Source: Candidatus Obscuribacterales bacterium (GTDB lineage Bacteria; Cyanobacteriota; Vampirovibrionia; Obscuribacterales; Obscuribacteraceae). Taken from it: a stretch of DNA of 64,000 nucleotides. The DNA is taken from positions 124,001 through 188,000 of the forward strand of contig JAKFVQ010000025.1 of NCBI GenBank assembly GCA_021732085.1, in the 5' to 3' direction. Made by a program: the position numbers and the translations under genes. Positions 1-64,000 of the stretch are shown here, piece after piece. A model generated the notes under the pieces. It saw nothing but the letters and a program-made list of their open reading frames with translations, did no database searches and was not told the origin of the DNA. The stretch's first letter is position 1. Each line of letters starts with the position of its first letter.

Positions 1-3000
1 GGATTGATCTGCTTGAGGGAAGCACTTCCATTGCGAGTCAAGACAATCTCTTGTCCTGGAACGAGTGCAACAGAGTGGCTGCCGGAAACAAATTTGACGT
101 CACCAGTGCTGTCATCCGTTAGGTTCAAAACCGCCACATCGTTGCCAGTTTCAAATACTAGAGCGGCTGAACCTGCGGTGATACTCACATCACCTTCGTG
201 CGTGCTTACTAGAATGTTGGATGTAGGCGCAAAGAAAACAGTACCTTTATCGAGAACAAAATGCTGCCCACCACTTGCCTTACCATATGAAATGCCCTGG
301 CCGCCCAAGCCGGCTAAAACTTGATTATCGAACTGTGCATCAAAGAACATCGCAACATTGTTATTATTGCTGTTCATCGAAACCCCACCTCTATAAATGA
401 GCTGTTCATCCGCCTGTTCAAGGTCTGATGTAGCCGCGGACTTGCCACGAGACTTTGTTAAATCGGTGGGCACCAAATCATTCGTTATATACAGATTGGG
501 AAGAGTCGCGATTAGTGGCAACGACACCTGCACAGTCTCGGACTGGATCGTCGTCGGTTGGGTAGCGCTCGTCACTACAGGCGGCGGTATGAACTTAGTG
601 AACGTCTCAGTCCCGGCCGCGCCAGCAAGCCCCGGCGTGCCACCCTTTCCAGCAGCGCCAGAGCTCCCAGCTGTACCGCCAGATGCAGTAACAGAAGCCG
701 CGGAACTACCTGCGCCACCAGAACCCCCAGAAGACCCAGCGGCACCGGGACTGGTGCCAACACTGCCAGTAGTACCAGTTTGCCCTGATGCGCCAACCGA
801 AAAGCCTGTGCCTCCTTTCCCTCCTGCGCCACCGGCTCCAAAAAGACCTGTGCTGCCACCATTGTCACCGCCATCGCCACCGTCACCGCCATTGCCACCA
901 TCTCCCGTAGCACCGGCAAGGCCGAAGCTTGAGCTTCCACCAAAACCAGCGGAGCCACCTGCTCCACCGGCGCCGCCAGAGCCTCCCGCTGGAGTAGAAC
1001 CGCCCCCTCCGCTTCCGCCGCCACCACCGCCGCCAGCACCGCCACCACCACCGCCGGCACCGCCGTCACCTAAAGTTCCGCTCCCTCCGGCGCCACCGGC
1101 TCCACCGAATCCACCGACGCCGCCTTTGCCCCCTAAATCTCCAAACGCTCCAGCGGCCCCGCCGCTTCCACCAGTTCCGCCTTTGCCGCCCACGCCGCCG
1201 CCGCCACCGCTGATACCGGAAGCTCCAGCGCCGCCATCTCCACCGGCACCACCGGCACCACCATTGTAACCGTCACCGCCCAAAGCAAATGAGTTTGCCC
1301 CAGTCCCGCCATTCCCTCCGGCTCCGCCAGAGCCGCCAACGCCTACAACACCACCATTGCCACCGAACCCAGCGCTACCGCCAGATCCTTTGGAGCCGCC
1401 TTTGCCACCAAATCCATTTGTTCCCCCAGCAAGATCAACAGTTCCAGACTTCAAGCTCACCGCTGTCACGTCAAGAGTACCGCCGCTGCCTCCGTCACCG
1501 CCTCGCCCACCTGCGCCACCACTTCCGCCGGCTCCTCCTGAACCACCTAAGCCACCGCCGCCACCGCTCCCGCTAGTCCCGCCAGCACCACCTGAGCCAC
1601 CGCCTGAGCCGTCAGTCCCGGAGGAGGTAGCGCCAGCTCCGCCTTGCCCACCTGCGCCACCGCTTCCGCCGGCTCCTCCAGAACCTCCACTGCCGCCGAC
1701 ACCACCTGTCCCACCAGCACCGCCTGCGCCACCATCTCCGGCGGCACCACCTGTAAGAACGACATTACCCAACTGAACAGTGCCTGTACTTTTGATTTGA
1801 ACGCTGCCAGCCGCTCCGCCTCCAGCACCCTTGCCACCTACAGCTCCTACTCCACCGGCTCCACCGGTGCCACCGATACCGCCATCACCACCGGCGCCAC
1901 CGGCTCCACCTTTGCCACCGGACTGCCCTGGACTGCTTGTAGAGAGCGCATTGGCACCGTCAGCACCGAAGCCCCCGGTCCCACCACTTCCACCTGAGCC
2001 ACCATTACCGCCGCTGCCGCCGGCACCACCAGTGCCTCCGCTGCCACCTTTTCCGCCAGCACCACCGCTTGCAGAAACATTACCTAATTGTATTGAGCCC
2101 CCAGCCGAGATCTGAATATTGCCGCCAGCACCGCCAAACTCACCATCGCTTCCTGAAACACCCGCACCACCGGCACCACCAGTACTTCCAGCGGCTCCTA
2201 CGCCCCCTGACGCACCATTGCCACCAGCACCGCCAGGAACAGCGGCATCGCCCCCCGCGTTGCCGTTCCCGCCGGAACCGCCAGTGCCACCGGAGCCGCC
2301 ATTGTAGCCTAACCCTCCAGCACCACCTACACCGCCGATGCCACCAGCAGCAAGGATCCCACCGGTGCCGCCTGTGCCCCCATTTCCGCCGGCACCTCCG
2401 AGAGGATCACCATTTCCACCGGCACCGCCTGCACCACCGGTACCGCCATTACCGCCACCCTGTCCAGGGAGCGCACCAGAAGCTCCAGGGCTACCAGGTC
2501 CGCCCCCAACACCAGGGCTGCCGTTGGCTGCTGGAGGTAACGGCATAACAGGAATTCCATTAGCTCCGGCCGAACCAAAAGCCCCATTGGCTGCTATATC
2601 GCCCGTCGTTAATGTTCCCCCCGCCGCAATTGTAATATTTCCAGCAGCTGCACCATTAGAAAAGCCATTTGTATTCATGGTACCAAGTGTGATACTGCCT
2701 GGAGCTTGTACGGTTATATTTCCAGATTGGGCCTGGCCTGTTGTGGTAAAAACAGATCCACCAAGATTAATTGACGCACCAGGAGTGGTGACGACACTAG
2801 TATTTGTGGTGAATGAACCTGTGCAGTTGTCGCAGTTCTGATTAGCTTTGTTATAGGTGAATTCATAGCCAGCCGAGAGGAAGATTTGTCCGCCACTGGT
2901 ATTAACCGTTATGGGTCCACCAATAATATTGCCTTTAGCAAGTCCGATGAAATCACTTTGATATCCGGGATTAAAATTTGTCGGTAGAGTGAGATCTCCT

Positions 3001-4085
3001 GATTCATTAACAAAGATCGGATCCCCAAAGAGATTTAGTGATGAAAGCACGAGATTACCTGAACTGACTGCAAATGCCGCCTCGCCAGCTTCTATATTAA
3101 CGCCGCCAGAGACTGAACGAACCCATCCATCTACACGTCCTGTATAGCCGCCGTCCAAATTTAGTTCTTTGGAAAGCCAGTCGCCGCCCGTAATACTCAA
3201 GTTGGCATTCACACCTGGAGTTCCGATTCCAATTACGCCATTGAGAGCCTGGATAATTCCGCTTGTGCTGTCAATCGTAAGATTTTGCGCAATGTTCGAG
3301 GCAAGAAGCGGTTGAAGTATCGAAACGTTGCCAGCAACAGCGGCAATCAGCCCGCTATTAAATATATTGTTGGTCACAAGATTCAAATTATTCGCCGCCT
3401 GCATGACCGGAGATGCTCCGACAATTCCTTGAGGCAGCGCATTAGTGATAGTACCACCAGCGGTGAGACCAAGATTGGCAGAACTAATGATTGTTCCTGC
3501 GTTAACGATATTGTTTGCGGCTACGAGATTCAAATTCAGATTCGAACTGATAAGGCCTCCCGTTTGGTTGAAAATATTCAGCGCCGCGATGCTGGCAGTA
3601 TTTACTGCCGGATTGATTAGATTGACGAGGATAGACCCTGCGTTCGTCAAGTTACCTGTAAGGTTCAGCGCAGAAGCGTTATTCAGAACTGAAACACCCG
3701 AAGGGATATTGATGCTGGCTATGCGACCAGCCCAATTTTGGCTAATCGCCATGCTTCCGCTGATAGCAGCACCACTTGCATCGATTACGATGTTCTGACC
3801 GCCGGTTCGCATAACCTGATAAACAGCAACCATTTGCGAAGGCGTTAACATCTGCCCAGGAAGAACATTTTGCTGCTGCCCGCCGACAGTTATTGTCACT
3901 GGAGATGTTTGCTGGCTAACAGTCGAACTCTGGACGGTTGATGAAAGATCGAGATTGATGGAAGGTGAGGTGGGAGGCAATGCCATTGGGTCGGTTGATT
4001 GGGCTAGCGCTGTTGATGCCGACTTCAGAGCCACAAACATGGATAAGAGAACCGAACTTGTCAATTGATTCTTAGGTTTCTGCAA
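1..4085 (-). CDS. Giant secreted glycine-rich surface protein, C-terminus cut by window edge
   Basis: Read on the minus strand, one frame stays open from a TTG at 4085 to base 1, over 1,360 codons, with no stop seen. GGAG lies 5 nt before the TTG and an in-frame TAG lies further upstream. The product starts with a Sec signal (basic QKPKNQ, a hydrophobic stretch, cleavage near ALA-QS). It continues with about 400 residues of hemagglutinin-like beta-strand repeats rich in Asn, Gly and Ile (LNLTGNLTNAGS, NNIVNAGTIISSANL) and a C-x2-C (NCDNC). Next comes a glycine-rich core of about 650 residues (GGNGGTGGAGG type, like mycobacterial PE_PGRS). After the core is a linker and a FecR-like region (VLDKGTVFFAPTSNILVST, VALVPGQEIVLTRNG). 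It is probably exported or surface-bound. The divergent gene at 4549 is a paralogue with the same ends. Pro-rich open frames on the opposite strand are antisense shadows. The function is inferred; adhesin or matrix protein is only a guess. Confidence 0.85.
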   Translation of the reverse strand, partial: MQKPKNQLTSSVLLSMFVALKSASTALAQSTDPMALPPTSPSINLDLSSTVQSSTVSQQTSPVTITVGGQQQNVLPGQMLTPSQMVAVYQVMRTGGQNIVIDASGAAISGSMAISQNWAGRIASINIPSGVSVLNNASALNLTGNLTNAGSILVNLINPAVNTASIAALNIFNQTGGLISSNLNLNLVAANNIVNAGTIISSANLGLTAGGTITNALPQGIVGASPVMQAANNLNLVTNNIFNSGLIAAVAGNVSILQPLLASNIAQNLTIDSTSGIIQALNGVIGIGTPGVNANLSITGGDWLSKELNLDGGYTGRVDGWVRSVSGGVNIEAGEAAFAVSSGNLVLSSLNLFGDPIFVNESGDLTLPTNFNPGYQSDFIGLAKGNIIGGPITVNTSGGQIFLSAGYEFTYNKANQNCDNCTGSFTTNTSVVTTPGASINLGGSVFTTTGQAQSGNITVQAPGSITLGTMNTNGFSNGAAAGNITIAAGGTLTTGDIAANGAFGSAGANGIPVMPLPPAANGSPGVGGGPGSPGASGALPGQGGGNGGTGGAGGAGGNGDPLGGAGGNGGTGGTGGILAAGGIGGVGGAGGLGYNGGSGGTGGSGGNGNAGGDAAVPGGAGGNGASGGVGAAGSTGGAGGAGVSGSDGEFGGAGGNIQISAGGSIQLGNVSASGGAGGKGGSGGTGGAGGSGGNGGSGGSGGTGGFGADGANALSTSSPGQSGGKGGAGGAGGDGGIGGTGGAGGVGAVGGKGAGGGAAGSVQIKSTGTVQLGNVVLTGGAAGDGGAGGAGGTGGVGGSGGSGGAGGSGGAGGQGGAGATSSGTDGSGGGSGGAGGTSGSGGGGGLGGSGGAGGSGGAGGRGGDGGSGGTLDVTAVSLKSGTVDLAGGTNGFGGKGGSKGSGGSAGFGGNGGVVGVGGSGGAGGNGGTGANSFALGGDGYNGGAGGAGGDGGAGASGISGGGGGVGGKGGTGGSGGAAGAFGDLGGKGGVGGFGGAGGAGGSGTLGDGGAGGGGGGAGGGGGGGSGGGGSTPAGGSGGAGGAGGSAGFGGSSSFGLAGATGDGGNGGDGGDGGDNGGSTGLFGAGGAGGKGGTGFSVGASGQTGTTGSVGTSPGAAGSSGGSGGAGSSAASVTASGGTAGSSGAAGKGGTPGLAGAAGTETFTKFIPPPVVTSATQPTTIQSETVQVSLPLIATLPNLYITNDLVPTDLTKSRGKSAATSDLEQADEQLIYRGGVSMNSNNNNVAMFFDAQFDNQVLAGLGGQGISYGKASGGQHFVLDKGTVFFAPTSNILVSTHEGDVSITAGSAALVFETGNDVAVLNLTDDSTGDVKFVSGSHSVALVPGQEIVLTRNGSASLKQIN
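597..2560 (-). repeat. PE_PGRS-like GGX-GGX coding repeat core
   Basis: These bases encode roughly 650 residues dominated by GGX triplets with Ala, Asn, Thr, Ser and Lys at X. The plus strand therefore reads as imperfect CCACCG/GCACCG arrays. Short beta-strand-like spacers break the array: GGSIQLGNVSASGG near 2090, TGTVQLGNVVLTGG near 1765, and LKSGTVDLAGG near 1450. This gives blocks of roughly 100 residues. Such arrays are prone to slippage and recombination, so copy number may vary between strains or assemblies. Confidence 0.8.
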
Positions 4086-4548
4086 GAGATCTCCAATGCC
4101 GCCACGCGGGCAAGCCAGTTTCCAAACGGTAAGTCTAGGCTATGGTAGCATCCGGCAAAGCCCCATGTCGAAAACATTCCCGACCGTTTCAAAGAGCTTT
4201 CAACAAAGGTGTCCTCGAAAAGCTCACCTGTCACTAACTGCCACCAGTAGCAGCTCTCCACGATTTTCCTGTTTGCTTTTGCAGACTATTTTGCTACACT
4301 CCAATCCAGGAGTTGTTCAGCTCAACATCCGCTAACCATTCGCTGAGCATATTTAGCAGCTTCGCAGACAGTTCGCAAAAATGAAAATGCAGAACGCATA
4401 TTCCCAAGCACAGGCACACCTTCAAGCAAATGCAATTTGATGAATCTAATCCAAAGACCCAGAACAGCCACGCGTATGGAACGAAACGGACCCGAAAGAG
4501 ACCGGTTTTAGAAATACGATGAACGAGGCTAAAATCTGGGGGTCAGAT
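4086..4548. promoter_or_regulatory. Divergent control region between the two glycine-rich paralogues
   Basis: This 463-base gap separates two genes transcribed outward and must hold both promoters. It is AT-richer than its flanks. I see no convincing sigma-70 hexamer pair, operator palindrome or small gene. Open frames inside it lack a ribosome site and recognisable composition. Confidence 0.45.
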
Positions 4549-7500
4549 ATGTCACAGAAAAAATTGTTGTCAGTATCGTTACTGACGTTCGCAACATTCC
4601 TCACGGCTTCATCCATAAGCTTGGCACAGAGTGCAGGCGAGTCATCGATTGGTGGAGCAGCTCCGCAACAGATCAATTTGGATCTCGGTTCGTCAGAAAG
4701 AAATTTGACCGCGGCTCACTTACTCGGAGCCGGCACCGTGAACATAATGGTGAACGGAGGCTCGGTCGCAGTAACGGGACGAACGAGTCTCACTCCGGCA
4801 GAAAGACTTGCTGTTTACCAGGTGGTATCTACCGGCAATCAATCGATCATGCTAGGCGCAAATGGAACTGCCACTGGTGGAACGCTAACCGTTGGATCGC
4901 GATTTAGCGACTTCGTATCGAGCTTGAGCATCCCGCAAGGGGTAAGTGTTCTCTTCGATGCGGCGAAAAATCCAACAATGAATCTTCTCGGCAATCTTAC
5001 CAACGCTGGCGCTCTCTATGCATTTTCAACAAACAGCGAAGTAAGCAGCGCGAACATCTCCGCACTCAACATAATAAACCAATCAGGAGCAGTGCTTTCA
5101 AGTGTGCTGCCGACGGCACTAAGTTCCAACATTGCGAATATCACTTCTGCAACTAATTTGAATCTTTCGGCAGTTCAGAACATTATCAATGCCGGAACAA
5201 TTACAAGCTCCGCGAACCTCTCGCTAAACGCAGGCAATTCCATCATCAATTCGCTGACCTCAGGAAGCAATTCAGTTTCCCTCATGCAAGCGATTGGCGC
5301 ACTGAACATGCAAGCATCAAATATAGTGAATCAGGGTGTGATGGCATCGCTGACAAACAACCTGAATCTATCTACGGCAACCCTGACTAATAGCGGAACA
5401 ATTCAATCCTTGCTCGGTAACGCAAGCATTCAAAATCTTTTGGGGAGCACACTAACAATCAATAACACGCTAGGCGAAATAGCCGCGCGAGACGTGCTGA
5501 ATTTCAGCGCAAGCGAAATCGTAAATGATGCAGTTTCCATGCCTCCAGTTCTTTCGATAGAAGGCGGAACGCTGTCAGCAAGTGCGTTGGCAATGCTCAG
5601 CCCATACGGGGATATAAATCTCGATCTATATAGAATCAACGGCGACCTGCGCATCAAATCAAAAAATGCCAACATTAAAGTCGAAGGCGGTAGCCTCAAC
5701 ATCACGAGTTTAGATCTCAGTGGAGACCCTAGCTTCACGAATGTAACCGGCGATGTAAATCTTGGTCCAGGGCCTACAACACCCGGACTCGCCTCATTCA
5801 ACATTTTTAGTGGCGGTCCAGTCTTCACCACAGGCGGGGCGCTATTCAATGTTAGTGCCGGAGGCGACATTGTCGCGTTGAATGGTGCCGCTGGAACCGT
5901 CGATGCCAGCCTGTTTGGTGGTGTAGGTGGTGCCATAACATTGACAGCAGGAACAGGGCCAAATGGTGGAAGCGTAATTCTCCCGACTGTGAACTTCAAA
6001 ACGAATGGCAACTCTATCCAAATAACAGCTAACGCATCAGGCACAAACGCAGGCACAGTCTCTGTGGGCATATTGAATACATCAGGAGCAGGGGGCGTAT
6101 GCTGCGTTCATGCCGGCGGCACTCCTGCACAGTCAGGACAGAAAGCAGGAAATATCGTTATAAATGCGCCTGGTGGCATCTCAACTGGATCGATTCAAGC
6201 ATTCGGAGGTGGTGGAGCGGGCGGATATTGCTGCGCAGCATCCGGTGGCGCAGGCGGTGACGGAGGCTTGGTCCAGCTAACATCGAATGCCAACATCATA
6301 GTCGGGGGCGAAATCAACACATCCGGTGGCGGCGGTGGCGGACTCTCGGCTTCTCAGATAGCAAGCACATCCGGCGGCAAAGGTGGTAACGCTGGAAACA
6401 TCATCGTCAATACACCGGGCACATTCTTGTCCTTTGGTCCTCTACTTTCTGCAGGCGGTGGCGGCGGAGCAGGAAATACAGTTCCTCCTTGCTGCCCGCA
6501 AGCATACCGGAATGGCGGTGGCAGCTTCGGAGGAGGAGGCGGCGGCGGAGACGTCGGCGCTGGCGGTGGTGGCTTCTACGGTGGCGGCGGATCGCTCAGT
6601 CTCGGATCTGGCGGAGGCGGCGGATTCTTCGGCGGCGGTGGCGGTGACAACGGTCAACCAAGTGGAAGCTTGGGAATGGGAGGCAGCTCAACTGAAGGCA
6701 AAACTCTATTCTTCACAGGCGGTGTTTTCGGTGCTGGCGGTGGCGGTCAAGGCAGCTTTGGCGGCGATGGCAATCTGATCAACAATACTTTTGTAAACCA
6801 AAAGGGCTTCGGCAACGCTGGTGGCGCACCCGGTACCAACGGCAATATCAATATGACGGTAAAGTCGGTGCAAGTAACTTCCACCGTTGGCCAATTCTTC
6901 CCGGGCGCTGGCTTCACTAGCTCTCCATTTGCTGACGTGACAGTATTCGGTAATTACTCCGGTCCCCAGGTAAATATCCCCAGCGGAGGCGTCACTCCAA
7001 CAAATACACCAAGCAGCGTTCCGCTCCCAAGAGAGCAAGTCATTCCGACCGTCGGATTAACCAGTGCGCAAATTGCAGCTCTGTTCGGCGGACTAACTTC
7101 CCTCGACGGATCGCAATCGGGCAGCGTGCGCAATTTTGATACCAGTGGAATTCAGAACGTCACCGATTGGGGACTAAACCTGTCGTCGACGGGTTCAATC
7201 ATTTTGGTAAATGATCAAAAAAACAATAACAGCCTTGCAAGTATACTTGCAGTTCAAGCCACGGGCGTCTCAAGCGTCGGCAACTCCTTGTCATCGGCGA
7301 TGAACAGTTTGGATACTGACATCGGGCAGATCTATGTTGCACTGTCTCGTAGAACAGGAGAAAACTACAAGGCACCAGGTCATGAAGCAAGCGGACTTTC
7401 GCAAAGTGGTCCATTGGTGGGAAGCCTCACGGATCCAATTACGATTTCGATGATCAACGCGCTCTTCACCTTTCTCCAGGTCAGAAATGATCTAGCGGCG

Positions 7501-9222
7501 AAGCAAGCCGCATTGGAAGGACGCTACAGTTGGACCGGCATGGGTTCATATCTCGATGGGGGATTTGGCAGCCTGCCAACTTATGATGGTGGCAACGGCT
7601 TCGTTTCGCTAGCATCCTACAATGAAAGCTACAGCGACTGGCAGAATCGCCCAACTAACAGCACATTCACAGCAGGCACAAATGCAGAGCTGGCGCTGAA
7701 AATACTAGGCGGAGAGACATCCATACTCGAACTGATGGGTGGGGAAGGCGAAGGTCCCTCTGGCGGAAGTGGCGGTAGCTCGGATTCAATCAAATTTGGA
7801 AGATCCACTCAAGGAACTGGGAACGGTGTTCCAGTTAAGTTCACTCCCTACACAAAAACCACCGCAGACGGAAAGGTCGAAACTGGTGTTATTGCAACCT
7901 GGTCAAAGGATGGCTCGGAATACACATTTCCAGGGGCTCAGATCGGTCCGGGAAAACAGGGTCAAGGAAGTAATTTGACACTACCTGGAGGAAAGACATT
8001 CCACATCCCGAAAGGCGGCGGCGCAATAAAATCAGAATCAGGAGCGCCTATCCTTACGCTAAAAGATCCCGCAAACATGACGAAGGGTCCTATCGACACG
8101 TCAACCGGCCCAAGACCGGGAAACAATAATAACGGAAACTCGCAAGGACCGACTGAAGAAACTCAGCAGGTTATTGACGAAGTAAACAGAATGAACACGC
8201 CACCACCAGCGCCGATCTATGATCTTCCGTTTGCTGAAGCATTATCGATGAACAGATTGATTGCTGATGCAGCAGTGGATCAAGCCGCAATGAACTTCGC
8301 TGAATCCATCGACGAAACAGGGCAGCGCAAAGCGACCAAAGGAATTCAACAAGCTGATCAACAGAAGCCTACTCATGCGAGCCGCGGACTCAGAGCATTC
8401 GCACAAAAGCCATTATCACTCCAGCAATTCACTGTTCTAAAAGAAGTGCAAAATCAAAAACGCATTGCGAACGCGATTACTGGGCTAGAAATGGCTGGCG
8501 GCGTCAGCAGCGCCGATTTGCAAGTGAGCCCACTGCTTGCTCGCACACCTTTGCTTCGTCGAAAAGCATTTATAATAGCTGTAGAATTGAAGTCCTCAGA
8601 AAAGCAGAAACAGTATCTGGCCGCACTTCAACAGCGCGGTTCAGATTCCGCAAGTGTCGAACAGGCAACAGCGACGCCGAAAAATTTCTTCCTATGTCCG
8701 ACTTCGAAAATCGAAATCAAGGCGAACGAATTCAAAATCTCCATTGCCGCAGGGTCTAAGGTTCTTCTTTTAAACAGCGGACACAGTATCGGCATCTACA
8801 ATTTGCACGACAATCATCGCGATGACGTCACAATCTCACATGAAGGAAACGCGATCTCTGCCTCACCGGGCAGGTTCATTGTAATTTCCCCTGAGCCGGG
8901 CGAGCTTTTCGAAAGAATAAACCCAGCCCCACCGATTGCTTGCCGAGGCGTAAAAGAGTTACCGTCCAAAAACGGAAGCATTTACACTGGTGAATTCTCT
9001 CCAGTATCCGCATTAGCATCCGTATCTTGCTTGAAGGATTTGGCGCATTCAAATGACGTCAACGACAAGAAGACATATCGCTCACTAGTGAAAACCACCA
9101 TTGCAGTAATGCACATGCAGAAATCCGGTGGTCCTTTTAAGAACGCCACAGCCACTCCGACAGCAGCAAGCCCCTTGCAGAGCAAAGTAATAGCAGAAAA
9201 AATATCAATGCTGGACCATTAA
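4549..9222 (+). CDS. Giant secreted glycine-rich surface protein with FecR-like C-terminus
   Basis: The gene encodes a protein of 1,557 residues. I chose ATG 4549 over 4519 because a G-rich site (GGGGG, 6 nt upstream) precedes it and the protein then begins with a clean signal peptide (MSQKKLLSVSLLTFA to SLAQ-SAG). The N-terminal ~450 residues are filamentous-hemagglutinin-like repeats (LLGNLTNAGALYAFSTN, LNIINQSGAVLSS) and align by eye with the divergent paralogue. A glycine-rich core from about residue 510 to 760 has GGGGG runs and three vicinal Cys pairs (GVCCVHAGG, GYCCAASGG, PPCCPQAY). A Ser/Gly/Pro linker and a mostly helical stretch follow. The C-terminal FecR-like region (LCPTSKIEIKANEFKISIA, then PGRFIVISPEPGELFERIN) matches the end of the paralogue. 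It is probably cell-surface or secreted; the ligand is unknown. No autotransporter barrel or LPXTG motif is visible. Confidence 0.88.
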   Translation: MSQKKLLSVSLLTFATFLTASSISLAQSAGESSIGGAAPQQINLDLGSSERNLTAAHLLGAGTVNIMVNGGSVAVTGRTSLTPAERLAVYQVVSTGNQSIMLGANGTATGGTLTVGSRFSDFVSSLSIPQGVSVLFDAAKNPTMNLLGNLTNAGALYAFSTNSEVSSANISALNIINQSGAVLSSVLPTALSSNIANITSATNLNLSAVQNIINAGTITSSANLSLNAGNSIINSLTSGSNSVSLMQAIGALNMQASNIVNQGVMASLTNNLNLSTATLTNSGTIQSLLGNASIQNLLGSTLTINNTLGEIAARDVLNFSASEIVNDAVSMPPVLSIEGGTLSASALAMLSPYGDINLDLYRINGDLRIKSKNANIKVEGGSLNITSLDLSGDPSFTNVTGDVNLGPGPTTPGLASFNIFSGGPVFTTGGALFNVSAGGDIVALNGAAGTVDASLFGGVGGAITLTAGTGPNGGSVILPTVNFKTNGNSIQITANASGTNAGTVSVGILNTSGAGGVCCVHAGGTPAQSGQKAGNIVINAPGGISTGSIQAFGGGGAGGYCCAASGGAGGDGGLVQLTSNANIIVGGEINTSGGGGGGLSASQIASTSGGKGGNAGNIIVNTPGTFLSFGPLLSAGGGGGAGNTVPPCCPQAYRNGGGSFGGGGGGGDVGAGGGGFYGGGGSLSLGSGGGGGFFGGGGGDNGQPSGSLGMGGSSTEGKTLFFTGGVFGAGGGGQGSFGGDGNLINNTFVNQKGFGNAGGAPGTNGNINMTVKSVQVTSTVGQFFPGAGFTSSPFADVTVFGNYSGPQVNIPSGGVTPTNTPSSVPLPREQVIPTVGLTSAQIAALFGGLTSLDGSQSGSVRNFDTSGIQNVTDWGLNLSSTGSIILVNDQKNNNSLASILAVQATGVSSVGNSLSSAMNSLDTDIGQIYVALSRRTGENYKAPGHEASGLSQSGPLVGSLTDPITISMINALFTFLQVRNDLAAKQAALEGRYSWTGMGSYLDGGFGSLPTYDGGNGFVSLASYNESYSDWQNRPTNSTFTAGTNAELALKILGGETSILELMGGEGEGPSGGSGGSSDSIKFGRSTQGTGNGVPVKFTPYTKTTADGKVETGVIATWSKDGSEYTFPGAQIGPGKQGQGSNLTLPGGKTFHIPKGGGAIKSESGAPILTLKDPANMTKGPIDTSTGPRPGNNNNGNSQGPTEETQQVIDEVNRMNTPPPAPIYDLPFAEALSMNRLIADAAVDQAAMNFAESIDETGQRKATKGIQQADQQKPTHASRGLRAFAQKPLSLQQFTVLKEVQNQKRIANAITGLEMAGGVSSADLQVSPLLARTPLLRRKAFIIAVELKSSEKQKQYLAALQQRGSDSASVEQATATPKNFFLCPTSKIEIKANEFKISIAAGSKVLLLNSGHSIGIYNLHDNHRDDVTISHEGNAISASPGRFIVISPEPGELFERINPAPPIACRGVKELPSKNGSIYTGEFSPVSALASVSCLKDLAHSNDVNDKKTYRSLVKTTIAVMHMQKSGGPFKNATATPTAASPLQSKVIAEKISMLDH

Positions 9223-9258
9223 CGGATTGGCTTGATGAGCTTAGCGGAGCGCACCAAT

Positions 9259-9306
9259 GCAGAGTAGTTAAGCTCTGCGCATAAGAGCGCACGCATCCTG
9301 CGTGTG
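9259..9306. terminator. Convergent hairpin pair, possible bidirectional terminator
   Basis: Two hairpins lie in the 114-base gap between convergent genes. GCAGAG (9259-9264) pairs with CTCTGC (9273-9278). CGCACGCA (9288-9295) pairs with TGCGTGTG (9299-9306) across a 3-base loop with one G-T pair. Neither is followed by a clear T run, so factor-independent termination is only plausible. Confidence 0.35.
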
Positions 9307-9336
9307 TATAAGGCGCACACCACATCATTGTCTATA

Positions 9337-10392
9337 TCAAGGATTTTGGTTTTTCTTATACAAACGCCTTAATCTCTCGATGTCGGCATCTGAAAGCTTA
9401 ATCGTTCCAGCGCCCTGCGTTGAGTAGAACATAATGTCTTTTGGATTTGCCGTATGCCCAACAAGACCTAGCGCATGACCAATTTCATGAAGCGCTGTTC
9501 TTTGGAATTTAGATCCGTCGAGATCAAGACGAAGAGAACCATCACTAAAGGGAGAAATTTGGAACTTGATTAGACAACGCCTCTCATTCCGATCATTGAG
9601 ATAAAACTCGCACTGCCCAGCCTCCGCTGAATTTACGAATTCGATAGGCTCTTGAACAAAGCGACATTCAATATCTGCGTTCTTTGGTTCCGTGACAAAA
9701 GAAAACTCAACTATGCCTTTGGAAGCTGATTGCCATTGTTTGAATGCCTTCATTACGACTAGTTCAAAGACCTTAGAAACAGTATCGATACTGCTTTCCT
9801 TGGGTATAGATCCAATGAAAACCGACAGAGGCATTCGAGTGCGCGTCCATTGTGATTGATCAGGAAGGATTGCCTGACTGGAAAGTTTGTCTTGTTCTTG
9901 TTGCAAACCGTCTCGAAGATTCTTTATCCTATCGAAAAGTTTGTCTTTCGGAAATTTCATCAAAAACTGATCGTAACTACTAATGGCCGATGCTAGATTG
10001 CCACTAGCTTGTTGCACGGATGCCAACATTAGCCAAGACTGGGATAATTGTGGATTGAGTCTCACCGCGCTTTCAAACTGACGGTAGGCCTCATCACTCT
10101 TGCCCAGCCGCGCAAAAACGAGTCCTAAATTGTGATGTGCTTCTGCCAGATCTGGATTGAGCCTAATCGCCTTTCTCAAACTCCGCTCAGCTTCACCGAA
10201 TTTCCGCTCGCGAATCCGAAGCTCGGACTGATCGACCAATGATTCGGCTGTTTTACTTTCGGCAGAGACATCAGATATGGATGCGACAAAAGTTATTGCG
10301 CTAAACGCACCCATGCGAAGAATTCTGCACAACAGAGACGGTGTAATCACCAATAGAACTTCCGGAATGTCCAGACCAAGCCATCTTAGCAA
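9337..10392 (-). CDS. Secreted TPR protein with matrixin-like (metzincin) protease domain
   Basis: The protein has up to 351 residues. Residues ~45-160 are two to three TPR units (AEAHHNLGLVFARLGKSDEA, then RLNPQLSQSWLMLASV). The C-terminal half is a metzincin catalytic domain with zinc site HEIGHALGLVGH (His302, Glu303, His306, His312 from the first TTG) and a Met-turn candidate DIMF (Met321). This is the M10 matrixin pattern and predicts an extracytoplasmic zinc endopeptidase. The start is uncertain. TTG 10392 gives a long N-terminus, while a later TTG or ATG 10314 leaves a compact signal ending DVSA-ES; none has a strong ribosome site. It is divergent from the tandem kinases, so co-regulation is possible. 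I do not see a typical cysteine-switch propeptide. Confidence 0.8.
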   Translation of the reverse strand: MLRWLGLDIPEVLLVITPSLLCRILRMGAFSAITFVASISDVSAESKTAESLVDQSELRIRERKFGEAERSLRKAIRLNPDLAEAHHNLGLVFARLGKSDEAYRQFESAVRLNPQLSQSWLMLASVQQASGNLASAISSYDQFLMKFPKDKLFDRIKNLRDGLQQEQDKLSSQAILPDQSQWTRTRMPLSVFIGSIPKESSIDTVSKVFELVVMKAFKQWQSASKGIVEFSFVTEPKNADIECRFVQEPIEFVNSAEAGQCEFYLNDRNERRCLIKFQISPFSDGSLRLDLDGSKFQRTALHEIGHALGLVGHTANPKDIMFYSTQGAGTIKLSDADIERLRRLYKKNQNP

Positions 10393-10521
10393 CGGAGGAT
10401 TCCCATATCAAGTGAGCAGACAAGGACCAAGAAGCTCATTAACAGAAGAACACACTTTACTTGAGTGAGAATTCAGGATATTGTTGGCCATTGATTGAGT
10501 TTCGGAATGCCGACTCAAAAT

Positions 10522-10535
10522 GGAGCAAAGCGTTG
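10522..10535 (+). promoter_or_regulatory. Ribosome binding site fixing the TTG start of kinase 1
   Basis: GGAG at 10522-10525 stands 7 nt before TTG 10533. An in-frame TTG at 10461 has no such site. The paralogue downstream begins at the homologous residue (its protein starts MEQLKEGLTFENRF, here DRLEQGSTFENRF), which also supports 10533. Confidence 0.65.
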
Positions 10536-12662
10536 GATCGACTCGAACAAGGCAGCACATTTGAAAACCGCTTCGAGATTCTCAGTTTCTTGGGTGGTGG
10601 CGGCATGGGCGCCGTCTACAAAGCAAAACAGCTGGATGCGAACCGAATTGTTGCACTCAAGGTTATGCATCCATCCCTTATTGAAACGGATGAGTTTCGA
10701 AAGCGATTTCTTAGGGAGTGCAAGTTTCTTTCTCAACTATCAAACGATCACATAATTACCTTCTATCATGCGGCAATAAGTGCCAATGGATTTCCTTATG
10801 CTGTTTTTGAATATATGGAAGGCAAAACACTACGGGAGCTTCTGCAAGAAAGGGGAAGACTCAGCGTACCTGAATCACTGAGACTGTTGATTCAACTAAG
10901 CGACGCTTTGGCAGCTGCACACGCAGCGGGCATAATCCATCGAGATCTAAAACCAGAAAACATAATGGTCAGCCAGCGCAGTGCCTCGAGCTGGGCAAAA
11001 GTGTTTGACTTCGGACTATCCAAGAGTTCAATTGCAGACGAACGCGAATCGCAGAAACTCACACTCACAGGTGACATCGTCGGCACAGCCGCCTACATGA
11101 GCCCAGAGCAATGCCGAGGTGGGCGCGCCGATGCGAGATCCGATATCTACGCACTGGGCTGCATTAGCTTTGAATGCCTAAGCGGCAAGCAGCTTTTTGA
11201 AGAAGCCACACCTATGGCGGCATTGCACAAGCATTTGAACGACTATCCGTCAGATTCAATCAACGAACTTTGTTCATTTAGCCCCCCGGCTTTGACCGAA
11301 GTGATTATGAAAATGCTATCGAAGACACCGTCCGGGCGTCCAAACTCAATGAATTCTGTAAAAGAATCCTTCGCGACTGCTGAGACTCAGTTTAAACAGG
11401 GAGTTAGATCTTCAACACCCCTGAGCAACAAACAGACGCGCCGTTCATCAGCAGTTCCTGTTGTGTTAGGAGTTGTCATCCTCGCCATTGCAGCAAGTTC
11501 AATATTCGGATTTCTTCAATACCAAAAAGGACTTGAAGATGCGCGAAAGGTAGAGGAGGATCGCAAAAGAGCGCAGCAGATAGAAATAGAAGAACACAAT
11601 TTGCTGCGCGGACAAGAGCTTGCAGACTTGGCTGGGGCCGCGCTAATAGCCCAAGATTTCAAAGAAGCCATAAGATTAGCAAAAGAATGCGCGAGCTTAA
11701 AAAACGACTCCTGCGAATACATCCCTATTAGGATGAGAGCGTTTGAGATTATGACTCAAGCCAGCGATTTTTCAGGCCTAGCTAATTCTGATGTACCGCT
11801 TATGTTCTGGGGCAAACTTTTGAAAGAGGCCGAGTCAAGAAAGTGCTTGTCCGAGTCCAATAAATACAGATACACTTTTTCATACTACATACTAGCGGGA
11901 AATGTTCACGCCAATAAGAACCGATTGATGCAAACAATCGCATGCTCCGAGGCGTATGAAAAGCTCTACCAAGAGGCCCCTGAGGATCAACGAAAAGCGC
12001 GCCAATTCCTATTGTCTCTGGTTGCGCGGGGAAATGCGCTAAGAAACACGCGCCAGTATCAAAAGGCATTTGAAACTGATAAGCGCGCATTGGCACTTGC
12101 AAAAAAATTGGAAGCCGATGGTGCTGATGAATTGCATTCAGTTTATCCCTCAGTGCTTATTGATTGTTGTGTAGTAAATGAAGATCCAACAAAAGTAGCT
12201 CAACTAGAAAGCGAGTATGCCCAAGCTTTCGAGAAAGCGTTCAATTCTAGTAATTCTGAAGGAATGATGAGGCAAATTCTTTCCATTCAGCAATACATGC
12301 TCGATCGTCCCCAGTTCGCACCGGGCGCGGAGCCCCTGATCCTAAAAGGGTGGAAGGCAGCAGAAATGTTTCCTGAAATTTCTACGGCACTGCGGATGCG
12401 AGCTCTACAGCAGTATCTGCACCTGCAAATTCGGAAAGCACGTTCTGGAGAACTAAGCTCTAAAGTGCTATCCAACGTCGCTTCCAGTTATTTGCAAATC
12501 TTGGAAGAAGCCCAAAAACCTAGCATGGGGAAAGAATATCTGTCGTGCAGGAAAGAGCTTGGCGAGGAACTCGAAGCTCTCCTACTAAAAGATAAACAGA
12601 CCGGAGTGGCTGCCAAAGTGAAGCGAGCTTCGGAAAGTTTTCAACTAGACGGAAAGACTTAG
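10533..12662 (+). CDS. Transmembrane Ser/Thr protein kinase (PknB type), tandem copy 1
   Basis: The gene encodes about 709 residues from the preferred TTG. A full Hanks kinase domain fills residues ~15-285: glycine loop LGGGGMGAVYKA, ATP lysine Lys43 (VALKV), catalytic loop HRDLKPEN (Asp138), DFG (VFDFGLSKSS) and substrate loop GTAAYMSPEQCRG. One membrane helix at ~307-329 (VPVVLGVVILAIAASSIFGF) is followed by a charged coiled coil (KVEEDRKRAQQIEIEEHN) and ~340 helical, TPR-like residues predicted outside the cytoplasm. It should phosphorylate cytoplasmic proteins in response to an external signal. The next gene, 37 bases downstream on the same strand, is a near full-length duplicate, so the two are probably one operon. 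The external domain is not a PASTA domain and I do not recognise it. Confidence 0.92.
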   Translation: MDRLEQGSTFENRFEILSFLGGGGMGAVYKAKQLDANRIVALKVMHPSLIETDEFRKRFLRECKFLSQLSNDHIITFYHAAISANGFPYAVFEYMEGKTLRELLQERGRLSVPESLRLLIQLSDALAAAHAAGIIHRDLKPENIMVSQRSASSWAKVFDFGLSKSSIADERESQKLTLTGDIVGTAAYMSPEQCRGGRADARSDIYALGCISFECLSGKQLFEEATPMAALHKHLNDYPSDSINELCSFSPPALTEVIMKMLSKTPSGRPNSMNSVKESFATAETQFKQGVRSSTPLSNKQTRRSSAVPVVLGVVILAIAASSIFGFLQYQKGLEDARKVEEDRKRAQQIEIEEHNLLRGQELADLAGAALIAQDFKEAIRLAKECASLKNDSCEYIPIRMRAFEIMTQASDFSGLANSDVPLMFWGKLLKEAESRKCLSESNKYRYTFSYYILAGNVHANKNRLMQTIACSEAYEKLYQEAPEDQRKARQFLLSLVARGNALRNTRQYQKAFETDKRALALAKKLEADGADELHSVYPSVLIDCCVVNEDPTKVAQLESEYAQAFEKAFNSSNSEGMMRQILSIQQYMLDRPQFAPGAEPLILKGWKAAEMFPEISTALRMRALQQYLHLQIRKARSGELSSKVLSNVASSYLQILEEAQKPSMGKEYLSCRKELGEELEALLLKDKQTGVAAKVKRASESFQLDGKT

Positions 12663-12699
12663 TGCTATCTTTGTCTTAAGATCTTGGGAGCCGGAAAGG

Positions 12700-14820
12700 T
12701 TGGAGCAATTAAAAGAGGGATTAACCTTTGAGAACCGCTTCCAGGTCCTAAGCTATTTGGGTGGCGGTGCCATGGGTGCCGTCTATAAAGCAAAGCAACT
12801 GGATGCCAATCGCATCGTTGCGCTTAAACTCATCCATCCTTCTCTGATTGAGACTGATGAATTCCGAAAGAGATTTCTTCGGGAATGCAAATTGCTATCC
12901 CAACTTTCCAATGATCACATAATCACCTTTTATCATGCTGCGATTAGCGAACAAGGATATCCCTACGCAGTGTTTGAATACTTGGACGGACAAACTCTTC
13001 GCCAACTTTTGAATGAGAATCGAAAACTAGGCGTCTCTGAAAGCATCAAAATTCTAATTCAAGCTACAGAAGCGCTGCAAGCAGCACACGCACTAGGCAT
13101 CATACATAGGGATCTGAAGCCAGAGAACCTCATGGTCAGTCAGCGACCGGGCACAAACTGGATGAAGGTTTTTGACTTCGGCTTATCTAAGAGTTCCATC
13201 GCAGAAGAACGAGAATCACAAAAGCTCACGTTAACTGGCGACATAGTCGGTACAGCTGCATACATGAGCCCGGAACAATGTCGAGGCGGGCGTGCTGACG
13301 CAAAAGCGGATATTTATGCACTAGGTTGTATCGCATTCGAGTGCCTCACCGGCAAGCCACTCTTCGACGAAGATACGCCGATGGCCGCATTACACAAACA
13401 TTTGAATGAGGACCCCACTGCGCGAATCAATGAATTGTGTTCATTCTGCCCGCCCTCTTTGACAGGACTTGTTTCCGAGATGTTGGAAAAGGCTCCGTCA
13501 CGCCGGCCGCGAAGCATGGCTTCAGTTCGCGAAGCTTTAGTCAAAGCAGAAATGGAACTCAAGGAAGGAGTCTCTTCAACACAATCGAAAAAGATCACAA
13601 GTAAGCACAAATCACTAGCGATTGCTGCCTTCCTAACAGTTACAGTTCTTGTTGCTGCCGGAACAGCAATTTTTGTGAGCTTGCAACACGAACAAAGCGT
13701 GCAGAAAAACAAGCTGGAGAAGAATCGCAAGCGTGCAAAAAAGGCAGTCGAAGAGCAAAAAAATTTCACGCGCGGCTCTGAACTGATCGAGATCGTCCAG
13801 CAAGAACTGGAAGCACAAAATTATAAAAAGACCATAGAATTGGCCAGAGAATGCGCGGACATCAAAAATGACAGCTGCGAATACATGCCGGTCAGGCTTC
13901 GTGCCTACAGAATGTGGGCACAAGCAGCAAACTTCTCAGGTTTGGCAAATCCTGAACCGCCTCTTCAAAAACTGGGCGAACTTGTAAGAGAGTCCGAAAA
14001 TAGACATTGCCTCCCGACCAATGAGCAAAGGAACTGGAAGTTTAGTTATCTGCTTCTGGCGACCAACGTCAATCAAACAAGAGGTAGACACTCTCTGGCA
14101 ATTGCATTGACGGAAGAGTTTGAACGATTGCACAATCAAACGCCGGAGGATGAAAAGCAAAAGCTTCAGTTTGTTTTGACTATGATCAGCCGCGGTCACG
14201 CCTATAGAAATTCCAAACAATACGACAAAGCAGTAGCCACAGATCAAAGAGCACTGAAACTTGCCAAAGAATTGAAAGGGGATGGGGCTGATTTGATGCA
14301 TTCAATTTATCCCTCTTTATTTTTCGACCTCGGCATAGGGAAGGTAGACAGAGACAGCGCCAAAGAATTAGTAGACGAATACTCCAAGGCTTTCGAGGAA
14401 CATTTCAACTCTGCCAATTCGGAAGGAATGATGCGGTCGATGCTTGCAGCCCAAGACAACATTCTAGATATTCCGCAACTTGTGGATGTAGCTGGTCCTA
14501 TGATCACAACAAGCTGGCGAGCAGCTGAAATGTTTCCAGAGATTTCCACTCATTTGCGCATGCGATCCCTACAGCAACTTTTACACTTACGGATCCGCGA
14601 GGCTAAAGACGGAAAGATCGATCCAAAAACGTTGCGCAGTATAGCAACTAGTTATTTGCGTATCTTGCACGAAGCCACGGGCCCCAGCCTAGGACCATCC
14701 TATTTCGGATCGCGTGATGAACTTGCAGCGGAGTTGGAAGCACTGCTGAGCAAAGACTCGCAGGCAGCTTTAGCAAATAAGGTGAAACAGGCGAACGAGA
14801 GCTTCCGTTTTGATAAGTAA
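12700..14820 (+). CDS. Transmembrane Ser/Thr protein kinase (PknB type), tandem copy 2
   Basis: The protein has 706 residues from TTG 12700, with GGGAG 9 nt upstream and a purine-rich GGAAAGG directly before the start. The order matches its upstream neighbour: glycine loop LGGGAMGAVYKA, Lys43, HRDLKPEN, VFDFGLSKSS, GTAAYMSPEQCRG, one membrane helix (IAAFLTVTVLVAAGTAIFV), a Lys/Arg/Glu coiled coil and an external helical domain. The kinase halves are nearly the same by eye. The external domains keep landmarks such as ECA(S/D)(L/I)KNDSCEY and FNS(S/A)NSEGMMR but differ more, which fits duplication followed by sensor divergence. Phosphorylation of, or dimerisation with, the neighbour is possible but not shown by sequence. 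Confidence 0.92.
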   Translation: MEQLKEGLTFENRFQVLSYLGGGAMGAVYKAKQLDANRIVALKLIHPSLIETDEFRKRFLRECKLLSQLSNDHIITFYHAAISEQGYPYAVFEYLDGQTLRQLLNENRKLGVSESIKILIQATEALQAAHALGIIHRDLKPENLMVSQRPGTNWMKVFDFGLSKSSIAEERESQKLTLTGDIVGTAAYMSPEQCRGGRADAKADIYALGCIAFECLTGKPLFDEDTPMAALHKHLNEDPTARINELCSFCPPSLTGLVSEMLEKAPSRRPRSMASVREALVKAEMELKEGVSSTQSKKITSKHKSLAIAAFLTVTVLVAAGTAIFVSLQHEQSVQKNKLEKNRKRAKKAVEEQKNFTRGSELIEIVQQELEAQNYKKTIELARECADIKNDSCEYMPVRLRAYRMWAQAANFSGLANPEPPLQKLGELVRESENRHCLPTNEQRNWKFSYLLLATNVNQTRGRHSLAIALTEEFERLHNQTPEDEKQKLQFVLTMISRGHAYRNSKQYDKAVATDQRALKLAKELKGDGADLMHSIYPSLFFDLGIGKVDRDSAKELVDEYSKAFEEHFNSANSEGMMRSMLAAQDNILDIPQLVDVAGPMITTSWRAAEMFPEISTHLRMRSLQQLLHLRIREAKDGKIDPKTLRSIATSYLRILHEATGPSLGPSYFGSRDELAAELEALLSKDSQAALANKVKQANESFRFDK

Positions 14821-14865
14821 GCATCCCTTATGAAGAACTGATGACCGTTTGCTGCGTTGGCGCCT

Positions 14866-16185
14866 CTAGTTAAAACGGGATTTCAACTTGAGGAATGGGC
14901 GCTCAATCAAGAAATAGGAAAAGGCTGCGACCGCGAAGATTATGCAGTACTGATACAGCTCTGCGGTTTTGGCATGCTTACTGAAAAAGTCCCAGTTAAA
15001 GGAACAATAGATTATGTGCACCAGTTGATGCCAGAGATAAAGGCTGTACGACAATCTTCCGACAAAGACCGGCACCGGATTTGAAAGCACTCTCGCCACC
15101 GGCCCCCTTGCTCCTGTCACAATCGAAATGAGGACAAGGGAAATGAGCAGTGTCGTCACGGGCATTTTTACTGACCAAAAATATATTTGATCGTTTACGC
15201 TGACACCGAAGGGCGGAGCCAACCATTGAAACGTTTGGATGGTCACAACTGAAAGAACTATTTGCGCGATCGGATTTCCCAAGAATTTACCGCAAGTACT
15301 TCGTATTGACTCCTTAGACAAGAGCAGAGCAACTAGAACTCCTGCCATCAGAACGTCGATTTTTGTATCGAAGCCATTGAAGATTCGGAACCACTCCCCA
15401 CCATGTCCAACCAGATAAAAGCGCCATGACCATACCGCTGCAATAGTAAGGGCAACAAATGTGGTAGCGTGCTTCTTGAGCATCTTCAAACACGCGGGCC
15501 AGACAAGGTAGAACTGCTCTTCCAGTCCTAGAGACCAAAGATGAGTGAAGAAGGGCTTCATTGGAATCAGCCCCCAACCGTAGGCGATATCTAAATTCGT
15601 CAGGTACAATCCCGCGAAGATGAATGGCTTTAGATGATGATCGCCACCGAGCATATACCAACCGGCGACCACGGACAAATATAAGTAGTAGACCGGGCAC
15701 AGTCTTAACCAGCGTCGCAAATAAAACTTCCCGAGGTCGAACCTGCCACTATCTACAGTGCCGCCCTTTTTCTCCGACTCTTTCAACAGAATCGATGTGA
15801 TCAAAAAGCCAGAGATGACGAAAAATACGTCGACACCGATCCAACCGTTGTATTGATGCCCGATAGCTGAAGTGACAGGGCCAATCTCGTGTGCCGACAT
15901 AACAAGTAAGATCGAGATTGCCCGCAAACCGTCCAGAGCCGGAATATAGCCAAGCGTATATTGACCCGACTTATCGGCTTCGGATTTCTTGACGCCAGAA
16001 GCTTCGGCGCCAATTTGACTAGCGGCCTCAGCTTTGTTATTCGTTCTTTCGGCAATCGCTTCTGTGGACAAGATACCTGGCTTCATGCGGGAACTTGACA
16101 ATGATCGCATGGCCGGCGCCTGCATGTATTGCAGCGTTCTAATGATGGCGTATCGGTGCCCAGTCGAGCCTGAGCCAGTTTCCAT
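14866..16185 (-). CDS. Acyltransferase family 3 (OafA-like) membrane protein
   Basis: The protein has up to 439 residues and about ten hydrophobic segments. Hallmarks are the N-terminal motif ALDGLRAISILLVMSAHE with the conserved His, GWIGVDVFFVISGFLIT, a basic FYLRRWLRLCPVYYLYL, SLGLEEQFYLVWP, and a final helix with LSYSLYLWHQLVH. Family members transfer acetyl or other acyl groups to surface polysaccharide, lipid A, peptidoglycan or antibiotics across the inner membrane. The first ~65 residues are polar, not part of the family core, and have no clear ribosome site, so the start may lie downstream. It is convergent with kinase 2 and divergent from the MBOAT-SGNH pair, a second surface acylation system. 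Confidence 0.9.
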   Translation of the reverse strand: METGSGSTGHRYAIIRTLQYMQAPAMRSLSSSRMKPGILSTEAIAERTNNKAEAASQIGAEASGVKKSEADKSGQYTLGYIPALDGLRAISILLVMSAHEIGPVTSAIGHQYNGWIGVDVFFVISGFLITSILLKESEKKGGTVDSGRFDLGKFYLRRWLRLCPVYYLYLSVVAGWYMLGGDHHLKPFIFAGLYLTNLDIAYGWGLIPMKPFFTHLWSLGLEEQFYLVWPACLKMLKKHATTFVALTIAAVWSWRFYLVGHGGEWFRIFNGFDTKIDVLMAGVLVALLLSKESIRSTCGKFLGNPIAQIVLSVVTIQTFQWLAPPFGVSVNDQIYFWSVKMPVTTLLISLVLISIVTGARGPVARVLSNPVPVFVGRLSYSLYLWHQLVHIIYCSFNWDFFSKHAKTAELYQYCIIFAVAAFSYFLIERPFLKLKSRFN

Positions 16186-16359
16186 ATTTTGAACGCGACG
16201 AGCCTACAGAAAGCTGGATCAAGATTAGTGCGAAAGATTGGAGAGATGTAATATGAGCTTCTTTTCAACCATTATACGACCCTAATGGTTGAAAACAGCT
16301 CCTTTGATAAAATTGGCAAGTCTTTTGAGCCTTAGTCTTAACCCGCCAGCAGGCTACAC

Positions 16360-17817
16360 ATGCTGTTTAGTAGCATTTCCTATTTCATTTTCTTTCCGAT
16401 AGTTTTTGCGCTCTATTGGATCTCGCCTGTTCGTGCTCGTCGCGCATTGCTGCTGCTTGCCAGCTATGTTTTTTACATGAGTTGGATCCCGGCATATGGG
16501 CTCCTCATCATGCTTCTAACGGCAGTGAATTATTTACTGGGGTGGATGGTCGATTCGTTTCGGAATCAGGCAAAAGCGCTCTTGCTTCTGGGTTTGATCT
16601 TAAACCTCGGAACGCTGTGCTTCTTCAAATACACAAACTTTTTGCTGACCAACGTAGTGGATCTCTTGCGGGCAAGTGCTCCCTGGCTGCCATTCACTTT
16701 CGATGCTAACAGCATCCAGCAGGTAAACATTATTTTGCCGTTGGGTATTTCATTTTTCGCATTTGAGTTCATTCACTACATCTGCGATGTATACAAGGGC
16801 TCAAAGCCCATTCGATCTCCTATCGATTTCGCATTGTTTGCTGCTTTCTTTCCATCACAGATCGCCGGACCAATTAAGCGGTATCAAGATTTCATGGCAC
16901 AGCTTCCAAATGAAGCAAAGTTTGAGCCGGCTATGTGCAATCAAGGAATAGTGCTTCTACTGCAGGGCTTGTTCAAAAAGATAGCGCTTTCGGATAACTT
17001 AGCAGTACTTGCAAATCAAGGCTTCAATACACTCGCCACCGCACCTGGTACTGTAGATGCGTGGATCGCCGCTCTCGCTTTCACATTCCAAATTTATTTT
17101 GATTTCTCCGGGTACACCGATATGGGTAGAGGCTCAGCACTTATGCTGGGTTACAAACTGCCGGACAACTTCAACTTTCCATATCTGGCAACCAGCATGT
17201 CTGATTTCTGGAAGCGTTGGCACATTTCGCTATCTACGTGGCTGCGCGACTATTTGTATGTTCCTCTGGGTGGTGGACGTTGCTCCCCACTTCGTAAGTA
17301 CTACAACTTGATGGTCACCATGCTCTTGGGCGGATTGTGGCATGGCGCGGCATGGCACTTTGTAGCTTGGGGTGGATTACACGGAGGACTGCTAGTCGCA
17401 AATCACAAGTATGATGACTTCGTGAAGCAGCAGCCTTTACTTCAAAAGATCCACGCGCAGCCAATGAGCAAACTTTTTGCTGGACTGGTCACCTTTGTTC
17501 TCGTAGTGATCAGCTGGGTATTCTTTCGTGCCGAGACAATTCCTCATGCGCTAAAGATGCTAAAGAGCATGTTCTTGAGCTTCGAACCGTCTGTTGTCTC
17601 AAGCACAAATACATGGGCCCCATTGATGGTAGCTCTGGGAGCCTACTCAATTTATGCATTGCTAAACAGCACTCGCGCATATCCAATTTTTGCAAGCTTA
17701 AGCCAGCGGATAGTGTTGACGACGCCAGCAAAAGCCGCTTTGTATGCCGGCGTTTTATTTGCCGCGATCGGCTTTGCCCCTAGTGCTCCGTCGCCATTCA
17801 TTTACTTCCAATTCTGA
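16360..17817 (+). CDS. MBOAT family O-acyltransferase (AlgI/DltB-like)
   Basis: The protein has 485 residues and about eleven membrane segments. It starts MLFSSISYFIFFPIV, typical of AlgI relatives. Diagnostic motifs are FFPSQIAGPIKRYQDF, DFSGYTDMGRGSALMLG, SDFWKRWHISLSTWLRDYLY (His288) and GGLWHGAAWHF (His328, matching the catalytic MBOAT histidine). Family members move acyl groups across the membrane to a periplasmic or surface polymer. The next gene encodes an SGNH-type protein, the usual partner (compare AlgX/AlgJ or DltD). The polymer acylated here cannot be read from the sequence. Confidence 0.93.
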   Translation: MLFSSISYFIFFPIVFALYWISPVRARRALLLLASYVFYMSWIPAYGLLIMLLTAVNYLLGWMVDSFRNQAKALLLLGLILNLGTLCFFKYTNFLLTNVVDLLRASAPWLPFTFDANSIQQVNIILPLGISFFAFEFIHYICDVYKGSKPIRSPIDFALFAAFFPSQIAGPIKRYQDFMAQLPNEAKFEPAMCNQGIVLLLQGLFKKIALSDNLAVLANQGFNTLATAPGTVDAWIAALAFTFQIYFDFSGYTDMGRGSALMLGYKLPDNFNFPYLATSMSDFWKRWHISLSTWLRDYLYVPLGGGRCSPLRKYYNLMVTMLLGGLWHGAAWHFVAWGGLHGGLLVANHKYDDFVKQQPLLQKIHAQPMSKLFAGLVTFVLVVISWVFFRAETIPHALKMLKSMFLSFEPSVVSSTNTWAPLMVALGAYSIYALLNSTRAYPIFASLSQRIVLTTPAKAALYAGVLFAAIGFAPSAPSPFIYFQF

Positions 17818-17827
17818 GCACAAAAGA

Positions 17828-19096
17828 ATGATGGATTTAAAGACCGCAGACAAAACAGAAAACTCCCCTGAACAAAAAGGGATAGCAAAACCAACCTGGT
17901 ACTTCTGCGCGTTTCAAGCACTTGTGGTTGTCGTCTGCGTGGTGCTCGGTCTTGAATTTCTGTTCTCACTTGGCCACATCGGGGAAGCTGAGTACCTGAA
18001 ACCAGATCCTGTTCTTGGTTTTTCCCCGATGCCAAACAAGCACGTCACTAAAGCAGACGAAGGACTTGGGCAAGCTCAATACAACAAATATGCACTGCCC
18101 GAGCCCGAGCGCTCCTTAAACAAACCAGCTAACACATACAGAATTGTCGTGATTGGCGATTCATTCGTTGAAGCTTTGCAGGTTGAACGCAAGGAAAATT
18201 TTTGCTATTTGCTAGAAGAAGCATTGAATAAGAACTACCCTACAACACATTTCGAAGTTATGAACTTTGGGGTAGCTGGTTATAACTTGGGGCAGATGTA
18301 TTTGCGTCTCAAACAATCGGGATTCCAGTTTCAACCAGACATGGTGCTGTTGCCTGTTCGATGCGACACAACGTTCGTCCTTCAACCCACGCCCGCGATT
18401 GGTCTTACGACTGCACGCCCATATTTCTTCGCAGCAGGCGACAAACTTCTTACAGACTACACGGTGTATAACACATGGCTGAAAACTTCGTCTGGTAAAC
18501 GGACTCAGCTGACGGGCTGGCTACGTGAGCATAGCCGAATTTGGGGCGTGGTCTCGCTTGCTGCACAACAATTGATTATCTGGTATCAAGGAATAGGAAC
18601 AAACGGCTGGGGGGCAACCGTAACTAATAAGAAAACGGCATTTGCCGAGAGCAGTTCAAGTTGCACGGCTCCCCCGCCTAAGGCTACCGGGCCGAAAACC
18701 TTTATGATAGGCAATACCGAAGTAAGTAGCGACGATTACTACTCTGCCAGAGATAAAGGAATTCGCTATTTTTGGCCAATAGCAGACGGAATCATTACGG
18801 CAATCAAAAAGGAATGCGACCAAAACAAATGCAAACTTGTTATTGTGCAGTTACCCGGAGCCGGCGGCAGCAGCAACCCGCTTGAAACGGAAATGTTAGG
18901 CAAAACAGCGGCGCGGCTTGGAGTTCCTTTTGAAGACAATACAGCTGGATTAGCAAAAGAACCAGCCAGTAAGCTGTACTACCAAATCCACTTCACACCA
19001 GCTGGGCACAAACTGTATACGGAACAGATCACACCCTTCGTTTTGCAGAACGTCCGTGATGATCTGGAAAAGAGAAAAGGGCTGGATCCGACCTAA
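17828..19096 (+). CDS. Membrane-anchored SGNH/GDSL-type protein, MBOAT partner
   Basis: The protein has 422 residues. I chose the ATG at 17828 (an ATGATG pair, either usable), 10 bases after the MBOAT stop, over an overlapping start at 17744. A short cytoplasmic tail precedes one membrane helix (ALVVVVCVVLGLEFLFSLG), then a periplasmic domain. SGNH blocks: VIGDSFVEALQV (Ser112), NFGVAGYNLGQMYLRL (Gly/Asn), and the C-terminal IHFTPAGHKLY with the His. The usual Asp three residues before that His is not obvious, so it could be a binding or transfer subunit and not a free esterase. Close spacing implies an operon with the MBOAT. Confidence 0.83.
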   Translation: MMDLKTADKTENSPEQKGIAKPTWYFCAFQALVVVVCVVLGLEFLFSLGHIGEAEYLKPDPVLGFSPMPNKHVTKADEGLGQAQYNKYALPEPERSLNKPANTYRIVVIGDSFVEALQVERKENFCYLLEEALNKNYPTTHFEVMNFGVAGYNLGQMYLRLKQSGFQFQPDMVLLPVRCDTTFVLQPTPAIGLTTARPYFFAAGDKLLTDYTVYNTWLKTSSGKRTQLTGWLREHSRIWGVVSLAAQQLIIWYQGIGTNGWGATVTNKKTAFAESSSSCTAPPPKATGPKTFMIGNTEVSSDDYYSARDKGIRYFWPIADGIITAIKKECDQNKCKLVIVQLPGAGGSSNPLETEMLGKTAARLGVPFEDNTAGLAKEPASKLYYQIHFTPAGHKLYTEQITPFVLQNVRDDLEKRKGLDPT

Positions 19097-19102
19097 TAGA
19101 GC

Positions 19103-19133
19103 AGCGCCAACGGCTGTGAAGACCTTTGGCGCT
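19103..19133. terminator. Inverted repeat between convergent genes
   Basis: AGCGCCAA (19103-19110) and TTGGCGCT (19126-19133) form a perfect 8-bp stem with a 15-base loop, between the SGNH gene and the ABC exporter that faces it. There is no T run, so this is a candidate bidirectional terminator only. Confidence 0.4.
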
Positions 19134-19166
19134 TGGCAGCTCCATTCGCTGCTCACTGGTTGAGCT

Positions 19167-21032
19167 TCAAGTGGGACTTAGACAGAGTACATCCGGATCA
19201 AGAGCTGGCTGAGCTGCTGTAGACTGCGCTGAATCGAGCACGGGATCTGTACCAATCTGGTAGTTTCTCCACATACTGGACAGAGTTCCACCCTCAGAAA
19301 TCAACGCTTCAAAATTGCCGGATTCAACGACTCGTCCATCACGAAGTACATAAATGTGATCGAAGAGTTCCAGCAAGTGCAATTTGTGTATCGACGAAAT
19401 CAAACATCGATCACCGAATTGCTTCAACAAACCTGCGTAAATCAACCGCTCATTAGCTGTGTCAACACTGCTTGTAGGCTCATCCATAAGAATGATGTCA
19501 CTATCTTTTGCGAAGAAGATTCCTCGCGAAAGAGCCAATCGCTGTTTTTCACCGCCACTTAAATTCACACCTTTCTCTGCGATGTTTGTATCAAGACCGA
19601 GCGGCAAGCGTGCTAGCACAGTATCAAACTTGGCCAAACGGACCGCATTCATAACATCCTCATCGCTCGCTTCCATTCCAAAGGTAATGTTGAAGCGAAT
19701 CGTGTCAGAAAATATTTCAGGATCTTGTGGCATCAAGGTAGTCGAGTGAGCAAGGTGCTTGAGCCCTCGGTCAAGTTTCAATCCGTCAACGACCACATCG
19801 ACTGCTTTCGCTTTTTGCAATCCGCGCAGCAAGGTCAAGAGCGTACTTTTGCCGGAACCACTCTCGCCGACTAGCGCTATTGATTTGCCCTTCGACAGAT
19901 CAACGCACACATCATGGAGATGATGCGTCCGATGCTTCTCATCCTGATAGGTGAAATTGAGATTTTTCACAATGATGTTTTTCCACATTGCAGGAAGATT
20001 CGCATCGGGCGATGAAAGCTCAAGCGCGTTATAAGCGTCGTTAATTGAATCAACACCGCGTACATCAGCAGCTTGCCGCACGACCACGCCGTAATATGCA
20101 GCGAATGCGTAAAACGATTCACCAATCCGGCGCAGATATTCAAACAACGTGAAGAAAGTACCTGCAAGAATAAGCTGCTTTGCACACAGGTTACTGTGCA
20201 CATACCAGAACATAACAAGCACGGTCATAATCGAAACGAGAATGGAGGTAAGCCCCCACTTCACTTCATTGAGCTTGATGTTATGTGTAAACAGAGGCTC
20301 TGATTTGAATATCCGACGCTTCACTTCGTCAAGCGTTCGGTTCTCCAGCCTGAGAGTAATCACACTGATGATATTGCTCACGTAGTCTTGGACTGCAGAA
20401 GCGACGCCATTATCCATTTTGTTTAAGGAGTCGTATTGCTTATCCATAACCCTGTCGAACATAGCGATGATAACAAGCGCCATAACTGTCGCTGTTAAAG
20501 CCGCCCAGCCCGCAACAGGCATGAACCAAAATAAAATCGCCAGAGTGCCACCGAGTTTCAAAACCATGTAGATGATTTCAAAGGTGTCTTGGAAGAAGCC
20601 GGACATAGCTTCAGTAGCACGGTCAATCTTGTCGATGCTTTCGCCGGAGTGGTGCTCCCGCTGCCATTGGATCGGCAGACAGGTAATTCGGCGAAAAAGC
20701 TCTGCCTTGAAGTTCGACCGGATCTGAAAAGCGACGAATCTTTCAATTACACGAGCTGGTCCGTGCAGAGCCCAGAAACCCAGAGAAATCGCTAGAATCA
20801 TCAGCAAGTAGCGCAGCACATCGTGCCGAAGTTTATCGCCATTGGCAAGCCCGCCGACAAGGTCGACCTGCACATCGTTCAGCATATGCCCAATCACAAA
20901 TGGTTCGACAAGTTCTAAGAACTGCGCACCAACGAACATCAGCATGTACACAACTACCAGATTTTTTGACTTACTGGCGTATTGCCAGCCTCTGGAGAAC
21001 ATAAGAACAAAAGCATTTTTTTTCATAAACAT
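19167..21032 (-). CDS. ABC exporter, fused permease and ATPase
   Basis: The protein has 622 residues from ATG 21032 (MFMKKNAFVLMFSRGW). An in-frame TTG at 21167 adds ~45 residues but has no ribosome site. Six membrane helices form the exporter domain (residues ~20-320). The nucleotide-binding domain has Walker A GESGSGKSTLL, Q-loop LMPQDPEIFSD, signature LSGGEKQRLALSRG, Walker B DIILMDEPTSSVD and an H-loop (SSIHKLHLLE). This is a half-transporter expected to homodimerise and export a lipid, peptide or drug. The H-loop context 'SSIHKL' is slightly unusual. No neighbour identifies the substrate. Confidence 0.92.
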   Translation of the reverse strand: MFMKKNAFVLMFSRGWQYASKSKNLVVVYMLMFVGAQFLELVEPFVIGHMLNDVQVDLVGGLANGDKLRHDVLRYLLMILAISLGFWALHGPARVIERFVAFQIRSNFKAELFRRITCLPIQWQREHHSGESIDKIDRATEAMSGFFQDTFEIIYMVLKLGGTLAILFWFMPVAGWAALTATVMALVIIAMFDRVMDKQYDSLNKMDNGVASAVQDYVSNIISVITLRLENRTLDEVKRRIFKSEPLFTHNIKLNEVKWGLTSILVSIMTVLVMFWYVHSNLCAKQLILAGTFFTLFEYLRRIGESFYAFAAYYGVVVRQAADVRGVDSINDAYNALELSSPDANLPAMWKNIIVKNLNFTYQDEKHRTHHLHDVCVDLSKGKSIALVGESGSGKSTLLTLLRGLQKAKAVDVVVDGLKLDRGLKHLAHSTTLMPQDPEIFSDTIRFNITFGMEASDEDVMNAVRLAKFDTVLARLPLGLDTNIAEKGVNLSGGEKQRLALSRGIFFAKDSDIILMDEPTSSVDTANERLIYAGLLKQFGDRCLISSIHKLHLLELFDHIYVLRDGRVVESGNFEALISEGGTLSSMWRNYQIGTDPVLDSAQSTAAQPALDPDVLCLSPT

Positions 21033-21961
21033 AGGAGTTTTCTCGTTGAAAGCGTAAGCAAACTTCCGCCCAGCAGGGGCGGTGCTCGCGGACCTCTCCA
21101 CGTAACACTCAAACGGATATGCTGTAGCGACATGAGTGCTGGAGAGAATGCAAACGCCGAATCGCAAGCAGGATTCGAGCGCCTGTTTTGATACTCCGCA
21201 AACAGTCCGCTGGTTTTACAAATTAATACCTGTCGTCAATGTCTGTTGACGGGCTCGTCAGCTCGTAAAGTCAGCGGCTTAGTGTGGAGTTTCATCCCGC
21301 CAAAAATGGGCAGGAGTCCTGTACCACCAATAGTGCGGAGGCGTCTTAAATGCTGGTCTACCATTATTTTCCTCCACGGCACTTGCCGCATCGAACTAAC
21401 AAACTGCTCAACTTTTTGATTGAACTCTTTTGCGATTCTCTCACAAGGATAGATTTTGGCCAAGGGATTTTGCGAATCTCTTTCGCTGAACCTTGCACGG
21501 CGTGCGGTGTTGGGCTCACTTTACAGGACGCGATACGTGCACGGCAGAGCACGCATGCACGTATCCACCAGGCAGTCACAACACAGAGAGTGGCAGCGCA
21601 TAAGGTAATTCGACCATACTCGCGCTGTGACAGCGAAGCATGTGAGAAACTCAGCGCAGAGTGTACGATCATTTTTTTCGCACGTTAATGAGCCGCAGTA
21701 TGGAGATTTCTCCTGCAGAAAAAAGCAATAAAAAAGCCCAGGATCACCTGAGCCTCATACATGAGTGCGCACCACAGACCGGCGACGCTGGTGGATCCTA
21801 AGTGTTTAATTAGCGGCTCTGTAAATCATCGGAGTACTTCCCGATCGCTCAACATTCTAAAACTAACACACATCATCAGAGATTTCAAGCACAGCTGAAT
21901 ATCGAGACTTCCCATGCAATATAATATGCGGATACGAATTCAATTACTGGATGAGATCGCG
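21033..21961. other. Long region with no supportable gene
   Basis: This ~930-base gap between divergent genes holds only open frames without ribosome sites or normal composition, including a 112-codon plus frame at 21350. CCGCCC (21066-21071) and GGGCGG (21077-21082) form a GC hairpin with a 5-base loop in the leader of the ABC exporter, about 34 bases before its start. It might be a leader structure. I see no tRNA or known riboswitch. The stretch could be decayed coding DNA. Confidence 0.4.
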
Positions 21962-22651
21962 ATGCAGTCGTCACTGACACAACTTCCTGCGGATTGGAAA
22001 GCGGTTTTAGAAGAGGAATTTACCAAGCCCTATTTTTCCCAGCTTGCAGATTTTCTTACGATCGAGCGGCAGCAATACACGATCTTTCCGCCGGAGAACG
22101 AAATTTTTACAGCACTGCAGCTCACCCCTTTCGATCAGGTTAGTGCGCTTTTATTGGGACAGGATCCGTATCCGACACCTGGACATGCGCATGGATTGTG
22201 CTTTTCTGTAAAACCTGGGGTGAAGCATCCGGCTTCACTCCGAAACATGTTCAAAGAACTGCAGGAAGACCTTGGTTGCAGCGTTCCAAATCACGGCTAT
22301 CTCGAGGGATGGGCGAAGCAGGGATTGTTGATGTTGAATGCTGTCCTTACGGTCAGGGAAGGTGAAGCAAACTCTCATGCCGGCAAGGGATGGGAAGAAT
22401 TTACCGACGCTATTATCAAAGTGCTGAACGGCAGAGCCAAACCAGTGGTCTTCGTGCTATGGGGCAATTACGCTCAAAAGAAATGCAAATTAATCGATGA
22501 GACCAAGCACAAAATCATTAGATGCGCGCATCCGTCGCCGCTGTCTGTGAAAAAGTTTTCTGGCTCCAAACCTTTCTCGAAGATCAACGCAGCACTTCAA
22601 GAATGTTCCAGCGCACCGATAGATTGGCAGCTTCAAAACTTGGGGAACTAA
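21962..22651 (+). CDS. ung: Uracil-DNA glycosylase, family 1
   Basis: The protein has 229 residues from ATG 21962. An earlier ATG (21914) adds 16 residues unlike the family. The enzyme removes uracil from DNA to start base-excision repair. Visible motifs are the water-activating loop GQDPYP (Asp68), AHGLCFSV, the Ser/Pro loop KHPASLRN, GLLMLNAVLTVREG with the uracil-binding Asn, and the minor-groove loop AHPSPLS (His190). Many relatives have His after the Tyr in GQDPYH; here it is Pro. It is convergent with trhO, 4 bases apart. Confidence 0.95.
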   Translation: MQSSLTQLPADWKAVLEEEFTKPYFSQLADFLTIERQQYTIFPPENEIFTALQLTPFDQVSALLLGQDPYPTPGHAHGLCFSVKPGVKHPASLRNMFKELQEDLGCSVPNHGYLEGWAKQGLLMLNAVLTVREGEANSHAGKGWEEFTDAIIKVLNGRAKPVVFVLWGNYAQKKCKLIDETKHKIIRCAHPSPLSVKKFSGSKPFSKINAALQECSSAPIDWQLQNLGN

Positions 22652-22655
22652 TCAA

Positions 22656-23426
22656 CTATTCTTTCGGACGTATTTTCGAAGTTGGTTGCAGGGCAGGATC
22701 GAGCGCATAACGATCATCAAAGACGAAACATTCACCTTGCCAATGAGCGCCGCCAACTTCTTCAAAATACCGAAGGATCCCGCCATCGAGCTGAAACACT
22801 TTAGGCAATCCCATTTCTTCTAGGAAAAGAACCGCTTTTTCGCAGCGAACTCCTCCCGTGCAGAACGAAACGACGGTCTTCTCCGCCAACTGCTGTTCGG
22901 CATTCAATTTCTGTACAGCTTCAGGAAACTCACTGAACATTTCTATATCAAGTGACTTTGCGTCATTGAATGTGCCAAGTTCGACTTCGAAGCCATTACG
23001 AGTGTCTAGCATTACGATCTCTCGTCCGTCGTCATCATGTCCTTTATCAAGCCATTCCTTCAGCTTCTGGGCACTGACAGCTGGCGCACGCTTCTTCGAA
23101 GGGCAGGGTGTCATTGGATGGCGCATCGTGATAATTTCTTTGGCACGACGCACTACCATCTTTCCAAATGGCTGATTTTCAGAAAAGCTTTCTTTTACTT
23201 CGAGCTCTTCGAAGCGACCCTCAAACAACGGATCTGTTTGGAGATATTCAAGAAAAGCAGTTATAGAGGGACGCTCACCGGCCAGGAACATATTGAGTCC
23301 TTCCGGTGCAAGAATGATAGTACCTTTTAGCTCCAGAGCTATGCAGCGATCCTTGAGCGGCTCGCGCCAAAGCTCTGGCTCAGGCACAGACACGAACTTA
23401 TAACTGGCTATGTTTACTATTGACAT
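22656..23426 (-). CDS. trhO: tRNA uridine(34) hydroxylase TrhO (rhodanese family, YceA)
   Basis: The protein has 256 residues. TrhO makes 5-hydroxyuridine at the wobble position of some tRNAs, in an oxygen-dependent way. The N-terminal half carries the family's KGTIILAPEGLNMFLAG. The C-terminal half is a rhodanese domain with MLDTRNGFEVELGTF and the active loop FCTGGVRCEKA (Cys189, second Cys195). A Pro/Cys segment (RHPMTPCPSKKRAP) joins them. Length and order fit the family. Confidence 0.93.
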   Translation of the reverse strand: MSIVNIASYKFVSVPEPELWREPLKDRCIALELKGTIILAPEGLNMFLAGERPSITAFLEYLQTDPLFEGRFEELEVKESFSENQPFGKMVVRRAKEIITMRHPMTPCPSKKRAPAVSAQKLKEWLDKGHDDDGREIVMLDTRNGFEVELGTFNDAKSLDIEMFSEFPEAVQKLNAEQQLAEKTVVSFCTGGVRCEKAVLFLEEMGLPKVFQLDGGILRYFEEVGGAHWQGECFVFDDRYALDPALQPTSKIRPKE

Positions 23427-23536
23427 TGCCTAATTATACCGGCTGACGGCAAATCAGCGACATTCTATGCATTTGTGCAAAGAAATTGCAGCAATAGCGT
23501 CGAAGCAAATGCCCGGAGAGCCCAGCATCTGACGCT

Positions 23537-24307
23537 CTAGCCACCGTGCGTATTCGGGCAAATCCAACTTTCATGACCGCCGCCACATTTTGAGCAGTAG
23601 TGCTCAGTTGGCGTCGGAGTGTTGTTATACATCCCTGGCGGCGGAACGCCTTTCTTGAGCTTGCGATAATAATCGGCGTGAACTTTATTCATGTTACCGG
23701 TTCTTCGTTGTATCTCAGTCTCGCATGCAGCTTTCAGCTTCAATGCAGCATCGCGAAACGAGGGATCACCCATCCGGACCACTTGCTCGCATTCTTGAAT
23801 CGAATTACGCAGAGGCTGCATATTGACCTCGTTGTGCAAATTCATTGGAACACCTAGCCGCTGAGCCAATATTGCTCCATTGCCTGTCATCGGAATGCGT
23901 GATTCAGCTTGGTAAAGCTTTGCTTTTTGATAGTGCCATCTGGGATTCTGCGGTTCCCAATTTGTCAGGGGTGTAAGTATGGTCTGCTCAGCACCCAACA
24001 AGGTCCTGGCTGTATCGAAGTCATTTCGCTGGAGGCTCGCATTTAACTTCGCATCAATGAAATCGACCTTGGCAGTCGCAACTTGAACATAGGAATTTGC
24101 ACCGCGTGATGAGCGGAGAAGGTGGCACGCCTCAACGACTCGATTAGCTCCCATTTGGTAATCATTCTGTTGAAAGAATGATTCCGCCTCCGCCAAGCGC
24201 CTCTCTGCCATTGCAGATTGTCCATTCATCGCGGGCTGAGAAAAGACGGGCGTTGCGAAGCCCAAGATTAGAGTTATGCAAACAAATAGAATTGCCTTTC
24301 GAATCAT
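23537..24307 (-). CDS. Secreted helical protein with zinc-knuckle-like C-terminus
   Basis: The protein has 256 residues from ATG 24307, preceded by GGGA, with a signal peptide (MIRKAILFVCITLILGFA, cleavage near VFS-QP). An 11-residue longer form from 24340 is less likely. The body is Ala/Glu/Gln-rich and helical, resembling two or three degenerate TPRs (AEAESFFQQNDYQMGANRV). The extreme C-terminus is CSKCGGGHESWIC, a C-x2-C-x3-H-x4-C pattern one residue shorter than the retroviral-type CCHC knuckle. A metal-binding tail on an exported protein is unusual. No family recognised and no operon partner. Confidence 0.65.
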   Translation of the reverse strand: MIRKAILFVCITLILGFATPVFSQPAMNGQSAMAERRLAEAESFFQQNDYQMGANRVVEACHLLRSSRGANSYVQVATAKVDFIDAKLNASLQRNDFDTARTLLGAEQTILTPLTNWEPQNPRWHYQKAKLYQAESRIPMTGNGAILAQRLGVPMNLHNEVNMQPLRNSIQECEQVVRMGDPSFRDAALKLKAACETEIQRRTGNMNKVHADYYRKLKKGVPPPGMYNNTPTPTEHYCSKCGGGHESWICPNTHGG

Positions 24308-24529
24308 TCTTAAATTCCCGCAATCAAAGTTGAGTATCACAATAGCATTTCGCTCTGAAAATCAGTTGAAAGCTCGAAAATCAGCGCTGCGTTAATTGCC
24401 CTAAATTAAGCACAGCTTAGGCACTCGGGCGTGAATAGTGGGAGCAACACGATTGTTAGTCATCCCCTTCGATCCTAAAGTTAACGGTGGGTTGCTGCGG
24501 GCGTATCACACTTGGATGAGGTTGTTCTC

Positions 24530-25750
24530 ATGGATAAGAATCAATCCGGTTCAGACCAAGCTATTGAAAAAGGCAGAGAGCCTTCCAACAGTGTTGCGTC
24601 ACCAGAAGTAAATCTAGTTGCTCTAGCTGGACAAAAGGGCGTGCAGCGGCGCGACGTCACAGTCAACCAAATAAATGACGAAATACCTACCGGCGCGATT
24701 CCGCCTCACATGTTGCAAGACATAGCCAAGCGCAATCCTAATTTCAGGGGTCCACAAGACACACTGAATCAGATGAAAAACGTGTGGTGGTGGCCATTTC
24801 CCTGGGGCGGCTCACAACCAGGGAAGAGCGAACGCGAAGTTTATGATGCAAATGCCAAAACAAGCTTGCCAGGCACGAAAGCTCGCTTTGAAGGCGACCC
24901 CGCAACAACCGACGATGAGACAAACAAAGCTTACGACTACACAGGAAAAGTGCGCGAGTTCTATAAAGATGTCTTCAATCGCAATTCGATTGACGGTAAC
25001 GGGATGAAATTTACGTCCACGGTCAACTACGGGCAAAATTATGAGAACGCCTTCTGGAACGGAAAACAAATGACCTACGGAAGACCCGGAGCGGATAGTC
25101 CGTTCAAGACTTTTGTGCTTCTAGATGTCATCGGGCATGAAATCACCCACGGTGTCACCGAGAAAGAATCAGGCACCAGATATTACGGACAATCAGGCGC
25201 GTTAAATGAGAGTTATTCCGACGTATTCGGCGAGTTGATTGAGCAGCGCGCTAACAACACGTTGGCGAAAGATGCTGATTGGGTAATTGGAAACGGAATT
25301 TGGAAAGACACCATCAATGGCAGAGGATTGCGCGACATGCTCAATCCGGGAACAGCCTATGACGATCCAAAAGTCGGTAAGGATCAGCAGCCTGCGCACA
25401 TGAAGGATTACAAGAAAATGTACGGCGACAACGGCGGCGTGCACTACAACTCTGGTATTCCAAATCGCGCGTTCGCACTCTTCGCCATCGCGGCAGGTGG
25501 CCATGCTTGGGAAAAACCAGGACAGATCTGGTTTGCTGCTCGCAAAGCAGCTGGCAGCAATCCGAGCTTCGCCCAATTCGCCCATCACACTATTGAAGAA
25601 GCGAAGAAACAGGGTCACACAACTTTGGTCGCCGATTTACAGAAAGCCTGGGCAGATGTTGGCGTAACACCTTCCGCCACAGCAAAGGACACTGACACAC
25701 CAGCGCGTATCAGAGTCGCGCCACCAAGAAAAATCAACAAAGCTGGATAA
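24530..25750 (+). CDS. Protealysin-like M4 (thermolysin family) metallopeptidase
   Basis: The protein has 406 residues from ATG 24530, with GAGG 8 nt upstream; the in-frame TTG at 24512 is less likely. The zinc site is GHEITHGVTE (His203, Glu204, His207) with third ligand Glu227 in GALNESYSDVFGE. The transition-state His305 lies in GGVHYNSGIPNRAF. The N-terminus lacks a Sec signal. Instead a short propeptide-like segment carries AIPPHMLQDIAKRNP, the 'PPL' motif of protealysin-type precursors. Such enzymes can act inside cells or leave by non-Sec routes. Asp/Asn-rich loops would bind calcium. The convergent neighbour 3 bases away is unrelated, and no emfourin-like inhibitor gene is adjacent. 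Confidence 0.9.
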   Translation: MDKNQSGSDQAIEKGREPSNSVASPEVNLVALAGQKGVQRRDVTVNQINDEIPTGAIPPHMLQDIAKRNPNFRGPQDTLNQMKNVWWWPFPWGGSQPGKSEREVYDANAKTSLPGTKARFEGDPATTDDETNKAYDYTGKVREFYKDVFNRNSIDGNGMKFTSTVNYGQNYENAFWNGKQMTYGRPGADSPFKTFVLLDVIGHEITHGVTEKESGTRYYGQSGALNESYSDVFGELIEQRANNTLAKDADWVIGNGIWKDTINGRGLRDMLNPGTAYDDPKVGKDQQPAHMKDYKKMYGDNGGVHYNSGIPNRAFALFAIAAGGHAWEKPGQIWFAARKAAGSNPSFAQFAHHTIEEAKKQGHTTLVADLQKAWADVGVTPSATAKDTDTPARIRVAPPRKINKAG

Positions 25751-25752
25751 GG

Positions 25753-26247
25753 CTACTTCCAAAAATCTTTGTGCGGGGCGATTAGCTCTTCTTCCATTTC
25801 AGGAATTGGTCCGATCAGTTTGATTGGCTTTTGTCCTGATTCGAATACAGTTCTGCAAGGAAGATTCATAGTGGGATTCATCTGGCTGGTGCCAGTTAGC
25901 TTGCTGAGAGTGGTTTCAGCGGCGCCATAAACGACGGTCCCAATGTTCGACCAATAAATTGCCCCAGCACACATAGCGCAAGGTTCCATCGTGGTAACAA
26001 GAGTGCAGTTCCATAGAAATTCGGGATCGTACTTCTCAGCAGCAGCACGAGCGATCTCAGTTTCAGCATGGCGGACGACACTCACATTGCCGTGGGTAAG
26101 CAAAATCTCTTGGTTATCCGGAGCCAAGAGAACGGCACCAAAGGGATGATGCCCGGACTCGATGCATTTTCTTGCGACCTCATTAGCTGCGCGCAAAGCG
26201 ATGCAGATCTGCTCATTAGTCAAATTAACCGAAATATCTGAAGTCAT
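25753..26247 (-). CDS. Nucleoside deaminase (guanine deaminase/TadA-like fold)
   Basis: The protein has 164 residues from ATG 26247 with AAAGGAA just upstream. It is a zinc-dependent cytidine-deaminase-fold enzyme: HPFGAVLL substrate loop, HAETE (zinc His60, catalytic Glu62) and PCAMCAGAIYWS (zinc Cys90, Cys93). The C-terminus ends in aromatic FWK after an extended tail, more like guanine deaminases than tRNA adenosine deaminases. The exact base deaminated is inferred. Confidence 0.85.
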   Translation of the reverse strand: MTSDISVNLTNEQICIALRAANEVARKCIESGHHPFGAVLLAPDNQEILLTHGNVSVVRHAETEIARAAAEKYDPEFLWNCTLVTTMEPCAMCAGAIYWSNIGTVVYGAAETTLSKLTGTSQMNPTMNLPCRTVFESGQKPIKLIGPIPEMEEELIAPHKDFWK

Positions 26248-26274
26248 TTTCGTTCCTTTCCCCTGCTCTTTATC

Positions 26275-27195
26275 TCAATCTTCATCGTCATCGTCCATTG
26301 CCGCGCCTGGTCCTTTTGTCGGACTGACATCTTGCCACATCGTTTTCTCCAACCTTACCTGCGGAGTTTCGGCTGTCTTGTTTAGATAGCTCATAAACGC
26401 TTTGACTGCCGAGTCGAAGGGCGTAGCAAATTCCTTTTCAAAGGCGGCTTTGAATTCCAAACCATTTGCAATATTCTCAACCACTTTTGCAGTCCTCGGA
26501 TGAATATTAGCAATGCCACCATTCCATTGGGTACGCAAATACTCAACAAAAAAGGTTCCAATGGCTTCCATATCCCAGCCTTCGTCGTGAGGCAAATACA
26601 AACGTTCAGAGGCATCCTCAGAAGTGAAGCGCATGGCTGACTTTGCCATATTCATATCGTATTGATTTTGATCTTGACCAAGCGAAATTCTGTAATTATG
26701 CCCATTGGTAAGTGCCCGCCCCTCCGCAAAAAAACTGGGCTCCTTGTTTCCCTTTAACTGTCTTGAATCCTGAATATGTGTCAATTCATGCGCAAGAGTT
26801 CCCTCCGAAAGAGGATCATCCATGTATTCGTCACGAACAACGAAAAGATTCGGACCACGAGCAAATCCTAAAATATTGGATTTAAATCCTTGCACTAGCC
26901 GCACTTTGAGCGGTTTCTTGTACAAAAGCTCAGGATTCGACCAGCCTTCCTCTTTGGCAACGAATGAATATGCCTTGCGAACGCGGTCAGTTACCATCTT
27001 GCAACGAGATTGGTCGACTGCATGATCGGACCAGACTTGTAGCCATTTATCAGGCGTTGTGTACAGCAACTCGTAGTCATCATCGTCGTCGGCACGAACA
27101 GAAGTTATTGCAAAGCATCCAATTGCCACCGCGAAGAAAAGAAACATAAATCCAAAGCAAGTTCTTTTCAAGTTGTCCCAATCAAAAGGATTCAA
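26275..27195 (-). CDS. Secreted HExxH (peptidase MA-like) protein
   Basis: The protein has 306 residues from TTG 27195. A TTG at 27171 would give a tighter signal peptide beginning KRTCFGFMFLFFAV. The signal ends near VRA-DDDDD. HELTHIQDSRQL (His136, Glu137, His140) and FFAEGRAL (Glu158, about 17 residues later) are the gluzincin layout of a zinc protease. An acidic DDDD cluster follows the signal and another ends the protein (MDDDDED). It is presumably periplasmic or secreted. I recognise the active-site pattern but no named family. It is one of two such genes within 5 kb. Confidence 0.72.
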   Translation of the reverse strand: MNPFDWDNLKRTCFGFMFLFFAVAIGCFAITSVRADDDDDYELLYTTPDKWLQVWSDHAVDQSRCKMVTDRVRKAYSFVAKEEGWSNPELLYKKPLKVRLVQGFKSNILGFARGPNLFVVRDEYMDDPLSEGTLAHELTHIQDSRQLKGNKEPSFFAEGRALTNGHNYRISLGQDQNQYDMNMAKSAMRFTSEDASERLYLPHDEGWDMEAIGTFFVEYLRTQWNGGIANIHPRTAKVVENIANGLEFKAAFEKEFATPFDSAVKAFMSYLNKTAETPQVRLEKTMWQDVSPTKGPGAAMDDDDED

Positions 27196-27276
27196 TCAGA
27201 GTATCCCATAGCCAACAGTATGCTTCATTAGATTAATGCGGGCAGCGGATATAAAGCCGAATAATCTTAGCTGCGA

Positions 27277-27894
27277 CTATGAAAGAACCGAAGTCTCGTA
27301 GACGTTGCATACATGATAACAATCGTCCATGAGAACAGGAACAAGTGTTCGCTTGTAGTTGGGGCCTTCAAACTCGTCGACTCGCGGATATTCCTTCACA
27401 AGCTGGTCAGATATCAATACGTCTACAGTAACTTTTTCGCCTTCTTGGTTCCACGTGTACGCTGGATAACCAGCCACTTCTCGAACGCTGCCTCGAATAA
27501 TACCGGGCAGCCATTGCCCTGAGATTTCAGATACTATTTTGAAATTGCTCTGACCCGGCCGCAGTGTTCCATAAGCAGCGAGCCTGTTCTCTGGTCTTTG
27601 AAAAATTTCTTCGATCAGCTCTTCTAATACTTCGGTTGCATCGTTGATTTCATTGGCATCCGTCTGAGGCGTCAGTTTTGAATGCTGCTCTTGCATTGAT
27701 GCTGCCAATTTTTTCGACTGTTCTAGGGATTCAGTGGAAGTCGGGTTCTTACGCTCCGAATAATCTTTGAGAATCGCATCCAGAGCATTCAACAGTTCAA
27801 CACATTTTTCGTACGCTTTCCCCGAGCCCAGGCAGCGCGCTTTATTGATATGTTCAAGGGCGCGGGTCAAACCTGCAGACCAACTGTCTTGCAC
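27277..27894 (-). CDS. Gamma-glutamylcyclotransferase-like (AIG2/GGCT) protein with helical N-terminus
   Basis: The protein has 205 residues from GTG 27894, with GGAG 8 nt upstream. Residues ~105-205 are the GGCT fold: substrate loop AAYGTLRPGQ, core ISGQWLPGIIRGSV and the acidic motif DEFEGPNYKR, where Glu176 matches the catalytic glutamate. Relatives release 5-oxoproline from gamma-glutamyl amines or peptides. The first ~100 residues are a polar helical extension (LEHINKARCLGSGKAYEKC, then EQSKKLAASMQEQHSK) not normally present, possibly for protein binding. Confidence 0.75.
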   Translation of the reverse strand: MQDSWSAGLTRALEHINKARCLGSGKAYEKCVELLNALDAILKDYSERKNPTSTESLEQSKKLAASMQEQHSKLTPQTDANEINDATEVLEELIEEIFQRPENRLAAYGTLRPGQSNFKIVSEISGQWLPGIIRGSVREVAGYPAYTWNQEGEKVTVDVLISDQLVKEYPRVDEFEGPNYKRTLVPVLMDDCYHVCNVYETSVLS

Positions 27895-27982
27895 TACGAG
27901 AGCTCCATAAAGACGCCCTTCAGAATATCAAACTTCAAAGCCTTTTTGTTAAATCCGCAAAGACATTCTTCGCGTCAATCGA

Positions 27983-29482
27983 CTAAGATGGTCGAGAGAA
28001 TTTTTTCAAATTGCCATTGACCACATCTTTAACCAGCTGATTGATTTCTAGATGATCTTGCAGATGCGCTGGCAGGAGGGATGGCTTCGCAGTGGGCGAA
28101 GCTTCAAGATCTTTGATCATCCAGGCGTGCTTGCCGTTGTTCGTTTTCACTTGCGTCACAATCGGAGTGCCATCAGCAAGCGTGATTTGCTTGACTGAAA
28201 CGCCCGGTGTTGGCTCGTTGAATTTGGTGACGAACTGCTGCCCCTGGTAGGGCTGCAACGCATAACCAATTTGATTTTCTGGCATGGAATGCAAAACAGA
28301 TCTGTGACCCAAAGAAGCCAAATATTTTGCTTTTCCACCGGCGCCACCTTGTTGCAGAAGTGTGGGATCGCCGAGGTCCCGGACAATGAGCCTGAATTGA
28401 CCAGCCACCGCTGCCGGTTCCGCGCCCGTCACTGTACTTGCTACGGAAATAACACCCTGAACACGTGAAGGTCCTAGCTTCGCAGCTACTTCATTTGCCA
28501 GAATTGCACCGCTGGAATATCCAGCAAGAACAGTACGATCTGTTTTGAACAGTTTTGTCAAAGTCTTTTCCACGTCTATAACGTAGGCGCTGTCGATATT
28601 GCCAACTTTAGGTGCAAAGAATCCGCCATCTTTGATGAGACCAGTCTCATGCCTCCAGGCTGACAAGTTGAGTCCAGGTACTACTCGAAAGCGCTCAGGA
28701 TGCGTGTATGCAGTAACAAAGTCGAGCGTTTTATCCGATCGCAAATTCACCAATCCAGAATCGGGCAACTCAAGATTTTTCAATTTTCCTGTATCGACCT
28801 TGAGTCCATCCTGAGCAATAAGAAGGCCTGTACCTTTTCCTCCTGCCGCCTCCGCAGCCAACTTGGCATTGTGCGGAACAAAAAGATCCACCTGCCTCAT
28901 GCCTCCACCTTCTTGTGAAAACATCTTGTAGGGCACTGTCTCGCCATCCATATGCTTTTGCCAATTGGAAAGAACGTTCTCCTTGGTCAGCTCTGGCAAC
29001 TTATTAACTCCAGGAGTTCTGGAAGCAAAATAAGCGCGACCTAATTTTTCAGCAGCTCCGGAAGCTAGCGCCGAAATGGCGAAGTCAGCCGTAAACTGCC
29101 CAAGGTTGTCTTTTGAGATTTGAACATTTCGCTGCCAGTTGTCTGCTGAACTCCACGTGTCGGACATAGCTTCGCGCATATTTCCAACGCGCGAATTGAT
29201 ATCATTCAACATTGGTATCGCTAGTGCCGGCGCGGCGATTCGTCCTACGGTCCACGACAATGATGGAGATCTCTTTATAGCAGTTAGCGCCAAAGTGACA
29301 CCGGCCGACATGAGAACTGTTTGAACTGTGTGCGCTCGTTTCTCCGCATCAAGTGACGAAAGAATGTGATCAGGCGCCGATGAAACGCCTTGCCAGATTA
29401 GCTGCGCCTCACGAACGAATGCATTCGACGAAGGTTTAGTTTCGGCAGAAAGTAATTCGGCTGTGTTCTGAACTTCAAACAT
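27983..29482 (-). CDS. Alpha/beta hydrolase with a separate N-terminal region
   Basis: The protein has about 499 residues from ATG 29482; an upstream TTG (29515) adds 11. Residues numbered here from the TTG. The C-terminal half is an alpha/beta hydrolase resembling feruloyl-esterase/PHB-depolymerase (LpqC) types. It has the nucleophile elbow VLAGYSSGAILANE (Ser334), an oxyanion-region GLLIAQDGLK, and the late His in NNGKHAWMIKD. Residues ~60-165 contain two moderately hydrophobic helices (VQTVLMSAGVTLALTAI; FTADFAISALASGAAEKLG), with a polar SDTWSSADNWQRN between them. This region is not part of the fold and could anchor to a membrane. Substrate unknown. Confidence 0.75.
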   Translation of the reverse strand: MFEVQNTAELLSAETKPSSNAFVREAQLIWQGVSSAPDHILSSLDAEKRAHTVQTVLMSAGVTLALTAIKRSPSLSWTVGRIAAPALAIPMLNDINSRVGNMREAMSDTWSSADNWQRNVQISKDNLGQFTADFAISALASGAAEKLGRAYFASRTPGVNKLPELTKENVLSNWQKHMDGETVPYKMFSQEGGGMRQVDLFVPHNAKLAAEAAGGKGTGLLIAQDGLKVDTGKLKNLELPDSGLVNLRSDKTLDFVTAYTHPERFRVVPGLNLSAWRHETGLIKDGGFFAPKVGNIDSAYVIDVEKTLTKLFKTDRTVLAGYSSGAILANEVAAKLGPSRVQGVISVASTVTGAEPAAVAGQFRLIVRDLGDPTLLQQGGAGGKAKYLASLGHRSVLHSMPENQIGYALQPYQGQQFVTKFNEPTPGVSVKQITLADGTPIVTQVKTNNGKHAWMIKDLEASPTAKPSLLPAHLQDHLEINQLVKDVVNGNLKKFSRPS

Positions 29483-29692
29483 TGAGAGCGGCTGCCTCAC
29501 ACGGCTCAATGACAAACGAATAGAGCATTACAGCTCTGCATGACCCAGTCATATACGCAGAATACGCTGCGCCCCCGCATTCAGCCTATGCGTAAATCAC
29601 GCATGAGGACGTGCAATTAGCATATTCTCAAGATGAATATCGACGATGCGAGTCTATTCTAACGAGGCTGAAATCGCTCTAATATAGCGCCT

Positions 29693-31279
29693 CTAGCCCG
29701 GATGCCTGGAATTAGATTGAGCCGAATGTCCCCGCCGAGCGAAGTCAATTAGCCCTTGTTTTTGCAACGGTTGCCTTGATGATATTGAAAAAATCAGATC
29801 GCGATCTCCGCTACGGAGCGCCTTCACAACAGCTTTCTCGCTAACATTGTTTTGCTTGACGAGAGAATTCAATTCTTTCACCAGCTCTGAGCTCAAAGCA
29901 AAGTGTTTTTGCAGAGTGCCGATTTGACCGGGATCCAGCAAGAAAATAGTCGTCATGCCGGGTCTCGATGAATAACTTTTGAACTTGTCAGACCACGATT
30001 CGCCCTTCACTAAACGAACCTGGTGATCACCACCTGAGAATACGAACAACTCGTCATTAAGCTCATCAACGAGGGTGTCGCTCGACAGCGGGGACTGAAT
30101 TATCTGCGATCTCCACAGCATCACTTGCGGATCTTCGCGCCAATCAGGGAAGCTTTTGTCAAAGGCGTCAGCAGCCTTTTGCGCATACTCCTCCGCGTTA
30201 AGAGACTGTGCATTGCTTCCAGCATTCGCGAAACTTTCGAGAACTGGCAGAATCGCTTTTGAATACTTATCAACGTATGTGTTGTCGTACCATCGACCAG
30301 GCTTGTCTTTGCCTTTGATCTGCTTGTAAAACCATGAGGCAACAGCAGACGCCTGTGATTCATTCAACAAATCGTAGTTGAACTGTCTATTGTTCTTCTC
30401 GAAATATTCGATCAGCTTTTTCTTAAACTCGGGATCTCGAAATGCCCAAATTGTATGAGTAAATTCATGAATCAACCCATCATTATCAGCAAGTGTGCGA
30501 TCATTGTTAACACGCGGATCGTCCAACGCCGCTATCGTATCCGGCGGGATAATCTCGATGGACTGCGCAACACCAAGATCAAGATTCTCTGAGTATGCCG
30601 AGGAAATGAAGTGGTAACCGTTGCCCTCTTTGCGCACTTCTGTTGGCGCTGGAACCAAGACGGCTTTCAGCGGCTGTTTCCGTCCTGCGCTTGAGTGAAA
30701 CAACGACGCGATTGGTTCAAGTGGTCGGGCGAATAATGGCTCGTTCTTTCGAAACCAGGCCAGATCCCTCATCAACTGCGGACTAAATGGTTTCCAAATA
30801 ACCGCCTCGTAAATCGGTCGAAAGTGGTTGAGTACAACTAAGAGAGTTTGAAAATCACCCGGCTCGCTGTATGTTTTTGCCTCCTTAAAGAAATCATCAA
30901 ATGTTTTTGTGTTGCATGCCGTCGCCATTAGACGCTGATGATAGCTTAGCTTTCGACCTGAAGCCAACTCGTATTCAGACTTGTTGTACTTCCGCATTCG
31001 GACATAGCGCCATATCAGAGCCTTGTCGGTCTTGCCGAGTTTATGATGTTGGATCAGGAAATCGTAATAAGCGGTACCTTCGTCCGACTGTTTGCTTATC
31101 CCATTCATGAACCTCAAGAGAGCAAGCGGTTCGGAAACAACAAATTCCAATCGCAGCGAAGCCTCGGCATTATTGCTATTTGCCGCTGTTGTAGGGATTT
31201 GTTCTCCCTCAGCACACACAGGTTGCAAAGTCAGCAGCAGTCCTGAAAGAGTACATATCAGGTGCTTTAACTTTGACAT
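29693..31279 (-). CDS. Secreted HExxH metallopeptidase-like protein
   Basis: The protein has 528 residues from ATG 31279, with GGGAG 8 nt upstream. The signal peptide is MSKLKHLICTLSGLLLTL, cleavage near VCA-EG. GLIHEFTHTIWAF gives HExxH (His271, Glu272, His275), and LLNESQASAVASWFY lies ~60 residues later, where its Glu could be the third zinc ligand. The C-terminal ~140 residues are helical and charged. The overall family is not recognised. It faces the same way as the hydrolase and GGCT-like genes, with ~200 bases between. Confidence 0.65.
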   Translation of the reverse strand: MSKLKHLICTLSGLLLTLQPVCAEGEQIPTTAANSNNAEASLRLEFVVSEPLALLRFMNGISKQSDEGTAYYDFLIQHHKLGKTDKALIWRYVRMRKYNKSEYELASGRKLSYHQRLMATACNTKTFDDFFKEAKTYSEPGDFQTLLVVLNHFRPIYEAVIWKPFSPQLMRDLAWFRKNEPLFARPLEPIASLFHSSAGRKQPLKAVLVPAPTEVRKEGNGYHFISSAYSENLDLGVAQSIEIIPPDTIAALDDPRVNNDRTLADNDGLIHEFTHTIWAFRDPEFKKKLIEYFEKNNRQFNYDLLNESQASAVASWFYKQIKGKDKPGRWYDNTYVDKYSKAILPVLESFANAGSNAQSLNAEEYAQKAADAFDKSFPDWREDPQVMLWRSQIIQSPLSSDTLVDELNDELFVFSGGDHQVRLVKGESWSDKFKSYSSRPGMTTIFLLDPGQIGTLQKHFALSSELVKELNSLVKQNNVSEKAVVKALRSGDRDLIFSISSRQPLQKQGLIDFARRGHSAQSNSRHPG

Positions 31280-31463
31280 TTGACAGGCTCCCACACACTC
31301 CTTCTAAGCACGATTTTCAGCCTAGAATGACATCAGCTTATCACATGCTCCTCTGCGCAGAAAAACTTAGAGAGTGAGAGAAATGAAAGGACTGAAGAAT
31401 TCATGGATAGTACGATAATGTGGCCGCGCAGAGACAATGATTACCGAGCTCCGAAGGACAAAA

Positions 31464-31979
31464 ATGGAAAGTGAATTCACCATCCGCAGTGCCATTCCCG
31501 AGCGAGACAGCGCGGACTTGTTCGCATTGATGGATGAGATTTACAAGACAACTGAAATGATGTGCGAAGCTCTTTCTGAAAAATATTCAGACCAGAGTAT
31601 TTTGGAAGACGACTTAAAAGAATACGCGAGTTTTCCTGGAGCATTGTTTTTGGTTGCGGAAGGAAATTCAAAACTGTCGGGTTACGTCTGCGCAAAACCA
31701 TTGCGACAGTCAAAATTGGCGCACACTGCGTATTTGAATATGGGTATTGCTTCAGACGCACGGGGAAAACAACTCGGCAGAAAGTTGCTTGAAGCCGCGA
31801 TAAAAAAAATTGCCAGTGATGGCATCATCGAAATTGTGTATCTGAACGTGCGCGCGGATAACGAACCTGCTGTTCGGCTCTATGAGTCTTCCGGTTTCGA
31901 AACAATTGCAGTGCTGGATCGCGACACAAAATATAACGGACAATATTTCACCGGGCTTCTAATGCGGCGTTTTGTTTGA
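31464..31979 (+). CDS. GNAT family N-acetyltransferase
   Basis: The protein has 172 residues from ATG 31464, with AAGGA 5 nt upstream; an in-frame ATG at 31437 is less likely. The acetyl-CoA loop is IASDARGKQLGRKLLEAA. The C-terminal GNAT motif is VRADNEPAVRLYESSGFE. The acceptor cannot be predicted. The gene stands alone, facing a convergent unknown. Confidence 0.87.
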   Translation: MESEFTIRSAIPERDSADLFALMDEIYKTTEMMCEALSEKYSDQSILEDDLKEYASFPGALFLVAEGNSKLSGYVCAKPLRQSKLAHTAYLNMGIASDARGKQLGRKLLEAAIKKIASDGIIEIVYLNVRADNEPAVRLYESSGFETIAVLDRDTKYNGQYFTGLLMRRFV

Positions 31980-32041
31980 GGTAGACCGGTCTATCCGAGC
32001 TTTGATAAATCGAAAGAGCGTGGTCGAGAGGCTTTTTAGGA

Positions 32042-32830
32042 TTACAAAGCCATCTTCGTGGTACTTTGAGCCAATTCTTCCAACGCTTCGTCAAGCGCCG
32101 CCCGAGCTTCCTGCTCTGTCTGTGCAAGCAAGTCATCCTGATAAATGCTCAAAAAGCTCTGTAAGAAGTGAACACGTCGAGAGGCAGAATCAGACTTTCT
32201 GACCAGAAAAAGCAAGTCAGATGGAATCAGATGACGTACTACAAGCAGCGGCATCGGGCTCTGCAACGGGCGAAACGCAGGATTGCGAATACCTTCGCCC
32301 TGATGGTTTTTATGAAACTCACCTAGCATAAGCCCGCGTTCGACAAAAAAGGGCTTCAGTCTCCTTTGAGTTTCCTCAATCAGTTGGATCGCATCTTCAT
32401 CGGCCAGGCTAGGAAATATCAGCACAATAGCTTTATTCAATCGAGCTTTGCCTGAAGTCGGAGCTGTATTTGCAAAAACTTCAGCGTAATCCTGAATCAT
32501 CTCATCGATTTCATCAATGCTTGTGCTGCCATCGATATGCAGTTCGTGAAAAAACAGAGACTCGGCTTTCAGTGCTCTTGGAAGAAATGGGCAGACAGAA
32601 CCTTGTCTGCCGAGCTCAGCATGGGGCTTTGCCACAACGTTTGTTATCCAGTTCAAAACCTGTCCGAGCCCATCATTTTCCGAAGCTCGAGATTTGACGA
32701 TGAGTTCAGCTTGTTTCCAGGTGCTTAAGAGAGCACGAACTGGACAAGTTTTGAATCGACTGCGAACACGCTGCTTTAATTCCGGCAAAAGGTGCAGTGG
32801 GGACTCAATTGTTCTGGCAAGACTGAACAC
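32042..32830 (-). CDS. Unknown protein resembling DUF6875-type proteins
   Basis: The protein has 262 residues from GTG 32830. It is soluble, with no signal or membrane segment. The pattern AKPHAELGRQGSVCPFLPRA, a central FPSLADEDAI region, LMLGEFHKN, and SPMPLLVVRHLIPSDLLFLV resembles remembered DUF6875 proteins, whose function is unknown. The last ~45 residues are a charged coil (EQEARAALDEALEELAQS). The family call is from memory and needs a profile search. Confidence 0.55.
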   Translation of the reverse strand: MFSLARTIESPLHLLPELKQRVRSRFKTCPVRALLSTWKQAELIVKSRASENDGLGQVLNWITNVVAKPHAELGRQGSVCPFLPRALKAESLFFHELHIDGSTSIDEIDEMIQDYAEVFANTAPTSGKARLNKAIVLIFPSLADEDAIQLIEETQRRLKPFFVERGLMLGEFHKNHQGEGIRNPAFRPLQSPMPLLVVRHLIPSDLLFLVRKSDSASRRVHFLQSFLSIYQDDLLAQTEQEARAALDEALEELAQSTTKMAL

Positions 32831-33187
32831 GACTGGAAGACCTGTAAAAAAAACGGGGGAGCGCTATTCATCAGACGAAGAACGTAAGTAAGACTATATA
32901 GTGGAGAGAGTTATCCGTCCAATGAATAGATGACATTCGCCAAATCCGCTGAACGCATAACCCAGCAATAGCAGGTATTGGCGGATGAGCGGTGAATTAA
33001 TCTGAAAAGTAAAGTAGCGTGCGTCCGAAGAACCAATGGAAGCCGAAGACCCTGAAAGGCATTAAGTTCTAAGACTCTTCGCCGCAAGATTTGCTTCTCT
33101 TGACACGTGACTGTTGATGAAGTGTTCTAGTTCGAAGTCTAATCTGAGACAAACAAGAGTTGATTCTCCATTCACAGGAGTAGCACC
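32831..33187. other. Gap with no supportable gene
   Basis: These 357 bases between divergent genes contain no open frame with a ribosome site, no tRNA-like fold and no clear palindrome. They presumably hold the promoters of the flanking genes. Confidence 0.4.
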
Positions 33188-33559
33188 ATGTCTGCACTAC
33201 TAGGCCGCCGCGAAGATCCCTTCAGAAAACAGATCGAGTTATTGCTATTTGCCCTCGTCTATCTTTTCATAGCACTATCTGTGATACCGGGTGCAGGTTC
33301 AGCAGTTATCAGCCTAATCTCGATGATTTGCGGTCATGAAGAAACGATAGTGGAGCACCTTCGTGAAATCAGCCTACTGCTTTATCCAGTCGTCGCCAGC
33401 ATCTCGCTTGTCCTGTCTTGGTTTGAACGGGTCAACGCCAAGCATAAGAAGGCATGGCTAATAATTGGAATTCCGTTGGCACTTATTGCCGCAATGCTAG
33501 TAATGGACTGCCATCCGTTCATCTCACTGTATATTCTGCCAAGCATTCCACTCAAATAG
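33188..33559 (+). CDS. Small integral membrane protein, unknown
   Basis: The protein has 123 residues from ATG 33188, with GGAG 7 nt upstream. Three or four hydrophobic segments are visible (IELLLFALVYLFIALSVIPG; ISLLLYPVVASISLVLSWF; WLIIGIPLALIAAMLVM; a short C-terminal ISLYILPSIPL). A short charged loop with EETIVEHLRE joins the first two. No family recognised. Confidence 0.7.
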   Translation: MSALLGRREDPFRKQIELLLFALVYLFIALSVIPGAGSAVISLISMICGHEETIVEHLREISLLLYPVVASISLVLSWFERVNAKHKKAWLIIGIPLALIAAMLVMDCHPFISLYILPSIPLK

Positions 33560-33660
33560 CTTAGTTTATTTGCACTTCGTTTGCACCCGAAACTCCAAAT
33601 CGTTCTTGCAGGGTAAGGGGAAAATCGGAATGGAACGCGAAGAGAATTGGATTACATATA

Positions 33661-35877
33661 CTACCCGCGATTCAAGTCATAACGGTCATTGTTCATGACC
33701 TTGGCCCATGCGCTAGCGAAGTCTTGCACAAACTTTTCCTTGGCGTCATCCGCAGCATAGACCTCGGCTACTGCGCGCAGCTCGGAATTTGAGCCGAAGA
33801 GCAGATCCACAGGGCTTGCTGACCATTTGACCTTGTCGGTCTTCCGATCGCGTCCTTCGTACACGGTCTCATCGCCGGCAGACTTAGTCCACTTTGTCGA
33901 CATATCCATCAAGTTCACAAAGAAATCATTGCTCAATGTGCCGGGGCGCTCAGTGAGCACGCCGAGTTTTGAACGCCCTTCATTAGCATCAAGCGCGCGC
34001 ATGCCTCCAACCAAAACTGTCATCTCAGGAACGGTGAGATTCAATAGATTGGCACGATCCACTAACATCTCTGCCGGTGAGCGCAAATTTGACTTGGCGA
34101 AATAGTTGCGGAAACCGTCGGCAGTTGGTTCCAATACAGCGAACGAAGTAACATCAGTTTGTTCCTGAGTTGCGTCGGTTCGTCCTGGAGCAAATGCCAC
34201 TTTTACTGAATGTCCGGCCTTCTTTGCTGCATCCTCAACGGCCGCATTTCCAGCAAGAACAATCAGATCAGCCATTGAAATTTTCTTTCCAGAATTCTGG
34301 CTGTTAAATTCAGTTTGAACTTTCTCAAGACTGCTCAATACCTTTCCGAGATCGGAAGGATCGTTTACCGCCCAGTCTTTCTGAGGTGCCAAGCGAATTC
34401 TGCCTCCATTTGCACCGCCCCGTTTGTCCGATCCGCGAAACGTAGCAGCAGAGGCCCAAGCAGTCCTTACAAGATCAGAATTCGAAAGTCCGGCAGCAAG
34501 TATTTTTGATTTCAGCGAAGAGATGTCTGCGTCATCAACCATTTTATAGTCGGCGCTAGGAACTGGATCTTGCCAAATGAGTACTTCTTTCGGAACTTCT
34601 GCCCCGACATAGCGAGAACGAGGACCCATATCTCTGTGCGTTAGTTTGAACCAGGCTTTGGCAAATGCTAACTTAAACTCTTCCGGGTTTTCTTTGAATC
34701 GTTTTGCAACTTTGCTGTACTCAGGATCCATTTTCAAAGCGATGTCTGTGGTGAACATCATCGGAGCATGCCGCTTGTTCTTATCAAATGCGTCCGGAAC
34801 CATATTGGGCGCAGCATTATCCTTTGGCGTCCATTGCGTAGCGCCGGCTGGGCTCTTTGTTTGAACCCAGTCAAAATTGAACAAATTATTCAAGTATTGC
34901 ATTGTAAAATTCACGGGCGATGCGGACCAAGCACCTTCTAGTCCGCTCGTGATTGCATCTGCACCGCATCCAGTACCAGCCTTGCTCACCCAACCAAAGC
35001 CTTGTTCTTCCAACGATGCACCAGCCGGTGCCGGCCCGCATTCTGCTTTATGTGCGCCGTGAGCTTTTCCGAATGTATGGCCGCCAGCGATTAACGCTAC
35101 GGTTTCCTCATCGTTCATCGCCATGCGTCCGAAGGCCTCACGAATATCCTTGGCTGCAGCCATTGGATCAGGATTGCCATTTGGACCTTCCGGATTGACG
35201 TAAATCAGTCCCATCTGCGTTGCCGCCAAGGGTTTTTCGAGCTGACCATCTTTTACGTTTGTGGACATGAATTTAGCACCTGGTCCCCAATAAATCAGGT
35301 CAGCTTCCCAGGCGTCGGGCCTCCCGCCAGCAAAACCAAAAGTCTTGAATCCCATAGTTTCAAGAGCAACGTTGCCGGTAAGAACCATCAAGTCTGCCCA
35401 AGATAACTTTTGTCCATATTTCTTCTTTACCGGCCACAAAAGCCTGCGTGCTTTATCCAGATTTGCGTTGTCGGGCCAGCTGTTCAGGGGCTCAAAGCGC
35501 TGTTGTCCACCACCGGCGCCACCACGTCCATCGAAGATTCTGTAGGTGCCGGCGCTATGCCAAGCCATGCGAATGAAAAACGGACCATAGTTACCAAAAT
35601 CAGCCGGCCACCAATCCTGTGATGTCTTCATTACAGTTTCGATGTCTTTCTTCACAGCGTTCAGATCAAGCGTTTGAAATTCCTTGGCATAATTAAAATC
35701 TTTGCCTAACGGGTCAGACTCAATCGCATTCTGGCGTAAAGGCGAAAGGTCCAACTGATTGGGCCACCAAAACTGATTCGCCCGTGGTGCTCCGTCTGCC
35801 CAAGCGGGCAAGCCAGACAAAATCATCGAAGCAACAGCGGTTTGAATAACCAATGCATTCGTTATTCGTTTCATCAT
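33661..35877 (-). CDS. katG: Catalase-peroxidase with an export signal (KatG)
   Basis: The protein has 738 residues; ATG 35877 has AAGGA 8 nt upstream (ATGATG, either possible). This bifunctional heme enzyme removes hydrogen peroxide. The distal site [14 protein letters not shown] gives Arg103, Trp106, His107. The cross-link partners are Tyr226 ([11 protein letters not shown]) and Met252 (RMAMNDEE), and the proximal ligand is His267 ([10 protein letters not shown]). The C-terminal half is the usual degenerate second domain. The first ~27 residues form a Sec signal ([19 protein letters not shown] to PAWA-DG), so the enzyme is probably periplasmic, which is less common. No PerR or OxyR box is evident upstream. 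Confidence 0.95.
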
Positions 35878-36196
35878 GCTGGAATTCCTTTAGTTTCTAA
35901 TTGGATACCGCGAGTAATCAGACCACTATCAATCCGCATTGAATACGGTTGCCCCGAGCATATCAAGAGACTCTGACGCGACAAGCTTATCTTAAAAGAG
36001 ACACCGAATTTCTGGGTGAACTAAATATGAATTAGTAGCTATTGGCATCACTCTGCTCACAAGTGATCACACTTTTCAAGGTACTGCAAAAGGGTCGGAT
36101 AAGTCCGGTTTGCTTCACTGCACCTAGCTGGGCCGGTTTGCACGAGAATTGCACGCCGTCATCCCCATTATTGGAGTAACGCATGGGAGATAAGAA
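35878..36196. promoter_or_regulatory. Divergent upstream region of katG
   Basis: These 319 bases separate katG from a small plus-strand gene. GGAG at 36187-36190 serves the start at 36197. No tidy operator or sigma-70 pair stands out. Confidence 0.35.
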
Positions 36197-36550
36197 ATGG
36201 CTGAATTCTCGGAAAACAACACAACTAGAGGCGCAGAAACCATTAAATCTGCTGATGTATCCGCTGAGGACTCCAGATCAAGCTCCGGCTGGGATCTGCA
36301 AAGTATCTATAACGGAATCACAGCAGATCGGATTAACCCGGCAGTCGAGAGTGGCGTACAAGCGGGCGCACGAGCAGCTTCATCCTCATACGTACAGGAA
36401 TTTTTCAAAGACCTAAACATATGCGAGCCCACTAAGCTAAAAGATTACATTGCCCTCACCTTCGCCGGAGCGGCAGCAATTTACTGCACAGGAAAACTGG
36501 TAGCACAAGAATCGCAAGAGACAAAATCAGGCGAAGCGAAAAAGCACTAG
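36197..36550 (+). CDS. Small protein with one membrane-like segment, unknown
   Basis: The protein has 117 residues from ATG 36197 with GGAG 7 nt upstream. The first ~60 residues are Ser/Thr/Asp/Glu-rich and probably disordered. A stretch near residue 88-103 (LKDYIALTFAGAAAIYCTG) is moderately hydrophobic. The tail is polar and charged. No family recognised; it could be co-expressed with the gene after it. Confidence 0.6.
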   Translation: MAEFSENNTTRGAETIKSADVSAEDSRSSSGWDLQSIYNGITADRINPAVESGVQAGARAASSSYVQEFFKDLNICEPTKLKDYIALTFAGAAAIYCTGKLVAQESQETKSGEAKKH

Positions 36551-36654
36551 CTTCCGCCGTGCGACAAATCTGAAACATTCTTGCCAAGCATCTGAAACAT
36601 CCAAACCTTAAAGTTATGGACATAGAGGTCACTGGAATTTCGGAGATAGAAGCA

Positions 36655-37020
36655 ATGTTCAAGCAGTTAATTCAGCAATTGTTCGGCGAAGATAACAGCA
36701 AGCAAGAAGCGAGCGACTATACGGAGCAAAGGACGAGACTGCGAAGCACTTACAAAGGCGCGTCCGCAAGCTACAATTACGCTAAGGTAAATCATTCCAT
36801 TGCCGGTGCAATTAGAGTCGGACACGGCGATCAATCACTCGGCAAAGCGGCTGTAAAAGAAGAGGCTCGCGTGCTGGAAATCGCAAGAGCGACGGGTTTC
36901 ACTCCGGTATTCGCCGAGTCCTCAAACGACCAGCACGGCTTCGGTGGTACTAACAACTTCAAGTTTTGGATGCGTGGTGGAGCAGTCGAAGACGACGTCC
37001 AAAACTACAGAGCGTCCTAG
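36655..37020 (+). CDS. Small unknown protein
   Basis: The protein has 121 residues from ATG 36655, with GGAG 9 nt upstream. An ATG at 36616 adds 13 residues but has a weak site. It is hydrophilic, with basic and acidic segments (EQRTRLRSTYKGASAS) and a Gly/Asn-rich end (DQHGFGGTNNFKFWMRGG). There is no signal, membrane segment or known motif. Confidence 0.55.
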   Translation: MFKQLIQQLFGEDNSKQEASDYTEQRTRLRSTYKGASASYNYAKVNHSIAGAIRVGHGDQSLGKAAVKEEARVLEIARATGFTPVFAESSNDQHGFGGTNNFKFWMRGGAVEDDVQNYRAS

Positions 37021-37196
37021 TCCTGGATTAATCAAGCATCAAGATGGTACGGTTCGCTCATTTGCTGCAATATGATGCGAATTGGCTGCAGTCCTCACAA
37101 AAATAAGCTATGAACTTCGCAAAATCTATCGAATAATTCGGTTCAGTCTACTATGATTTGAGACCGCAAAGATACAGGGATGAGCGAACCTTCGAT

Positions 37197-38690
37197 ATGA
37201 ACAATGCGCAAAACAGAGAGCTCTATGATGTTGTACTGATCGGCGCCGGGATCATGAGCGCGACGCTCGCAGTTCTGTTGAAGGAACTTGCACCTAACTT
37301 CCGGATAAAACTCTACGAAACGCTGGGTAAACCAGCTCAAGAGAGTTCCAATGCCTGGAACAACGCAGGTACAGGACATGCGGCACTTTGTGAGTTGAAC
37401 TACACGCCCGAGCAACCTGATGGCACAGTGAGCATCAATCGCGCACTCAAAATAAATACAGACTTTGATCTATCCCGCCAATTATGGTCGTATTTGGTGA
37501 AAGAAGGGCGCATCGATAATCCGCGCTCCTTCATTCATCCAGTTCCACACTACAGTTTTGTACGTGGAGAGAAAGACGCAAATTATTTGAAGAAACGGTT
37601 TGATGCTTTGTCCCGCCACCATTGCTACAAAGGCATGGAATTCTCAGATGACAAAAAGCAGATTGAAGAATGGCTTCCTTTAGTTATGGAAGGACGTGAT
37701 CCAAAGGAAGTCGTTGCGGCCACGCGCATGGCGACTGGCACAGATGTGGACTATGGCTCCCTGACGAATCATCTTCTCGATTCGCTGAAAAATAGCGAAG
37801 GATTTTCGATTGAGTTTTTCCAGCGCGTTCTCGATCTTGATCGCGCCGGAAAAATATGGAAAGTAGTTGTTAAGGATGAGAAGACAGGCGAGCAACGATC
37901 TGTATATTCGAAATTCGTTTTCATAGGTGCAGGTGGTGGTTCTCTGCCCCTATTGCAGAAAGCATGCGTTCCAGAAGCTAGCGGTTATGCCGGTTTCCCG
38001 GTGAGTGGCATCTGGCTTCGCTGTGATAATCCAGAACTCACAGCTCGGCATAATGGTAAAGTTTATGGGAAGGCCGCCGTGGGTTCACCACCTATGTCTG
38101 TGCCGCATCTCGATTCCCGCCATGTTGGCGGAAAAACTTCCCTGCTCTTTGGACCATATGCCGGCTTCTCTACAAAGTTTCTCAAACATGGCTCGTTACT
38201 TGATCTCTTCAATTCCATAGATCCGGAAAACATACTGCCTCTGCTAGCAGTTGGTAGAGATAACGTTCCGCTCACCGAGTACCTGATTGGACAGGTTTTT
38301 GAATCATCGAAGGAACGCTTCGAAGTTCTCCAGCAATTTTTCCCGAACGCACAAGAGAGAGATTGGCATTTGGAAATAGCCGGACAAAGGGTCCAAATAG
38401 TGAAGAAGGATCATTTGCGCGGCGGACTTCTTCAGTTTGGCACCGAGATCGTCAGCACTGCCGATGGGTCGCTTGCTGCAATCCTAGGCGCATCGCCCGG
38501 AGCATCGGTTACCGTTTGGATTATGCTCGATGTTTTACAGCGTTGCTTTAAATATGAATTGCAAACGGCATGGGCACAGCAACTGAAAGAAATGATTCCG
38601 TCCCATGGGCGATCACTAATCGATGATGAAAAACTTTGCAGCAGCATTCGCAAGGAAACGGCGTCGGTATTGAAGCTTCAGAATGTTTAA
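37197..38690 (+). CDS. mqo: Malate:quinone oxidoreductase
   Basis: The protein has 497 residues from ATG 37197. A TTG at 37158 would add 13; neither has a strong site. This peripheral membrane FAD enzyme oxidises malate to oxaloacetate and passes electrons to quinone. The FAD loop is [20 protein letters not shown] near the N-terminus. Family motifs are [39 protein letters not shown] and [15 protein letters not shown], with [11 protein letters not shown] and [15 protein letters not shown] near the end. No dehydrogenase partner is adjacent. Confidence 0.95.
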
Positions 38691-38908
38691 ATCAGACGAG
38701 CTGGAGACATACACCACAAGCTTGACAACTCGTCCGCGAGCACGCTAGCAAATTCAACCCAAATTGCTAGCTTCTGCATGCCGCTTGGCAGGATGCTTGC
38801 GCGCGCCTGCCAAATTCGACTCAAACGAGAGCATAGGTGAGCTTTCCACTTCAAACGCCTCACCCGGAGTTTGCTATAGTAGTGCACACAGAATCAGGAA
38901 ACTACTGA

Positions 38909-39571
38909 ATGCTTCCTCATAGGGCACTTCTCAAATCCGCGCTAATCGTTGGCACCTTACTCTCACCATTGCAAGCCGGAGCAGCGGAAAACGTCACGCA
39001 AACGCCCAACGATTTAGAAATATCAGCCAAACAAGTCTCCTGCCCAGTTCCAGGAATAGTCTGCTTACGAGTATCAGCTATTAATAGATCTGCTACCCAA
39101 ATCTATTTGGTCAATGCAACAGATGCTGTACTCGGGAACATGAAAGCGGTTCCAGCCAACGAAATTTGCGAGCTCTCCGATAAACAAGAGTGGCAAAGGG
39201 TCCGCGACGAGCAGGCGGCTGTAACCCTTGTTACCGCAGGTTTAGGAACGATGGTCGTCGGAGACATCGAGACGAAGAAACAAAATCCGCAAGCATGGCT
39301 GGGACGAGGGTCGGAAGATCGGGCACGCACTCAAGAGATGTTTGACGAAAGAGTGATTTTGCAACTTGATCATACAGATGGACTTGTCTATTTCAACGCG
39401 GGCGCCGCGGGGATAAATACACTGCGTCTACAAATGCGACGATGGCCTGATGATACCAATGGCAACCAGAATGCGAACTCTGACGTAACAGTAGATGTTC
39501 CGATCGATAGTTCGCAAATAGTGCTTTCAAAACACGATCGACCCGGACGTCGTCAAATTGAAGCCAAATAA
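38909..39571 (+). CDS. Exported protein of unknown function
   Basis: The protein has 220 residues from ATG 38909, with AGGA 9 nt upstream. The signal peptide is LLKSALIVGTLLSPLQAGA-AE. The mature part is beta-rich in feel, with a C-x7-C pair early (SCPVPGIVCLRVSAINRS), a short Gly/Val stretch (LVTAGLGTMVVGDI) and a polar Asn-rich loop near residue 180. No family recognised. It faces the end of the efflux operon. Confidence 0.6.
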   Translation: MLPHRALLKSALIVGTLLSPLQAGAAENVTQTPNDLEISAKQVSCPVPGIVCLRVSAINRSATQIYLVNATDAVLGNMKAVPANEICELSDKQEWQRVRDEQAAVTLVTAGLGTMVVGDIETKKQNPQAWLGRGSEDRARTQEMFDERVILQLDHTDGLVYFNAGAAGINTLRLQMRRWPDDTNGNQNANSDVTVDVPIDSSQIVLSKHDRPGRRQIEAK

Positions 39572-39647
39572 TCTTGCTTCGATTCATCAAATATCAGTTG
39601 TTTCGATTCAGCGAATGTCCCTCACTTCGGTCACTGCTGGATCATGT

Positions 39648-42600
39648 CTAATTATCCGATTCGCTCTTCTTCGCAGGCAGTGGTTCAGGTATCTCAGTTC
39701 CTTCGGAGTCAACAGCTTCATCCGGAGCGGTCGAAAGCGCTTGAATGGACGGCGAGCCCTCAACTTTTCCATTTGACGGTTTTGTTTTAGCGAAAGTGAA
39801 CAGTCCCTTCACTTTCGCATAGGAACCTTTGATCAGAATATAAACAACTGGTACCAGAAACAAACTTATGAAGGTCGATACAAGCATCCCGCCACAAACA
39901 GCTGTTCCAAGGGATTGGCGGCTAGCAGCCCCTGCACCGGTTGCTATTGCAAGTGGCAGCAGTCCGACAATAAAAGCAAAAGACGTCATCAGAATAGGGC
40001 GCAGACGTTGCGACGACGACTGAAGAGCCGCAGCCGTGAACGTGTAATTTTCCGCGTGAACAAGATGGTTAGCAAATTCAACGATCAAGATAGCATTCTT
40101 GCTTGCAAGTCCAATCAGCATAACAAGACCAATCTGACAGAAAACATCGTTCTGCAGCCCGCGAGACCACTGGAAGTAAAAAGCGCCTAGCATGGCAGGA
40201 GGCACAGAAAACAGAATGATGAAAGGATCAATAAAAGTCTCATACTGCGCAGCAAGAACCAGATAAACGAACAAAAGTCCAAGCGCGAATATAATTGCAG
40301 CAGACGAGCCAGCCTCGATTTGCTCTTGAGCTACGCCGGTCCAACTGAACGTGAATCCCTGTGGCAATTGCTTCTTCGACAGGTCAGCCATCGTGCTTAT
40401 AGCTTGCCCCGAGCTGAAGCCTTCAGCTGGATTTCCATTGATTTCAACTGAGCGCAAAATATTATAGTGAGTGATTGTCTGGGCTGTGAGTTGCGTACTA
40501 GTGCGAACCAAGTTACTCAGTGGAACCATCGTATTCACGCGCGATTTCACATAATACTCGGATATGCTTTCCGGTTTATTCCTGAACATCTTGTCTGACT
40601 GCAAATAGACTCGGTAACTTCGGTTCAGAAAGTCAAAGTCATTGATGTAAGCTGAACCAGAAAGGGTTTGAATTGTATCGAGAATATCGCCAACATCGAC
40701 ATTCAATCGCTCAGCTTCATCGCGCCGAATCTCCAGCACCATCTGAGGCGTATCGGCCGAGAAGCTGCTAAACAAGCCAGTCAAGCCAGTCGTTTGATTG
40801 CCCTGATGAATCAGATCATTAGCGACCTCGCCAAGCTTCTGAACCGTACTTCCGTACATATCTTGCAGCTCATATGTGAAGCCCCCGAAGGTACCCAACC
40901 CTTCAATAGCCGGTGCGTTAAAGGGCACAATACGCGCTTCAGGGATATCCTTGCAAAGCTTTCGCACTCGAGCAATGATCGACTGAACGTTGTGTTCTTT
41001 GCCTTCACGATGTTCCCAATGCGTTAGGGGACAAAAGATCACTGCTGTGTTTGGCTGGTTGCCCGTGAAACCAAATCCTGGTAGCCCGCAGGTACCCTTG
41101 ACCTCCGGCTGCTTGTCGATTAAATTGCAGACTTTCTGGACCACATCTGCCGTATATTGCAATGAGCTCCCAGCAGGGCAATTGATCAAAGTCATGAAGT
41201 AACCTTGATCCTCTTCCGGAACGAATCCCGTCGGCAGTATTTTTGCTAGATACCAAACAGCCACAACAGATAAGATTGCCGCCAGCAAGACCGGAATCAC
41301 ATTACGAACCGCAAAACCAAGCAGTTTCTCGTAAACTGATCGCAGGCCGTTAATTACGAAATTGATCCAGCGGAAGAGGAAGAAGTTGGATTCACCTTCT
41401 TTAAGAATCATCGCAGCAAGAGCCGGAGAAAGGGTAAGCGCATTGAAAGCTGAAAGAGTTACAGATACAGCGATTGTCAGCGCGAATTGTTTGTAGAGCT
41501 GTCCGGTAGTTCCAGGCATAAAAGCAACGGGCACGAATACAGCAACAAGCACCAGGGCCGTAGCAATAAGAGCACCGGCAGTTTCTTTCATGGCTAATAA
41601 AGTGGCGTCGAAGGGCTTCATGTGCTCTTCTTCCATTAAGCGTTTGACGTTTTCGACAACAACAATCGCATCGTCAACCACAAGGCCGGTTGCCAACGTC
41701 AGTCCGAAAAGTGTCAACGTGTTAATTGAGAAGCCGAGCGCCTGCATAGCGACGAAGGTACCAATCAACGATACAGGAATGGTGACGCAGGCGATAACCA
41801 TGCTGCGCCAATCCTGCAAGAAGATGAAAATAACCAGGGTAACAAGCATTATCGCTTCGAACAGCGTGTGGATAACTTCCTCGATCGAAGCCTTGACGGC
41901 GTCTGTCGTATCCAAACAGACATCGCACTTCAAACCAGCAGGATAAAACTTCGACTGCTCAGCAAGTACTTTATGAACGCCTTCAGACACTTTAATTGCA
42001 TTTCCGCCGACGCGCAGGTAAACAACCAGAGCAACAGCGTCGTGCTTCTTATACGTACAACTTGTCGTATAATTCTCGGCGCCCAGTTCAACTCTTCCCA
42101 CATCCTTCAAGTGAACAAGAAGCCCATTCGAACCGCGCTTTACGATCAACCTCTCAAACTGTCCGGGGTCATTTAATCGCCCGAGCAGCTTGATACTGTA
42201 CTGATACATTTGCCCCGTTGGAGCAGGCGCAGAGCCAACATCCCCAGCTCCGACTTGCTTATTTTGAGACTGCAAAGCAGTTATTACTTCGTGCGGGCTC
42301 ATTTGGTATTGACTCAACTTGCCAGGATCGAGCCAAATCCTCATGGAGTATTTACGTTCGCCGACAATAGAGACGCTGCCTACCCCTGGTAGTGATTTCA
42401 GCTTGTCAATTAAGAAGAGGTCCGCATAATTACTAAGATAATTGGAGTCGAAACGGTCATCATCGGAATAAAGCGTAAGTACGTTAACCCATGAGGTCGA
42501 TACCTTTGTGATATTAACCCCAAGGCGTTGCACCTCTGATGGCAAACTACCTGTAACACCAGCTAATTTCGTTTGTACGTCGACCGCTGCTAGATCCTGG

Positions 42601-42899
42601 TCTCGTTCCAAATCAAAGGTCGCTGTAATCTTGCTGATGCCATCATTACCGCTATATGAACTCATGTACTTGAGTCCATCGCAACCGTTTATTTGACGCT
42701 CCAATGTCGTAGTAACTGCCGATTCAACTTGCTCGGCAGTGGCTCCGATATAAGTCGCTTGGACGGCTACCTGCGGTGGGGCTAAGCTCGGATACTGAGC
42801 AATGGGCAGACTCGTCATCGTCACAAGCCCAGCAATAATCATAACTATTGCTATAACACTAGCGAAAACTGGACGTCTGATGAAGAATTCTGCAAACAT
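39648..42899 (-). CDS. RND multidrug efflux pump, inner-membrane subunit (HAE1, AcrB-like)
   Basis: The protein has 1,083 residues and starts MFAEFFIRRPVFASVIAIVM, typical of HAE1 pumps. Twelve membrane segments and two periplasmic loops are expected. TM4 carries the proton-relay pair in ATGLVVDDAIVVVENVKRL. The porter-domain LPIAQYPSLAPPQV is conserved. The stretch after TM12 is a long cytoplasmic Pro/Ser/Glu tail. It starts 5 bases after the adaptor's stop, as the third gene of the operon. Proton-driven export of hydrophobic toxicants is known for the family; the substrate is unknown here. Confidence 0.95.
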   Translation of the reverse strand: MFAEFFIRRPVFASVIAIVMIIAGLVTMTSLPIAQYPSLAPPQVAVQATYIGATAEQVESAVTTTLERQINGCDGLKYMSSYSGNDGISKITATFDLERDQDLAAVDVQTKLAGVTGSLPSEVQRLGVNITKVSTSWVNVLTLYSDDDRFDSNYLSNYADLFLIDKLKSLPGVGSVSIVGERKYSMRIWLDPGKLSQYQMSPHEVITALQSQNKQVGAGDVGSAPAPTGQMYQYSIKLLGRLNDPGQFERLIVKRGSNGLLVHLKDVGRVELGAENYTTSCTYKKHDAVALVVYLRVGGNAIKVSEGVHKVLAEQSKFYPAGLKCDVCLDTTDAVKASIEEVIHTLFEAIMLVTLVIFIFLQDWRSMVIACVTIPVSLIGTFVAMQALGFSINTLTLFGLTLATGLVVDDAIVVVENVKRLMEEEHMKPFDATLLAMKETAGALIATALVLVAVFVPVAFMPGTTGQLYKQFALTIAVSVTLSAFNALTLSPALAAMILKEGESNFFLFRWINFVINGLRSVYEKLLGFAVRNVIPVLLAAILSVVAVWYLAKILPTGFVPEEDQGYFMTLINCPAGSSLQYTADVVQKVCNLIDKQPEVKGTCGLPGFGFTGNQPNTAVIFCPLTHWEHREGKEHNVQSIIARVRKLCKDIPEARIVPFNAPAIEGLGTFGGFTYELQDMYGSTVQKLGEVANDLIHQGNQTTGLTGLFSSFSADTPQMVLEIRRDEAERLNVDVGDILDTIQTLSGSAYINDFDFLNRSYRVYLQSDKMFRNKPESISEYYVKSRVNTMVPLSNLVRTSTQLTAQTITHYNILRSVEINGNPAEGFSSGQAISTMADLSKKQLPQGFTFSWTGVAQEQIEAGSSAAIIFALGLLFVYLVLAAQYETFIDPFIILFSVPPAMLGAFYFQWSRGLQNDVFCQIGLVMLIGLASKNAILIVEFANHLVHAENYTFTAAALQSSSQRLRPILMTSFAFIVGLLPLAIATGAGAASRQSLGTAVCGGMLVSTFISLFLVPVVYILIKGSYAKVKGLFTFAKTKPSNGKVEGSPSIQALSTAPDEAVDSEGTEIPEPLPAKKSESDN

Positions 42900-42904
42900 T
42901 TTTC

Positions 42905-44179
42905 TTACTCTATTGCGATTGGGGAACCTTCACGAAGGTTCTGGATGCCTGCAACTATTACCTGCTCGCCTGCAGTTACACCCTTTGTTACTACAGCGCG
43001 ATTTCCATTTAGTGATGAGATGGTCAAGACACGCTGTGTTGCCACTTGTCCCTTGCTCGGGTCGGATGAAACCACATAAGCAAACGCTCTGCCAGCCACG
43101 AAAGAAAGTGCGGCAGTTGGTATTGAGATACCTTTATCCTGTTTCAAGATAAGTCTTGTCGAAACAGATTGTTCCGGGCGATATTGCTCCTTATCATTTT
43201 CGAAAATTGCTTTGACCAAAACCGATTGGTTATCCTGATCAACTATTGGATCCACGTGAAATATAGGCGAGGTAGCTATGACCTTATCATCGGTGTCCAG
43301 AAGCTCTAACGGCATTCCGATCCGCAAGCCAGCGGCCATTTCTTTAGGCACAAGAACATTTACCTCAAGCGGGCGAACAGCACTGACAGCAGTTAGTTTC
43401 ACAGCGGAGTTAACATAGTCGCCTATCTTCACCGGGATATCGGTAAGGACACCGGAGAACGGTGCCTTTATTCGGTAATAAGCAAGTTGTTCTTCTTGCT
43501 CTTTCTTGGCATATACGGCTGAATCAACAGCACGTGCTGCTCTGGTAATCACTTCCTTCTGTGCGGCGATATTCTCATCAATTTCTTTCAATTTTGCCAA
43601 GGACACTTTGTACATCCGATCACAGCCATCGACAGTTGCCTCTGCGACCACGCCCCGTTGCTCCAGCCAGTAGTTTCTTTCAAACTCATGCTTGTCGTAA
43701 GCGACAGAGGCTTCTTGCGCACTGCGCTGCGCTTTCAGACTCTCCAAACGAGCAATTTCCTTTTGTTGATCGGCTTTAGCTGAGGCAATATTACTTTCTT
43801 TTTCAGCGACAGCAGCTTCCTGTTTTATCGCATCAATAGTGATTAAAAGTTGCCCCGGTTTAACATGCTCTCCCGGGTTAACCAGAATACTGGCAATAGT
43901 TCCATCAATTTTCGGATAAAGAGATACCGCATGCCTAGAATCAAGCTTGCCGACAAGGGTAGCTTTGTCGCTAACCATGGATGATTCAACCATCTCAATT
44001 TTAACCTTGACTGGCGCAGCCGCTACCGGAGCAGCTTCCTCACTTTTCTTATCGCAAGCAGCCAAGGAAACAGACAAGAATCCAACAATCGCGACGCTTG
44101 CAAACATGCTAATTTTCGTCGGCAAGTCATGTGCGACGGAAAATACTTTCGCAATTAGTTTACCAAACCACAACATCAT
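42905..44179 (-). CDS. RND efflux periplasmic adaptor lipoprotein (AcrA-like)
   Basis: The protein has 424 residues from ATG 44179, with GAGG 5 nt upstream and the start 8 bases after the outer-membrane factor stop. A lipobox SLAAC (Cys42) follows an unusually long n-region; a start at residue 25 would give a more normal signal. Next come beta-barrel and lipoyl halves (DGTIASILVNPGEHVKPGQL), a helical hairpin (~120-225, Glu/Lys/Ala-rich) and a C-terminal membrane-proximal domain. It bridges pump and outer-membrane channel. Confidence 0.93.
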   Translation of the reverse strand: MMLWFGKLIAKVFSVAHDLPTKISMFASVAIVGFLSVSLAACDKKSEEAAPVAAAPVKVKIEMVESSMVSDKATLVGKLDSRHAVSLYPKIDGTIASILVNPGEHVKPGQLLITIDAIKQEAAVAEKESNIASAKADQQKEIARLESLKAQRSAQEASVAYDKHEFERNYWLEQRGVVAEATVDGCDRMYKVSLAKLKEIDENIAAQKEVITRAARAVDSAVYAKKEQEEQLAYYRIKAPFSGVLTDIPVKIGDYVNSAVKLTAVSAVRPLEVNVLVPKEMAAGLRIGMPLELLDTDDKVIATSPIFHVDPIVDQDNQSVLVKAIFENDKEQYRPEQSVSTRLILKQDKGISIPTAALSFVAGRAFAYVVSSDPSKGQVATQRVLTISSLNGNRAVVTKGVTAGEQVIVAGIQNLREGSPIAIE

Positions 44180-44187
44180 CTTTGCCT

Positions 44188-45852
44188 CTATCTGATCCTC
44201 AATGGACGTTTGTCTTCGGTGAGTGAAGCTATAGAAATAGAACCAACCGCTCTCAGTAATTGCGCTTGTGCTTTTCTATAATTCACAATAGTTTCTGCCT
44301 GACGAGACAATGCTTCGAAATAATCTCGCTGTGCTTCCAATCGCTCAAGATTGGTGCCTACCCCGAAACGAACACGTTCGTCGGCGACTCGAAACTCCTC
44401 ACGAGCACTGATAACCGCCCGGTGACTGACGTCGATTTCTTCCTTTGTTGAAAGCACATCGATGTATGAGGCGCGCACTTCTTCCAAAATTTGCAAGAAC
44501 AATTCATTGGCTTTGAGCGTAGTTTTGCGGGCATCCTCTCTGAAAGCCAAACTATCCCCTAAGGCGCTAACACCGAAGCCGGGCAAAAGCCAGTTAAGAA
44601 TAAAACCAGCAGAGAACGCAGTGCCACCACCACCGGAACCAGTGCTGATCAAGCCGCCGCTGAGCGCGTTACCAGCGGGAATGATAATTCCTGAACTATT
44701 AGAGTCGCCTTTCGATTGCGTGTTGGTCGCCAAGAAAAACTTACTGTTAGGATAGAGCGTACCAAGACTTTCCTGAATCCTGCGCCGCGCCGCTAATCGC
44801 AATTGTTCATACTGTTTCAATTCCGGTCTGCTATCAATCGCCAACGTTAACAGATCTGCAATCGTCAATTTGGGATCCATCAACTGTGTTTCGGAAAGTA
44901 TGGTTTCACGAGGCAGCAAGTTCACCGCCGGACTTACATTTATCGCTACTGCTAATTTGAGAGCAGCTTTTCGAAAAGCGACTTGTTGCTTCAACAACAA
45001 TTGTTGATCTTGCGCCAATCTCGTTTGACTCTGCAACACTTCAAATATAGTGCCTTCCCCGGCAGCTTTTCTGTCTTCGTTTTGACGAACCTGCGTGTTA
45101 GAAACCTCAACAGCTTTTACTCTCACCTGTAGCAACGCGTGTTGTAAAAGCAGGTCCTGATATTTGTTGAAGACATCAAGCAAAACGTCATTAGTAGTGG
45201 CAGAGCTTACGTATTTTGCTGCTTTGGATTCGTGCAAATTGCGCAAGAAGCGAAAGGCATCTTGTCCACCATTGAAAACCGGCATATAAATGACGTTGTA
45301 GAAAGACCCCGAGACTGCCGTTGCAGGTCCGACTCCGCCAGTCCAAACTTGGTTGCGGTCATAACCCATAGCCATACTGGGCAACAGGATTCCAATTGCT
45401 TCAAGAACTCTAAACCTTTTTGCTTGCATTTCTGCTTGCGAAATTTTGATTGGCAAGCTTTTATTCAACGCGACCGACAGAACATCACGAAGCGTTGTTG
45501 GCTCGATGTAACTTGCTTCCAATCGAATCGGGGGCAGTGGACCATTTGCGCCCTTTAGAGTCGGTAAGTCGGTAGGCGCGATTGGCGTGAGCGTCACGCT
45601 AGAGTTCAACGGCACCGGCGGAATATCAATAGGATCTCGCAGCTCGATGCTTGAGCGCGTGCTGGCAGGCGGAGCTGCAGGGCGAGCGATCTGGGGAGGA
45701 GGTCCGGCCTTTCCCCAATCATTCTTTGCATCTGTTTGCTCGGAGGCAAAAACGCCGAAGTTCAAAGAACAAACCGCGAAGCAAACGAGAACAATGATAG
45801 TAGTAAATGTTTTGGACACTAGAACGAATTTTGGCGACAAATCGCAGAGCAC
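44188..45852 (-). CDS. TolC-like outer-membrane efflux factor
   Basis: The protein has 554 residues from GTG 45852 (no strong ribosome site; GTG 45819 possible). The signal is VSKTFTTIIVLVCFAVCSL to GVFA-SE. A Pro-rich stretch follows (PPPQIARPAAPPAST). Two outer-membrane-efflux repeats make the channel (LRDVLSVALNKSLPIKISQA; TIADLLTLAIDSRPELKQYE), each with long helices. First gene of the tolC-acrA-acrB-like operon. It shows that the cell has an outer membrane. Confidence 0.92.
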   Translation of the reverse strand: MLCDLSPKFVLVSKTFTTIIVLVCFAVCSLNFGVFASEQTDAKNDWGKAGPPPQIARPAAPPASTRSSIELRDPIDIPPVPLNSSVTLTPIAPTDLPTLKGANGPLPPIRLEASYIEPTTLRDVLSVALNKSLPIKISQAEMQAKRFRVLEAIGILLPSMAMGYDRNQVWTGGVGPATAVSGSFYNVIYMPVFNGGQDAFRFLRNLHESKAAKYVSSATTNDVLLDVFNKYQDLLLQHALLQVRVKAVEVSNTQVRQNEDRKAAGEGTIFEVLQSQTRLAQDQQLLLKQQVAFRKAALKLAVAINVSPAVNLLPRETILSETQLMDPKLTIADLLTLAIDSRPELKQYEQLRLAARRRIQESLGTLYPNSKFFLATNTQSKGDSNSSGIIIPAGNALSGGLISTGSGGGGTAFSAGFILNWLLPGFGVSALGDSLAFREDARKTTLKANELFLQILEEVRASYIDVLSTKEEIDVSHRAVISAREEFRVADERVRFGVGTNLERLEAQRDYFEALSRQAETIVNYRKAQAQLLRAVGSISIASLTEDKRPLRIR

Positions 45853-46030
45853 TAGCTCGATACATAACGTAACTTCGGGCGAAGTCGACAGTCTATCATA
45901 GTAAACCGCATAATATAGGAGCGAGCAAATGGCTCATTCCACACCTGACAACGTGAAGCTGCACTCACACAGCCACTGCCTCATGATGGATAGCAATAAC
46001 GCCACATCCGCACAAAGCGAGGATTAAAAG

Positions 46031-46819
46031 ATGACCATAAAGAAACGACTAATTGACGATATGGATTTGAGTCAAATTAGCGCCAAGAAGTGGAAATCTG
46101 AATTGAGTTTAGCGCGCATGGCATTAGCCGAAAATAAATTGGCTGACGCCTCCAGACTTTTGCACAGGGCCTATGAATTATCTGGCGAAGTCAAGGAAAG
46201 CGATTATGCTCGTGGAGTTTGTGAGCTGGGCATGGCAGTCGTAGCGGTGCATCAAAAGAAATCATCAGATGCGCACAAACATTTCGAGAAAGCTATCAGT
46301 ATTGCACGGCAAGGTGGAGACGAGTCGCATGATGCACTGCTTGGTGTCACTCTACGCCATTATGCAAATGCTTTGCTTGATGAAGGTCAAATCGATCAGG
46401 CTGAGCAACATTTAGAAGAATCCGTCAGTGTTTTACAAAAGCATGGTGTGACGACGGCCTACTATTTAGCATTGTCTGTCTGCGATCTAGCAGGCCTTAA
46501 GGTCATTCGGCGCGATTTTGAAAAAGCTCAAGCAATCTTGCCGACAGCAATAGAAATTCTTGGCGCACTAACTGATTCTGAAGACGCAGATTATATGCGA
46601 GCTACATTCATTTTTGACGTTGCAAATAATAAACCGGAAGAAGAAGAATTTTTCGGGCTCTGGCAAGATAACGCGACGAAAATGCAATATCAGTTAGGCT
46701 CAAAACATCCATTCTTGGTGCGCGTCTTGAACCGGTTCGCAGGGGCTGCGAAAAAAGCGGGAAGAGACGATTTGATTCAACAAGCTGGTGGCATCTTCGC
46801 TAGTTCATTTAAAGCTTAA
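46031..46819 (+). CDS. TPR-repeat protein
   Basis: The protein has 262 residues from ATG 46031 with GAGG 8 nt upstream. It is soluble, with four to five TPR-type helix pairs (ARMALAENKLADASRLLHRA; YANALLDEGQIDQAEQHLEE). It probably works in protein binding. A transmembrane kinase follows 150 bases downstream on the same strand, so it may be an accessory or target; that is inference. Confidence 0.75.
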   Translation: MTIKKRLIDDMDLSQISAKKWKSELSLARMALAENKLADASRLLHRAYELSGEVKESDYARGVCELGMAVVAVHQKKSSDAHKHFEKAISIARQGGDESHDALLGVTLRHYANALLDEGQIDQAEQHLEESVSVLQKHGVTTAYYLALSVCDLAGLKVIRRDFEKAQAILPTAIEILGALTDSEDADYMRATFIFDVANNKPEEEEFFGLWQDNATKMQYQLGSKHPFLVRVLNRFAGAAKKAGRDDLIQQAGGIFASSFKA

Positions 46820-46968
46820 GAGAGCTTGGACGGTGCACCGCTATTCTGAGTCGAAAGACTACTGAAAGAAACAGCGACTTTAATTGCACCGAACAAAGTA
46901 GGTTAAACCTCAGCTTTGATTCAATTAGTGTCCGCAGATCGAAATACTGTGGCCTTATAATTTTGCCA

Positions 46969-48939
46969 ATGGAAAGAGACGCGGAATCACATGTCTCGTC
47001 GCTGCAGAGCGACGACGGTTTGGAATCATGCACAGAAAAGCGTGACCAAGCCTCGATTTCGCCTGGGCAAATTATTGGTGGCCGCTACAAAATCATTTCG
47101 GCTCTCGGTTCGGGTGGAATGAGTGTCGTCTACAAAGCGAGTCATTTAACACTTAATCGCCCAGTCGCTCTTAAGATACTCAATCGTCACTTCATCCCAG
47201 GAAGCTCCGCAAGTGAAAGATTTCAACGCGAAGCACTGACCGTAAGCACCCTGGATCATCCCAATATTGTGAAAGTCTTTGGGGTTGGAAAGATTGGCGA
47301 TGCTCCGTTCATGGCAATGGAGTTGCTTGAAGGCCAGAGTCTTGCAGATCTATTGAAACGACAAGGACGTCTTTCTCAGGAACAAGCGCTCCCCATTTTT
47401 TGCCAATTGCTTGATGCATTAAAGCATGCACACGAGAAATCCATTGTTCATAGAGATCTTAAGCCAAGCAATGTCTTTCTTTGCCAGAACGCTAAAGTTG
47501 TGAAATTGCTGGATTTCGGCATTGCGAAAATCGCTGGTGATACCGGAAGCGGTGCACAAAAACTTACAGCAACAGGGGAGATCTTCGGCACACTAACTTA
47601 TATGAGCCCAGAACAGTGCTCCGGAGCGAAAGTGGACTATCGCTCGGATCTCTACTCAATGGGTTGCTTGATCTATGAGGTTCTGGATGGACACCCTCCA
47701 TTTCGTGGAGACACGCCTTATGCAATTATGGCTCAACACACCAATGGGCACGCAGCTTCAAGTGCCTTCATTGACGAATCGGTAAGAGAAGTAATCCTCT
47801 GGGCTATGGAGAAAGATCCCTCGGATCGCCCACAATCAGCCGCTGAGTTAAAACGCGTTCTTCTCGAACCAGCTTTATTAGCGAGGAAAGAAAAAGCTCC
47901 CCCCAACGGAAGGAATCCACTACTTCCGACGATATGTGTGATAACTATTGGCGCGCTCCTTGCTTGTTTCATAGCTTTGAAAACCACACACAAAGACCCC
48001 GTCTTGACCACGAAGAAGGTTTCTGCCAAATCAACCACAAAGGTTTCCATTACCGCAACCCTGCTTCATGCTGCGGAGAAAGCCAATGATTCGGTAGCTT
48101 TCAGCCCTGAAGAACTGAAATCGTCCATTGCAGATCTTGATCAACTAGCAACGAGCAGAAAGTGCTCTCGTGTGCAAAAGTACGCAGCAACTTTTATCAA
48201 GTATCTGATCGAAAAGAGGATGAACACTTCAAACACGCAACTGCTCGAAACACTGACGGCGTGTCTTCCGATGACGTATACAAAAGATGGAAAGCCAACA
48301 AAGGAAACTGGACTCATTGAGATCTACCAGGCGCGCACTCTCAATTCCGATGGACAGGGCGTTCAGGCTTTCCAAACAGCTCAAAAATGCGTCGAGACTC
48401 TCAAACGAAAGCCAGTGACCATGGAAGGAATCCCTGATTCATTACGACTGGTGAAAAGCAATTCCAGTATTCGCGATCCCTATATGCTTTTAGCCGAGCT
48501 CGATGGACGCCGGGGCGAATACGAAGATGCTCTTAAGTACGCAGATTTAGCTTATGAGAATTCAATTTCAAATCCGTACTGGCGCTTTGATGCCTTGAAA
48601 ATTAAGTTAGGCATCTTGTTAAAGATGAAGAAGAACACTGAAGTGGAAAATCTACTCCGCGCTGAAATGAGTGCGGCGGAAAAATATGTGAACCTTCCTA
48701 GCTCCAGCCAGCATGACATTCGTCATGGAATAAGAAGCTTTGCTCTCATCGGACAATGGGCGTTTGAACAAGGCATTCTACCAATTGCTAGATCCGCATT
48801 TGAAAGTGAGCGCGACATCGCCACAGAAATAGGTGGATTTGAGGACCTTCATCGCGAAGCCGTAGACTCACTAACAAAGCTCGATAAATATTCCAAAACA
48901 GCAAAGGCTGAGACAATTCATCTGACCGCGAGCAATTGA
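46969..48939 (+). CDS. Transmembrane Ser/Thr protein kinase with external TPR-like domain
   Basis: The protein has 656 residues from ATG 46969 (a TTG at 46963 is in frame). Numbered from the TTG: a 30-residue acidic leader, then a Hanks kinase with ALGSGGMSVVYKAS, Lys71 (VALKIL), HRDLKPSN (Asp165), LLDFGIAKI and GTLTYMSPEQCSG. A membrane helix lies at ~320-340 (LPTICVITIGALLACFIAL). About 310 external residues follow, with TPR-like pairs near the end (MLLAELDGRRGEYEDALKYA). It is more distant from the tandem pair at 10.5-14.8 kb than those are from each other. The external domain differs as well. Confidence 0.9.
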   Translation: MERDAESHVSSLQSDDGLESCTEKRDQASISPGQIIGGRYKIISALGSGGMSVVYKASHLTLNRPVALKILNRHFIPGSSASERFQREALTVSTLDHPNIVKVFGVGKIGDAPFMAMELLEGQSLADLLKRQGRLSQEQALPIFCQLLDALKHAHEKSIVHRDLKPSNVFLCQNAKVVKLLDFGIAKIAGDTGSGAQKLTATGEIFGTLTYMSPEQCSGAKVDYRSDLYSMGCLIYEVLDGHPPFRGDTPYAIMAQHTNGHAASSAFIDESVREVILWAMEKDPSDRPQSAAELKRVLLEPALLARKEKAPPNGRNPLLPTICVITIGALLACFIALKTTHKDPVLTTKKVSAKSTTKVSITATLLHAAEKANDSVAFSPEELKSSIADLDQLATSRKCSRVQKYAATFIKYLIEKRMNTSNTQLLETLTACLPMTYTKDGKPTKETGLIEIYQARTLNSDGQGVQAFQTAQKCVETLKRKPVTMEGIPDSLRLVKSNSSIRDPYMLLAELDGRRGEYEDALKYADLAYENSISNPYWRFDALKIKLGILLKMKKNTEVENLLRAEMSAAEKYVNLPSSSQHDIRHGIRSFALIGQWAFEQGILPIARSAFESERDIATEIGGFEDLHREAVDSLTKLDKYSKTAKAETIHLTASN

Positions 48940-48953
48940 TCCAAGCAGATCGA

Positions 48954-49562
48954 TCAGTCAGGTAAATCGCTTTGCTTCGCGACAATTCCAGCAATCAGAT
49001 CACTCAGCGCTGCAAGGCTCGACTCGTGTAGTGTCGAAGCAGGGATGACCGCGCCTGAGGGCGAAGGAAGGTCTCGAGTTGCGCAGGCAGCGGCAATAAC
49101 AGTTGGTGCGAAACCGAGATCCATTGCACTACGAGCGGTGGCATCGATGCACATGTGCGTCATAAAGCCGCCGACGATTAAATTCTGTCGGTTTGTTTGC
49201 TCCAAAAGCTCTTTCAAATTTGTGTTGACAAAAGAACTTGGCAGATTTTTGACTATCACAGGCTCCTCACCGCGAGGACGAACGGGATCGGCTATTTGAA
49301 CGAACTGACCAGAAGGATTGAAAACTGGTGCACCTTCAGGCGCATGGTGAACGATGTGGAAAATCGGAACATTGAGCCGCCGAGCACGCTCCAATAACTC
49401 GCTCAATTGCTGAAGGGCCCCCGCAACACCGTGCAGCGGTAAGCTACCATCGACATATTCCCGCTGCGCATCAACAACAACAATTGCGCTTTCAGAAAGC
49501 CTTGGCTTCGGAGGAGTCGCATTCAGGATTTCTAGAATAGTTCGCGCTTTCTCAACTGTCAT
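48954..49562 (-). CDS. Isochorismatase-family cysteine hydrolase
   Basis: The protein has 202 residues from ATG 49562. The catalytic triad of the family is visible: Asp31 (IVVVDAQREYVDG), Lys105 (VIVKNLPSSF) and Cys138 (GGFMTHMCIDATARSAMD). The cis-peptide bond region is VGGFMT. Members hydrolyse isochorismate, nicotinamide or other amides, and the substrate cannot be told from the sequence. It starts 7 bases after a tiny membrane gene (49569-49712), probably in one transcript. Confidence 0.87.
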   Translation of the reverse strand: MTVEKARTILEILNATPPKPRLSESAIVVVDAQREYVDGSLPLHGVAGALQQLSELLERARRLNVPIFHIVHHAPEGAPVFNPSGQFVQIADPVRPRGEEPVIVKNLPSSFVNTNLKELLEQTNRQNLIVGGFMTHMCIDATARSAMDLGFAPTVIAAACATRDLPSPSGAVIPASTLHESSLAALSDLIAGIVAKQSDLPD

Positions 49563-49568
49563 TTAAAT

Positions 49569-49712
49569 TCACCCATGTTTCCAAAAGCTCTGCATTACGT
49601 TATAAAGGGGCAAAGCCTCCTTAATACAAAGCATAACGCCACCATAAGCGACGGTTCCTAAAGCACCGATAATGATCCACAGAATCGAAAGAGCAAATGC
49701 ATTGGACCCCAT
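49569..49712 (-). CDS. 47-residue membrane protein, possibly the second half of a frameshifted gene
   Basis: ATG 49712 opens a 47-codon frame ending in TGA just before the isochorismatase gene. The sequence is MGSNAFALSILWIIIGALG then VAYGGVMLCIKEALPLYN, i.e. one or two hydrophobic segments followed by an amphipathic tail. AAGGA lies 3 nt before the start, which is tight. It overlaps the end of an upstream frame in another phase (49658-49840). Either the two are overlapping genes or one protein is split by a base change. Confidence 0.5.
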   Translation of the reverse strand: MGSNAFALSILWIIIGALGTVAYGGVMLCIKEALPLYNVMQSFWKHG

Positions 49713-49840
49713 ACATCCTTCTTGCCGTAATTGTTCCAAATACTAGACCCGCTAATGCGACCGGCCATCAAACCGGATATTCCATATCCCAAAATCGCCA
49801 CTGAAATTAGCAGTCCAAAGATGTTTACAGAATTGACCAC
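49658..49840 (-). CDS. 60-residue membrane protein, start of the pair with the gene below it
   Basis: GTG 49840 has AGG 9 nt upstream. The product has one clear membrane helix (VNIFGLLISVAILGYGISGL) and a polar KKD stretch, then 18 residues that look out of frame (WGPMHLLFRFCGS). A longer form from TTG 49864 is open. If a frameshift is allowed near 49710, the chain continues into the 47-residue frame and gives a two-to-three-helix protein of ~100 residues. Confidence 0.4.
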   Translation of the reverse strand: MVNSVNIFGLLISVAILGYGISGLMAGRISGSSIWNNYGKKDVWGPMHLLFRFCGSLSVL

Positions 49841-50049
49841 GAAACACTGCCTGGCTCTGAGCAAACTGCCCGCGAAGCGTTGGGGATGGCACTATTTTAC
49901 ATTCTCTAAACCGCCGAAAGAAACACCGCGAAGAAAGTCCAGAAGAGCACTACTCTAGAAGCCTGAAAAGTTAATATTGGCGGTCTCTTTCGTAATTCCC
50001 ACACTGACAGGGGTGGCGCCCTGCCCTAAACTGGGAGGCGGTAGAGCGT

Positions 50050-51369
50050 GTGCCTGGTATCAATTCGGTAATGCCTTCGATAAAAACAGTTGAAACCATT
50101 GCTGGTTTGGCTGCGGATGCCGCATCCAAGGCTTTGCCATCGAAATTGGCGGGCGCGGCCGCAGAAGCCCTTGCCGAACGAGTCGGTTCGAACGCGGCAA
50201 GCAAGGTCATCAGCAATCCAGCGGCGGCCGAAATACTGGGGTCCGCAACTGTATCCAAAGGGATCATTGCTGCGCAAGTAGGACGCACAGAGATTTTGAA
50301 GGCGAATGAAGCCTTGGTCCGGCACGTTACAGATCTCATTCCCCAGGTTCAGAAAGGAAGATTAGACTGGATTCTGGGAGGCTCGACTGCCGTTAATGCA
50401 CTAGCATCGGCACGAAAAGTCACGATTCTGGACGCGAGTCGCCTACCTTCAATTACGCCGGGCAAAACGCAAGCACTTCCGGAGCTTGCGACAAGCAGTT
50501 ATGGAAGGTTTGTCCGAAAGGTCGATGATATAGATGCATTCGTAGTCAATGGTGGCAAAAACACATTTCTTGAATCACGATATCTTTTAGGCGTTGACAT
50601 GGACTTGCCAGCTACCGCATATGGTGCCCTTAGAGCAGTGGGCGAGCATCGCAGCAGCCGTTTAATGCAAGCTGTGACAATGAAATTCGATCATCCCGAA
50701 GTCGCGGCCATAGAATACGCGGGTAAGACAGTTTTTGTAACTGGACCAGCCCAGCTGATGACTAACAAAATGCGGCAAGTGCTTATGTCCTACTCGCCAG
50801 GGGAATCCCGCAAAATGACAGGTGACTTCTCTCATCTTCTTGATGCCGCTGCAAGCATTTATCCAGAAAAAACACTGCTTCAGCATGGACGGCAAGCCTT
50901 GCAAAGAAACGAACTCTTGTACAAGAAAGAATTCATCATCCCCTGGGAAAAGACCGCAGAGAATGGGAAATTTGTGGATTTTCTGCGCAAGGTGCTGGAG
51001 AGCGAGCAGCGAAATGGAAGCTTTCTTAAAGGCTTGAAGATTGATCCGACAGATTCGATGACAGCCATGCGTCTATTTGAAAAGCATCAGCGAACGGGCG
51101 ACAAGGCTGCAATCGCAAAATTCATAAATAGCCATTCTGATTTCGTGAGAAAACTAGACGTAAGAGGATCAGCGGAACACGCCATGTACCGTGCGCAAGG
51201 TGGTCGAGGCAAAGCGAGCGAAACGCTCTTCGTGATCTTGGACGATATCCCGGCAACGGCAAAATCGGGCATGCTCAAAGATCAACTCCGAGAATTGAGC
51301 GTGCAACTTTCAAAGACTTCAAACCTGCCGCAGCTACACAAGACAGTTCTATCCAAGACGCCACGTTGA
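50050..51369 (+). CDS. Candidate nucleotidyltransferase-fold protein (AbiEii-like core)
   Basis: The protein has 439 residues from GTG 50050, with GGGAGG 11 nt upstream. The first ~75 residues are Ala-rich helical. Then come WILGGSTAVNAL (GGS at 110-112), a VDDIDAF acidic pair (Asp160, Asp162), a beta segment EYAGKTVFVTGPAQLMTNK with Lys240, and GESRKMTGDFSHLLDAA (Asp259). The order GG[ST], DxD, K and KxxDxxxL is that of AbiEii-type nucleotidyltransferases (type IV toxin-antitoxin). The C-terminal half is helical. No antitoxin (AbiEi-like) gene is adjacent. A housekeeping or surface-associated role is possible; the fold call is inference. Confidence 0.55.
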   Translation: MPGINSVMPSIKTVETIAGLAADAASKALPSKLAGAAAEALAERVGSNAASKVISNPAAAEILGSATVSKGIIAAQVGRTEILKANEALVRHVTDLIPQVQKGRLDWILGGSTAVNALASARKVTILDASRLPSITPGKTQALPELATSSYGRFVRKVDDIDAFVVNGGKNTFLESRYLLGVDMDLPATAYGALRAVGEHRSSRLMQAVTMKFDHPEVAAIEYAGKTVFVTGPAQLMTNKMRQVLMSYSPGESRKMTGDFSHLLDAAASIYPEKTLLQHGRQALQRNELLYKKEFIIPWEKTAENGKFVDFLRKVLESEQRNGSFLKGLKIDPTDSMTAMRLFEKHQRTGDKAAIAKFINSHSDFVRKLDVRGSAEHAMYRAQGGRGKASETLFVILDDIPATAKSGMLKDQLRELSVQLSKTSNLPQLHKTVLSKTPR

Positions 51370-51468
51370 CGGCGGCTGAGTTTCAAGAAATTGCCTCTTT
51401 TACGTTGCTTGCCCACTGCCGCAATGGCAGTCGAAATGAGCGGGCAGGCCGCTTGAATAAAGCGTCTG

Positions 51469-52104
51469 CTATTTTTCCTTGTCCTTCTCCAGCCCATGGA
51501 ACTTGCAAATCAAGCCCTTCAAGGCTTTACCTGCAGCCTTACCGTCCCCTTCCTTCAAACAATCAAGAACGGGTAGATGCGCTTCTCCAAATTCAAGGAG
51601 ACGCCCTTCGCCAATTTTGTCTAGCGTCTTGCGAAACCTCATCTCCAGCACGACAGATTCCCAGAGCGACTGTAGTAGCTCGTTGCCCGATGCCTCAACA
51701 ATTAAGCGATGGAAGGCAATATCATGCTCAGAGTACGCAGCGAAATCCTTCTTTTTAGCTGCGGCCATAAACTTACGGGCCTCGTTCTCGAGCTCTTTCA
51801 CGTCTCCTTTGAGCTTTGGTGCCGCCAGCTCCGCCGCCAGCTGCTCCAGGACCGCACGAACCTGCGATGACTCCCTTAGCTCTCGGTCACTAACCGACCG
51901 AACACGCGTTCCTTTATATGGCTCGGTAACGAGGACCTTCATTGCTTCCAGGTATCTGAAAGCCTCCCTTACTGGCGCCTGGCTGGTACTGAGCTCATCG
52001 GCAATTTGCAGCTCGACAAGTCGGTCCCCTGGCTGGTAATAGCCATCAAGGATACGCTGGAGCAAAAGATCTCTGATTTGGTCCCGGGCGGCTGCTCGTT
52101 TCAT
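51469..52104 (-). CDS. GntR-family transcription regulator (FadR/FCD subfamily)
   Basis: The protein has 211 residues from ATG 52104. It has a winged helix (RDQIRDLLLQRILDGYYQPG, then STSQAPVREAFRYLEAMKVL). The FCD effector domain has SEHDIAFHRLIVEASGNELL and EAHLPVLDCLKEGD, with the Asp and His residues that bind metal or ligand in the family. Its leader overlaps three TTATCGATAA palindromes shared with the divergent gene at 52261. It is therefore likely autoregulated and a repressor of that neighbour. Confidence 0.9.
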   Translation of the reverse strand: MKRAAARDQIRDLLLQRILDGYYQPGDRLVELQIADELSTSQAPVREAFRYLEAMKVLVTEPYKGTRVRSVSDRELRESSQVRAVLEQLAAELAAPKLKGDVKELENEARKFMAAAKKKDFAAYSEHDIAFHRLIVEASGNELLQSLWESVVLEMRFRKTLDKIGEGRLLEFGEAHLPVLDCLKEGDGKAAGKALKGLICKFHGLEKDKEK

Positions 52105-52134
52105 ATTGCTATCAAGTTGTTGGGGTGTAGACCG

Positions 52135-52140
52135 ATTATA
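52135..52140 (-). promoter_or_regulatory. Candidate -10 element of the GntR gene
   Basis: On the minus strand this reads TATAAT. The palindrome at 52144-52157 lies just upstream, between it and the weak -35 position (TAAAGG). Transcription would start about 24 bases before the ATG. Confidence 0.55.
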
Positions 52141-52143
52141 ACA

Positions 52144-52157
52144 AATTATCGATAATT
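52144..52157. promoter_or_regulatory. Operator palindrome 1 (AATTATCGATAATT)
   Basis: A perfect 14-bp palindrome, one of three sites in this promoter gap that share TTATCGATAA. It lies in the spacer of the GntR gene's own promoter. Confidence 0.65.
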
Positions 52158-52170
52158 CCTTTACGCTCTA

Positions 52171-52188
52171 TCGATTATCGATAATCGA
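52171..52188. promoter_or_regulatory. Operator palindrome 2 (TCGATTATCGATAATCGA)
   Basis: A perfect 18-bp palindrome, the longest of the three. Its centre is 29 bases from site 1 and 36 from site 3. It covers the -35 zone of the rightward promoter. Confidence 0.68.
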
Positions 52189-52193
52189 GGAGC

Positions 52194-52199
52194 TATAAT
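52194..52199 (+). promoter_or_regulatory. Candidate -10 element (TATAAT) of the 52261 gene
   Basis: A perfect TATAAT placed between operator sites 2 and 3 and ~62 bases before the ATG. The -35 at the usual 17-bp spacing falls inside the second palindrome. Confidence 0.55.
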
Positions 52200-52210
52200 A
52201 AAATCATCGA

Positions 52211-52220
52211 TTATCGATAA
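52211..52220. promoter_or_regulatory. Operator palindrome 3 (TTATCGATAA)
   Basis: The 10-bp core alone, preceded by ATCGA. It lies where initial transcription of the rightward gene would begin, a position that suits repression. Confidence 0.6.
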
Positions 52221-52260
52221 CCCTACATCATTAACAGTTCAGCTCAAAGGAGAGGCTATC

Positions 52261-52824
52261 ATGAGTACTTTTATTTACGGCGTCTTCGAAGGCACAAACA
52301 ACATTTCCAGAGTCTTATCATCATTAAAAGCAGACGGTCTTACCGATGTTGTCGTGCTCAAGGACTCTAAAGCCCTGGCATATAATTCAGCCACACTGCA
52401 CCCGACCAAGAAAACGCCGTTCATAATCGCCGGGACAATTGGTGGAGTCTTAGGAGCTATTGTCGGAGCAATTGCATCCCCAACAGTTCCTTATACAAAC
52501 ACCTTCCAACTGATTACACCGATTATGGCGATGGTTTCAGGCTCAGTGATTTTTGCTTATCTGGCCTTCTGGCTTGCCGGATTTCTGTACTGGATCGATA
52601 GACCAGTAATCGAAAACGAAGTCTTTGAAGGAACTATTCCAAATGGAAGCGTCCTGCTTGGAGTAACGGTGGAATGCTCAGCGCAAAAGGTGCGCGTAAT
52701 GGAATGCCTGGATAGCAACGGTGCCGTTGAGATAATCGCACGCAATACAGCGCTCGTTGAGAGTCCGCTTGAAAGAGAGTCCGAACTGCTAAAAGCAGTG
52801 CCCTCAGAGAAATTGGTCGCCTAG
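52261..52824 (+). CDS. Membrane protein with a split ferredoxin-like soluble part
   Basis: The protein has 187 residues from ATG 52261, with AAGGAG 8 nt upstream. An N-terminal soluble strand-helix-strand (TFIYGVFEGTNNISRVLSSL, then VVVLKDS) is followed by two hydrophobic segments (FIIAGTIGGVLGAIVGAIAS; MAMVSGSVIFAYLAFWLAGF) and a C-terminal NGSVLLGVTVECSAQKVRVM and helix. This layout resembles general-stress or DUF3341-type membrane proteins in which a small alpha/beta fold is interrupted by helices. It is likely controlled by the divergent GntR protein. The function is unknown. Confidence 0.68.
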   Translation: MSTFIYGVFEGTNNISRVLSSLKADGLTDVVVLKDSKALAYNSATLHPTKKTPFIIAGTIGGVLGAIVGAIASPTVPYTNTFQLITPIMAMVSGSVIFAYLAFWLAGFLYWIDRPVIENEVFEGTIPNGSVLLGVTVECSAQKVRVMECLDSNGAVEIIARNTALVESPLERESELLKAVPSEKLVA

Positions 52825-52827
52825 CAA

Positions 52828-53757
52828 TCAAGCGAATCTAAAAGGCGCTCCATCCATAGCAGCTCTGAATAGCGCCATGTCCTCTTGAGTGAAAGACATG
52901 TTCAGATCTTCGAAGCTCTCATCGCCGTTTCTCGGATGCGAGCTAAGCTCAGCCCTCTCAGCACCGAAAAGGTTGGCATCAAGGAAATACTTCTGTGCTG
53001 AGAGGAAAAGATCGGAAACACTGCAAATTTCTTGAACGGAGTTGACGGGAACAACAGCGATTTCGCCGGTGCAAGGTGAGCAGTTTATCTCAGGCGCAAA
53101 ATCAATTCCAGTCTTCGACCCGTCCGCAACTTGAGCCACCACGAGATCTGTAGCTTGAATGGTATCGTTTGTAATTAGATGCTCAGCAGAAACCATCGCG
53201 GCAGCAGCATCGACTTGATTGTCAGCAACGAAGCTCCATTGTGCTGCCGTAATATCAGATGCAAGCGCAGGGGTAGAGGAGAAAATCATTGGCTCCCACT
53301 TATCATCTAATGCCTCGGGGGAATCGAAATCAAAATTGGTGATGACGTTGTGCCTGACCTTAATAGCCTGATCGATTACTCGGTCAGCATGCTCACGACA
53401 CCAAACAGATCCTGCAAACATCTGAAGTTTTACTTTCAGAGAATTCTCCCGATTACCGAAACCATAAGCAAAGTATTCTCGACTCTTTTCAAGGAATGTT
53501 CGCTGAAATGGGTCAAGCCGCAAACGTCGTTCCTTCTCACTAAAGTTCACCTTCATGCGATTAAGTCGGTTGACCATCGCATCGTGATTATCAACATAGT
53601 CCATCTTGGATGAGAATGGTGACAACCTAACTATATGAGACACTGCAACTTGCACCATGTTTTTGCAGATACCGAACAGATTCATGGGGTGCAAAGTATA
53701 TATAAGCTCTCTGAGCGAGCCTAAATCATAGAGGTCGGGACGAAACTTACTCTTCAA
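52828..53757 (-). CDS. Unknown protein downstream of the DUF692 gene
   Basis: The protein has up to 309 residues; the TTG at 53757 is used by default and no start has a strong ribosome site. The N-terminal half is basic and helical (DPFQRTFLEKSREYFAYGFG). The C-terminal half is acidic, Ala/Asp-rich, with one C-x2-C (PEINCSPCTGEIAVVP) and an end FTQEDMALFRAAMDGAPFRF. It shares strand with the DUF692 gene, 134 bases away. It may be a substrate or partner of that enzyme, though it does not match DUF2063 or a typical short precursor. No family recognised. Confidence 0.55.
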   Translation of the reverse strand: MKSKFRPDLYDLGSLRELIYTLHPMNLFGICKNMVQVAVSHIVRLSPFSSKMDYVDNHDAMVNRLNRMKVNFSEKERRLRLDPFQRTFLEKSREYFAYGFGNRENSLKVKLQMFAGSVWCREHADRVIDQAIKVRHNVITNFDFDSPEALDDKWEPMIFSSTPALASDITAAQWSFVADNQVDAAAAMVSAEHLITNDTIQATDLVVAQVADGSKTGIDFAPEINCSPCTGEIAVVPVNSVQEICSVSDLFLSAQKYFLDANLFGAERAELSSHPRNGDESFEDLNMSFTQEDMALFRAAMDGAPFRFA

Positions 53758-53891
53758 CTTTTCGACAGTAAAAATATCGATTTCCTCAATGAACCATAGG
53801 TGGTGCCAAATTGTCTCACTATAGTCTACCTAATTGAGGAAAAATGTAAAGGCTGTGTATATATCGAATTTCGATTGCACTGAATTTTCAT

Positions 53892-54776
53892 TTAGGCTGC
53901 AATGGCATTATGTTCTAAAGGTCTTGCAAGCGAAGCTTGCTTTGCACCTGCGACCTTTCTAATTTTGTCTAATTCCGCAAGGATCTGCGAGAACTTTGGA
54001 AAGAGCTGATCGCGCTCGAGGAGAATCGCTTTCACATCTGTTTTACTCAGCGCAAGTGCAAGAAGATCAAAAACGGGCTTCGAGATTTTTGCTCCATGTG
54101 TGTCAATCAGCAACCCTTCGATTTTTCGGTGACCAGCGATGTGAATTTGAATTACGCGTTCCATCGGAAGCTGATTCAAATAGTCAGCAGCATCGAACTG
54201 GTGATTGACAGAATTGACATATAAATTATTGACGTCCAGAAGCAGCCCACAATCAGCTTGTTCAGCAACATCTGCCACAAATTGTGCCTCAGTCATCTCT
54301 GCACCCGGCATCTGAATATACGATGAGATATTCTCCAGGCAGAGTGGAATTTCAATGTACTCTCGAACTTTTTTTATGCGCGTCACTACATGCTGAACAG
54401 CTTCTTTTGAATGGGGCAACGGAAGCAAATCATGCAAGCGGTTGCCATCAATACCGGTGAAGCACAGATGGTCACTCCACCAAGGGGCCTTAGTCTTGAT
54501 CAGAAACTTGTTGAGCTTCTTAAGGTAATCCACATCTAAATCACCAACGTTACTGATCGAAAGCTCTATACCATGTGGCAAAAGTGGAAATTCATTTGCT
54601 CTTTCCAGATTCTCCATATCTATCGGAGCATTATCCAGATAATGCTCCGAAATCACTTCCAGAAAATCAATTTTGTCGCGGCTTGCCAGGGTGGGCTCAG
54701 AAATTTCTTCTCGGTAGCCGAGCCCTACCCCTACAACTGGTATTTTTTTCTTTAGTTCAATAAATTGGCTAGCCAT
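53892..54776 (-). CDS. DUF692 multinuclear non-heme iron oxidase-like enzyme (MbnB/TglH superfamily)
   Basis: The protein has 294 residues from ATG 54776 (ASQFIELKKKIPVVGVGLGY). A frame open to 54953 adds an unlikely N-terminus. The TIM-barrel metal-site motifs are FLEVISEHYLDNAP, LPHGIELSISN, WWSDHLCFTG, LCLENISSY, GLLLDVNNLYVN, IQIHIAGHR and LIDTHGAKI. Known members use two or three iron ions to modify Cys or other residues of ribosomally made peptides, usually with a binding partner protein. Here the only candidate is the 309-residue protein beside it. No short Cys-rich precursor is visible within 2 kb. Confidence 0.9.
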   Translation of the reverse strand: MASQFIELKKKIPVVGVGLGYREEISEPTLASRDKIDFLEVISEHYLDNAPIDMENLERANEFPLLPHGIELSISNVGDLDVDYLKKLNKFLIKTKAPWWSDHLCFTGIDGNRLHDLLPLPHSKEAVQHVVTRIKKVREYIEIPLCLENISSYIQMPGAEMTEAQFVADVAEQADCGLLLDVNNLYVNSVNHQFDAADYLNQLPMERVIQIHIAGHRKIEGLLIDTHGAKISKPVFDLLALALSKTDVKAILLERDQLFPKFSQILAELDKIRKVAGAKQASLARPLEHNAIAA

Positions 54777-54942
54777 TTTGCTTCTACTCTCTCGGCTTGT
54801 TGGAGTTTTGCTAAAGTTTTCGGACAACAGGGTCAGAATATGGACTTTCCGTAAGGGACTTGTGAGGAAATGGAGGAATAGGAAGAATTGGAGAAATTTG
54901 GCGAAATAATGTACGCTTTTAGTGAAAACGAAGGAAAGTTCT

Positions 54943-55575
54943 ATGCCCGACACTGAGTTGAAACTGCCGCCGCTACCACCGCTTAAATGGAACGGACATT
55001 TCTGGACAGGATGCTTGTGTTTAAAAGCCTGGGCGAACTTTCAGGACCGTTCAGGATGGTACAACTCGGAAGCTTCGCCTGGAAAGAAAAGCGACGGGAC
55101 AGTCAAGCTTTACATCGCCGCTCCAGGTCCCGAGCTGACAGAGCCCTGCAAAGAGCAAATTGAGACATTCAATTACGTGTTGGCAAATCAAAACGTAGTT
55201 CAAGCTCACCTGCTAAATGCAATTTTCGAAAAGTATCCAGAAGAGCGAAATCTATTTCGAGAAGGCTACGGTTACGACGAAGAAATGAGCGAGGAAAAGA
55301 AAGAAGAGTTCGAGGAAGAGTACGGAAAAGATGTGCCCGAACTCAGCAGCCCTGCCGAATTGAGACGAGTAATGGGTTTGTCAATCGTTCATATTCTCGC
55401 TTGTGCTAAAGAAGGCTTAGCATACGTCGGATATGAATTCGGTTGCACCTGGGAAGATGAACACGGATGCGGAGTAATGACGCACGGGCAGCGCATCATT
55501 GAAATCGGCCATGCAGACACATCATTTACCCCACCAGTCGACGATGAAGGCATCATGGTTTTGAAAAACAAGTAA
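54943..55575 (+). CDS. Unknown protein resembling DUF6985 proteins
   Basis: The protein has 210 residues from ATG 54943 with AAGGA 7 nt upstream; a frame open from 54922 is less likely. A conserved-looking C-terminal block SIVHILACAKEGLAYVGYEF, GCTWEDEHGCGVMTHGQRI and IIEIGHADTSF recalls DUF6985 proteins (memory-based). An acidic coil (EEMSEEKKEEFEEEYGKD) precedes it. It is divergent from DUF692 with a ~165-base gap and could share control. Confidence 0.6.
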   Translation: MPDTELKLPPLPPLKWNGHFWTGCLCLKAWANFQDRSGWYNSEASPGKKSDGTVKLYIAAPGPELTEPCKEQIETFNYVLANQNVVQAHLLNAIFEKYPEERNLFREGYGYDEEMSEEKKEEFEEEYGKDVPELSSPAELRRVMGLSIVHILACAKEGLAYVGYEFGCTWEDEHGCGVMTHGQRIIEIGHADTSFTPPVDDEGIMVLKNK

Positions 55576-55581
55576 TCGCAG

Positions 55582-57132
55582 CTACTCTGTTTTGATGCGC
55601 TCAGCAGGAGAACTACTTGCTCCATGTTCACGCAATAAAGATACGATCGCAGAATCGCCCGCAGCAGATGCATCATCTAATGGCGTGTGCCCCCAGCTAT
55701 CAATCGCATTTACATCGACGCCCATTTCAACGAGATACTGAACGACGGCAAGCCGCTTGTAGCGCGCCGCAACATGCAGAGCCGTTCGTTCCTGATAGTC
55801 CTTCGTATTGGGATCGAGTCCGCGCGCAATTAGTCCGCGCATCTCAACAAGATCGCCCTCTTTAGCTGCAGCGCAGAATGCCACGACACCACCATAACGA
55901 GATTGGTACAGATTTCGCCGAGGATCAAGACGATCGTCTCTCAACCCAACCATACTGTCAAAGGCATGAAGCTTGTAGCGGGCAGCCAGGCGTTTACAGA
56001 AATCGACACCCCGAACCGAATTACCAAGCTCATCAAGACGCGGTGACCAAATCGCAATACCCATTAGATTCGGAACCACTAAGAAGATCGCACCAGATAC
56101 GCCGCTCTTGCCTGGTATGCCAACCCTAAAAGCAAATTCTCCAGAGAAGTCATACAATCCGCAGGACGACATAAGTGATAAGCAGTTCTTCACGTAGTCT
56201 GAACGGAATACTTTGACTCCAGTGATCGGACAGGTTCCACCATTAGCCAGGGTTGCAGCCATTACAGACATTGCCTGGCTAGTCACTTCGATTGAACAAC
56301 ATTGAAAATAGAAATCTAATACATCGAGTAATTCAACATCGGCTGGGAATGCTTTCTTCTCTCGCATAAAATAGGCAAGCGCGAAATTGCGGTCGCCTGT
56401 TTGTCGCTCCGAAAGATAAACAGCATTGTCAAAGCCGACCTTCATTTGTCCGGCTAGTTCACGCCATTTCGACATAACATAATCAAAGCGATCGGATGAT
56501 GTTTGACCACGTTTTATTAACGAGCCGGACATAATTGCTCCGGCGTTGATCATTGGATTATGAGGACGCCCTTTCGAATTTAGCGTCAACTCGTTGAATG
56601 TTTTTCCGCTTGGTTCTGTGCCGACATAATTATGTACTTCGTTCTCCCCATTCTCCTCAAGTGCAAGTAAATAGGTAATCGGTTTCGAGCAAGATTGAAC
56701 GCAGAAAAAATCGGATGAGTCGCCAATTGAATATTGCTGCCCATCAATAGTACAAACTGACATAGCAAATTTTTCCGGATTCACTCGAGCCAACTGAGGA
56801 ATGTAATCCGCCAGCTTTCCATCTACGTTATCGGCAGTTTCAGAAAAAATACGCTCCAGCTCATGACAAAAATCGGCGAACTGAGGCACTGCCATTTGCC
56901 CGTTAAGTACTTTTTCAAATAACGCTGGTGAACAGTTTTGCAGAATTTGAAATTGGTCGAAGTCGATCTGCTCAGGCATCCCATCAAGGGCCTTGAACAA
57001 ACGAACGAGACGAGGATCTGAACGCAGCATCCCTGCGTTGCCGAAAGTCTCCAACAGAACCAATTTAGAAACAGCGCCACTGGCTGCAAACGTATTGAAT
57101 AAACTTTCCGATTTATCAGTCATATTTATCAA
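55582..57132 (-). CDS. glsA: Glutaminase with C-terminal ankyrin repeats (KGA-like layout)
   Basis: The protein has 516 residues. Glutaminase hydrolyses glutamine to glutamate and ammonia. A ~105-residue helical N-terminal region (EF-hand-like in animal homologues) precedes the serine-dependent domain. The active site is QSCSKPITYLLAL (Ser147, Lys150), with RPHNPMINAGAIMSGSLI, GNFALAYFMR-type core and FPNLMGIAIWSPRLDELGNS-type end. Two ankyrin repeats close the protein (RTALHVAARYKRLAVVQYLV; HTPLDDASAAGDSAIVSLL). Many bacterial glutaminases lack both ends. It is divergent from the OPT transporter. Confidence 0.93.
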   Translation of the reverse strand: MINMTDKSESLFNTFAASGAVSKLVLLETFGNAGMLRSDPRLVRLFKALDGMPEQIDFDQFQILQNCSPALFEKVLNGQMAVPQFADFCHELERIFSETADNVDGKLADYIPQLARVNPEKFAMSVCTIDGQQYSIGDSSDFFCVQSCSKPITYLLALEENGENEVHNYVGTEPSGKTFNELTLNSKGRPHNPMINAGAIMSGSLIKRGQTSSDRFDYVMSKWRELAGQMKVGFDNAVYLSERQTGDRNFALAYFMREKKAFPADVELLDVLDFYFQCCSIEVTSQAMSVMAATLANGGTCPITGVKVFRSDYVKNCLSLMSSCGLYDFSGEFAFRVGIPGKSGVSGAIFLVVPNLMGIAIWSPRLDELGNSVRGVDFCKRLAARYKLHAFDSMVGLRDDRLDPRRNLYQSRYGGVVAFCAAAKEGDLVEMRGLIARGLDPNTKDYQERTALHVAARYKRLAVVQYLVEMGVDVNAIDSWGHTPLDDASAAGDSAIVSLLREHGASSSPAERIKTE

Positions 57133-57452
57133 ATTCGAATGTACTCAGAGCCATTATTCCCCGAAAGAACAGAAGCCTACCGCAGCGCAGGCAATCACCG
57201 CAGACACAAAGACAAGTGATATCCATCAAAACTCGACTTAACCAAATTTAATGGCGAATGCAATTATGCTACTTACAACGTGTTATGCAAGCCTCAGAAA
57301 ACGGCTTGCTTAGCGTAATTCCCACTGCTACGTGTTTCCACGTCCGCTCTCATTAACGAAATTGATAATGCTGACAGGCTAAAATTGAGCCAGTCAGCGG
57401 CGCCCTCAGAAGTATCGCTTATAACTTAAGCAAAGCAAGTAAGGAACGAACC
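57133..57452. promoter_or_regulatory. Divergent region between glsA and OPT transporter
   Basis: A 320-base gap. ACGTG (57330-57334) and CACGT (57339-57343) form a 5-bp inverted repeat with a 4-base loop, a possible small operator. AAGGA 7 nt before GTG 57453 fixes the transporter start. Otherwise nothing stands out. Confidence 0.35.
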
Positions 57453-59471
57453 GTGAGCCAGAACCCAGATCCGCCAAATTCGGAGAATCCCGGTAATCGA
57501 TCAGAATCGGCTTCACATCAAGATCCGAGTAAATCAATATACAAAGACGAGGCGGTATCAGAACTGACTGGTTCAGCTGACGAGGTTCGTGAGAAAGCAC
57601 CATCCATCGAAGAGCGAGAAGTATTAGCAAAAGAAGAGGACGCAATACAAAGCTACGAAGAACGGGAGCTTCATTGGTACAGAAATATCTATCAAGGAGA
57701 TCAAGTCCCCCAGTACACTTTACGCGCAGTTCTGATGGGCGGCATTCTGGGCATGCTCATGTCCATTTCAAATCTCTACACACATATCAAGTTAGGTTGG
57801 GGATTCGGCGTTGCAATAACGGCTTGCGTGCTGTCCTTCGTTATATGGCGCACGTTCATGCTTATCATTCCGAAGATTACACAAATGAGCATACTCGAAA
57901 GTAACTGTATGCAATCCACCGCGTCAGCGGCAGGATACTCAACAGGCTCAACGGTAGCGATGGCATTTGGCGCATATTTGCTTATTGAAGGAAAGCATCT
58001 GGATTGGCAGATCTGCGCGATCTGGACCTTTGTTACGGCAATGCTTGGAGTTATGCTTGCAGTGCCGATGAAGCGGCAGATGATCAACAAAGAACAACTA
58101 CCATTCCCGAGCGGTATCGCCGCAGCTGAAACTTTGAAGAGTTTGTACGGCGGATCGAAAGAAGCAATTTACCAAGCCTACTCACTTGTAGTTGCTCTCA
58201 TTCTAGGAGCGCTCACCGGTGTCGCCAGTAAAGGCGAATTCGGGTGGCAGAAAGCAATAGGTCTCAAACTGCCAGAGCTGATTCCATTCAACTTCACCTT
58301 GCAGGGCGTAAAGATGGAGACGTTAAAAGGCTTTGGATTCGAGCCAAGCTTATTGCTTTTAGCAGCAGGCATGATCGTCGGCATGCGCGTATCTCTTTCG
58401 ATGTTTATCAGCGCACTTGTGCTCTATTGCGGACTGGGCCCGTGGCTGGTGAACAATCATATTATTGAATCAGGCAGCAAAATAGTTTCAATGTGGGCAC
58501 TCTGGACTGGCACAGCGATAATGGTTTCTTCCGGATTGACTGCGTTTGCACTCCAATGGAAAACAATCGTTAGAACATTTCAGAACGTCAATAACGCAAG
58601 TGGCTTGACCGGAGACGCGGCGGAATTGGCAGAACTCAACAAAATGGAAGTCCCGCTGAAATGGTGCCTCTTTGGTGCAATTCCGCTTACTCTTTTGCTT
58701 GCTGTAGTCATGTGGGCTTCTTTCCAAATCTCGCTTCCGCTCGGCATCTTTGCCGCAACTATGAGCTTCTTGCTTGCACTTGTAGCGTGTCGGGCTACGG
58801 GTGAAACGGATATTACACCCACAGGAGCAATGGGCAAAGTTTCACAATTGACTTTTGCTGTACTTTGCCCTGGAAATATCACAGCAAACTTGATGACCGC
58901 TAGCGTAACAGCAAATACTGCTATCGCGTCTGCTGACTTGTTAACTGATCTCAAAAGCGGCTACATATTAGGAGCCAATCCGCGCAAACAGTTTTTCGCA
59001 CAACTTACCGGAGTGCTTTTTGGCGTTGTAGCAGTGGTGCCATCCTGGTATTTGATGATTCCGACGAGAGAAGCACTTCAGAAGTATGATCCACCAGCAA
59101 CGAATATTTGGAAAGCTGTTGCAGAAGCGCTATCAAAAGGAATTGACTCCATTCCCGAATCTGCACAAATGGGAATCATGGCAGGCTTAGCGCTGGGTTT
59201 CATCCTCACGCTAATAGATCATTTTTTTCCAAAACTGAAGAGATTCACTCCTTCATCTATGGGAATTGGATTAGCATGGGTGATGACTTTTCAAAATGCA
59301 CTCGCATTTATGCTTGGCGCGTCAATCGCCTTGATTTGGAAAAAGATGCACACTAAATCAGCAGATGTATACACAATTCCAGTCGCGTCAGGTGCGATCG
59401 CAGGCGAATCACTCGCTTCCGCTTTTATTGCCATCATCAGCGCATTGTATGCGCTCAATTTGCTGCACTAA
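57453..59471 (+). CDS. OPT family oligopeptide/metal-chelate transporter
   Basis: The protein has 672 residues from GTG 57453. About 75 acidic, Ser-rich cytoplasmic residues (DEVREKAPSIEEREVLAKEE) precede ~14-16 membrane segments. Family features include LRAVLMGGILGMLMSISNLY, SVLESNCMQSTASAAGYSTG-type core (here ILESNCMQSTASAAGYSTGS), QLPFPSGIAAAETLKSLYGG and TDLKSGYILGANPRKQFFAQ. OPT proteins take up small peptides or metal-siderophore complexes. The substrate is not predictable. A convergent TPR protein follows 14 bases later. Confidence 0.92.
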   Translation: MSQNPDPPNSENPGNRSESASHQDPSKSIYKDEAVSELTGSADEVREKAPSIEEREVLAKEEDAIQSYEERELHWYRNIYQGDQVPQYTLRAVLMGGILGMLMSISNLYTHIKLGWGFGVAITACVLSFVIWRTFMLIIPKITQMSILESNCMQSTASAAGYSTGSTVAMAFGAYLLIEGKHLDWQICAIWTFVTAMLGVMLAVPMKRQMINKEQLPFPSGIAAAETLKSLYGGSKEAIYQAYSLVVALILGALTGVASKGEFGWQKAIGLKLPELIPFNFTLQGVKMETLKGFGFEPSLLLLAAGMIVGMRVSLSMFISALVLYCGLGPWLVNNHIIESGSKIVSMWALWTGTAIMVSSGLTAFALQWKTIVRTFQNVNNASGLTGDAAELAELNKMEVPLKWCLFGAIPLTLLLAVVMWASFQISLPLGIFAATMSFLLALVACRATGETDITPTGAMGKVSQLTFAVLCPGNITANLMTASVTANTAIASADLLTDLKSGYILGANPRKQFFAQLTGVLFGVVAVVPSWYLMIPTREALQKYDPPATNIWKAVAEALSKGIDSIPESAQMGIMAGLALGFILTLIDHFFPKLKRFTPSSMGIGLAWVMTFQNALAFMLGASIALIWKKMHTKSADVYTIPVASGAIAGESLASAFIAIISALYALNLLH

Positions 59472-59485
59472 AGTCGCACAGATTG

Positions 59486-60301
59486 TTATTCCGTTCTCAA
59501 CATGAAGGTCGTGTTGCTTCCATCAGGACCGCGGCGATTTGAATAAATGTTTGGTCCCGGAGCATTAAGGATGACCGGATAGCCATATGGAACCGGAATC
59601 ACAATTGGCGTGGAATCGCTGTATCCAAATGCGCCATTCGGACCAACGCTGGAATAATTGATACCACCCATTTGCGGTCCGTAATAAAACGGCAGAGGCG
59701 AAGCAGAGGTAGAGCGTGCATTGAAGCCGCCGTTGAAGCCACCTCTGGACGGGTTGTATCCAAATCCAGCTCCAATCTGTGAATTAGTAAAATTGGAATA
59801 GGAACCGACACCAGTGAAAAATGGTGGCGTGTTGCCTGCGCTCGGATCGGCGGACCGTGAAGGGGGCTGCGAGGTGAAATCTGCCGCCGACCGCCTGTCG
59901 ATCTGCGGACTTGAATTCGTGAACGGGTTCGATTGCGGAAATGCTTTTACGGCCGGCGTTTCTTCCTCAGGCAAAGAATGTTTCCCATGATAAATCAAAA
60001 CATCGCCATTACTCTTTTTAATCACCATCGGAGTGAGTGGCGGATCGACCTGATCGGCTTTCTTCTCAAAATCCGAACCGTCCTTCCCTTGAGTTTTATA
60101 CAACAATGCGAGGTTACGGTAGATTGATGCAACTTTGCTTCTATCGGATTCCTCTGTTAGAGCTTGAATATACAGACGCTCAGCCTTTGCATAATCTCCA
60201 GCACGAAATGCCTTGATTCCTTCGCTATTAGAATCAGCAGCCCATACGGGTGTCGATACCAGTAAAAGGAGAGAAACAAAACTCTGGGGTAGCTGTCGCA
60301 T
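59486..60301 (-). CDS. Secreted TPR protein with Gly/Ser/Asn-rich tail
   Basis: The protein has 271 residues. The signal peptide is MRQLPQSFVSLLLLVSTPV to WAA-DS. One or two TPRs follow (GIKAFRAGDYAKAERLYIQA; YRNLALLYKTQGKDGSDFE). The rest is low-complexity, rich in Gly, Ser, Pro, Asn and aromatic residues (GGFNGGFNARSTSASPLPF), with no recognised fold. It may be an exposed flexible tail. Confidence 0.65.
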   Translation of the reverse strand: MRQLPQSFVSLLLLVSTPVWAADSNSEGIKAFRAGDYAKAERLYIQALTEESDRSKVASIYRNLALLYKTQGKDGSDFEKKADQVDPPLTPMVIKKSNGDVLIYHGKHSLPEEETPAVKAFPQSNPFTNSSPQIDRRSAADFTSQPPSRSADPSAGNTPPFFTGVGSYSNFTNSQIGAGFGYNPSRGGFNGGFNARSTSASPLPFYYGPQMGGINYSSVGPNGAFGYSDSTPIVIPVPYGYPVILNAPGPNIYSNRRGPDGSNTTFMLRTE

Positions 60302-60608
60302 TTGTTGTTCAGTAGGACCGATGAGTCACACTACCAACTTACCACGAATCAATGGCCGCTACTACTTCTTCGTTTCTTTTCAAGCCTGTAAGGACCATGG
60401 TGCCATATCTTTCCTGCTTTGAATCACTCTAAGTCCTGAATCTAATGCTCTGCCTGTTTTGGCGCTTTTTCGGCAGCAGATTGGCGCCATCCTGGCAGTA
60501 TTGTGGTGTGGGCATTTTCGCGGGTGCATTACACAAAAATTCCACATTATTCGCACGCTCGTCACACGGCGACAAGATTAGCCTAAAAGCGTTGGGGGCA
60601 GGGCGAAC
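60302..60608. other. Gap with no supportable gene
   Basis: These 307 bases hold no credible open frame. A minus frame at 60380-60565 has Cys/Met/Arg-rich composition and no ribosome site. GC-rich repeated TTGGCGC words lie near 60460-60490, with no T run. Confidence 0.35.
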
Positions 60609-60839
60609 ATGATAATATTCACGACAAAACTACCGCAGACTTTCGAACAATACGTTAAAACCAGCAACGATGAAATTAAAGTCGGAGCGATGGACCAAGA
60701 AGAAATAGATGCGCTGACAGAGCTATGGAGCAATCTCGTCATTATCAGATCGGCGCTCAGCTATAAGCGAAAGAAGCGTGCCCAAGTCGACAACGATGCT
60801 TACTTTCATCGCGACTGGAGTCCACGCTATCCGGTTTAG
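60609..60839 (+). CDS. Small unknown protein
   Basis: The protein has 76 residues from ATG 60609, with AGGG 5 nt upstream. It is charged and helical (NDEIKVGAMDQEEIDALTEL), ending in a basic KRKKRAQ stretch. No family seen. It may be a small regulator. Confidence 0.5.
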   Translation: MIIFTTKLPQTFEQYVKTSNDEIKVGAMDQEEIDALTELWSNLVIIRSALSYKRKKRAQVDNDAYFHRDWSPRYPV

Positions 60840-60870
60840 CACCGGATGGAAATCGATATCCTGCGCGCGA

Positions 60871-61263
60871 CTAAAAGAAACTTTTTCCAGGCGGCGATTG
60901 ATTCATTGTCGCCACCTGCTGAAATTCTGGATCATAGATTTTGTCGATTACAAATGTTCCTGATGTTTCCCAATCCCCGGACTTCCAATTAGGACCGGGA
61001 TTACGCTTTCTCACTTCCTGACTCTGAATCATGGCATGTCCCCAGACAATCCACTTTCCATCTAAATTCTGAACAAGAAATACCCTGACGGGATCAAGGT
61101 GAAAAAGCCGAGCATCTTCCTTGCAAAAAGGAAAAATTTTGCCTTTGAATTCCTCACTGCTGATGGGTGTTTCGATATGGCGATCGCGATTAAGCAACTC
61201 CGCCGGAAAGCCTTGCTCTTCCGTCAAGTTCAGCGTGTCATTAACTTCGATATTGCTGCCCAT
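60871..61263 (-). CDS. Small soluble unknown protein
   Basis: The protein has 130 residues from ATG 61263 with GGAG 6 nt upstream. It has no signal or membrane segment. Features are Asp/Glu-rich N-terminal LNLTEEQGFPAELLNRD, KGKIFPFCKEDARLFHLDP and a Trp-containing GKWIVWGHAMIQS. No family recognised. Confidence 0.5.
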   Translation of the reverse strand: MGSNIEVNDTLNLTEEQGFPAELLNRDRHIETPISSEEFKGKIFPFCKEDARLFHLDPVRVFLVQNLDGKWIVWGHAMIQSQEVRKRNPGPNWKSGDWETSGTFVIDKIYDPEFQQVATMNQSPPGKSFF

Positions 61264-61671
61264 TGAGAACTCCAGCGATGCTGCTTCGTGCTGTGAATTA
61301 TTTCACGAAAGACGAATCATGAACTGGCCAATTTCTCATCAACGATGACTAACTCAATTAACGAATCAGCATAGCGCGAAAGCTTACTAACAACTGATTC
61401 TTCCTTACTTAGGACTACTATGCATGATTGCACAGGTATGCGGCACCCTTAAAGCAGTCCTTTCAGATAGAAAGACAGTGCTGCCGACATGACGACAAGA
61501 ACAGTGCCCATTCCCATCCACCCGCGCCGATATTCAATTTTGCTGTACATACTTTGGTCCGCCTATTTATTACTATTTCAGTTTAGCCGTCGCAAATGGC
61601 AAATTTGGGTCAAAAAACAAGGTTTTTCTTAGAACTATCACATGAGTAGTACACAACGAGAAATCTCAAAT
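61264..61671. other. Mostly empty stretch
   Basis: Apart from the tentative 33-codon frame on the minus strand (61449-61550), I see no gene here. The run of A and T near 61600-61630 could hold promoter elements or an end of transcript. Confidence 0.35.
61449..61550 (-). CDS. 33-residue single-helix membrane peptide (tentative)
   Basis: ATG 61550 opens a frame of 33 codons ending in TAA: a basic N-terminus (MYSKIEYRRGW) followed by one hydrophobic helix (MGTVLVVMSAALSFYLKGLL). A GCGGA-type site lies 7 nt upstream. Length and layout fit a small membrane peptide, but with only 33 codons this could be chance. Confidence 0.35.
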   Translation of the reverse strand: MYSKIEYRRGWMGMGTVLVVMSAALSFYLKGLL

Positions 61672-62094
61672 CTACAGAAACGAGAATGTTCCACTGAGAC
61701 ATACGCGGACGGCTTCCTGGACGAATAGATCCAACGCGATAGCGCCAAATACCGTTACGGAGAAGAATACCCAAGCACCGAACGGAAGCTTTCCGGTTCG
61801 CTTATTCACGTTCAATTGCCGTGAAGCATGCTTTCCACCATATAGGAGAATTACACCAGCTAAAAACATGAAGCCTGCGATAAAAATCATTTTGTCATCA
61901 AGGACTACGTAGTCCTCCTTCATAGCAGTGACGATCACATCGAACACTTTTATCTTCATCATTAGAGCAGACATGGTAACTGCAAAGAATCCTGCTCGCC
62001 TGCAATTGCGATCCAAAGTCTCGGGAGAGAGGTCGCTCACCTCGGTCCAGCTGCCTGCTACTATTTCGGGTCGCTTACCCATCTGTGCGTTCAT
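61672..62094 (-). CDS. Small multi-helix membrane protein, unknown
   Basis: The protein has 140 residues from ATG 62094, with AGGAG 8 nt upstream; a frame open to 62229 overlaps the sigma gene and is unlikely. A polar N-terminus (ETLDRNCRRAG) precedes three hydrophobic segments (FFAVTMSALMMKIKVFDVIV; MIFIAGFMFLAGVILLYGG; FGAWVFFSVTVFGAIALDLF). Divergent from the ECF sigma factor by 100 bases, so it might be one of its targets or regulators; no anti-sigma domain is visible. Confidence 0.6.
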   Translation of the reverse strand: MNAQMGKRPEIVAGSWTEVSDLSPETLDRNCRRAGFFAVTMSALMMKIKVFDVIVTAMKEDYVVLDDKMIFIAGFMFLAGVILLYGGKHASRQLNVNKRTGKLPFGAWVFFSVTVFGAIALDLFVQEAVRVCLSGTFSFL

Positions 62095-62194
62095 TTTCTT
62101 TACTCCTCGTCTTGCGATGTGACAAGTATCGCTTTCGAATGCGAAAATACAAGGGCAAGCTTGTATCATTATTGGGTCGGCGGATAAATCATCA

Positions 62195-63460
62195 ATGAGT
62201 TTGCAGAACAACCGCGGTACAAGCGACAAAATTCGCGACGTTGTCGATGAGTTATATCGAGAGCAGTCCCGCAGAGTCTATGCATCTCTTGTTAGGATTC
62301 TAGGCGATTTTGACCTTGCCGAAGAAGCAATGCAAGAAGCATTTACCGCTGCGATAAATCAATGGAGCACAGAGGGAATTCCGGCAAATCCGAGAGCATG
62401 GTTAGTATCCACAGCGCGATTCAAAGCCATCGATACAATTCGGCGCCGAGCAAAATTTGATAAGACAATCGAACAATATGCAGATTGGTTAGCGCCTGGA
62501 AGCACAGAAGCAGAGGCATTCGATGAGGATACTTTCAAGGACGACTTGCTTCGCTTAATTTTCACGTGCTGCCACCCGGCCTTATCACCGAACGCGCAAA
62601 TAGCTTTGACGCTGAGGGAAACATGTGGATTAACAACAGAAGAAATCGCATCAGCTTTTCTCAGTAGCGCTGTGACGATCGCGCAGCGTATAGTTCGGGC
62701 AAAATCAAAGATCCGCGATGCAAAAATACCTTATGAGGTGCCCGCAAAAGAGGACCTTCACGAGCGGTTGGATTCTGTACTCTCTGTCATTTATCTAGTA
62801 TTCAACGAAGGTTACTCCGCATCATCAGGAGAGGCTGCCACGCGCCTTGACCTGTCGTCTAAAGCGATTCATCTGGGCGAAGTTCTGTTCGATTTATTAC
62901 CTGACGCAGAAGTAATAGGTTTATTAGCGCTGATGTTATTACACGAATCAAGGCGCACGGCGAGAACAGACAAGAATGGCGACCTTATCCTGCTTGAAGA
63001 TCAAGATCGATCGTTATGGAATCAAGAACAAATTAGGAGAGGGCTGGAATTGGTTCAACAAGCGATGGCGGCACCAGAATTCGGCACGTACACTATACAA
63101 GCAGCTATTTCGGCCGTACACGCAAGAGCAGTGACAGCAGCTGCGACCGATTGGAATCAAATAGTAGGTTTGTACGACATCTTGTTGCAAGCGGAATCAT
63201 CGCCGGTTATCGAACTCAATCGAGCAGTTGCTGTTGCGATGCGAGATGGTCCACGAATTGGCTTGCAATTAATTGATGAAATTCTCAAGCGTGGAGATCT
63301 CAAGGATTACCACCTCTTGCATGCGGCGAAAGCTGAATTGAGTCGACGCTCGGGCAGCGTAGCCGAGGCACGCGCTTCTTATCAACTAGCTCTCAGCCTC
63401 GCAAAACAAGAGCCAGAGCGGCGTTTTCTTCAGAATCGACTGCTGGAACTAAATGAATAA
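62195..63460 (+). CDS. ECF42-type RNA polymerase sigma factor with C-terminal extension
   Basis: The protein has 421 residues. Region 2 (LVRILGDFDLAEEAMQEAFT, then NPRAWLVSTARFKAIDTIRR) and region 4 (ETCGLTTEEIASAFLSSAVT) make an ECF sigma factor. The ~230-residue C-terminal extension (SVIYLVFNEGYSASSGEAAT, LLALMLLHESRRTARTDKNG) is the DUF6596/TPR-like region of the ECF42 group. These are typically linked to YCII/DGPF-domain genes, and two follow here, supporting the call. The extension usually takes the place of an anti-sigma factor in control. Confidence 0.92.
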   Translation: MSLQNNRGTSDKIRDVVDELYREQSRRVYASLVRILGDFDLAEEAMQEAFTAAINQWSTEGIPANPRAWLVSTARFKAIDTIRRRAKFDKTIEQYADWLAPGSTEAEAFDEDTFKDDLLRLIFTCCHPALSPNAQIALTLRETCGLTTEEIASAFLSSAVTIAQRIVRAKSKIRDAKIPYEVPAKEDLHERLDSVLSVIYLVFNEGYSASSGEAATRLDLSSKAIHLGEVLFDLLPDAEVIGLLALMLLHESRRTARTDKNGDLILLEDQDRSLWNQEQIRRGLELVQQAMAAPEFGTYTIQAAISAVHARAVTAAATDWNQIVGLYDILLQAESSPVIELNRAVAVAMRDGPRIGLQLIDEILKRGDLKDYHLLHAAKAELSRRSGSVAEARASYQLALSLAKQEPERRFLQNRLLELNE

Positions 63461-63548
63461 CATCTCATAATTCTCATGTCGATCTGGCACCTCTTCATTC
63501 GACTAATCGTTGAAAGAGTAAAATCGCAAATTTGCAAGGAGGTAAACG

Positions 63549-63941
63549 ATGAAATTCATATGTCTGGGTTATGCGGACGAATCGAAGCTTGCTGCAATGA
63601 CAAAAGAGGAAATGGAAGCAGCCGTCGAGGAATGTTTTTCCTACGACGACGATCTAAGACGCGGCGGACATTTCGCTGGCGGACACGCATTGCAAAGTGC
63701 GACGAATGCTGTCACCGTCCGCCAACGCAGCGGCAAAGTCGAAGTAACCGACGGACCTTTTGCAGAAACAAAGGAACAGATTGGCGGTATCCTTTATCTC
63801 GAAGCGAAAGATCTCAATCAAGCGATTGCCCTGATGTCAAAACATCCGGGCGTCAAATTCGGTCCCTTTGAAGTTCGTCCTGTCGATGAAGCGTTCATGA
63901 AAATATTCGAGGACCGATGTAAGGCTTCGCAAGTGAATTAA
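63549..63941 (+). CDS. YCII/DGPF-domain protein
   Basis: The protein has 130 residues from ATG 63549, with AAGGAGGT a few bases upstream, the strongest ribosome site in the window. It carries the namesake [15 protein letters not shown] and a ferredoxin-like alpha/beta fold ([20 protein letters not shown]). Such proteins are small, often linked to ECF42 sigma factors, with a possible enzymatic role that is not settled. First of two in series. Confidence 0.9.
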
Positions 63942-63952
63942 GGGGATTAGTC

Positions 63953-64000
63953 ATGAAATACATGTTGCTCATTTACAGCGATGAAAAACTTTGGTCTGAT
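63953..64000 (+). CDS. Second YCII/DGPF-like protein, cut at window end
   Basis: ATG 63953 with AGGGG 7 nt upstream, 11 bases after the preceding stop. The visible MKYMLLIYSDEKLWSD is the usual start of DGPF proteins. Only 16 residues lie in the window. Confidence 0.72.
   Translation, partial: MKYMLLIYSDEKLWSD

Follow-up and report, generated by a model that had tools for sequence, protein, structure and literature searches.

Among the closest described counterparts of the proteins reported here are the TpsA exoproteins (FHA, HMW1, HxuA and EtpA), large exported beta-helical proteins in which an N-terminal capped beta-helix starts the fold. Two other systems resemble them in part: FecR (PF04773; anti-sigma factor structures 4m0h/4m0n), whose fold recurs in the beta domain of a C-terminal block, and the PE_PGRS proteins of mycobacteria, which share a (Gly-Gly-X)n repeat style, in composition only. 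Very large open frames are also known from the huge proteins of Planctomycetota and Omnitrophota, likewise little-studied lineages (PMC11573180, PMC10066038), whereas the giants described here form one homologous family with defined ends. Their hosts, the Obscuribacterales, form a lineage within the phylum Cyanobacteria that does not photosynthesise (PMC4040986). The main text of the huge-protein survey makes no mention of Cyanobacteria, Melainabacteria or Obscuribacter (PMC11573180). In literature accessible without subscription, we found no paper linking Obscuribacter with adhesins or Melainabacteria with filamentous haemagglutinin, and nothing on the surface biology of uncultured Obscuribacterales, nor any experimental results for these proteins.

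We analysed a stretch of 64,000 nucleotides (hereafter the window) within contig C6 of a draft Obscuribacterales genome (4.79 Mb, 33 contigs, 70% complete). A preliminary description had noticed two giant secreted paralogues diverging from each other at its left end, here called L and R (Table 1), and closer analysis bears this out. The L frame stays open from TTG 4085 (minus strand) past the edge of the window and reaches a natural stop 234 bases outside, so a stop in the left frame, which would have spoken against the description, is absent. A GGAG Shine-Dalgarno-like site precedes the TTG. The close L orthologue in a related genome (G002) shares that site and has GTG in place of the TTG, which lends support to so unusual a start. 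In R, the better start is ATG 4549, with GGGGGTC directly upstream. Both proteins begin with Sec-type signal peptides, ending in ALAQ and SLAQ, respectively, and lacking a lipobox. We saw no clear membrane span beyond the signal peptide in either, and neither matched Pfam or NCBIfam at E<=1.

Table 1. Features of the divergent L and R genes, in window positions.
Feature	Position	Strand	Details and basis
Left giant exported protein gene (L)	1..4085 + 234 bases past window edge (L002:4766-9085)	-	Open frame, 1,439 aa complete
L C-terminal FecR-like block	1..245 (first part only in window)	-	Residues ~1281-1439
L glycine-rich core, (Gly-Gly-X)n stretches	516..2585	-	Residues ~501-1190; triplet autocorrelation, rung motifs, faster divergence
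L N-terminal block, N-capped beta-helix (predicted)	2886..3965	-	Residues ~41-400; row 2 of fold-prediction alignment
L signal peptide	3999..4085	-	Residues 1-29, ending STALAQ; sequence and hydrophobic stretch
Shared upstream region between L and R	4086..4518	.	433 bp
Right giant exported protein gene (R)	4519..9222	+	Open frame from ATG 4519, 1,567 aa; likely start ATG 4549
R signal peptide MSQKKLLSVSLLTFATFLTASSISLAQ	4549..4629	+	Sequence and hydrophobic stretch
R N-terminal block, predicted beta-helix with helix LTPAERLAVYQVV in cap	4666..5868	+	AlphaFold2
R glycine-rich module	5959..6918	+	Residues ~481-800
R variable stretch	6919..8655	+	~25% identity to Ca. Obscuribacter sp. MP5IB2 orthologue
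R C-terminal block, FecR-like beta domain and three helices	8656..9150	+	AlphaFold2, PDB fold search

Other genes in the window include one adjoining R that fuses TPR repeats to a matrixin-type (Peptidase_M10) domain (9337-10392, minus strand). At 10461-14820 and 46963-48939 (plus strand) lie three Ser/Thr kinases, of which two are close paralogues next to each other. A catalase-peroxidase-like protein (33661-35877, minus strand) has a signal peptide by eye at its start and is possibly exported.

The two proteins are homologous at both ends, far beyond chance. In composition-adjusted BLASTP, L5-402 aligns with R13-443 at 36% identity (E=1e-43) and L1250-1433 with R1360-1541 at 27% (E=3e-15), so the end alignment proposed as a check on the relationship upholds it. 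Smith-Waterman scores agree: 629 for the N ends, against a shuffle mean of 127 (maximum 164), and 169 for the C ends, against 37 (maximum 57). We refer to these regions as the N block and the C block.

Homology of the ends does not make the two genes a special, recently formed pair; they are distant paralogues and not sisters. A recent tandem duplication was considered and discarded, an L+R clade being rejected in the N-block tree (AU p=0.0096) and, marginally, in the C-block tree (AU p=0.042). Nor is the divergent pair a conserved arrangement: G002 carries the L orthologue with no R partner beside it, and other genomes have tandem or convergent sets. One such locus (L166, JAIEOQ01) holds tandem copies, two N-block proteins and a third protein with a C block; another (L150, JAIEQI01) holds a convergent family pair that is 77-84% identical at both ends.

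Searches for the two blocks turned the pair into members of a large family. The 4.79 Mb genome itself holds 16 N blocks and 28 C blocks; both ends occur together in 13 proteins, and contig ends truncate another three N blocks. Stop to stop, the frames of these 13 proteins span 1,457, 1,467, 1,590, 1,643, 1,694, 1,895, 2,729, 2,975, 3,057, 3,282, 5,588, 8,247 and 12,580 residues, and N-block frames together sum to ~52,000 residues, or ~156 kb, which is 3.3% of the assembly. Among 40 relatives, the N block occurs in 21 genomes and the C block in 25, with up to 37 N-block copies in one genome (G010) and frames of up to 15,561 aa. The preliminary description had anticipated a modular exported family of this lineage, with conserved ends around differing cores, and had proposed profile searches and copy counts in relatives; both the proteins of this genome and those of the relatives fit that expectation.

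Every relative bearing either block belongs to the family of the window's genome or to a second family of the Obscuribacterales. In a separate draw of 292 genomes from the phylum, each block was found in none of the other 291, only the window's own genome matching. Phyla beyond this one were covered only by a pattern-based scan of the GTDB species collection, which returned 47 loci, labelled Obscuribacterales, Obscuribacter or Melainabacteria where a label was given, with one exception. These loci were found with the wider alignment as query; the R N block alone gave no match. The exception (L147, SBAT01000379.1) carries the label Chloroflexi: its N block lies on a contig of 8.8 kb, which may be misbinned. 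Within the genomes sampled, both blocks are found only in the order Obscuribacterales, and L and R belong to a large family of exported giants that is real and specific to this order, and whose two end domains we could assign to no Pfam family. We found no neighbour that is common to the family loci and points to function or secretion; histidine kinases recur at 10 of the 47 loci and Ser/Thr kinases at 6, both being large families.

We modelled the N block with AlphaFold2 from 44 aligned sequences. The model is a capped beta-helix of high confidence (pLDDT 93.0, pTM 0.91), the cap helix being formed by LTPAERLAVYQVV. Foldseek against the PDB placed TPS secretion domains at ranks 1, 3, 4 and 20, all of them weak matches: the best was HxuA (4i84, E 0.044, probability 0.84), HMW1 (2odl), EtpA (8cpk) and other beta-helix adhesins followed, and TM stayed at or below 0.38 throughout. 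No N block among the 44 matched the Pfam TPS domain (PF05860) at E<=1, and no other Pfam family was consistent across them; the block gave no match in a PDB sequence search. A search of a viral fold library yielded no reliable match. The hemagglutinin-like N-terminus read from the sequence by eye is thus right in kind, by fold and through weak TpsA neighbours, but not by profile.

That fold raises the question of whether the family consists of true TpsA exoproteins that have diverged past profile recognition and are exported by an unrecognised Omp85-type TpsB. The predicted N-terminal capped beta-helix and the ranks of the HxuA, HMW1 and EtpA secretion domains speak for such an origin. Against it, besides the missing PF05860 match, stands a search of eight genomes for the TPS profile and for partners: neither PF05860 nor ShlB was found in any, although the positive controls for both were silent too, which makes this search weak. 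Controls did ring for Omp85 and POTRA_2, and here one full-length Omp85 protein was found per genome where there was any, and in most genomes a single gene accounted for both the POTRA_2 and the Omp85 matches; G010, with its 37 N blocks, had no match to either. A dedicated TpsB for the family is unlikely in light of these searches, which for the window's own genome cover an assembly 70% complete, and we regard descent from TpsA as rather unlikely as well. The family further departs from TpsA in its conserved C-terminal FecR-like block and its much larger set of paralogues.

Between the ends, the cores differ in length and composition. The L core is 41% glycine, with ~610 Gly-rich residues in (Gly-Gly-X)n triplets and a triplet autocorrelation of 0.59 at lag 3. 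The Gly-rich stretch of R is shorter: at the threshold applied it amounts to 131 residues, distributed over ~R481-800. The first estimates had been ~650 residues for L and ~250 for R. Calling the left core PE_PGRS-type holds for its repeat style, but L and R have no PE domain (no Pfam match at E<=1) and their ends are different. Beta-rung motifs break the L Gly stretches at residues ~481, 654 and 759 (3 against 0.01 in shuffled sequences); they also exceed shuffled expectation in R and most other cores, and the 12,580-residue member has 20 against 0.55. Because rung motifs recur in the cores above shuffled expectation, the beta-helix of the N block probably extends through the cores, Gly-rich stretches lying between its rungs.

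Orthologues show how the cores change. L is 85-90% identical to its G002 orthologue over most of the N block and the C block, while in the core identity falls to 57-68%, with ~15 short indels. dN/dS is 0.049 for the N block, 0.184 for the core and 0.043 for the C block, ratios that are rough as synonymous sites are near saturation. Judged from this alignment, substitutions and short indels account for the divergence of the L core, which is under purifying selection. The suggested diversification by repeat change is supported in a corrected form: the L core changes faster, and we saw no core expansion or swap in this pair. R presents another mosaic: against the orthologue in Ca. Obscuribacter sp. 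MP5IB2, a member of another genus, its N block is ~46% identical, its Gly module 66% over 314 residues (84% in R601-700) and the stretch that follows ~25%. At E<=1e-12, that orthologue was the only other family member to match the R Gly module.

Cores of paralogues within the genome match one another over short lengths only, for the most part close to the C block. Across 32 full-length members, similarity of the N blocks correlates weakly with that of the C blocks (Spearman 0.15; 18 of 500 Mantel permutations reach that value), which fits partly independent histories of the two ends. Domain swapping between members is suggested by this correlation, with no single swap proved, and the earlier idea of swapped cores is to that extent suggestive only. 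The best candidate was a swap between L and the C12 paralogue, which share 53% identity in their C blocks; as a clade of the two is not rejected in the N tree (AU p=0.166), we do not claim it.

The C block was modelled from 27 sequences as eight strands, a hairpin and helices (pLDDT 87.3, pTM 0.84). Searched against the PDB by fold, its top three matches were FecR-type (4m0h/4m0n, probability 1.00), with modest E-values of 0.01-0.025, aligning over ~80 columns at an rmsd of 2.7-3.3. None of the 27 C blocks matched PF04773, and no other Pfam family was consistent among them; the genome's only PF04773 match lay in a different gene. The C-terminal block had been called FecR-like from the sequence, and the label stands by fold but not by profile. 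It also differs from FecR in an extra beta-hairpin, a three-helix tail ending K.AA....VT..HG.Y, and its position at the C-terminus of exported proteins. PDB sequence matches of the C block were to designed proteins, and we judged them spurious. In the C tree (32 members), a supported branch (98/90) separates a group with VRN..E..GRRR-like sequence from a larger LNLHD-like group.

Position tells more about the C block. In 25 of its 28 places it ends within 34 residues of the C-terminus, and in 3 it is not terminal; C blocks that lack an accompanying N block occur in smaller proteins, of which most carry a signal peptide. One belongs to a hybrid histidine kinase (L075:1854-5588:-; G000:C17:48353-52087) with HisKA, HATPase_c and receiver domains. 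We take the C block to be an extracytoplasmic module because it is flanked there by the signal peptide on one side and the kinase's only transmembrane segment on the other.

Such a placement, together with the FecR-like fold and the recurrence of histidine kinases as neighbours, would also suit a C block whose chief task is signalling, reporting the state of the fibre to envelope regulators, among them the kinase with its own C block, as FecR does for FecA, with the giants as ligands or receptors. Only one of the 28 C-block places in the genome is in a kinase, however, and kinases are large families generally, so we hold a mainly signalling role to be quite unlikely. Weapons of predation or contact-dependent killing, long secreted proteins that deliver an effector, are very improbable: size and a predicted beta-helix stalk recall CdiA-type proteins in outline only, but the C-terminal block is conserved rather than polymorphic, and no family of toxins or peptidases turned up in L, in R or in the part of the 12,580-residue member that was scanned (9,999 residues), which held no reliable Pfam domain of any kind.

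We favour, as the probable explanation, that L and R are order-specific, Sec-exported, beta-helical Gly-rich surface fibres held by the C block. On this account, the family would comprise filamentous surface or matrix proteins specific to Obscuribacterales that cross the outer membrane. The N block would form the capped beta-helix and start the fold, and the core would add beta-helix rungs and Gly-Gly-X stretches, giving a fibre whose length and surface vary by paralogue. At the extreme C-terminus, the C block may bind a common envelope ligand and so retain the fibre at the cell. Many differing paralogues could then equip the cell with a varied set of such fibres for attachment or aggregation. 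Against this account stand the absence of any recognised export machine for proteins of such size in the searches above, the weakness of the N-block Foldseek matches, the 3 C blocks away from the C-terminus and the lack of a shared functional neighbour at the family loci.

A more specific proposal, which we put forward tentatively and with some doubt, is that Obscuribacterales need no dedicated TpsB to display their giant beta-helix fibres and rely on a lineage-specific envelope retention or sorting module, the FecR-like C block, which would make this a previously undescribed surface-display system. In this genome, that block is common to ~25 exported proteins of very different sizes and to a sensor kinase. 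Proteins of 5,000-15,000 residues raise the question of export without a recognised partner porin. If the fibre account is true, ~3% of the genome (~156 kb of open frame) encodes one surface-fibre family, and two domain families absent from Pfam would serve as handles to find, count and test such proteins.
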